36,002 bases of DNA from Pelagibacteraceae bacterium (GTDB taxonomy: Bacteria > Pseudomonadota > Alphaproteobacteria > Pelagibacterales > Pelagibacteraceae): assembly GCA_008638125.1 (NCBI GenBank), contig VTPM01000005.1, positions 1 through 36,002 on the forward strand, given 5' to 3'. This document shows positions 1 to 36,002 of this stretch, one piece after another. A model generated the notes under the pieces. That model was given only the letters and a program-made list of their open reading frames with translations, searched no databases and was not told the DNA's origin. Positions within the stretch are counted from its first letter, which is position 1. Every line of letters starts with the position of its first letter. The translations under genes and the position numbers were made by a program.

Positions 1-307
1 ATGGACAGGTTGCATCTACATAACTTAAATTTTTTATTCTTGCATCTTCAGGCACGCTTTTAGGAACTCCATGAGCAGAAAATATGACAGGTCTTGATTT
101 ATCTTTTATTTCATCAAGCTCTTCCACAAAAATAGCGCCTCTTTTTTTTAAATCTTCAACAACATATTTATTGTGTACGATTTCATGTCTTACATAGACA
201 GGTTTACCGTATTTGTTTAAAGATCTATTGACTATTTCAATGGCTCTTTCTACGCCTGCACAAAATCCCCTTGGAGAGGCTAAATAAACTTTAAGATTAT
301 TTTTCAT
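1..307 (-). CDS. ispH: 4-hydroxy-3-methylbut-2-enyl diphosphate reductase, partial (C-terminus off window)
   Basis: Reverse-strand translation from ATG at 307: [64 protein letters not shown]..., the characteristic IspH/LytB N-terminus (PRGFCAGV...VRHEIVHN). Not in the ORF track because it is truncated. Confidence 0.95.
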
Positions 308-1214
308 TTTTTTTCAAAAGATACTCGAGCAATATATGAGGAAAAGTTAATGACGCCAAACCAATAAATATTACTTTGAATATTGCTTCATTAAATTCTA
401 AGTGATCAATAAGAAAATATAAGCTTAATATGAACAATAATGCTGTAATAAGTGTTAAAGGCAAAGCTTTTTTTAAAAATTTATTAAGACCTCTTTTAAA
501 ATTTTTTTTATCTAAACTTTCAATTAACGAAACCGAATGTCTTAAGGAATGTATAAAACAAAAATATAAAGCAAAAGCAGCAAGAGGTGAAAGAAAGTAG
601 TAAAGTATATTTATTGTAAAGAGATCAAAAAAAATAATTTTTGAATTAAAGTTAAAATTAGTGTTTAAAAAAAATATATTTGACAAAAGACCAATTATAT
701 AAATTGTTTCTATAAATCTATTCTCTTTGAGAAAAAGGAGTAGATCTACATTAAAATTTAAAAAACTAAATATTATTAACGTGTTTTCAAACTGAAACAT
801 TAAAGGAGTAAAGATAATCAAAGAACCTTTGAGTAAAAAAATTAGGTTTTGAAATTGATTTTTTTTAAATACTAAAATTTCACTATCTTCTTTTCCAAAA
901 TGATATGAGGCTACGAGAAGAAATATTATCAATAATAGATTGGGTAAAATAAGCCAAAGAAATATGATGAGCAAAGCAATAGAAATATAACTTAGAAAAA
1001 AAATTATGGTATTTTTTATTTTGTAAATTCTTAATAATTTATAGCCTTTTTCATGATCTAAAGCTCCATGAGATATACCAAAAATTATAATTAAAAAAAA
1101 AGAAATTGAAGATGATAATATTAAATCTATATATTGTGAAAAAGGTATAACCAGTAAAAAACAAAATAAAAAAAATATAAAAGCCGCACGATTAAGAACT
1201 ATTTTATTATTCAT
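297..1214 (-). CDS. blh: Brp/Blh family beta-carotene 15,15'-dioxygenase (retinal-forming)
   Basis: Polytopic membrane protein with His motifs [19 protein letters not shown] and FIHSLRHS typical of Brp/Blh; located directly after crtY in a retinal cluster. Confidence 0.9.
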
Positions 1215-1216
1215 AA

Positions 1217-2284
1217 TTATCTAAATAACGATTTAATGAATATCCACTTAGGCATTTTTAAAATTATTAATAGATCATCAAATATATTACTTTTATTTGA
1301 TAAAAATCTAATAGAACTCTTTGAAGTTTTACTAAAAAAGTTAAAGAAAATATTAGGCATTTTTTCTGGATAATTTTTAAGTACTTTTAAAAATATTTTA
1401 TCCAGAAAATCATACTTTTTCGGAATTGCAAAAGTTTTTAAACTTTTAACATTTCCTAAATTGTTAGCTATAAACTTACTGTGTTCCTGAATATTTAAAA
1501 AAGTATATCCAGTGCTTAATCTAGTCATATTACCTAAAGAACCAATATTTATTGTATTATCATTTGGATCTTCTTGAAATCTAGATAATGGTATGGCTCC
1601 TTCTTCAACAAAATTTATTTTATAGCTCATGATATTTAACTTATTTTTAATATAATCTCTAAGTTGTTGATCATAATCTTTTAATGATGGATCATCCAAT
1701 GTAGAAATCCAAGTTGTCTCAATCAAAGCTTTATTTTTCTTAAAGGGCAGAATATAAAAAAAATGAAGATTATTTCTTTGCTCACAATCAAAATCCATTA
1801 AAGTTAAAACTTTCTCATCGAAAACATCACCATTAGTTTCTATTTCAATTCCCTTGAAATGTTGCCAAAAGTTAGAGGGATCATATTGATGATCATTAAC
1901 ACTATTAAATATAACAGAATTTTCAGTATTAACTTCATTGATATTCTGAAGAAATTGAATATTTTTATTTTTTGAAATTTGGTTGATTATTTTTTTATAA
2001 AAGAGATCACTATTAATTGTTTGATATTTAAATTGATCATTTGAAATTTTACAACTTTTACCTTTTGTGGATACTATAAAATTATCCCAACTTTTAATTA
2101 CGCAATCTTCAAAGTTATGGTCTCTTATCTTCCAAAAAGACCAAGTTTTGTCTCTTTTATATTCTTTTCTAGTTTCAATAATTGCTAAAGTTTTATCCTT
2201 TAATTTTCCACTGTTATTCAATTCATATGCTAGAGATAATCCAGCGCAACCTCCACCAAAAATAATGTAATTAAATTCTTTCAT
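1217..2284 (-). CDS. crtY: Lycopene beta-cyclase
   Basis: N-terminal FAD motif IIFGGGCAGLSLAYEL and KTWSFW segment typical of CrtY; context between crtB and blh. Confidence 0.9.
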   Translation of the reverse strand: MKEFNYIIFGGGCAGLSLAYELNNSGKLKDKTLAIIETRKEYKRDKTWSFWKIRDHNFEDCVIKSWDNFIVSTKGKSCKISNDQFKYQTINSDLFYKKIINQISKNKNIQFLQNINEVNTENSVIFNSVNDHQYDPSNFWQHFKGIEIETNGDVFDEKVLTLMDFDCEQRNNLHFFYILPFKKNKALIETTWISTLDDPSLKDYDQQLRDYIKNKLNIMSYKINFVEEGAIPLSRFQEDPNDNTINIGSLGNMTRLSTGYTFLNIQEHSKFIANNLGNVKSLKTFAIPKKYDFLDKIFLKVLKNYPEKMPNIFFNFFSKTSKSSIRFLSNKSNIFDDLLIILKMPKWIFIKSLFR

Positions 2285-3113
2285 TTAAGTTTATTTCTTT
2301 ATCTATGTTTAATTTATGATTTTCATTATTGGTAAACATTAATTTAAATAAATCAAAAAATGAAAAGAAGGTTTCTAAGATTTTATTGTAATTATTTACA
2401 TAGATTTTTCCCGCTTTATTATAATTTTCAAGATTTGATTGTTTTAAAATATTAGTTCCTATTTTTTTATAAACTCTTCTTGCTACCAGGATAGATAATC
2501 TAGAATGAAGTGGTATTGATTTAATAGCAATAAAAGAATCGTTATAAAATTTATCTGCTAATTTAATTGTGGCTTTAATAGTTTCAAAATCATGGTCTAT
2601 ATAGAATCTGCCATTACCTTTATCTTCAATAACGTCCCTAGAAATATTTGTAAGTTGCATTGCAATGCCTAAGTCTGCAGCACTTATAAGTGAATTGTAA
2701 TCTTTAACATTTAAAATTTTTGCCATCATTAGACCTACAGTTCCGGCAACACGATAGGAATAAATAATTAGTTCTTTTTTAGAATTTATTTTTACCTCAT
2801 CTTTAAGATCGGTCTCAACACCATCAAACAAATCATAAATTATTTTGTCTGAAATATTATTATCATCAATTAAAACGTGAATGTTTTTAATAATTTCATT
2901 TGAATAATTTTTATTTGAAAAATCTTTTTTAAAACTTAAAAATTTTTTTCTTTTAATCTCTAAGTCTTCAATGCCATCAGCAATATCATCAAGAGTACGA
3001 CAAAAATCATATAAATGAGAACACTTAATAAAAATTTTTTTTGGTAAAAAAAAACCTGCCCAACTAAATGATTTTGCGTGTTTAGAAATTAAACTTTCAT
3101 TTTTACTTTTCAT
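2271..3113 (-). CDS. crtB: Phytoene synthase
   Basis: Squalene/phytoene synthase motifs (FCRTLDDIADG, LTNISRDVIEDKGNGRFYI); overlaps crtI and crtY ends. Confidence 0.93.
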   Translation of the reverse strand: MKSKNESLISKHAKSFSWAGFFLPKKIFIKCSHLYDFCRTLDDIADGIEDLEIKRKKFLSFKKDFSNKNYSNEIIKNIHVLIDDNNISDKIIYDLFDGVETDLKDEVKINSKKELIIYSYRVAGTVGLMMAKILNVKDYNSLISAADLGIAMQLTNISRDVIEDKGNGRFYIDHDFETIKATIKLADKFYNDSFIAIKSIPLHSRLSILVARRVYKKIGTNILKQSNLENYNKAGKIYVNNYNKILETFFSFFDLFKLMFTNNENHKLNIDKEINLNERI

Positions 3114-4576
3114 AATAATTCATCTAGTACTTTAGCAGATGATATTACACCTGGAATACCAGCACCAGGATGTGTTCCTGCACCCACAAAATAAAGATTG
3201 TTAAAAATTTCAGATTTATTATGAAATCGAAAATAGGCCGACTGAGTGAATTTGGGCTGAATCGAAAATCCAGAGCCATGCAAAGTTGAAAGATCATTTT
3301 CAAAATAATCTGGAGTAACATAAAAGTCAGCAGTAATGTTTTCTCTTAAATTTGGTAAGATTTGTTCACTCATTTTATTAATTATTAACTGCTTAAATTT
3401 CTCCCCCTCCTTATGCCAATTAATATTTGATAAGTTATTTGGCACTGGAACGAGAACATAAAAGCAATCTTGACCTGGAGGTGCCATACTTGGGTCAGTT
3501 GCTGTTGGACGATGAAGATAGTAACTAATGTCCTCTGAAAGCTCCTTTTTTTCAAAAATTTTATTTAAATGGTCTTTATAACTTTTACCAAAACATATCG
3601 TATGGTGAGCAACATCATTATATTGTTTTTTTGATCCAAAATAATAAACAAACAGACCCATAGAATAATTCATTCTCTCAATTTTTTTATTGAATAGAAA
3701 TCCATAATTATTTGGTTTAATTAAATTTTTATAAACGTTAGGTGGGTCTGAGTTACAAATAATATAATCAGCTTTTAAAACATCTTTATTATTGACCGTC
3801 ACACTTACAATTTGATTATTTAAATTTGTTAATTCTGTTACCGAACTATTTTTTATTATTTCAATTTTTTCCTCTTTCATTAATCTCTCAAAAGCTTTTA
3901 CTAAATTTCCTGTTCCACCTAGAGAATAATGAATTCCCCATTTTTTTTCTAAAAATAAAATTAGTGTATATATTGATGTGGTAGTGAAGGGGTTTCCTCC
4001 AACTAAAAGGGGGTGCATACTAAAAATTTTTCTCAATTTATTATCTGAGATATAAGTTGATATTAGTTCGTAAACTGACTTATAGCTTTTAAGTTTTAAT
4101 AATGCCGGCACTTGTTTGAGCATAAAAGAAATATTGTTAAATGGTTTTGAGGATAATTCCGTAAAGCCTTTGTCAAAAATTTTTTCTGTCAATTTTACTA
4201 ATTTTTGATAACCTACAAAATCATCAATTGCATATTTTTCAATTTCTTTCTTCATTAATTCTTCATCACCTGAATAATCAAATGAACTTTTGTCATCAAA
4301 AATAAACCTATACCAAAGTTTCAAAGGAATAATTTTTACATAGTCTGAAATATTTTTGTTAAATAGTGTAAATAATTCTTCTAAAAGTTTAGGAGCTGTA
4401 ATGACCGTTGGTCCAGCATCAAAAGTAAAACCTTCTTTTTTAAATACCCGAGCTCTACCTCCAAGGTCAGGATGTTTTTCAATTAGAGTGACCGAATAGC
4501 CTTTTGCCTTCATTCTCAAGGCCGCAGCTATCCCTCCAAATCCTGATCCTATGACGATAATTTTTTTTGTACTCAT
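3110..4576 (-). CDS. crtI: Phytoene desaturase
   Basis: N-terminal IIVIGSGFGGIAAALRMKAKGYSVTLIEKHPDLGGRA and C-terminal FVGAGTHPGAGIPGVISSAKVLDELL, classic CrtI signatures. Confidence 0.95.
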   Translation of the reverse strand: MSTKKIIVIGSGFGGIAAALRMKAKGYSVTLIEKHPDLGGRARVFKKEGFTFDAGPTVITAPKLLEELFTLFNKNISDYVKIIPLKLWYRFIFDDKSSFDYSGDEELMKKEIEKYAIDDFVGYQKLVKLTEKIFDKGFTELSSKPFNNISFMLKQVPALLKLKSYKSVYELISTYISDNKLRKIFSMHPLLVGGNPFTTTSIYTLILFLEKKWGIHYSLGGTGNLVKAFERLMKEEKIEIIKNSSVTELTNLNNQIVSVTVNNKDVLKADYIICNSDPPNVYKNLIKPNNYGFLFNKKIERMNYSMGLFVYYFGSKKQYNDVAHHTICFGKSYKDHLNKIFEKKELSEDISYYLHRPTATDPSMAPPGQDCFYVLVPVPNNLSNINWHKEGEKFKQLIINKMSEQILPNLRENITADFYVTPDYFENDLSTLHGSGFSIQPKFTQSAYFRFHNKSEIFNNLYFVGAGTHPGAGIPGVISSAKVLDELL

Positions 4577-4628
4577 TAAAAATTTTTAACTTGTTTTATT
4601 AAATTTTTCCTTTAAACATTAATGAACT

Positions 4629-4865
4629 ATGACAAAAATATCTACAGCGCAAAATAAACCAATCAAAGTTCCAGTTGAAAAAGGTAAATCTTATTATTGG
4701 TGCAGCTGTGGCTTTTCCAATAAACAACCTTTTTGCGATGGTTCACATAAAGATACAGGTAAAACCCCTGTTAAATTTGATGCCATCGAAAGCAAAGATG
4801 TTTTTTTATGTAATTGTAAAAAAACAAATGACAAACCGTTTTGTGATGGTTCTCACTCAAAATAA
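4629..4865 (+). CDS. Tandem CDGSH iron-sulfur domain protein
   Basis: Two CDGSH motifs in 78 aa: CSCGFSNKQPFCDGSH and CNCKKTNDKPFCDGSH. Confidence 0.9.
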   Translation: MTKISTAQNKPIKVPVEKGKSYYWCSCGFSNKQPFCDGSHKDTGKTPVKFDAIESKDVFLCNCKKTNDKPFCDGSHSK

Positions 4866-4979
4866 ACAATCATAGATTGTTCAATTTGGGAAAATTTCAA
4901 AAATTTAAGCAAAATAAAGACTTTTTTAGTCATTTTTAACTTCTATTTATAAAATAATTTTTGTAGTGTTCTCTCAGCT

Positions 4980-5001
4980 GTTTAAGAAATGATTCTTAAA
5001 C
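4980..5001 (+). promoter_or_regulatory. Perfect inverted repeat (9-bp arms, 4-nt loop) in the proteorhodopsin 5' leader
   Basis: gtttaagaa-atga-ttcttaaac; arms are exact reverse complements. Confidence 0.7.
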
Positions 5002-5030
5002 TATTTATTAATAAATAAAAATAAACAACG

Positions 5031-5036
5031 AGGGAG
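5031..5036 (+). promoter_or_regulatory. Shine-Dalgarno sequence of proteorhodopsin
   Basis: AGGGAG 6 nt upstream of ATG at 5043. Confidence 0.7.
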
Positions 5037-5042
5037 TTTTCA

Positions 5043-5819
5043 ATGAGAAAATTAACTATGTATGCACTTGCAGCAGTTGCCGTTATTGGTTTAACTAGCT
5101 CAGCAAATGCAGCAACAGCTAATTTGGAACAGAATGATTTCGTAGGAATATCATTTTGGATAGTTTCAATGGCTTGTTTAGCAGCTACAGCGTTCTTCTT
5201 TCTAGAAAGAGGATCTGTTGCACCTGCTTGGAGAGTGTCAATTACAGTTGCGGGACTAGTTACTGGTATCGCTTTTTTCCACTATATGTATATGAGAGGA
5301 ATTTGGGTTGAGACTGGTCAATCACCAACTGTTTACAGATATATTGATTGGTTAATTACTGTACCTTTACTAATGCTAGAGTTTTACTTTGTATTAGCCG
5401 CAGTAAGAAAAGTACCAAGCTCAGTATTTTGGAAATTATTACTAGGTACATTAGTAATGTTAATAGGTGGATATGCCGGAGAAGCTGGTTATATGTCAGC
5501 TATGGTTGGTTTCATAATCGGAATGGCAGGATGGATTTACATTCTATATGAAGTCTTCTCAGGAGAAGCTGGATCATTAGCGGCTAAAAGCGGAAACAAA
5601 TCTCTTAAAACTGCATTTAGTGCAATGAGAGTTATTGTAACTGTTGGTTGGGCTGTTTATCCATTAGGTTATATCTTCGGATATTTAACTGCTGGTGGAG
5701 CAAATCCAAACACTCTTAACATTATTTACAATGCTGCAGACTTCTTAAACAAGATCGCTTTCGGTCTTATTATTTGGGCTGCTGCTATGGAAAATACTAG
5801 CACAAGAGCTGTTAAGTAA
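5043..5819 (+). CDS. Proteorhodopsin, green-absorbing type proton pump
   Basis: Signal peptide; helix C RYIDWLITVPLLMLEF carries D (acceptor), T and E (donor) plus Leu at the position equivalent to 105; helix G NAADFLNKIAFG has the retinal Schiff-base Lys. Confidence 0.97.
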   Translation: MRKLTMYALAAVAVIGLTSSANAATANLEQNDFVGISFWIVSMACLAATAFFFLERGSVAPAWRVSITVAGLVTGIAFFHYMYMRGIWVETGQSPTVYRYIDWLITVPLLMLEFYFVLAAVRKVPSSVFWKLLLGTLVMLIGGYAGEAGYMSAMVGFIIGMAGWIYILYEVFSGEAGSLAAKSGNKSLKTAFSAMRVIVTVGWAVYPLGYIFGYLTAGGANPNTLNIIYNAADFLNKIAFGLIIWAAAMENTSTRAVK

Positions 5820-5840
5820 TTAAAGTTATTTAGAAGAATA

Positions 5841-5872
5841 GGGCGGGCTTTCATAGTCCGCCCTTTTTTTTC
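5841..5872 (+). terminator. Rho-independent terminator of proteorhodopsin
   Basis: GGGCGGGCT-ttcat-AGTCCGCCC stem (one G-T wobble) followed by a T-tract. Confidence 0.9.
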
Positions 5873-5888
5873 TACTCTATTTTAAATT

Positions 5889-6386
5889 TTAAGAAGATTT
5901 TCTCTTTAAAGCTGACTTAGTTTCCTCGATACTTGAAGTAAAGATTTTATTTAGTTTATTTTTATCTAAAGAATTTTTTAGTAAAGACTCTACTGATTGC
6001 ATAGCTATTTTCACCGAAGTATTTTTAATATCTTTTATAGCTTCGTTTTTCATTTGTTTAATCCTGTCTTCGGTATTTTTCTTTCTATTTTCCATTTGTA
6101 TATGAAATTCTTCGTTTGTTTTCAGCACATGTTTTTCAGCTTCTTCAGTTGCTTGATCAATCATTGATTTAATTTCTGCTTTAGAGTTACTCAATTTTTG
6201 TTCATATTCACTTAATATATTTTTTGATTCTTCCTTAAGCTTCTCAGCACTATCAACTTGATTTTTTATAGCTAAAATACTTTCGTTTAAAACAGTGATT
6301 ACTTTACCAGGGATTTTAAAGTAGATAAGAGCTCCAATAAAAATTAAAAACGATATTGCAACCCAAAAAGTAGCGTCTATTGTCAT
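5889..6386 (-). CDS. atpF: F0F1 ATP synthase subunit b
   Basis: N-terminal TM helix plus long charged coiled coil; position at end of the FO operon. Confidence 0.85.
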   Translation of the reverse strand: MTIDATFWVAISFLIFIGALIYFKIPGKVITVLNESILAIKNQVDSAEKLKEESKNILSEYEQKLSNSKAEIKSMIDQATEEAEKHVLKTNEEFHIQMENRKKNTEDRIKQMKNEAIKDIKNTSVKIAMQSVESLLKNSLDKNKLNKIFTSSIEETKSALKRKSS

Positions 6387-6958
6387 AGATATTTACCTAT
6401 ATTCTTTTTAACCGATTCTTGAACAGTGGCCTTAACACTACTTTGGTTCATTGGTTCACCTGAAATATTTTCAATTATTTTTGATGTTATTTCCTCAGAA
6501 ATCTTAGAAATACTCTCTAAAGAGTCTTTTTTAAAACTTTCAATTTCTTTTTCAGCGTTTTCAATTTCAGTTTCTATCTCTTTTTCAAAAGTTTTCTTTT
6601 TATTTTGAATCTCACTATTTAATTTATTTTTGCTTTCGAATAGTATTTTTTGCACATCTTTTTTAGCATTTTCAATTGATATTTCGTATTCTTTTAATTT
6701 CGCTTCAGCTACTTCTTTTAATTTTTGAGCCTCATCTAAATCATCTTTAATTCTATTTTCTCTATCATCGATGCTGTTTTTAATTTTTGGAATAAATAGT
6801 TTCGATAATGCTAGGTAGAGTAAAGTAAAAATAAGTATTAACCAAAAACCTTGAGATGCCCAATACGTTGGATCAAGCTGAGGCATTCCAGCCTCAGCTG
6901 CTAACAAGTAAACTTCACTTGTTATTAAAAATCCAAATATTAGAAGAAACAATCTCAT
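6383..6958 (-). CDS. F0F1 ATP synthase subunit b'
   Basis: MPQLDPTYWASQGFWLILIFTLLYLALSKLFIPKI is typical of alphaproteobacterial b'; ATGA overlap with atpF. Confidence 0.88.
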   Translation of the reverse strand: MRLFLLIFGFLITSEVYLLAAEAGMPQLDPTYWASQGFWLILIFTLLYLALSKLFIPKIKNSIDDRENRIKDDLDEAQKLKEVAEAKLKEYEISIENAKKDVQKILFESKNKLNSEIQNKKKTFEKEIETEIENAEKEIESFKKDSLESISKISEEITSKIIENISGEPMNQSSVKATVQESVKKNIGKYL

Positions 6959-6977
6959 TATGTTTTTAGACTGTTAC

Positions 6978-7205
6978 TTAAAATGCGAATAATATAATTA
7001 AAGCTACTACTAATCCAAATAGACCAGTTGCTTCCGCTAACGCAAATCCTAATAATAAATTAGGGAATTGTTTTTGTGCTGCAGAAGGATTTCTCATTGC
7101 TCCAGATAAATAGTTACCGAAAATTAATCCGATACCTACACCTGCTCCTGCTAACGCGATTGCTGCGAGACCCGCTCCAATCATTTTTGCTGCTTCTAAC
7201 TCCAT
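6978..7205 (-). CDS. atpE: F0F1 ATP synthase subunit c
   Basis: 75 aa double-helix hairpin, glycine-rich GAGVGIGLIFGN, RNPSAA loop, FALAEATGLF ion-binding Glu; strong SD (GGAGG at 7210-7214, minus strand). Confidence 0.96.
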   Translation of the reverse strand: MELEAAKMIGAGLAAIALAGAGVGIGLIFGNYLSGAMRNPSAAQKQFPNLLLGFALAEATGLFGLVVALIILFAF

Positions 7206-7223
7206 TGTTCCTCCTTTTTTTTG

Positions 7224-7958
7224 TTAATGGTGTAAATTTAATGCATCATTTAAATAAATGCAGGTTAAAATTGCAAAAACATAAGCTTGAAGAAATGCTA
7301 CTAGAATTTCTAAACCTGTTAATGCTACTGAAAAGCTAAGTGGTAACCAACCTCCTAGCATTCCTAAACTAATTACAAACCCTCCAAAAACTTTCAACAT
7401 TGTATGACCCGCCATCATATTTGCAAATAATCGAACCGATAAGCTCACAGGTCTACTTAAGTAAGAAATAATTTCGATTACTGTGATAAGTGGTAGCAAA
7501 ACTGCTGGCACACCACTTGGTACAAAAAGTTTTAAATATCCAAAACCATGTTTCAAAAACCCTATGATCGTAACTGCTATAAAAATAAATACCGCCATTA
7601 TTAAAGTCACAATTATATGGCTAGTGACTGTAAATGAATAAGGCAGCATTCCCAACATGTTGCAGAACAAGACAAACATAAACAAACTAAAAATAAACGG
7701 AAAATAAGGTTTAGCTTTAGATCCAGCGGTATCACTTATCATTTTTGCTATAAAATTATAAAACAGCTCTGAAATTAATTGCAATTTATCAGGGATAAGT
7801 TTTTTTTCTTTAGTGCCTAAATAAAGCACAGCACAGATTACTAAAGCGCTTAACAGCATAAATAAACTTGCATTAGTAAAAGACAAATCTATACCTGCTA
7901 TTTTTATTTCTGGGCCAATTCTATGAACCGAGAATTGTTGCATTGGATTTGTTGCCAT
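7224..7958 (-). CDS. atpB: F0F1 ATP synthase subunit a
   Basis: Conserved SVRLFANMMAGHTMLKVF segment with the essential Arg; LEILVAFLQAYVFAILTCIYLNDAL. Confidence 0.96.
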   Translation of the reverse strand: MATNPMQQFSVHRIGPEIKIAGIDLSFTNASLFMLLSALVICAVLYLGTKEKKLIPDKLQLISELFYNFIAKMISDTAGSKAKPYFPFIFSLFMFVLFCNMLGMLPYSFTVTSHIIVTLIMAVFIFIAVTIIGFLKHGFGYLKLFVPSGVPAVLLPLITVIEIISYLSRPVSLSVRLFANMMAGHTMLKVFGGFVISLGMLGGWLPLSFSVALTGLEILVAFLQAYVFAILTCIYLNDALNLHH

Positions 7959-7971
7959 AAATTTTTTTAAG

Positions 7972-8259
7972 TTAATCTTTTTGTTGCATTCTTTTTGCAG
8001 CTCTAATGATGTTCATTATTCCTGCAATAGAACCTAAAAAAAAGAATAATAATATTAACCAAGGCTTAGTATCAAACCAACTATCTAAAATAAACCCAAT
8101 AATTGTCCCAACTAGAACAGCAGAAACCAGCTCTGTTCCTAATTTAAAAGCGTTCCCCATAAATGAGGCATTTTCAGCATTATCTTTAATTTCGGAGTCG
8201 TTTTTATTTTTATCTTTTGCAATCTTTAGGCGAATTTTAAAGTCATCAAAATCTGGCAT
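7972..8259 (-). CDS. atpI: ATP synthase-associated AtpI-family protein
   Basis: Two TM helices with GTIIGFILDSWFDTKPWLILLFFFLGSIAGIMNIIR; first gene of the FO block. Confidence 0.85.
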   Translation of the reverse strand: MPDFDDFKIRLKIAKDKNKNDSEIKDNAENASFMGNAFKLGTELVSAVLVGTIIGFILDSWFDTKPWLILLFFFLGSIAGIMNIIRAAKRMQQKD

Positions 8260-8264
8260 TAATT

Positions 8265-10709
8265 TTATGCTACCAATTCTTCTGCTCGATCTAGGTCAAC
8301 AGCCACTAATTGACTCACTCCTTTTTCAGGCATTGTCACACCATAAAGTCTATGCATTCTAGACATAGTTAAAGCGTGGTGAGTAATAATTATAAATTTT
8401 GTTTGAGTGATTTTAGTCAGTTCATCCAACAAAGAGCAAAATCTTGTAACATTCGCATCATCCAAAGGAGCATCAACTTCATCTAAAACACAAATTGGTG
8501 AAGGGTTCACTAAAAATACTGCAAATATTAAAGAAAGAGCAGTTAAAGCTTGTTCACCACCTGACAACAAAGTAATTGATTGCAATCTTTTACCTGGAGG
8601 TGAAACTAACATTTCTAAACCTGCTTCAAGCGGATCGTCTGAGTCCACCAATTCAAGTTTAGCACTTCCACCATTAAATAGTTTTGTATAAACCTCGTTA
8701 AATTTTCTATTAACTTTTGTATAAGCATCAAGAAGTTTCTCTCTTCCTTTTTGGTTTAATTCATCAATAGAGGCTTTTAATTTAACAATCGCAGAGTACA
8801 GATCAGCTCTGTCATCTTCCATCTTTTTAATTTCATCTTGATATTTTTTAGTTTCTTCATCTGCTCTAAGATTTACAGAGCCTAAAGCATCTCTTTGTTT
8901 CTTAACTTTTTCCAAACTAGACTCTTGTTTTTCTAAACTAGGATAATTTTCAGGTGCTAACGAATTTAAGTTTGAGATGGATAGTAAATCATTTTCATTT
9001 TCAAGCTTAAGATCATTTTTAATAGTGTAAATTAAATCTTTTTTTCTTTTTTCAATACCTTCAATAGTTGCTTCGCTTCTGGCTTTGCTTTCTCTTAGTG
9101 TACTAAACTTTTCTTGAATTTCTTTGAGGTTTTGATTGATTAGATTATATTTTCCCTCAGCTTTACTTAATTCTTCATCTAATTCTTCACTTCTTTTTTT
9201 TGTATTCTCGATGTTTTGAATATTCTGACCTTTTGTAGTTGCAATTTTTTCTGGATTTTTTTGATTTTCCTGAATTTCAATTTTTATTTTTTCTCTTCTT
9301 TCATTTAACTCTGCTATCATTTTGTCTGAATTAGTTTTTAAATTCTTCCAATTTTCAAGCTCTACATCAATGTTTTTTATTCTTTCTCTTCTCTTTATAG
9401 AGTCACTTTTAATTGACTCATTTTTTCCATAAGTAGTGGCATATTTTTCTTGTGAGCCTGTAATTAAATTAACTGTATTTTTTAACCTATCAAATACTTC
9501 TCTGGTTAATTTTTTATCAGTATCAATGTATCCTTCAATTTCATTAATAATTTCATCTAGTTGAGATTGTAATTTTTGCAGACTTAATTTTGACTCACTC
9601 AGATCTTTTTCTGAGCTAATTTCAGTGCTTGAAAGCTCTTTCTCTGTCCTTAGCAGTTCATTTTTTTCCTCTAAGATTCTTTTTTCATTTAATGACGCAT
9701 CTAGTGAAATACTTTTTTCTCGTTCTAAATCTGACTCAAGAGTTTCTAATGATTTTTGAAGTTTAATTTGTAGATTTTTAATTCGAGCCTCTTCTTCGTC
9801 TAAGTTTGACATTTCAAGGTTTAATTTTTGAAGTTTGGCCTGATTTTCCATTCTTCTGTCTCTTAAAGGAGCCAGTCTTTTATTTTCTTCTTCAAGTAAT
9901 TGGTTGTTATGGCTTAGATCAATCTTAACAGCACTTAACTCATCATCTTGTTCGCCTAATTTTTCAACAATACTCAGTCTATCTTTTTCAATTTCTGAAA
10001 GTTTTAAATAAAAAAGACCAGCTTCTATGCTTTTGATTTCTCGAGATATTTCTTTATAACGCGTTGCTTCTTCAGCTTGTTTTTTTAAGTTTTCTAATTG
10101 TTTTTCTTGTTGCCTTTTCAATTCGTCAGCTCTTTTTAAGTTATTTTCCGCTGCTTCTAATCGTGACTCAGCTTCCTCTCTTCTTGCATGAATGCCCGAG
10201 ATACCTGCGGCTTCTTCTAAGACAGATCTTCGCTCAGCAGGCTTAGAAGTAACAAGAGTTCCTATTCTTCCTTGACTTATTAAGGAAGGAGAATGTGCTC
10301 CAGTTGAGAGATCGGCAAAAAAAGTTTGTGCATCTCTAGCTCTGACTTCTTTTTGATTGATAAAATATTTTGATCCTTTTTCTCTTTCAATCCGTCTGGT
10401 GACAGTTATTTCGTCTAATTCATTATATTGCATCGGCCCATCTTTGTTTGGGTTTTCAATTTGAATTGACACTTCAGCAATATTTTTTGATGGGCGATTA
10501 GAAGTTCCAGCAAAAATAACATCTTCCATACCTGAACCTCGCATACTTTTTGCAGAAGTTTCACCCATGCACCATCTAAGTGACTCAACTATGTTTGATT
10601 TTCCACATCCATTAGGACCAACTATTCCTGTTAAACCTTCTTCAATATAAAAGTTTGTTTTATCAAAAAAAGATTTAAAACCAGCAATCTCTAATTTTTT
10701 AAATCTCAT
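8265..10709 (-). CDS. smc: Chromosome segregation SMC-family ATPase (short form)
   Basis: Walker A GIVGPNGCGKSNIVESLRWCMGE, signature LLSGGEQALTALSLIFA, Walker B CVLDEVDAPLDDAN; 814 aa with intervening coiled coil. Confidence 0.93.
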   Translation of the reverse strand: MRFKKLEIAGFKSFFDKTNFYIEEGLTGIVGPNGCGKSNIVESLRWCMGETSAKSMRGSGMEDVIFAGTSNRPSKNIAEVSIQIENPNKDGPMQYNELDEITVTRRIEREKGSKYFINQKEVRARDAQTFFADLSTGAHSPSLISQGRIGTLVTSKPAERRSVLEEAAGISGIHARREEAESRLEAAENNLKRADELKRQQEKQLENLKKQAEEATRYKEISREIKSIEAGLFYLKLSEIEKDRLSIVEKLGEQDDELSAVKIDLSHNNQLLEEENKRLAPLRDRRMENQAKLQKLNLEMSNLDEEEARIKNLQIKLQKSLETLESDLEREKSISLDASLNEKRILEEKNELLRTEKELSSTEISSEKDLSESKLSLQKLQSQLDEIINEIEGYIDTDKKLTREVFDRLKNTVNLITGSQEKYATTYGKNESIKSDSIKRRERIKNIDVELENWKNLKTNSDKMIAELNERREKIKIEIQENQKNPEKIATTKGQNIQNIENTKKRSEELDEELSKAEGKYNLINQNLKEIQEKFSTLRESKARSEATIEGIEKRKKDLIYTIKNDLKLENENDLLSISNLNSLAPENYPSLEKQESSLEKVKKQRDALGSVNLRADEETKKYQDEIKKMEDDRADLYSAIVKLKASIDELNQKGREKLLDAYTKVNRKFNEVYTKLFNGGSAKLELVDSDDPLEAGLEMLVSPPGKRLQSITLLSGGEQALTALSLIFAVFLVNPSPICVLDEVDAPLDDANVTRFCSLLDELTKITQTKFIIITHHALTMSRMHRLYGVTMPEKGVSQLVAVDLDRAEELVA

Positions 10710-11293
10710 TATAAAAGTTTTTCAATCACTTTCTTGAAGGAATTATAGTCTCTTGCTTTCTCGTATTTTTTTTCATTAACTATAATTGTTGGAGTAGATC
10801 TAACATTATAAGTGCTTTGCGCTTGTATTCGTTCGTTAAGAATTTTTTCTTCTAGCGCTTTATCAGCCAGGCATTTATCCATTTCATCTTCTTGTAAGCC
10901 AAACTCTTTACCCATTGCTTTGATCGCTTGGTTAATTACATTAATGTCTGATCCAACTGCCCATTTATTTTGCCTTTTATATATTTCAGTTAAAAATTCA
11001 AAATTAGTCTTGTCTCGATTTTTACATTGTAATATTTTTTCTGCATTCAATGCTGCTAGATCTAAAGGAAAACTATGATGTTCAAATATAACTTTTCCAG
11101 TACTAATAAAATCTTTATTTAATTGATCATAAACTTTTGCATGAAAGTCAGCACAATGAGGGCAGGTTAAAGAAGAAAATACTTTAACGATAACTACGCT
11201 ATTAGAGTTGTTTTGACTTTGAGAATTCTGATCACATCCTACAAAACTTATAAATAGAATTATGATTAATAAATTTTTAATTATTTTTGGCAT
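10709..11293 (-). CDS. DsbA-like thioredoxin-fold protein, probable lipoprotein
   Basis: N-terminal hydrophobic segment ending FVGC (lipobox-like), SSLTCPHCADFH redox motif, STPTIIVN cis-Pro region. Confidence 0.85.
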   Translation of the reverse strand: MPKIIKNLLIIILFISFVGCDQNSQSQNNSNSVVIVKVFSSLTCPHCADFHAKVYDQLNKDFISTGKVIFEHHSFPLDLAALNAEKILQCKNRDKTNFEFLTEIYKRQNKWAVGSDINVINQAIKAMGKEFGLQEDEMDKCLADKALEEKILNERIQAQSTYNVRSTPTIIVNEKKYEKARDYNSFKKVIEKLL

Positions 11294-11762
11294 TGTATGC
11301 TTCTATAAGTTTATTTAATGTTTTCTTAAGCCCTTCATTATTAATATTCTCTAACTTATTGTTAAAATTTTTTTTAACTCCATTAGAGGTTTTTTTCTCA
11401 TTATTTATTTTTCTTTCTTGTACTATTTTAAGCTTAACCTCTTTAATACACTGATAGCCAAAAAAGGCATTAATTTTATCTATAATTTCTTGCTTGCTGT
11501 ATTCAATTTCTAGCTCGTTTCCATGAATGACATTTAAAACGAGCGTTCCATTATTCATTTCTTTACTCATTTTAATTGTATTTGGATAGCAAGCGTTTGA
11601 GATATCTTTACCGACCATTTTGACCCAGTTATCCACTATATTTGAAAAATTATAACCACCTCGCTTAAGAAGTTTTTTTAGACCGTGCGGCAAAGACTTT
11701 GCAAAAGGCCTTAATCCTTGTGTGAAAGAATGGCTTTTACTATTATCTTTTTTATCATGCAT
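11277..11762 (-). CDS. DUF721/DciA-like protein
   Basis: N-terminal half (LKRGGYNFSNIVDNWVKMVGKDISNACYPNTIKM...LVLNVIHGNELEIEYSKQEIIDKINAFFG) matches the DUF721 pattern. Confidence 0.75.
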   Translation of the reverse strand: MHDKKDNSKSHSFTQGLRPFAKSLPHGLKKLLKRGGYNFSNIVDNWVKMVGKDISNACYPNTIKMSKEMNNGTLVLNVIHGNELEIEYSKQEIIDKINAFFGYQCIKEVKLKIVQERKINNEKKTSNGVKKNFNNKLENINNEGLKKTLNKLIEAYNAKNN

Positions 11763-12761
11763 TTAAGCAGCAATTTATCAAAAAAAATTTTAGCTTGGTA
11801 CGATAATAACAAAAGAGATCTACCTTGGCGTGTTAGTAAAAATTCAAAAAAAATACTCTATTACAGACTTTTAAGCGAGTTCATGTTGCAACAAACTCAA
11901 GTGAAAACAGTTTTGCCTTATTTTAGAAAATTTAGGTTAATTTTTCCAACATTAGATTCGCTCTCTAGATCAAGTGAAAAAAAAGTTTTAAAAATGTGGG
12001 AAGGCCTTGGTTATTACAGAAGAGCAAGAAATCTATTAGCAACATCTAAAATTCTTGCAAAAAATTATAGATCTCAGTTACCCAAGGAGTATAAGGAAAT
12101 TATTAAATTACCAGGAATAGGTGATTACACAGCAAATGCCCTGCAAGCTTTTATCTTCAATAAACCAACTTTAGCTATTGATGGAAATGTTAAAAGAGTT
12201 TTTTCAAGATTATTAAATAAAAATGAAAATAAAATAAATTTTAAAAGCCTTATTGAAATAAATAAAAAAAATTTATTTAGGTTAAATAGAAATTCAGATT
12301 TAGTTGAAGCCTTTATGGAATTTGGAGCTTTAGTTTGTAAACCCAAAGAACCTGACTGTCAAAATTGTAAGTTAAATAATATATGTATTTATTTTAAATC
12401 AAAAAATAAATTTGTAAAAACCCTAAAAGTTAAGCCAGAAACTAAAAGTTATAATATTTTTTGCTACATCAATAAAGAAAAGAATCAAATCGCTTTAACA
12501 AAAAAAAACAATCTAGGTTTTTTAAAAAATTTTTATTTACCTCCAATGAAAGAAGTTAAAGATGGATCATTATTAAGAAACTGGAAGCATCATTCTAATT
12601 TTAAAAATTTAATTTCTAATAAAAAACTAGATATAAATTTATATTACAAGTATACAAAAAAAAATCCTATGCAAACAGAATGGTTCTCACTCAAAAATAA
12701 TTATGAATTTATACCCTCTTTCACAAAAAAAATTTTTAAAGAAGTTTTAAAAATAAATTAA
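11757..12761 (+). CDS. mutY: A/G-specific adenine glycosylase
   Basis: LPWR, SEFMLQQTQVKTVLPYF, LPGIGDYTANALQAF and Fe-S loop C-X6-C-X2-C-X5-C. Start moved to ATG 11757 (ORF track 11718) because the N-terminus MHLSSNLSKKILAWYD then matches the expected MutY start. Confidence 0.93.
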   Translation: MHLSSNLSKKILAWYDNNKRDLPWRVSKNSKKILYYRLLSEFMLQQTQVKTVLPYFRKFRLIFPTLDSLSRSSEKKVLKMWEGLGYYRRARNLLATSKILAKNYRSQLPKEYKEIIKLPGIGDYTANALQAFIFNKPTLAIDGNVKRVFSRLLNKNENKINFKSLIEINKKNLFRLNRNSDLVEAFMEFGALVCKPKEPDCQNCKLNNICIYFKSKNKFVKTLKVKPETKSYNIFCYINKEKNQIALTKKNNLGFLKNFYLPPMKEVKDGSLLRNWKHHSNFKNLISNKKLDINLYYKYTKKNPMQTEWFSLKNNYEFIPSFTKKIFKEVLKIN

Positions 12762-13906
12762 TGAAAAAAAAAATAGCAATAATTGGAGCTGGAATAGGGG
12801 GGCTTTGTCTAGCAAATCTATTACAAAAAAACTCCAACTATGAAATTATGCTTTATGAAAAAGAAGAGGCATTAAGATTAGACGAGGGATATGGAATTCA
12901 ATTAGCTGTGAATAGCGTAACTATTCTGAATAAAATTGGGTTTAACGATTTAAATAAAAATGAAAAATTTAATCCAATTAAATTAGATTTTTACTCAAAT
13001 AAAAACAAAATTACAGATTTAGATTTAACCCAATTTAATTTCAATGAAGATAAATATACAACACTAAAAAGATCCGTATTAATAAGGTTTTTAAAAGATA
13101 AATTATTTTCAAATTTAATAAGGTTTAATAAAACCTTAAAAAAAGTAGATCAGATTGATCAAAAATTAAGGATAACATTTAATGACGATCAGGTTAATGA
13201 AGTCGATTATCTTATTGTTGCAGATGGTGTTTTTTCTAAAACCAGATCTATGCTTGAAAACAAAAACATTAAGCCGAATTATCTAGGCTCTATGGCATTT
13301 AGATTTTTAATTGATAAAAATCGCCAAAAATATTTTGATAAAAACAATATTAGTCTTGTAATGGGCTCAGATTGTCATTTAGTAGCTTACCCAGTTGATC
13401 CGAATAATTTAAACATTGTAATGATTGCAAGAGCCAAAGAGAAAAGTTTACAAAAATTTCAGGAAAGTTCTTATATAAAAAGTTTTTTAAATAACTCAAT
13501 TTTAAAAGACTATCCTGAAGTAATAAATTTTGAGAATAATGATTTTAAATTTTGGCCAATTTATTTTTCTAAGAAACCACAGTTACCAATCTTAAAAAAC
13601 GTATTTTACTTAGGGGACGCTTTTTATGCTTTTCCTCCTACGATGGCACAAGGAGCTTCACAGTCAATAGAAGCAAGTATGGAATTGTTTGAAATTTTAC
13701 AAAGTAATAAATCAGAAAAAGAGAAAGAATATTTTGAAAATAGACTAAAACGTTCTGAAATGATTATAAAAAGATCAAAATTTAATTATTTTGCTTTTCA
13801 TTTGAAAAGCAATTTTTTTATTTGGTTTAGAGAGATAATTTTGAAACGGGCTATAAAAAACAAGAATTTTATTGATAGTTATTTAGGCAGAGTTTTTAAT
13901 AAATAA
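12761..13906 (+). CDS. FAD-dependent monooxygenase (UbiH/salicylate hydroxylase-like)
   Basis: GxGxxG IIGAGIGGLCLANLL, DG motif LIVADGVFSKTRS, GD motif YLGDAFYAFPPTMAQGASQSIEAS. Substrate not inferable. Confidence 0.8.
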   Translation: MKKKIAIIGAGIGGLCLANLLQKNSNYEIMLYEKEEALRLDEGYGIQLAVNSVTILNKIGFNDLNKNEKFNPIKLDFYSNKNKITDLDLTQFNFNEDKYTTLKRSVLIRFLKDKLFSNLIRFNKTLKKVDQIDQKLRITFNDDQVNEVDYLIVADGVFSKTRSMLENKNIKPNYLGSMAFRFLIDKNRQKYFDKNNISLVMGSDCHLVAYPVDPNNLNIVMIARAKEKSLQKFQESSYIKSFLNNSILKDYPEVINFENNDFKFWPIYFSKKPQLPILKNVFYLGDAFYAFPPTMAQGASQSIEASMELFEILQSNKSEKEKEYFENRLKRSEMIIKRSKFNYFAFHLKSNFFIWFREIILKRAIKNKNFIDSYLGRVFNK

Positions 13907-14956
13907 TTTTTGCCTTAAATTATCAATGGGTTTCATCGATCCTTCCATATTATAGTGCCAATAAGTCCAACCATTACAACTTTCAGCTCCAATGATTTTT
14001 GCAGCAACTTTATGAATTGATCCTTCATTGTCTTTATACCTAATACTTCCATCTGCCATAATTTTTGCATTATATTTCTTTTTATTATCAAAAAGTGTCA
14101 TGCCTGGCTCTAAAATACCCATTTCTATCAGCGAGCCAAAAGGTATTCTTGGTTTAGATTTATTATTTTGTACAGTGTCTAAAAATTCATCTTTTAAGGG
14201 CTTAGTTTCTTCAATTCTTTTTTTAGCAGCTAAGTAATATTTTTTATCTTTTTCAATACCAAAAAAATTTCTACCTAATTTTTTTGCAACTACTGCACTA
14301 GTACCTGTGCCAATAAATGGATCAAATATTGCATCGCCTTTATTTGTTGTTGCTAAAATAATTCGATATAAAAGAGCTTCAGGTTTTTGAGTAGAATGTA
14401 CTTTTTGTCCATTTTTTTTTAGTCTTTCTTTGCCATTACAAATTGGCAGCAACCAATCAGATCTCATTTGAAGATCATCATTAAAGCATTTTAGGGATTG
14501 ATAATTAAATTTATATTTTGATTTTTTATTTTTTGAAGCCCAAATTAATGTCTCATGAGCATTAGTAAATCTTGTGCCTCTAAAATTAGGCATTGGATTA
14601 TTTTTTCTCCAAATAATATCATTGAGAAGCCAGTAGTCTAAATTTTGCAAGTGATAACCTAGTCTAAATATATTGTGATAAGAACCTATAACCCAGATCG
14701 ATCCATCATCTTTTAAAATTCTTTTGCACTCTATTAGCCATGCTTTGCAAAACTTGTCATAATGATCAAAGCTTTTAAATTGATCCCATTTATCATCTAC
14801 GCCATTAACTTTGCTATCATCAGGTCTTCTAAGTTTTTCTCCGATTTGCATATTGTAGGGAGGATCAGCAAAAACTAAGTCAAAACTTTTACTTGGAATT
14901 TTTTTTAAAATCTCGAGAGAATCTCCGTTAGCAATTGTATTTAGAAAGTTTGACAT
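13883..14956 (-). CDS. ccrM: CcrM-type adenine-N6 DNA methyltransferase (predicted GANTC)
   Basis: FADPPYNMQ motif, STQKPEALLYRII, FDPFIGTGTSAVVAKKLGRNFFGIE, and C-terminal RAMA-like domain (IPFGSLIEMGILEPGMTLFD). Confidence 0.93.
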   Translation of the reverse strand: MSNFLNTIANGDSLEILKKIPSKSFDLVFADPPYNMQIGEKLRRPDDSKVNGVDDKWDQFKSFDHYDKFCKAWLIECKRILKDDGSIWVIGSYHNIFRLGYHLQNLDYWLLNDIIWRKNNPMPNFRGTRFTNAHETLIWASKNKKSKYKFNYQSLKCFNDDLQMRSDWLLPICNGKERLKKNGQKVHSTQKPEALLYRIILATTNKGDAIFDPFIGTGTSAVVAKKLGRNFFGIEKDKKYYLAAKKRIEETKPLKDEFLDTVQNNKSKPRIPFGSLIEMGILEPGMTLFDNKKKYNAKIMADGSIRYKDNEGSIHKVAAKIIGAESCNGWTYWHYNMEGSMKPIDNLRQKLFIKNSA

Positions 14957-14962
14957 TTTTTT

Positions 14963-14985
14963 AGATTCAACTCTAAATTGAATCT
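14963..14985. promoter_or_regulatory. Inverted repeat with two GANTC sites immediately upstream of ccrM
   Basis: AGATTCAA-ctctaaa-TTGAATCT; contains GATTC (14964-14968) and GAATC (14980-14984), starting 7 bp from the ccrM ATG. Confidence 0.75.
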
Positions 14986-15029
14986 ACGGTCAAACTTTTT
15001 TTATTCGAAATTGAATTTTTTAGTGCTTA

Positions 15030-15608
15030 TTAGCTTTGCCTTAACAACATGTTGTGTATTGGCTTGAAACCTTTTCTATGATGACTTGTGATCCCGTATT
15101 TTTTTAAACCTTCAAGATGTGCTTTAGTTCCATACCCAAAATTCTTTTCCCATAAATAATTAGAGAATTTTTCAGAAAGTTTTATCATTAATAAATCGCG
15201 GTAAGTTTTAGCTATAATTGATGCAGCACTTATACATTTAATTTTTTCATCTCCTTTAATTATAGTTTTAAAATTTTTTAGTCCTTTAGGCGCAAAAATT
15301 CCATCAATCAAAATTTGATCTGGTTTTTTTCTTAATTTTTCAATAGCTCTGCTCATTGATAATAAAGATGCCTGTAAAATATTAATTTTAAATATCTCCT
15401 CTACAGAAGCCATACCAATTGCAAAACAAGAATTTTCTTTAATATAATCTGCTATCTTTAATCTTTGTGTAAAATTTATTTTTTTTGAGTCCTTAATCGA
15501 ACTTAAGTCTATCTTATCATTAAGAATTACAGCAGCAGAAACAACTGGGCCAGCTAAACAGCCTCTACCAACCTCATCAACTCCAGCAACTAGCATATTA
15601 TTTTTCAA
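15030..15608 (-). CDS. rnhB: Ribonuclease HII
   Basis: VAGVDEVGRGCLAGPVVSAAVIL, DSKK, and SAASIIAKTYRD motifs. Confidence 0.96.
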   Translation of the reverse strand: MKNNMLVAGVDEVGRGCLAGPVVSAAVILNDKIDLSSIKDSKKINFTQRLKIADYIKENSCFAIGMASVEEIFKINILQASLLSMSRAIEKLRKKPDQILIDGIFAPKGLKNFKTIIKGDEKIKCISAASIIAKTYRDLLMIKLSEKFSNYLWEKNFGYGTKAHLEGLKKYGITSHHRKGFKPIHNMLLRQS

Positions 15609-16314
15609 GCGTAATACCTAAATCAATTATTTTTTTTCTTATCATTTTAAGGTCATTCCAAGAAAGTTTTTTTTGATCAGGTTGTCTCATTAAAAAAGCT
15701 GGATGAAAAGAAGCAATGATTGAAGTGTTACATTTACCAATTTTTTTTTCAACCCATTTACCTCTAGCTTCTGATATTATTTTTTCATTTCCTAAAATAG
15801 CATTAAGAGCTGTGCTACCTAGAAGAATTAAAATTTTTGGATTAATAATTTCAATATGTTTAATTAGGTAAGGAAGATAGCGATTGATCTCTTCCTCTGT
15901 TGGACTTCTATTTTCAGGCGGTCTAAAGTTAACGACATTTGTTATGTAAACATTATCTCGATCTAAATTTATAGAAAGCAACATTTTATCTAATAGTTCT
16001 CCAGTTTTTCCAATAAACGGAATACCTTCTAAATCTTCATTTGCTCCAGGTCCTTCACCAATTAACATTATTTTTGCATTAGGATTTCCATCTGAAAAAA
16101 CAATGTTTGTGGAGTTTTTTTTTAAATTACAGTTTTTGATATTTGAGATGGCGCTCTTAAGCTCTTGTAGTTCTTTTCCTTTGGGACTTTTTATTGATAA
16201 ATTTTTATTAGATTTGTAGCGATTTATAGCTTCATTTTCATATATTAGATTGTGATTAATGAGACTATAATATTTAACTAACTTGACTAATTTGGTATTA
16301 ATTTTTTTGATCAT
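15598..16314 (-). CDS. Uracil-DNA glycosylase family 4-like protein
   Basis: Motif A IGEGPGANEDLEGIPFIGKTGELLDKML, VYITNVVNFRPPENRSPT, motif B SFHPAFLMRQP. Start codon uncertain. Confidence 0.88.
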   Translation of the reverse strand: MIKKINTKLVKLVKYYSLINHNLIYENEAINRYKSNKNLSIKSPKGKELQELKSAISNIKNCNLKKNSTNIVFSDGNPNAKIMLIGEGPGANEDLEGIPFIGKTGELLDKMLLSINLDRDNVYITNVVNFRPPENRSPTEEEINRYLPYLIKHIEIINPKILILLGSTALNAILGNEKIISEARGKWVEKKIGKCNTSIIASFHPAFLMRQPDQKKLSWNDLKMIRKKIIDLGITLEK

Positions 16315-16326
16315 TTTTTTACAATT

Positions 16327-18036
16327 ATGAAAAACCTAAAAGTACAATTCAAATATCTAATCTATCTTTTATTGTTATTAAACATAGTAAATTTTGCTCA
16401 TACTAAAGATATAGATAAATTCCTTAATGAGAACGATATTACAAATTATTTTTCAGGAATTGTAGCAATTAATGAAAATCAATATCAAGATTCATACTAT
16501 TATTTAAAAGATTTAAACAATTTAGAGCAAAGTCATTATAATTATTCACAGTATTTTCAATACTCTTTGATTACTCTTAAAAAATTTAGAGAGGCCGTGA
16601 ATTATTCCAAAAAATTAGAGGAGAATAAAATTGATAATTTTGAGAGCAATTTAATTAGTGCTGTTTATTATTTAAAAAACCAAGATCAAGCAAAGTCCAC
16701 TTATTATATTGAACAATTAATCGACAAAAGTCAGCCTGGAACTATTCAGAATTTAGTTTCATCTTCGCTGAATAGCTGGGTGAATATTAAAAATCAACCT
16801 AACCCCGAGTCCAGTTTGAAACTACTTGATAGCATTCCAAGAAATTTCGAAAATTTAAAAAAAATTCAAAAAGCTTTTGTTTATTGTTATTTTGATTCTA
16901 ACAAAACCGGCAATGTATTCAGAGAACTTTTTGCCAACCCAAATATAGATTTTTCTAGATATATTTTTTTCTATGTTAATTATTTATTAAACAAAGAGGA
17001 TGCCAAAGAAGAAGCACAAAATATTTTGCAAGACTCTTTAAAGCAATACCCGAAAAATTTAATATTAAATCAATTAAATGTTGATATTGAGCAAAACAGA
17101 AAAACTAATAACCAATTTGATTGTTCAGAACCAAATCAAGTAATTGCAGAAATGTTGTACGTAGTAGCAAATGCTTTGGCAGCTCAAAGCAATTATGTAG
17201 CCTCAAATTTCTATTTAAATCTTGCCAATTATTTAAATCCAAACTTTCAATCTTACACGACTTTGTATGCTGAAAATTTTTATAATATCGAAGAGTTTGA
17301 TAAAGCCAAAGAGCTCTATATGGAAATACAAAAACAAGGCTCTGTTTATAGCTGGCATGCTAATAAGCAGATTGCATTCATACTCATCAAACAAGGTAAT
17401 AAGCAGGAAGCTGTTGAATATTTAAAAGATAAATATCAAAAAATTAAATCTCCAAGTCTCTATGAAATATTTGATTTTGCAGAATTTTTAAAAAACAATG
17501 AAAATTATGATGACTCCATCAAATATTATTCTCAACTTCTAAGCCTGATTGATAAAAAACATGATTTATATGCCCAAGTCTTAGATGGTAGAGGTATTGC
17601 CTATGAAAGAACTAATCAATGGGACAAGGCAGAAGTTGACCTATTAGGTTCATTGGAGTCCTCACCTAATGATGCTTATGTTATTAATTATTTAGCCTAT
17701 TCTTGGATCGAGAAAGGAAAAAATATTGAAAAAGCTTTAACGATGTTACGTAAAGCAAACGAACTGAGACCTAATGATGGTTACATTATAGACTCACTGG
17801 GTTGGGCTTTATTTAAACTTAAAAGATTTAAAGAAGCTAAAAATTATTTAGAATTGGCAGTGCAATATATGGCATCAGATCCTGTCGTGAACGATCATTA
17901 TGCAGATTCACTATGGATGAATAATCAAAGTTTGCAAGCGCGGTATTATTGGAATTACGTTCTTAAATTAGAAAAAACAGAGGATAAATTGAAAGAGGAA
18001 ATTAAGCAAAAACTTTTGTTTGGGTTAAAAAGCTAG
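16327..18036 (+). CDS. Exported TPR-repeat protein
   Basis: N-terminal signal peptide-like segment and TPR units (AYVINYLAYSWIEKGKNIEKALTMLRKANELRPNDGYIIDSLGWALFKLKRFKEAKNYLELAV). Confidence 0.82.
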   Translation: MKNLKVQFKYLIYLLLLLNIVNFAHTKDIDKFLNENDITNYFSGIVAINENQYQDSYYYLKDLNNLEQSHYNYSQYFQYSLITLKKFREAVNYSKKLEENKIDNFESNLISAVYYLKNQDQAKSTYYIEQLIDKSQPGTIQNLVSSSLNSWVNIKNQPNPESSLKLLDSIPRNFENLKKIQKAFVYCYFDSNKTGNVFRELFANPNIDFSRYIFFYVNYLLNKEDAKEEAQNILQDSLKQYPKNLILNQLNVDIEQNRKTNNQFDCSEPNQVIAEMLYVVANALAAQSNYVASNFYLNLANYLNPNFQSYTTLYAENFYNIEEFDKAKELYMEIQKQGSVYSWHANKQIAFILIKQGNKQEAVEYLKDKYQKIKSPSLYEIFDFAEFLKNNENYDDSIKYYSQLLSLIDKKHDLYAQVLDGRGIAYERTNQWDKAEVDLLGSLESSPNDAYVINYLAYSWIEKGKNIEKALTMLRKANELRPNDGYIIDSLGWALFKLKRFKEAKNYLELAVQYMASDPVVNDHYADSLWMNNQSLQARYYWNYVLKLEKTEDKLKEEIKQKLLFGLKS

Positions 18037-18044
18037 ATTAAGAA

Positions 18045-18872
18045 ATGATAAAATCATTTTCTAAAGTCAATTTATTTCTAAAAGTATTAAAAAAGAATAG
18101 AGATAAGCTTCACAATATTCAATCAAATACAGTTTTGGTTAATTTGTATGATCAGATTGAAATTAAAAAAATAAATGAAAAGAAAGACAAAATTAATTTC
18201 ACCGGACGATTTAAAGAGAATGTAAAAAAAAAAGATAATTCAATAATTAGATCTTTAAACCTTTTAAGATCATACAATCTCATAGACAAAGCAAATAGAT
18301 ATAAAATAACTATAAATAAAAAAATTCCTGTTTTTTCTGGGTTAGGTGGTGGCACAAGCAATGCTTTTTATATTATTAAATACTTTTTAAAAAATAAGCT
18401 AAATGAAAAACTTGTTAAAATTTTTGAAAAAAAAATAGGCTCAGATTTTAGATTATTCTTTTACAAAAACTCTGTTCAAAAAAGATTAAAAGATATCTCT
18501 AAATTAAATATTAAAAAAAATATTTTTTTGATTTTAGTTTATCCCAATGTAAAATGTTCAACCAAAGAGATATATGGAAAAGTAAAAAGATACAGTTCAC
18601 CAATAAGTTTCAATAATATTAAACATAAATATATAAGCTTTTTAAAAAAACAAAATAATGACTTGCAAACAATAGTTGAGAAAAAATATCCTAAAATTAA
18701 AAATCTCCTGATCGAAATTCAAAATCAAAATAAGTGTGTTTTCGCTAGAATGACAGGATCTGGTTCAGTATGCTTTGGAATATTTTTAGATAAAAAATCT
18801 GCTGGTGCAGCTTTAAAAAAAATAAGAAAAAAGTTTCCCAGTTATTTTTGCGATTTAGTTAAAAATATTTAA
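18045..18872 (+). CDS. ispE: 4-diphosphocytidyl-2-C-methyl-D-erythritol kinase
   Basis: GHMP kinase motif KIPVFSGLGGGTSNAF, SKVNLFLKVL start, C-terminal MTGSGSVCFGIF. Confidence 0.9.
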   Translation: MIKSFSKVNLFLKVLKKNRDKLHNIQSNTVLVNLYDQIEIKKINEKKDKINFTGRFKENVKKKDNSIIRSLNLLRSYNLIDKANRYKITINKKIPVFSGLGGGTSNAFYIIKYFLKNKLNEKLVKIFEKKIGSDFRLFFYKNSVQKRLKDISKLNIKKNIFLILVYPNVKCSTKEIYGKVKRYSSPISFNNIKHKYISFLKKQNNDLQTIVEKKYPKIKNLLIEIQNQNKCVFARMTGSGSVCFGIFLDKKSAGAALKKIRKKFPSYFCDLVKNI

Positions 18873-18921
18873 TTATGAAAAAATAAATTTTGCCTAAAAA
18901 ATGTTCAAAAATTAAAGGTTG

Positions 18922-20373
18922 CTAAGTTCCACAAAATGTTTGGTATTTTTTTTCTGATTGGGGCGCTGGATTTTTTAGACCAGTATATTGCCCATTATCT
19001 TTATAAGGGTCTTTTAAGGCTAAAATCAGCTTATTAAATTCATCTAGGTTACCTTGTTCCGCTTTAGATAATGCCGACTCAATCAAATGATTACGAGGAA
19101 TTATGATGGGATTATTTTTGGTCATTAATTCTTTTGCTTTAATAATATCTTGATTTCTAGATAAGCGAGAATTCCATTTGTTTTTCCATTCGATAAAATT
19201 TTTATCTTTGATTAATTCTTCTTGCGGAACTGAGCCATTCATTAGGTATACAAATGTATTTGTATAATCAGCTTCATTTTCAAACATAAGCTGAAAAAGA
19301 TCTTTCATAAGTTTATCATCCTCAATTTCGTTACTAATTAAACCTAATTTTCCTTTCATCATTTTAGTAAAATTATTTTTGAAGATATCTTTAAAATTAT
19401 TTATTTCTTGCTCAGCAATTGAAACTGCTTTTTTATTATCTAGATCAAATAAAGGCAGTATCGACTCAGCAAATCTAGCTAAATTCCATTCAGCAATGTT
19501 AGGTTGATTACCGAAAGCATACCTTCCATGAAGATCTATAGAACTAAAGACAGTTTTTGGATCATAGTAGTCCATAAAAGCACACGGACCATAATCTATT
19601 GTTTCACCTGAAATAGTCATATTGTCTGTATTCATAACTCCATGAATAAATGAAACTCTCATCCACTCAGCAATTAAGTAAGCTTGTTTTTTTATTACAA
19701 TTCTTAAAAGTTCAAGCGCTTGATTTTTTGAGTTAATAAATTCAGGGTAATGTCTTTTAATAGTATAACTGACTAATTCTTTTAATGATTTAATATCCTG
19801 CCTAGCTGCCAAGTATTGAAATGTTCCAACTCTTAAATGGGAAGAGGCCACTCTTGTTAACACAGCTCCTTGCAAAGCAACTTCTCTTTGAACCATTTCT
19901 CCTGTAGCTACTACAGCTAAACTTCTTGTAGTTGGGATATTCAGACCGTGCATAGCTTCACTAATAATATATTCTCGAAGCATAGGCCCTAAAGCTGCAC
20001 GACCGTCTCCAGACCTAGAGTAAGGTGTTCTACCAGATCCTTTGAATTGAATATCTATGCGTTTACCTGATGGAGTTAAATGCTCACCCAGAACAATAGC
20101 ACGTCCATCACCCAACATAACAAAATGACCAAATTGATGACCACAGTAGGCTTGTGCAAGGGGTTCAGATCCAGTAGGTAATTTATTTCCTGAAAATAGA
20201 TTAGTTAAATCATCTTCAGAAACAGAATTAACATCAAGACCTAAATCTTTTGCCAATCTATTATTGAAAATTATTAATTTTGGTTTTTTTACTGGTACAG
20301 GAACTAATTTTGTTGCCAAAATGTCTGGTAGTTTTGCATAAGTATTTTCAAACTTAAAACCTATATTTTTCAT
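18922..20373 (-). CDS. selO: Protein adenylyltransferase SelO (YdiU/UPF0061)
   Basis: YCGHQFGHFVMLGDGRAIVLGE, QFKGSGRTPYSRSGDGRAALGPMLREYIISEAM, FIHGVMNTDNMTISGETIDYGPCAFMD; terminal YQTFCGT. Confidence 0.93.
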   Translation of the reverse strand: MKNIGFKFENTYAKLPDILATKLVPVPVKKPKLIIFNNRLAKDLGLDVNSVSEDDLTNLFSGNKLPTGSEPLAQAYCGHQFGHFVMLGDGRAIVLGEHLTPSGKRIDIQFKGSGRTPYSRSGDGRAALGPMLREYIISEAMHGLNIPTTRSLAVVATGEMVQREVALQGAVLTRVASSHLRVGTFQYLAARQDIKSLKELVSYTIKRHYPEFINSKNQALELLRIVIKKQAYLIAEWMRVSFIHGVMNTDNMTISGETIDYGPCAFMDYYDPKTVFSSIDLHGRYAFGNQPNIAEWNLARFAESILPLFDLDNKKAVSIAEQEINNFKDIFKNNFTKMMKGKLGLISNEIEDDKLMKDLFQLMFENEADYTNTFVYLMNGSVPQEELIKDKNFIEWKNKWNSRLSRNQDIIKAKELMTKNNPIIIPRNHLIESALSKAEQGNLDEFNKLILALKDPYKDNGQYTGLKNPAPQSEKKYQTFCGT

Positions 20374-20551
20374 TTTTATTTATTAAACTTATCAAATTGC
20401 GCAATAAACATATTGGGCTAAATTTCCTTTAAAAACCTTTATAATATAGATGAATAAGTAAATTAATTAGTTGGTAATAATAATTTTGATTTTTAGTTAA
20501 GTCTTTTTTTGCAAGATTATGTTAAATAAGATAGATAATTCGGGAATTAAT

Positions 20552-20625
20552 TGGGGCATAGCCAAGCGGTAAGGCAGCGGTTTTTGATACCGCCATCCTA
20601 GGTTCGAATCCTAGTGCCCCAGCCA
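20552..20625 (+). tRNA. tRNA-Gln (anticodon TTG), CCA encoded
   Basis: tggggca...tgcccca acceptor pairing, anticodon arm gcggt-TTTTGAT-accgc, T-arm ggttcgaatcc, 3' gCCA in DNA. Confidence 0.95.
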
Positions 20626-20630
20626 ATTAA

Positions 20631-21917
20631 ATGGATAAATTATCAAACAACATATCTCTAATATCTAAGTTAAAAAAAATATTTTTTCCCTTTTACAAAT
20701 CTAAAGAATTAAAAAAATTATTTAAAATTATTAATAAAGATACGGAAAAAAAAACTCAAACAGCAATGTTTGTAGGTGGATGTGTTAGGAAATTTTTAAA
20801 CAATGAAATCATAGACGATATTGATATTGCAACGACACTATCGCCTGAAGAGTTAAAAGAAAAATTAAAAGATACAGAATTTAAAACGATTGATACAGGT
20901 TTAGAGCATGGGTCTTTAACAATCATTTGTAATTCAAATAAGTTTGAGGTTACCACTTTAAGAAAAGATATTAAAACTGATGGAAGGCATGCTGAAATAG
21001 AATACACAAATGATTGGGAACAAGATTCTACTAGAAGAGATTTTACTATTAATGCAATTTATATGGATCGAAGTGGAAAATTATTTGATCCTCAAAATGG
21101 AATTAATGATTTAAAGGAAAAAAAAATTAAATTTATTGGAGACCCTTTAAAGAGAATAGAAGAAGATTATCTTAGAATAATAAGATTCATAAGGTTTTCA
21201 ATTCACTATAATAATTTAATTTCTGATCCAGAAAACATAAAAGCAATCAAAATAAATTTAAATGGTATTAATCAGTTATCAAAAGAGAGAGTGTTAAATG
21301 AGCTTTATAAAATTTTTAGTTTAAAAAATCTTAATGTTCTTTTAGAAAATAAAGATATTAATGATATCTTTTCATTAATTTTTCCTGAATTTAAGTTTTT
21401 AGAAAGATTAGATAAGTTATTAAAAAATACCCTAATACCTTTATCAACTAGCTTTATATTTTCCACCTTACTAATTGATGAAAAAGATAATCATGAATAT
21501 TTTTGTCACAAATATAAAGTTTCAAATAAACTTAAAAATGAACTTAGCTTATTAGCTAGTCATTATGTTGAATTTAAAGAGAATAAAAATTTTTTAAAGA
21601 AAGATCTTAAAAAAAATATTTATAAAATTGGGAAAAATGAAATTAAAAATTTAGTATTTTTTATTTATCTTGCTGAAAAAAATTTTACTAAAAATCTTTT
21701 AGATAAAACTATTGAACAAATAGAAAAAATTACTCCTCCAAAATTTCCTTACAAAGGACAGTATTTAATTGATCAAGGTATTACAGACGGTAAAAAAATT
21801 GGTTATGCTCTTAAAGAATTAGAAAGAGAATGGATAGAAAAAGATTTTGAACTAAACAACAAAGAAGCCAGATTAATTGTAGAAAAAGTAAAGAAACTAG
21901 ACGTATTGTATATCTAG
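20631..21917 (+). CDS. cca: tRNA nucleotidyltransferase (CCA-adding enzyme)/poly(A) polymerase family
   Basis: AMFVGGCVRKFLNNEIIDDIDIATT, RRDFTINAIYMDRSGKLFDPQNGINDLKEKKIKFIGDPLKRIEEDYLRIIRFIRFS. Confidence 0.9.
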   Translation: MDKLSNNISLISKLKKIFFPFYKSKELKKLFKIINKDTEKKTQTAMFVGGCVRKFLNNEIIDDIDIATTLSPEELKEKLKDTEFKTIDTGLEHGSLTIICNSNKFEVTTLRKDIKTDGRHAEIEYTNDWEQDSTRRDFTINAIYMDRSGKLFDPQNGINDLKEKKIKFIGDPLKRIEEDYLRIIRFIRFSIHYNNLISDPENIKAIKINLNGINQLSKERVLNELYKIFSLKNLNVLLENKDINDIFSLIFPEFKFLERLDKLLKNTLIPLSTSFIFSTLLIDEKDNHEYFCHKYKVSNKLKNELSLLASHYVEFKENKNFLKKDLKKNIYKIGKNEIKNLVFFIYLAEKNFTKNLLDKTIEQIEKITPPKFPYKGQYLIDQGITDGKKIGYALKELEREWIEKDFELNNKEARLIVEKVKKLDVLYI

Positions 21918-22373
21918 AATTTCAAATGTTTTTTCACCAGATGGGGTTTCAACCACAACCATCTCATTTAAAGTTTTGCCGATCAGAGCTTTTCCTATTG
22001 GTGATCTAAAATAAATCAAGTTTTTAGAAATATCAGCTTCGTCCTTGCCAACAATTTTATAAGTTTTTTTTTTATTTAGTTCTAAATCTTGAACAGTAAC
22101 GGTAGATCCAAATATGATATTACCGTTGTTTTCAACTTTAGTTACATCAATAACGTTTGCTCTAGCAATAATGTCATTAATTTCAATGACTCGGCTTTCC
22201 ATCTGAGCTTGCTGCTCTTTTGCTGCATGATATTCTGCATTTTCTTTAAGATCTCCATGAGATCTAGCTTCAGCAATAGCTGCAACTATTTTAGGTCTCT
22301 TAATATTTTTTAATTCATCAAGTTCTACTTTTAGTTTTTCTAGACCTTGGATTGTTATAGGTTCTTTATCCAT
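21897..22373 (-). CDS. greA: Transcription elongation factor GreA
   Basis: Coiled-coil N-domain IAEARSHGDLKENAEYHAAKEQQAQME and C-domain YFRSPIGKALIGKTLNEMVVVETPSGEKTFEI. Confidence 0.96.
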   Translation of the reverse strand: MDKEPITIQGLEKLKVELDELKNIKRPKIVAAIAEARSHGDLKENAEYHAAKEQQAQMESRVIEINDIIARANVIDVTKVENNGNIIFGSTVTVQDLELNKKKTYKIVGKDEADISKNLIYFRSPIGKALIGKTLNEMVVVETPSGEKTFEILDIQYV

Positions 22374-23207
22374 TTATTTCCATTTTGCTTGTGGGGGCAA
22401 TGACATTAAAATTGACTCAGTATTACCGCCTGAATTTAATCCAAACTTCGTACCTCTATCATATAAAAGATTAAATTCAACATATCTACCTCTTTTGTAT
22501 AATTGCTTCTCTTTATCAACCGTATTCCATTTAGATTTTATTTTATTTAAAATCATTTCTTTTGTTATGTCTATAAATGTAATGCCAAGATCTTGAACGA
22601 ATTTAAAATTTTGATCCCAATCTTTGGTTTCATAATCAAAAAATATTCCACCTAAACCACGTGGTTCATTCCTATGCGGTAAATAAAAATAATTATCACA
22701 CCATTTTTTATACTTTTGATAATTTTTTTTATTTTTAAGACAAACATCTTTTAATTTTTTGTGAATATTTTTCTTTTCTTTTTCATCGTGAAAAGTTGGT
22801 GTTGCATCCATTCCTCCTCCAAACCATTCTTTTGAAGTTACAATAAATCTAGTATTAAAATGAACTGCTGGTATTTTGGGATTTTTCATATGAGCTACTA
22901 CAGAAATTCCTGAAGCCCAATATTTTCCATCTCTTTCTGCACCTAAAATTTTAGAACGAAATTCTTTTTTAAATATCCCTGAAACTGTTGAACGATTAAC
23001 ACCTACTTTATCGAAGAGTCCTCCACCTTCTAGCAAGTAAGATATACCGCCACCTTCCTTTTTATTATCTTTACTCCATTCTCTCTTGGTAAATTTCTTT
23101 TTCTTATATTTTTTTTCAAGCAACTCAAATTCTTCAACTATTTTTTCTTGTAAGAATTTAAACCAATTACTTGCTAATGTTTTTTTTATTTCTATAAAAT
23201 TTTTCAT
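22374..23207 (-). CDS. hemF: Oxygen-dependent coproporphyrinogen III oxidase
   Basis: AVHFNTRFI, WFGGGMDATPTF, RGLGGIFFDY, FNLLYDRGTKFGLNSGGNTESILMSLPP. Confidence 0.96.
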   Translation of the reverse strand: MKNFIEIKKTLASNWFKFLQEKIVEEFELLEKKYKKKKFTKREWSKDNKKEGGGISYLLEGGGLFDKVGVNRSTVSGIFKKEFRSKILGAERDGKYWASGISVVAHMKNPKIPAVHFNTRFIVTSKEWFGGGMDATPTFHDEKEKKNIHKKLKDVCLKNKKNYQKYKKWCDNYFYLPHRNEPRGLGGIFFDYETKDWDQNFKFVQDLGITFIDITKEMILNKIKSKWNTVDKEKQLYKRGRYVEFNLLYDRGTKFGLNSGGNTESILMSLPPQAKWK

Positions 23208-23656
23208 TTAAAAAAGTTATTTTGTCTTAGTGCTTCTGATGCAACTACTGCAACCGTCATAGCTACATTAAGTGATCTTGCTTCTTTGCTCAAGGGAACT
23301 TTAAGAGATTCATAAGATGAAGTATGAACTTCCTCTGGAACACCAGCACTTTCCCTACCAAACAATAGAAAATCATTTTTTTTAAATTTAAATTCGTGGT
23401 AAAATTTTTTTGCTTTTGTTGTAAGTAAAATAATTCTTGATTTATTATTTTTATTTTTAAAATTTTCAAAATCAGAATATCTAGTTATTTCACTTAGCTT
23501 CACATAATCCATAGCCACCCTTTTAAATCTTGAATCGTCTAAATTAAATCCACAAGGTTCGATTATATGAATTCTTAGATTTAAACAGGCTGATAATCTT
23601 ACAATAGCAGCAGTATTTTGAGGTATATCTGGCTTATAAAGTGCTATATTTATCAT
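23204..23656 (-). CDS. trmL: tRNA (cytidine(34)-2'-O)-methyltransferase (SpoU family)
   Basis: ALYKPDIPQNTAAIVRLSACLNLRIHIIEPCGF, LLFGRESAGVPEEVH, VPLSKEARSLNVAMTVAVVASEALRQ. Confidence 0.9.
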   Translation of the reverse strand: MINIALYKPDIPQNTAAIVRLSACLNLRIHIIEPCGFNLDDSRFKRVAMDYVKLSEITRYSDFENFKNKNNKSRIILLTTKAKKFYHEFKFKKNDFLLFGRESAGVPEEVHTSSYESLKVPLSKEARSLNVAMTVAVVASEALRQNNFFK

Positions 23657-23743
23657 TATCAGTTATTTTTATGTGTCATTCTGACCCTAGAAAAGCTGCA
23701 GAATTAGTTTTAATTAATATTTTTTAATAATAAATATAGAATT

Positions 23744-24259
23744 ATGAGCAAGCAAGAAGATAAAAAAAATAGACGAGATTTTCTTTTTACAGCCAGTTAC
23801 ACAGTCGGTGCAGTCGGCTTAGGTGCTACGATCTGGCCTTTAATTCATCAAATGAATCCAGATGAGTCTGTCAAAGCATTAGCAACAACAGAAGTGGATG
23901 TAAGCCAAGTTGCTCCTGGCAAATCAATTACAGTTTTATGGAGAGGAAAACCAGTTTTTATTAAAAGAAGAACGCCTGAAGAAATTGCAGAAGTCAGAGC
24001 AGTAGATTTAAAAGATTTAAAAGATCCTCAAAAGGATGAGGATAGAGCAAAAAATCCTGAATGGTTAGTTATGCTAGGAGTTTGTACCCATCTAGGATGT
24101 GTACCATTAGCTGACAAAGGAGACTTCAAAGGATGGTTCTGTCCTTGCCACGGTTCTCATTATGATGGATCAGGTAGAATTAGAAAAGGACCAGCGCCAG
24201 TAAATATGGAAATTCCAGAATATGAATTCGTTGATAGCAACACAATTAAAATTGGATAA
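23744..24259 (+). CDS. petA: Ubiquinol-cytochrome c reductase Rieske iron-sulfur subunit
   Basis: RRDFLF twin-Arg N-terminus, CTHLGCVPL and [13 protein letters not shown] cluster motifs. Confidence 0.97.
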
Positions 24260-24267
24260 TTGAAATA

Positions 24268-25524
24268 ATGAGTGATCATAATTACGTACCAGAATCAAAA
24301 GTAGGAAAATGGTTTAATGATAGACTTCCATTATTATCTCTTGGAGCACACTTAAGAGAATATCCAACTCCTAAAAATTTAAATTACTGGTGGACATTTG
24401 GTGGAATACTTACATTTTGTCTAATTACACAAATAGTTACTGGAATAGTTTTAGCAATGCATTACGTTGCTCATGCGGATCTTGCATTTGAAAGTGTTGA
24501 AAAAATAATGCGAGATGTAAATTATGGTTGGCTCATAAGATATATCCATAGCAATGGTGCTTCGATGTTTTTTTTAGCTGTATACATACATATTTTTAGA
24601 TCCTTATTTTACGGATCATACAAATCTCCAAGGGAACTAATTTGGATTATTGGAATGATTATTTACATCTTGATGATGGCTGCAGCATTTATGGGATATG
24701 TTTTACCATGGGGACAAATGAGTTTTTGGGGAGCAACAGTTATTACGAATTTATTTAGTGCAATACCTTTAGTAGGAGAAAGTATTGTTACATGGTTATG
24801 GGGAGGTTATTCTGTAGATAATCCAACTTTAAATCGTTTCTTTAGTTTACATTACCTAATTCCGTTTTTAATTTTAGGATTGGTAGTTTTACATATTTGG
24901 GCTCTACATGTTCCAGGAAACAATAATCCTGTAGGTATAGACATTAAAAAACCATCGAAAGATACGGTTCCATTTCATCCATACATAACAGTGAAAGATA
25001 TTTTTGCTCTATTAATGTTTATGATTATTTTTGCAGGGTTTGTATTTTTCTCTCCAAATGTTTTAGGTCACTCTGATAATTATATTCCAGCTAATCCAAT
25101 GGTAACGCCAGCGCACATTGTTCCAGAATGGTACTTGCTTCCGTTTTATGCAATTCTTAGATCAGTACCTGATAAACTTGGTGGAGTATTATTAATGTTT
25201 GGTGCTTTGTTTGTTTTAATTATTTTACCTTGGCTCGACACTAGTAAAATAAGATCAGCAGTATTTAGACCTTTATATCGACAGTTCTTTTGGATATTAG
25301 TTATCGATGTGTTAGCTCTAGGTTATCTAGGTGCAATGCCAGCAGAAGGCACATATTTATTTTTAGCAAGGGTATCTACAGTTTATTACTTCCTTCATTT
25401 TTTAGTTATTTTACCAGTTTTAGGTTTTTTAGAAAAAACAGACCCTTTACCAGCAAGTATTTCTGAACCAGTTTTAACCGGTGGATTAAGCACATCTGCT
25501 GCAAAATCAGATGACATTAAATAG
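24268..25524 (+). CDS. petB: Cytochrome b of the bc1 complex
   Basis: Polytopic; heme-ligand His residues, [35 protein letters not shown]. Confidence 0.97.
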
Positions 25525-26299
25525 ATTAATTAAATTAACCCTAAGTATTTTATTTGTAGTCCTATTTTCTAGTAAATCATTTGCCGCTGGAAGTAATATA
25601 GAAAATTTAAAAGTTGATTGGAGTTTTGCAGGTATCACTGGAAAATTTGATAGATCCTCATTGCAAAGAGGTTATCAAGTTTATAAGGAAGTCTGTGCAT
25701 CTTGCCATTCTATGCAATATTTAAGTTTTAGAAACTTAGGAGAAAAGGGTGGACCAGAATTTTCCGAAGAAGAAGTTAAAGCAATTGCTGCAGGGTATGA
25801 AGTTAACGATGGCCCTAACAGTGATGGAGAAATGTTTACTAGACCAGGAAGAGCTTCAGATAAATTTGTAAAGCCTTACCCAAATGTTAATGCGGCAATG
25901 GCAGCTAATGGCGGAGCATATCCACCAGATCTTTCTGTAATTGTTAAAGCTAGATCAGGAGGAGCGAATTACATTTACTCTTTACTAATGGGATACGAAG
26001 AAAAACCAGCTGATTTTGTTTTAGACGAAGGTGTTTATTATAATAAATACATGGAAGGAAATAAAATAAAAATGCCGGCTCCGTTGTCAGATGATTTAAT
26101 TGAGTATTCTGATGGAACAAAAGCAAGCTTAGATCAACTTTCAAAAGATGTAACAACTTTTCTAACTTGGGCTGCTGAACCTCACCTTGAGGCAAGACAC
26201 AAGACGGGAACAAAAGTTATAATTTATTTAATATTACTAGCCACTTTAGTTTACTTTAGTATGAAAAAAATATGGCTAAGGGTTGACTCGGAAAAATAG
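25511..26299 (+). CDS. petC: Cytochrome c1
   Basis: Signal peptide, [15 protein letters not shown] heme c motif, YPPDLS, C-terminal TM anchor. Confidence 0.96.
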
Positions 26300-27349
26300 A
26301 ACATCTCCGTCTTTAACAATATACTCTTTACCCTCAATTCGAAGCTTTCCATTTTCTTTACATTTTTCAAAACTTCCAAATTTAATAAAATCTTCAGCTG
26401 ATACAGCTTCAGCTCTAATAAAGTTTTTTTCAAAATCTGTGTGAATAACTGCAGCTGCTTTGGGAGCTTGAGTATTTTTTTTTACAGTCCATGCTCTACT
26501 TTCTTCTGGACCAGATGTAAAATAAGTATCAAGATTAAGTAAATCGTATCCTTCTCTAATTAGTTTATTTAAACCAGTCCTATTCAAACCAATTTCTTTC
26601 ATAAAATTTTCTCTTTCGTCTTTATCTAATCCCATGATTTGGTCTTCGATATCAGCACAGATAATAACTACTTTTTCATTTGGAAAATTATTTTTAACTA
26701 TCTCTGTATACTTATTGCCATTTGTAACGCTCTCTTCATCAACATTACAAACTATAATTTTTGGCTTTTGGCTAAGTAATCCAATTTGATTAAGTATTTT
26801 TTTTTCTTCTTCATCAAAATTATTAAGAGATTCATCTCCTTTATTTAAGAGATCTAGTTTTTTTTCAAAAGCTTGTATTTCTTTTGCAGATAAAGTTTTC
26901 TTTTTTCCTTTTTCTAATTTTTTTTGAATTATATCAATATCTGATAATAGAATTTCAGTTTTAATAGTTTCTAGATCATTTATTGGATTTATTTCTGAAT
27001 TTACATGAGTAATTTGATCAGAGTCAAAACATCTTACCAAATGAATTATTGCATCAACCTCTCTGATATGTGAAAGAAATTTATTACCTAAGCCTTCTCC
27101 TTTTGAAGCACCTTTAACTAATCCTGCAATATCAACAAAAGTTATATTAGTATAAATTTTTTTTTTTGAATTTGATAGTTTCGTTAGTTGGTCTAACCTT
27201 TCATCTGGAACATCAACTATACCAATATTTGGGTCAATCGTACAAAAAGGAAAATTTGCAGCCTCAGCATTTTTAGAAGCAGTTAAAGCATTAAATAAAG
27301 TTGATTTCCCAACGTTTGGTAAACCAACTATTCCACACTTAAATCCCAT
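26276..27349 (-). CDS. ychF: Redox-regulated ATPase YchF
   Basis: [52 protein letters not shown] domain at C-terminus. Confidence 0.96.
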
Positions 27350-27911
27350 TAAGACTTTGATTTACTTTGCTTGAAAATAAATCTATTTTTTTTTCTAAAA
27401 GGGTTGGTAATAACTTAACAATATTATCAGCTATATCTTTAATTTGCTCTTCCTCGTCTTCTTTAAAATCTTCAAGTACATGGTTATTTACCTTTTTTTT
27501 ATCTTTTGGATGACCAATACCTATTCTAACTCTGGAATAATCTTTACCTATAAATTTATCAATGGATTCTATACCGTGATGCCCAGCGCTACTTCCGCCA
27601 AATTTTGCTTTAATTTTTCCAAAATCAATATCTAAATCATCGTGAAAAACGATTACATTTTTTGCATCAATTTTAAAATAATCAATTAATTCTTTTATTG
27701 CAGTTCCAGAATTATTCATAAAGGTTAAGGGTTTAATCGCATAAACTTTATGTTCACCTATTAATCCTGTAGTTAGAAGACCTTTAAATTTTGGTTTTTG
27801 TTTTGAAAGTTTAAAATGTGAATTTACTGCGTCGATAATTTTAAAACCAATATTGTGACGATTGTTTACATCTTTAGGGCCAGGATTACCTAGTCCAACT
27901 AGTAATAGCAT
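27339..27911 (-). CDS. pth: Peptidyl-tRNA hydrolase
   Basis: LLVGLGNPGPKDVNNRHNIGF, KPLTFMNNSG, HDDLDIDFG, GGSSAGHHGIESI. Confidence 0.96.
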   Translation of the reverse strand: MLLLVGLGNPGPKDVNNRHNIGFKIIDAVNSHFKLSKQKPKFKGLLTTGLIGEHKVYAIKPLTFMNNSGTAIKELIDYFKIDAKNVIVFHDDLDIDFGKIKAKFGGSSAGHHGIESIDKFIGKDYSRVRIGIGHPKDKKKVNNHVLEDFKEDEEEQIKDIADNIVKLLPTLLEKKIDLFSSKVNQSLNGI

Positions 27912-27918
27912 ATTCTAA

Positions 27919-28650
27919 TTATTTCTTTTCAGCTGGTTTTTTTTCTGCGGCTTTGTCATCTTTTTTAGCTGCTTCACCTTCTTTACCTGCAGGCGCAGCA
28001 CCTTCAGCACCCTCAGCTGCAGCTTGTGCTCCTTCTGCTCCCTCAGCACCTTCAGCAGCAGCACCTTCAGCTGGTTTTTCAGGTTCTTTCATTATTGTAG
28101 GAGCGGCAACTGTTGCAATTACGAAATCTCTTCCAGTAATTGTTGGAGTTACATTTTCAGGCAATTTAACTGCAGAAATTTTTATGCTTGCACCAATTTC
28201 TAATCCTTTTAAATCTACAACAATCTCAAGAGGAATATTATCTGCAGGACATCTAAGCTCTACTTTACGTCTTACAATGTTAAGAACTCCTCCAACTTTT
28301 AAACCTGGACAATCGTTTTGATTTATAAATTTTACTGGTATTTCTAGTACTATTTTAGTTCCCGCCACAACTCTCATAAAATCGATATGGATGGGTTCAT
28401 CAGAAATCACATTGTATGCAACATCTCTTGGAATAACTTTAAGTTTGCTTCCGTCCACATCTAACTCAATAACAGCAGATAAAAAAGACTCAGAATTTAT
28501 AATGTTTGTAATATTCTTTTTTTCAATTGAAATTTTAGCATTTGGGTCTTTGCCTCCATATAGTATAGCAGGCACGAAACCACTCGCTCTCAATTTATTT
28601 AATTGGCCAGTAGTGGCAGTTTCTCTTTTTGTAGCTTTTAAAGTATTCAT
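27919..28650 (-). CDS. rplY: 50S ribosomal protein L25/general stress protein Ctc with Ala/Gly/Glu/Lys-rich tail
   Basis: L25 domain (ATGQLNKLRASGFVPAILYGG; DEPIHIDFMRV), TL5 C-domain, and a low-complexity tail. Confidence 0.95.
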   Translation of the reverse strand: MNTLKATKRETATTGQLNKLRASGFVPAILYGGKDPNAKISIEKKNITNIINSESFLSAVIELDVDGSKLKVIPRDVAYNVISDEPIHIDFMRVVAGTKIVLEIPVKFINQNDCPGLKVGGVLNIVRRKVELRCPADNIPLEIVVDLKGLEIGASIKISAVKLPENVTPTITGRDFVIATVAAPTIMKEPEKPAEGAAAEGAEGAEGAQAAAEGAEGAAPAGKEGEAAKKDDKAAEKKPAEKK

Positions 28651-28700
28651 GTTTTTAATTGGATGAGCTATTTAACTTAAGTTAGTCAATAAAACAAGTA

Positions 28701-29633
28701 TTAATTGAACAAGTCTGACACAGAAGTCGAATTAGAAATTCTATTAATAGCCTCAGCCATCAAAGGAGCTATAGAAATAACCTCAATTTTACTATTATTT
28801 TTTATTTTTAAAGTATTATCTATTGTATCTGTAATTATAAGTTTTTTTATTTTTGATTTTTTTATTTTATCAACTGCTTCACCACTTAAAACCGCATGAG
28901 TGATAAAAACAAAAACATCAATTGCACCTTCTTTTTTTAACGCCTCCACAGCATTGATAATTGTTCCACCACTATCAATTATGTCGTCAACAATTATGCA
29001 ATTTTTTCCTTTAACATCTCCAATTATATTCATTACCTCAGATTTTCCGGGCTCAGGTCTTCTTTTATCAATAATAGCAAGATCAGCTTTGATTTTAGTT
29101 GCAAGACCTCTGGTTCGTTGTACACCTCCAACGTCAGGAGAAACGCAAACTAAGTTTTTAGTTTTAAATTTTCTCTTAATGTATCTTGCAAATAATGGTG
29201 TTGTAAATAAATTGTCTACTGGAATATCAAAAAATCCTTGAATTTGTCCTGCGTGCAAATCAACAGTAACAATTCTGTTAGCGCCTGCATTTGTGATTAA
29301 ATTCGAAACAACTTTTGCAGATATAGATGTTCTTGGAGCAACTTTTCTATCCTGCCTTGCATAACCAAAATATGGAATAACAGCTGTAATATTTTTTGCA
29401 GAAGATCTTCTTAATGCATCAATGCATAATAAAAGTTCCATTAAATTATCATTAGCAGGTGTAGAAGTGGACTGAATTACAAAAACACTATTTCCTCTAA
29501 TATTTTCATTTATTTCAATATAGATTTCCCCATCTGCAAATCTTTTTATATTAGTATTGATCAGCTTAAGCTTTAGCTGTTTAGAAATATCCTTACTTAA
29601 TCTTTGATTACTAGTTCCGGATAAAATTTTCAT
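28701..29633 (-). CDS. prs: Ribose-phosphate pyrophosphokinase
   Basis: RFADGEIYIEINENIRG, YFGYARQDRK, IVDDIIDSGGTI. Confidence 0.97.
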   Translation of the reverse strand: MKILSGTSNQRLSKDISKQLKLKLINTNIKRFADGEIYIEINENIRGNSVFVIQSTSTPANDNLMELLLCIDALRRSSAKNITAVIPYFGYARQDRKVAPRTSISAKVVSNLITNAGANRIVTVDLHAGQIQGFFDIPVDNLFTTPLFARYIKRKFKTKNLVCVSPDVGGVQRTRGLATKIKADLAIIDKRRPEPGKSEVMNIIGDVKGKNCIIVDDIIDSGGTIINAVEALKKEGAIDVFVFITHAVLSGEAVDKIKKSKIKKLIITDTIDNTLKIKNNSKIEVISIAPLMAEAINRISNSTSVSDLFN

Positions 29634-29683
29634 GAAGACAACTGTTTATACAATTATTCATTTATATTTTCAAATGAATTAAA

Positions 29684-30448
29684 TTAATTAAGCACAATAA
29701 CAGAAATACATCTTCCATAGTCATTTTCACCTAATAATCTTGATCGTCTATAGCTAAAAAAATTTTTACTATCTTCAAAGGTATCAAAATTAACATTTTC
29801 TAAAGTTTCAATATTTTCTAAATTTTCAAACTTTGAATTTACAAATTTTCTTAGATTAAATAAGAATTTGTCATTTTGCCTGGGCTCGAAAAATAATTCA
29901 TAATTTTTATTTTCTTTTAAAAATCTATCAAAAAATTCTTTTCCCACTTCATAATTAGCTGTTCCAATACAAGGTCCAATAGCAACATGAATTTTTGTGT
30001 TTTTATTACTAATTATTATTAATTTATTTAATGTATTTTCAATTATTCCATTAAATGCACCTTTCCAACCAGCATGTGCGCAAGCAATTAAGTTATTGTT
30101 TTCTTCATAAAATAAAATAGGCACACAATCTGCGGTTAAAACGCCTATGGCTTTATTTTTTAAATTTGTAATTAATCCATCTGAAGCAATTCTTTGTTTA
30201 TTATCAATATTTGAATTAATAAAAAAAACTTCATTACTGTGTGTTTGATTCATTAAAAATAAATTATTTTTTTCTATGCCAATTTTTTGTGAGACAATTT
30301 CTAAATTTTGAGCAACATTTTTCTTATTATCTAACGAGCCTGGACCACAGTTTAAGCTTTTATAAATACCATCAGACACGCCACCATTTTTCGAAAAAAA
30401 ATAATGCTTTAAGTTAGCAAATTTATTTAAATTTTTTGCAGAAAACAT
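29684..30448 (-). CDS. pgeF: PgeF/YfiH-family (laccase-domain) protein
   Basis: MNQTHSNEV, GVLTADCVPILF, ACAHAGWKGAFNGI, AIGPCIGTANYEVG. Confidence 0.93.
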   Translation of the reverse strand: MFSAKNLNKFANLKHYFFSKNGGVSDGIYKSLNCGPGSLDNKKNVAQNLEIVSQKIGIEKNNLFLMNQTHSNEVFFINSNIDNKQRIASDGLITNLKNKAIGVLTADCVPILFYEENNNLIACAHAGWKGAFNGIIENTLNKLIIISNKNTKIHVAIGPCIGTANYEVGKEFFDRFLKENKNYELFFEPRQNDKFLFNLRKFVNSKFENLENIETLENVNFDTFEDSKNFFSYRRSRLLGENDYGRCISVIVLN

Positions 30449-31512
30449 TAATTAAATCCTAGTAAAAAATTCTTTTTAAATTTAAATGCAAAAATGACCT
30501 TAAAAAGTTGTCCCATTTGTTTTGGATTCAGTAGCCTTTGAAGTCTTAGGTAGAGATTTGATTTTTCTCTAAAATTCATTTTTTTGCTTATTATTTCTGC
30601 TCTTTTTAAAATACCAACTCTCTTTAAAAAAAATTCTTGTGTAACTATATCATTAACTTTAAGATTATTATTTTCAAAGTATTCTTTTAGTAAACTAAAA
30701 TTAACAAGAGAAGTAATGTCTGCATTGCCTACATTAGTAAACATATTGTTTTTTTTATGATCTTTAAGTGACTGTAAAGAGCTGTTATTTTTAGGATTTA
30801 AAAATCCATAATCAAATAATACTAATCCACCATCAAGTTGTTTTATTTTTCTTATAATGATTTTAAGCTCTCGCAAACCTTCTTTTGGGTATTCTATAAA
30901 TTTATTTTTTTTGAGGCAGTTATACTTTTTTATTACTTTTAATTCGTTTGAATTAATCTTTTTATAAAAGGATTTTATTTTATAATCATTTCCCAATTTA
31001 ACGTATTTTTCATATATTTTATTTTTTATAATTTTGAATTGTTTTATTGGGATAGCATCAAAAAATTCATTTCCTAAAAAAATCACTTTACCAGATTTAA
31101 TTTTATCAAAATTATTTATCCAATTAATCCTTTCACCACTTAAATTTATTTGTTGTAATTTTTTAAGCGTGGGACTTTTTTCATACAAAAAAAAGTTACA
31201 AGAAGCTAAGAAAGATGGAAATTTTTTAAACACTCTGATCATATTAAAACACATTTTTCCAGTGCCAGGTCCAAGTTCAACGATATTAAAATCTTTTGGT
31301 TTACCTAAATGTTCCCAGAGTGAAATGACCCAAACCGCTATCATTTCACTAAATAAAAATGAGATTTCTGGAGCTGTTATAAAATCTCCTTTTTTTCCAA
31401 TTGGATTTTTCTTAGCGTAATAACCTAAATTTTTTTTATATAACGCATTATAAACAAATTTATCTATTGGTAGGCTATTGGATTTTGGAAAGAACTTAGT
31501 GACTGGATTCAT
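30448..31512 (-). CDS. SAM-dependent methyltransferase, MidA/NDUFAF7 family
   Basis: DFITAPEISFLFSEMIAVW, NIVELGPGTGKMCFNMIR, FLGNEFFDAIPIKQF, LVLFDYGF. Confidence 0.88.
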   Translation of the reverse strand: MNPVTKFFPKSNSLPIDKFVYNALYKKNLGYYAKKNPIGKKGDFITAPEISFLFSEMIAVWVISLWEHLGKPKDFNIVELGPGTGKMCFNMIRVFKKFPSFLASCNFFLYEKSPTLKKLQQINLSGERINWINNFDKIKSGKVIFLGNEFFDAIPIKQFKIIKNKIYEKYVKLGNDYKIKSFYKKINSNELKVIKKYNCLKKNKFIEYPKEGLRELKIIIRKIKQLDGGLVLFDYGFLNPKNNSSLQSLKDHKKNNMFTNVGNADITSLVNFSLLKEYFENNNLKVNDIVTQEFFLKRVGILKRAEIISKKMNFREKSNLYLRLQRLLNPKQMGQLFKVIFAFKFKKNFLLGFN

Positions 31513-32293
31513 TATTTTTAAATTTTAAAAGAATTAAACAACCTATTAAAATCATAAATGAACTAAGCAAGGTTCCCATAGTCAAAAAATTAAATAAATA
31601 ACCTATTTGTATATCTGGCTCTCTAAATTGTTCCGCAAGTATTCTAAACGTTCCATAAAAAATCATAAAATATGCAGAACATTTTCCTACTCCAACGCTT
31701 TTTTTAAAAGCTAAAGTAATTAATATTATAAATAAAATTATCCCTTCAAAAAATGCTTCATATAACTGAGAGGGGTGCCTTGGAATTTGATCAACCAAGG
31801 GAAAAATTACCGACCAAGCTACCTCAGTAGGTTTTCCATAGAGTTCTGAATTTATAAAGTTTGCAACTCTTCCAAAAAAGATTCCAATCGGAGCAACTAT
31901 TGCAATAACATCTAAAAAGAAAAATGTTTTTACGTTTAATTTTTTAGAAAAAAGATAGGTACCAACAACTATTCCAATCAGGGCTCCGTGGAATGACATG
32001 CCGCCCTCCCAAATTTTTATAATATCTACTGGATTATTTAAATAGTAAGAAAAATTATAAAAAAGTACATATCCAATCCTTCCACCTAGTATTATTGAGA
32101 TAATTAAATATGAAATTAAATCATCAAATAATTTAATTTCAAAACTAATTTCACCATTATTAATTTTTGTTTGAATTATTTTTTTTGCTAACCACCATCC
32201 AATAAGAATTCCAAAAATATAGGCTAACGAATACCATCTTATTTCTATAAATCCAAAGTTAACTATGACAGGGTTTAAATTATGTATATACAT
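31496..32293 (-). CDS. lgt: Prolipoprotein diacylglyceryl transferase
   Basis: IRWYSLAYIFGILIGW, GGRIGYVLFYN, WEGGMSFHGALIG, GRVANFINSELYGKPT, HPSQLYEAFFEG. Confidence 0.96.
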   Translation of the reverse strand: MYIHNLNPVIVNFGFIEIRWYSLAYIFGILIGWWLAKKIIQTKINNGEISFEIKLFDDLISYLIISIILGGRIGYVLFYNFSYYLNNPVDIIKIWEGGMSFHGALIGIVVGTYLFSKKLNVKTFFFLDVIAIVAPIGIFFGRVANFINSELYGKPTEVAWSVIFPLVDQIPRHPSQLYEAFFEGIILFIILITLAFKKSVGVGKCSAYFMIFYGTFRILAEQFREPDIQIGYLFNFLTMGTLLSSFMILIGCLILLKFKNNESSH

Positions 32294-32345
32294 TAAGAAC
32301 TTACATCATAATTGATATTAATTTTTTTATCAATTAAGATTAACT

Positions 32346-32582
32346 ATGAACAGTTCAGAAAAAATTTTAAAACTTATTTCAAATTTTATTGAAACAGGAA
32401 TTTTAACATCTCAAGATGCAAAAAAAGAATTGATTAATAATTTGAAATTTAAAAGAGATAATTTAATTGATAAACTTCAATTAGTTTCAAGAGAAGAATT
32501 TAATGTATTAAAAAAAGTAATCGAAAAGCAGCAAAAACAAATTGAACAATTAAAAAAAATTAAAAAGGCAAAGAAATCTTGA
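32346..32582 (+). CDS. UbiK/YqiC-like (BMFP-type) small coiled-coil protein
   Basis: 78 aa; C-terminal coiled coil LQLVSREEFNVLKKVIEKQQKQIEQLKKI resembles the UbiK family. Confidence 0.65.
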   Translation: MNSSEKILKLISNFIETGILTSQDAKKELINNLKFKRDNLIDKLQLVSREEFNVLKKVIEKQQKQIEQLKKIKKAKKS

Positions 32583-33879
32583 TAAGTAAACCTTTGTATT
32601 GACTTTCACCTAATTCAATATTCCCTCCGTGCGATCTAATAATATCTTCTGCAATTGACATACCTAGACCAACACCAGATTTATTTTGATTTCTACTTTG
32701 ATCTAAACGATAAAAAGGTTTGAAAACATTTTTGTATTGATTAATTGGAATACCTGGGCCATCATCTTCAATAAATACATTTAATCTATTTGTTGATTTG
32801 CTTACTTTGACGTATACATTTTCAGCATAATTTAATCCGTTTTCGATTAAATTATTAAAACATCTCTTAAGAGCATTTTTTCTTCCAACAAGAACTATTT
32901 CATTCGCTAAATCTAAATGTAATTTTTTATTATTTTTTTCCTTAGAAATTTCAATTAAAAGTTTATTGATATTTGTTGCTACAGAGTCTTCTACTACTTG
33001 AGATTTAGCAAACTGCAAGTAAGAATTAAGCATCATTTCCATTTCATCTATATCTTTAGACATTTTTGATGAGATGTCTTTTTGACTCATCATAGCTAGT
33101 TGTAATTTAAGTCTAGTCAAAGGCGTTCTTAAATCATGACTTATTCCTGATAGCATTTCTGATCTTTGTTTAAGGTGTCTATCAATCCTTTTTGCCATTC
33201 TATCAAATTCATATGCTGCTTTTCTAATTTCAGAAGCTCCAGAGGGTCTAATATCTTTAACAAAATCTCCTTTACCAAATCTTTCTGCTGCTTTTGCAAG
33301 GTTAACAATAGGTCTAGTTTGGTTTTTTAAAAAAATAATTGCAATTGAAATTAATAATAATGAGGGAACTGTAATCCATAAAATAAAAATTCTCACTGAA
33401 GATGGGGCAATTTTCTCTTTTGGAAACACTATCTCAATTAATTTATCAGCAGATTTTACCTTAATTTCTACAACATCCTCATAGCTTGTAGTGTCAAACC
33501 AGTAATTTGTTGAACCAAAAACGCTTTTTAATTCTCTTCTTAGCGACCGATCTATAGGACTATATTTTCTCTCTTTATTTATCTCAGGCAACTCCTCATT
33601 TTTGATATTAATTACAAAATCAAAATTGTATTTAAATTGATCAGTTAGATATTGAATTTGTTGCTCATTCTGAGAAGCATAAATGTCAGATAAAGTTTTG
33701 ATTTCTCCAACCAAAGACCTAGTTAGGCCCTTGTTTGATTTAATCCATATACTATCAAAAAAAACTACAGTAATTATAATTTGTAGAATGATTGTAGGAG
33801 CCGCAACGATTATTAAAGATCTATAAAATAAACCAGTCGGTAAAATTTTTTTTAAAATATTATTCAATCCAAAGGACAT
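32560..33879 (-). CDS. Sensor histidine kinase, EnvZ-like
   Basis: TM helices, HAMP, H-box SGISHDLRTPLTRLKLQLAMM, N-box LIENGLNYAE, G-boxes DDGPGIP and GVGLGMSIAEDIIRSHGG. Confidence 0.92.
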   Translation of the reverse strand: MSFGLNNILKKILPTGLFYRSLIIVAAPTIILQIIITVVFFDSIWIKSNKGLTRSLVGEIKTLSDIYASQNEQQIQYLTDQFKYNFDFVINIKNEELPEINKERKYSPIDRSLRRELKSVFGSTNYWFDTTSYEDVVEIKVKSADKLIEIVFPKEKIAPSSVRIFILWITVPSLLLISIAIIFLKNQTRPIVNLAKAAERFGKGDFVKDIRPSGASEIRKAAYEFDRMAKRIDRHLKQRSEMLSGISHDLRTPLTRLKLQLAMMSQKDISSKMSKDIDEMEMMLNSYLQFAKSQVVEDSVATNINKLLIEISKEKNNKKLHLDLANEIVLVGRKNALKRCFNNLIENGLNYAENVYVKVSKSTNRLNVFIEDDGPGIPINQYKNVFKPFYRLDQSRNQNKSGVGLGMSIAEDIIRSHGGNIELGESQYKGLLIKISLPF

Positions 33880-34537
33880 AGCCAGAACCTCTTATAGTTT
33901 GTAAATATTTAGGATTTTTTGGATTCATTTCTATTTTTTGTCTTAACCTAGTAATCATAACATCAATGGAACGTTCTTGGCTTATATTAGAAATTTCTCC
34001 AATTTGATTTCGCGAGTAGGTTTTACCAGGATTGGATAGCATTTCTATTAAAACTTTTTTTTCAGAATTATTAATTTTACTAATTTTACTTTTTAGTTGA
34101 ATTATCATTTTATTTAAATCAACTTGAGCTTCACCAATTTTATTAATTTTTGTTGTGTCAATTTTAGTATTTTTTTTAATTATATTTTTAATTCTTAATA
34201 ATAATTCTTTTGGTTCAAATGGTTTTCCTAAATAATCATCAGCTCCAAGCTCCAATCCTTGAATTCTGTTTTCAACTTCACCTTTGGCAGTTAAAAGAAT
34301 TATTGGTACGTTTGATTTTTTTTTTATTTCTTGCGTTAATTCAAAACCACTTTGTCCTGGCATCATTACATCTAGTACTATTAGATCAAATTTAAAATAA
34401 CCAAGTCTAATTTTAGCTTCCTCTGCGCTATTTCCAGTTGACACTACGTATCCATTCTCATTGAGATATTCTTTAACTAACTCTCTAATTCTATCATCGT
34501 CATCTACGACCAATATGTGATGTTTATTTTGTTCCAT
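33860..34537 (-). CDS. Response regulator, OmpR family
   Basis: Receiver LVVDDDDRIRELVKEYL, LDVMMPGQSG, LLTAKGE, K in GKPFEPKELLLR; winged-helix C-terminus. Confidence 0.93.
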   Translation of the reverse strand: MEQNKHHILVVDDDDRIRELVKEYLNENGYVVSTGNSAEEAKIRLGYFKFDLIVLDVMMPGQSGFELTQEIKKKSNVPIILLTAKGEVENRIQGLELGADDYLGKPFEPKELLLRIKNIIKKNTKIDTTKINKIGEAQVDLNKMIIQLKSKISKINNSEKKVLIEMLSNPGKTYSRNQIGEISNISQERSIDVMITRLRQKIEMNPKNPKYLQTIRGSGYVLWIE

Positions 34538-34967
34538 TAATAATTTTATTTAAAACTTCTTTAAACTTTATAACTGAGTCTGGCTCAGAGTTCTTCAAGG
34601 CATTAAATATTCTTTTTTTTTGTGTTTCGTAAATCTTTTCAAAGAAAATTTTACCTTCCTTATCTAAAAATAAATTTTTTCTTCTTGTGTCTTCCTCATC
34701 TTTGATTTGTTTTATCATTTTTGATTTTAATAAATCTCTTAAAACTCTATTTAAACTTTGTTTGGTAATTTTTAATTGATACATTAATTCACCAAGTTGA
34801 GTACCTGGATTTCTTTCAATTAGATTTAATGCCCTTAGATGTGCAGGTCCAAAAGAATTTTTAGCTAGAATTTCTTTAGGATCAGAAAAAGTTTCTCTGT
34901 AAGCATAAAAGAGTAATTGAATAAAATCTTTTATTTGTTCGTCTTTGAGATAGAGCAGTTCTTTCAT
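34524..34967 (-). CDS. MarR-family transcriptional regulator
   Basis: wHTH QLGELMYQLKITKQSLNRVLRDLLKSKMI and DTRRKNLFLDKEG wing. ORF track start is 35021; the internal ATG at 34967 (MKELLYLKDEQIK) seems likelier, leaving room for a divergent promoter. Confidence 0.82.
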   Translation of the reverse strand: MKELLYLKDEQIKDFIQLLFYAYRETFSDPKEILAKNSFGPAHLRALNLIERNPGTQLGELMYQLKITKQSLNRVLRDLLKSKMIKQIKDEEDTRRKNLFLDKEGKIFFEKIYETQKKRIFNALKNSEPDSVIKFKEVLNKIINGTK

Positions 34968-35043
34968 TATTAGTAAGTTATATTGACTTATTGTATTAAG
35001 AAATATACTTTTTTGTAACAAAAAAAATCGATATATTGTTTCT

Positions 35044-35934
35044 ATGGAAATTATCCCTTACGACAAAAGGTCAGGAAAAATTTGGTTTAATGGTGAAAAC
35101 ATTGACTGGTCTAAAGCACAGGTACATTTATTAAGTCACGGTTTGCATTATGCAAGCTGTGTTTTTGAAGGCATTAGAGTTTATGATGGAGAAATTTTTA
35201 AATTAGATCAGCACACTGATAGACTTTTTCATTCTGCAAAAAGAATGGGGATGAATGTTCCCTTCAGCAAGGAAGTAATTAGCGAAGCAACAAAACAAAT
35301 TGTAAATATACAGAAAACGCAGAACGGTTATGTCAGACCAATCATTTGGCGAGGAAGTGAAATGATGGCGATCTCTGCCCAAAAAAATAAAATCAATGTT
35401 GCAATTGCTACTTGGGAGTGGGGTTCTTACTTTGATCCTAAATTAAAATTAGAAGGTATTAGATTAAATATTTCATCATGGCGAAGACCATCACCTGACT
35501 CTGTCCCTTGGGATACAAAAGCCTCAGGGTTGTACATGATTTGCACTCTTTCTAAACATGAAGCAGAGGCAAAAGGATTTATAGACTCTTTGATGTTAGA
35601 CCATCAAGGAAATATTGCTGAGGCAACAGGGGCAAATATATTTTTCAAAAATCAAGCAGGTGAATTGCACACGCCAATACCAGATTCTTTTTTAGATGGA
35701 ATTACAAGAAGATGTATAATTGAGATAGCAAAATCAAAAGGAATTAAAGTTGTAGAAAGAAAAATTAAACCTGAGGAAATGTCAAATTTTGTAGGTTGCT
35801 TTCTAACAGGTACCGCAGCAGAAGTAACGCCAGTTGCAAGCATTGATAATTATAAATTTAAAGTTTGTAATGTAATAACTGACTTGTCAGATAGTTATCA
35901 GGGAATAGTAAGAAAAAAAAGAAACGCTGCTTAA
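35044..35934 (+). CDS. ilvE: Branched-chain amino acid aminotransferase
   Basis: HGLHYASCVFEGIRVYDG, SSWRRPSPDSVPWDTKASGLY, IAEATGANIFF, FLTGTAAEVTPV. Confidence 0.93.
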   Translation: MEIIPYDKRSGKIWFNGENIDWSKAQVHLLSHGLHYASCVFEGIRVYDGEIFKLDQHTDRLFHSAKRMGMNVPFSKEVISEATKQIVNIQKTQNGYVRPIIWRGSEMMAISAQKNKINVAIATWEWGSYFDPKLKLEGIRLNISSWRRPSPDSVPWDTKASGLYMICTLSKHEAEAKGFIDSLMLDHQGNIAEATGANIFFKNQAGELHTPIPDSFLDGITRRCIIEIAKSKGIKVVERKIKPEEMSNFVGCFLTGTAAEVTPVASIDNYKFKVCNVITDLSDSYQGIVRKKRNAA

Positions 35935-36000
35935 TTAATTTTTTTTATTATCCTCACTTATTGCATGGTCTAAACCTCTAGCTAAATAGTCATAGCCTGT
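35935..36000 (-). CDS. 3' end of an unidentified minus-strand ORF
   Basis: Reverse strand reads ...TGYDYLARGLDHAISEDNKKN* with the stop complement at 35935-35937, abutting the ilvE stop. Too short to identify. Confidence 0.4.
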   Translation of the reverse strand, partial: TGYDYLARGLDHAISEDNKKN

Positions 36001-36002
36001 AT

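Follow-up and report, generated by a model that had tools for sequence, protein, structure and literature searches.

A family-4-type uracil-DNA glycosylase of Pelagibacteraceae lacking most Fe-S cluster ligands, and its alphaproteobacterial subfamily

Family-4 uracil-DNA glycosylases (UDGa or UdgA), such as TthUDGa of T. thermophilus (1UI0) and the enzymes of S. tokodaii (4zbx), T. maritima (TM0511) and A. fulgidus (AfUDG), are recognised by a GE(A/G)PG motif A, an HPA..L motif B and a [4Fe-4S] cluster bound by four cysteines. The role of the [4Fe-4S] cluster in DNA glycosylases is disputed, being seen either as a structural pin or as a redox or charge-transport sensor. Family-5 enzymes (UdgB) have GLAPA in motif A and HPSPxN in motif B; they occur in some Pelagibacteraceae (SAR11), and these relatives (L075–L080) contain GLAPAAHGG, HPSPRN and all four cluster cysteines. 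BdiUng (Blr0248) of Bradyrhizobium diazoefficiens, the subject of a 2017 study by Chembazhi et al., is said to have a family-4-like fold without a family-1 sequence, with a motif A reported as GQDPA. UdgX of M. smegmatis (TIGR03914) belongs to the same superfamily, shares the fold and is described as a 4Fe-4S protein. It has a GEQPG motif A and a KRRIH loop (PMC10359453).

The gene described here, udg, is located in a 36,002-nucleotide stretch of a Pelagibacteraceae genome (assembly GCA_008638125.1, contig VTPM01000005.1, positions 1 to 36,002), referred to below as the window. The reading frame has an ATG start, encodes 238 aa and is on the minus strand, which the first-pass annotation of this DNA had not specified. 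The gene and its catalytic features are as follows.

15598..16314, minus strand: udg, family-4-type uracil-DNA glycosylase without Fe-S cluster ligands (TIGR00758, PF03167, model fold, dN/dS)
16015..16059, minus strand: motif A region, G86-E87-G88-P89-G90 to E93 and F100, uracil pocket (maps to E41, G42, E47 and F54 of TthUDGa; roles from PMC5387724)
15910..15912, minus strand: Asn135 codon, proposed water-positioning residue (N89 in TthUDGa, by mapping; role from PMC5387724)
15691..15705, minus strand: motif B, H204-P-A-F-L, with H204 equivalent to catalytic H155 (by mapping; role from PMC5387724)

The window UDG scores 201.3 bits against TIGR00758 (UDG_fam4; cut-off 125.3), which bears out its proposed descent from family 4, and 129 bits against PF03167. 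Among proteins of solved structure, the family-4 UDGs 1ui0, 4zbx and 1l9g are its closest relatives. An AlphaFold model computed with 60 relatives has a mean pLDDT of 87.5, with values of ~95 or more in most 10-residue blocks from residue 51 onwards, the former cluster region included; AlphaFold also orders apo cluster sites, and this confidence is evidence of the fold and not of cluster absence. Foldseek searches with the model place family-4 crystal structures at ranks 1–6 (TM 0.86–0.89 normalised by target), the top matches being 4zbx and 1ui0 (TM 0.87–0.89 by target), and the fold is that of family 4. Relative to that family there is an N-terminal extension of ~45 residues, in which a helix at residues 7–19 is modelled with a pLDDT of ~60 and the linker at residues 20–40 with one below 50; a role for this extension as a structural stand-in for the cluster is unsupported given the low confidence of the helix. 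Unlike UdgX, the protein has GEGPG in motif A and no KRRIH-type loop, and it scores 137.5 bits against the TIGR03914 cut-off of 190. The GLAPA and HPSPxN motifs of family 5 are absent and the family-5 profile matches only with an E value of 3.5e-7, while TIGR00628 (family-1 Ung) has no match in the window's genome.

None of the catalytic residues that mutagenesis has identified in TthUDGa is missing. Both GEGPGANEDLEGIPF and HPAFL are present, as first noted from the sequence, and motifs A (G86-E87-G88-P89-G90) and B (H204-P-A-F-L) conform to the family-4 patterns. Seven TthUDGa residues whose mutation harms the enzyme (E41, G42, E47, F54, N80, N89 and H155; PMC5387724) align with E87, G88, E93, F100, N126, N135 and H204 of the window UDG and are all identical in type; these include the Asn and Phe of the family-4 uracil pocket (N126 and F100) together with E93 and N135.

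Most of the cluster ligands, by contrast, are gone. Alignment to 1UI0 places Cys13, Cys16, Cys84 and Cys100 of TthUDGa opposite Ile59, Cys62, Phe130 and Tyr146, in exact agreement with the first-pass reading of NIKNCNL, VVNFRPP and EEINRYLPYL as replacements of Cys by Ile, Phe and Tyr that leave a single ligand.

16138..16140, minus strand: Ile59 codon, cluster ligand 1 position (Cys13 in T. thermophilus UDGa; alignment to 1UI0)
16129..16131, minus strand: Cys62 codon, sole remaining ligand position (Cys16; alignment to 1UI0)
15925..15927, minus strand: Phe130 codon in VVNFRPP, cluster ligand 3 position (Cys84; alignment to 1UI0)
15877..15879, minus strand: Tyr146 codon, cluster ligand 4 position (Cys100; alignment to 1UI0)

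The entire protein contains just two cysteines, C62 and C195, so that a normal four-cysteine cluster cannot form. It is scarcely credible that a cluster or other metal is still bound through alternative ligands (e.g. Cys62, His, Asp/Glu or Tyr146): Fe-S proteins with one non-cysteine ligand do exist and the Cys62 position is Cys in 103 of 118 non-gap SAR11 sequences, but C195 is not conserved, the only histidines are at 21, 153 and 204 (the last being catalytic), positions 1 and 3 are occupied by Ile/Leu and Phe/Tyr, and the core domain of some SAR11 relatives is wholly without cysteine. Among Pelagibacteraceae core domains, 51/83 have one cysteine and 6/83 have none, whereas four-ligand sequences have 4–8. 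By descent and curated score the window UDG is assigned to family 4, with which it shares the fold, the GE[AG]PG motif, the pocket and the HPA motif, but it lacks three of the four ligand cysteines of the [4Fe-4S] site that defines that family. On these sequence features we place it in an apparently cluster-free subfamily of Alphaproteobacteria instead of among the canonical family-4 enzymes.

The protein is present in 130 of 147 Pelagibacteraceae genomes and in all 53 of those of high quality. The usual ligand pattern in the family is I/L-C-Y/F-Y, and none of the family-4 sequences examined there has Cys at ligand positions 1, 3 or 4, so the loss is not an accident of alignment or a sequencing error. 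Purifying selection on udg is strong, with dN/dS between close pairs of 0.03–0.12, several of these pairs being near dS saturation. A pseudogene or assembly artefact is ruled out by the 130 related genomes with a match, the low dN/dS and the conserved neighbours. Genomes of genus g5 each contain two diverged family-4-like copies (e.g. L061 and L062, genome G005), neither of which has a cluster cysteine; the second copy has also lost the HP motif (replaced by DP) and the RPP loop.

Matches to TIGR00758 are found in 143 of 144 genomes of the class Alphaproteobacteria. Eighty-eight class sequences were compared, made up of the 30 with the highest scores, six Alphaproteobacteria from a phylum search and 52 picked down the remaining list. 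Ligand 3 is Trp in 85 of them, Tyr in two and Cys in one; at ligand 1, 77 have Phe or Tyr. The resulting F-C-W-C pattern is carried by Bradyrhizobium, Afipia, Ahrensia, Rhodospirillales and Anaplasma, and by 15 of 16 sequences of the sister family within the same order (f2), the sixteenth being F-C-W-Y. All 27 sampled sequences from Pseudomonadota outside Alphaproteobacteria are C-C-C-C. F-C-W-C UDGs from Bradyrhizobium, Afipia, Anaplasma and the sister family are ~40–58% identical to the window UDG and have the same catalytic motifs, a non-cysteine ligand 1 and an aromatic ligand 3; they differ in that ligands 2 and 4 are mostly Cys, whereas the window UDG has just ligand 2. This lineage, from which BdiUng stands apart as a separate new family, is the actual subfamily of the window UDG. 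No earlier description of a cluster-free subfamily was found in the searchable literature, though one may exist in the UDG phylogeny papers.

Two of the three substitutions are common to nearly all sampled Alphaproteobacteria and must be older than SAR11. In a tree of 137 rows computed after removal of the four trait columns, a quick analysis with moderate rooting and deep support, every C-C-C-C row falls on the same side of one branch (SH-aLRT 88), and the window UDG, with I59 and F130, is placed inside the F-C-W-C clade as defined here. The fewest changes required on this tree are one for Cys3, three for Cys1, nine for Cys4 and 13 for Cys2. Most simply, ligands 1 and 3 would have been lost once, in an ancestor within the alphaproteobacterial lineage, and ligands 2 and 4 many times thereafter, with the disappearance of ligand 4 from SAR11 as one such case; other alphaproteobacterial families are reconstructed as having lost their last cysteines independently. 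Tolerance of ligand loss in many separate lineages suggests that the cluster was less needed after the disappearance of ligands 1 and 3. The possibility, raised in the first-pass annotation, that the protein belongs to a UDG family in which the cluster was never present is thus half right: the subfamily appears to have been cluster-free since the base of the class, but its ancestor had a cluster.

This distribution bears directly on the suggestion, made in the same annotation, that the protein is a variant that spares iron in an iron-poor ocean. SAR11 bacteria live in low-iron water, and they are missing three of the four ligands where most other Alphaproteobacteria are missing two. However, two of the three losses are also found in soil, freshwater and host-associated members of the class, tick-borne ones included (e.g. 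Bradyrhizobium, Afipia and Anaplasma), ligand 4 is retained in 15/16 sequences of the sister family within the order, and Pelagibacteraceae MutY, Nth and family-5 UDG all retain their cluster cysteines; a low-copy repair enzyme would also save very little iron. MutY of the window (11718–12761) has, as was noticed at first reading, all four Fe-S cysteines (C207, C214, C217 and C223) in a C-x6-C-x2-C-x5-C pattern, and the same pattern is present in SAR11 Nth in all eight loci examined. That SAR11 dropped the cluster owing to scarce ocean iron is therefore very improbable and is largely refuted by the distribution; the ligand loss is judged from these comparisons to be an ancient family trait and not a response to the low iron content of seawater.

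Ligands 2 and 4 are both kept in 66 of the 88 class sequences (L116–L145, L174–L225 and others) and both lost in 12, with five and five mixed, even where no cluster should be able to form. Co-loss is significant on the raw table (Fisher p ~1e-7), but only one or two independent pairs lie on well-supported branches, and the sequences are no more than suggestive that the two ligands are lost or kept jointly. A more elaborate history, in which a class-wide protein-only core replaced the [4Fe-4S] cluster and ligands 2 and 4 came in most members to form a new two-cysteine site (a redox disulfide or mononuclear metal) that was later dismantled in SAR11, is considered unlikely.

One alphaproteobacterial genome (G281) contains a four-cysteine family-4 UDG (L194) together with an F-C-W-C copy (L225) that has decayed and lost its HP motif. 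The coexistence of the two indicates that gene transfer happens, and L194 looks like a transferred Fe-S enzyme replacing L225. No relatives of the window UDG on viral contigs were confirmed.

The window UDG is most likely an active, cluster-free enzyme with hydrophobic side chains at the former cluster site. A precedent for activity without a cluster is given by Cys-to-Ser mutants of family-4 UDG, which lose only ~40% of their activity and show the cluster to be largely dispensable for chemistry (PMC5295032). On the sequence comparisons above, it is very probably an active UDG of Fe-S family-4 descent within an alphaproteobacterial subfamily that gave up its cluster. In the ancestor of this subfamily, ligands 1 and 3 would have been swapped for bulky aromatics (Phe/Tyr and Trp), after which ligands 2 and 4 would have been expendable; in Pelagibacteraceae ligand 4 would have become Tyr, ligand 1 Ile/Leu and ligand 3 Phe/Tyr, with the hydrophobic side chains presumably packing where the cluster had held the RPP loop and N-terminal helix in place. 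Catalysis would proceed as in family 4, with N126, F100 and E93 holding the uracil, H204 stabilising the leaving uracilate and N135 positioning the water.

It is quite unlikely that glycosylase activity has been lost and that the protein persists in a structural role or as a binder of DNA or uracil. Such a loss would be in keeping with the decayed motifs of some relatives, in which H204 is replaced by Asn/Ser (ten genomes of genus g4) or the GE of motif A by GD (g9 and g12), and the equivalent H155S substitution in TthUDGa lowers k2 by more than three orders of magnitude (PMC5387724). The window UDG, however, retains every pocket residue and is under strong selection, and motif decay occurs mainly alongside a family-5 UDG, of which none was found in the window's genus.

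Within Pelagibacteraceae, intact family-4 motifs are found in 8/27 genomes with a full-length Fe-S family-5 UDG (UdgB) and in 46/48 without one (Fisher p ~1e-9, a statistic that ignores kinship). The UdgB-linked decay (H204 to N/S, GE to GD) is seen in genera g4, g7, g9 and g12 (e.g. L047–L059, L063–L070) as opposed to g1–g3.

Family-1 Ung was not found in 98 Pelagibacteraceae genomes, and PF03167 has exactly one match in each of the 24 genomes of the window's genus with any match. Searches for family-1, family-5 and PF03167 proteins thus gave no candidate for a second, canonical UDG covering the function in the genus, and udg is the only UDG-superfamily gene detected there; the window's genome is ~88% complete, and this point rests on the genus-wide picture. 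As the sole protein of its superfamily detected in the genus, the active cluster-free UDG would presumably start uracil base-excision repair.

In this SAR11 bacterium an apparently cluster-free enzyme serves as the sole recognised UDG. The class-wide apparent loss of the cluster from an otherwise intact UDG constitutes a natural experiment on how the cluster affects stability and the search for damage, and the assumption that a family-4 UDG is an Fe-S protein is not safe in the annotation of alphaproteobacterial genomes.

Two genes lie downstream of udg on the same strand, and the order udg-rnhB-ccrM is kept in nearly all SAR11 loci examined.

15030..15608, minus strand: rnhB (ribonuclease HII), sharing 11 bases with the 3′ end of udg (ncbifam; conserved order)
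13883..14956, minus strand: ccrM-like adenine DNA methyltransferase, downstream of rnhB (NF050803, 580 bits, below the cut-off of 830; conserved order)

Elsewhere in the window, an SMC-family protein (8265–10709, minus strand) is just 814 aa long; SMC profiles match both of its ends with ~240 central positions skipped, and no Pfam match to an SMC hinge domain was found in it. A bacteriorhodopsin-like proteorhodopsin gene is located at 5043–5819 on the plus strand (PF01036, 166 bits).
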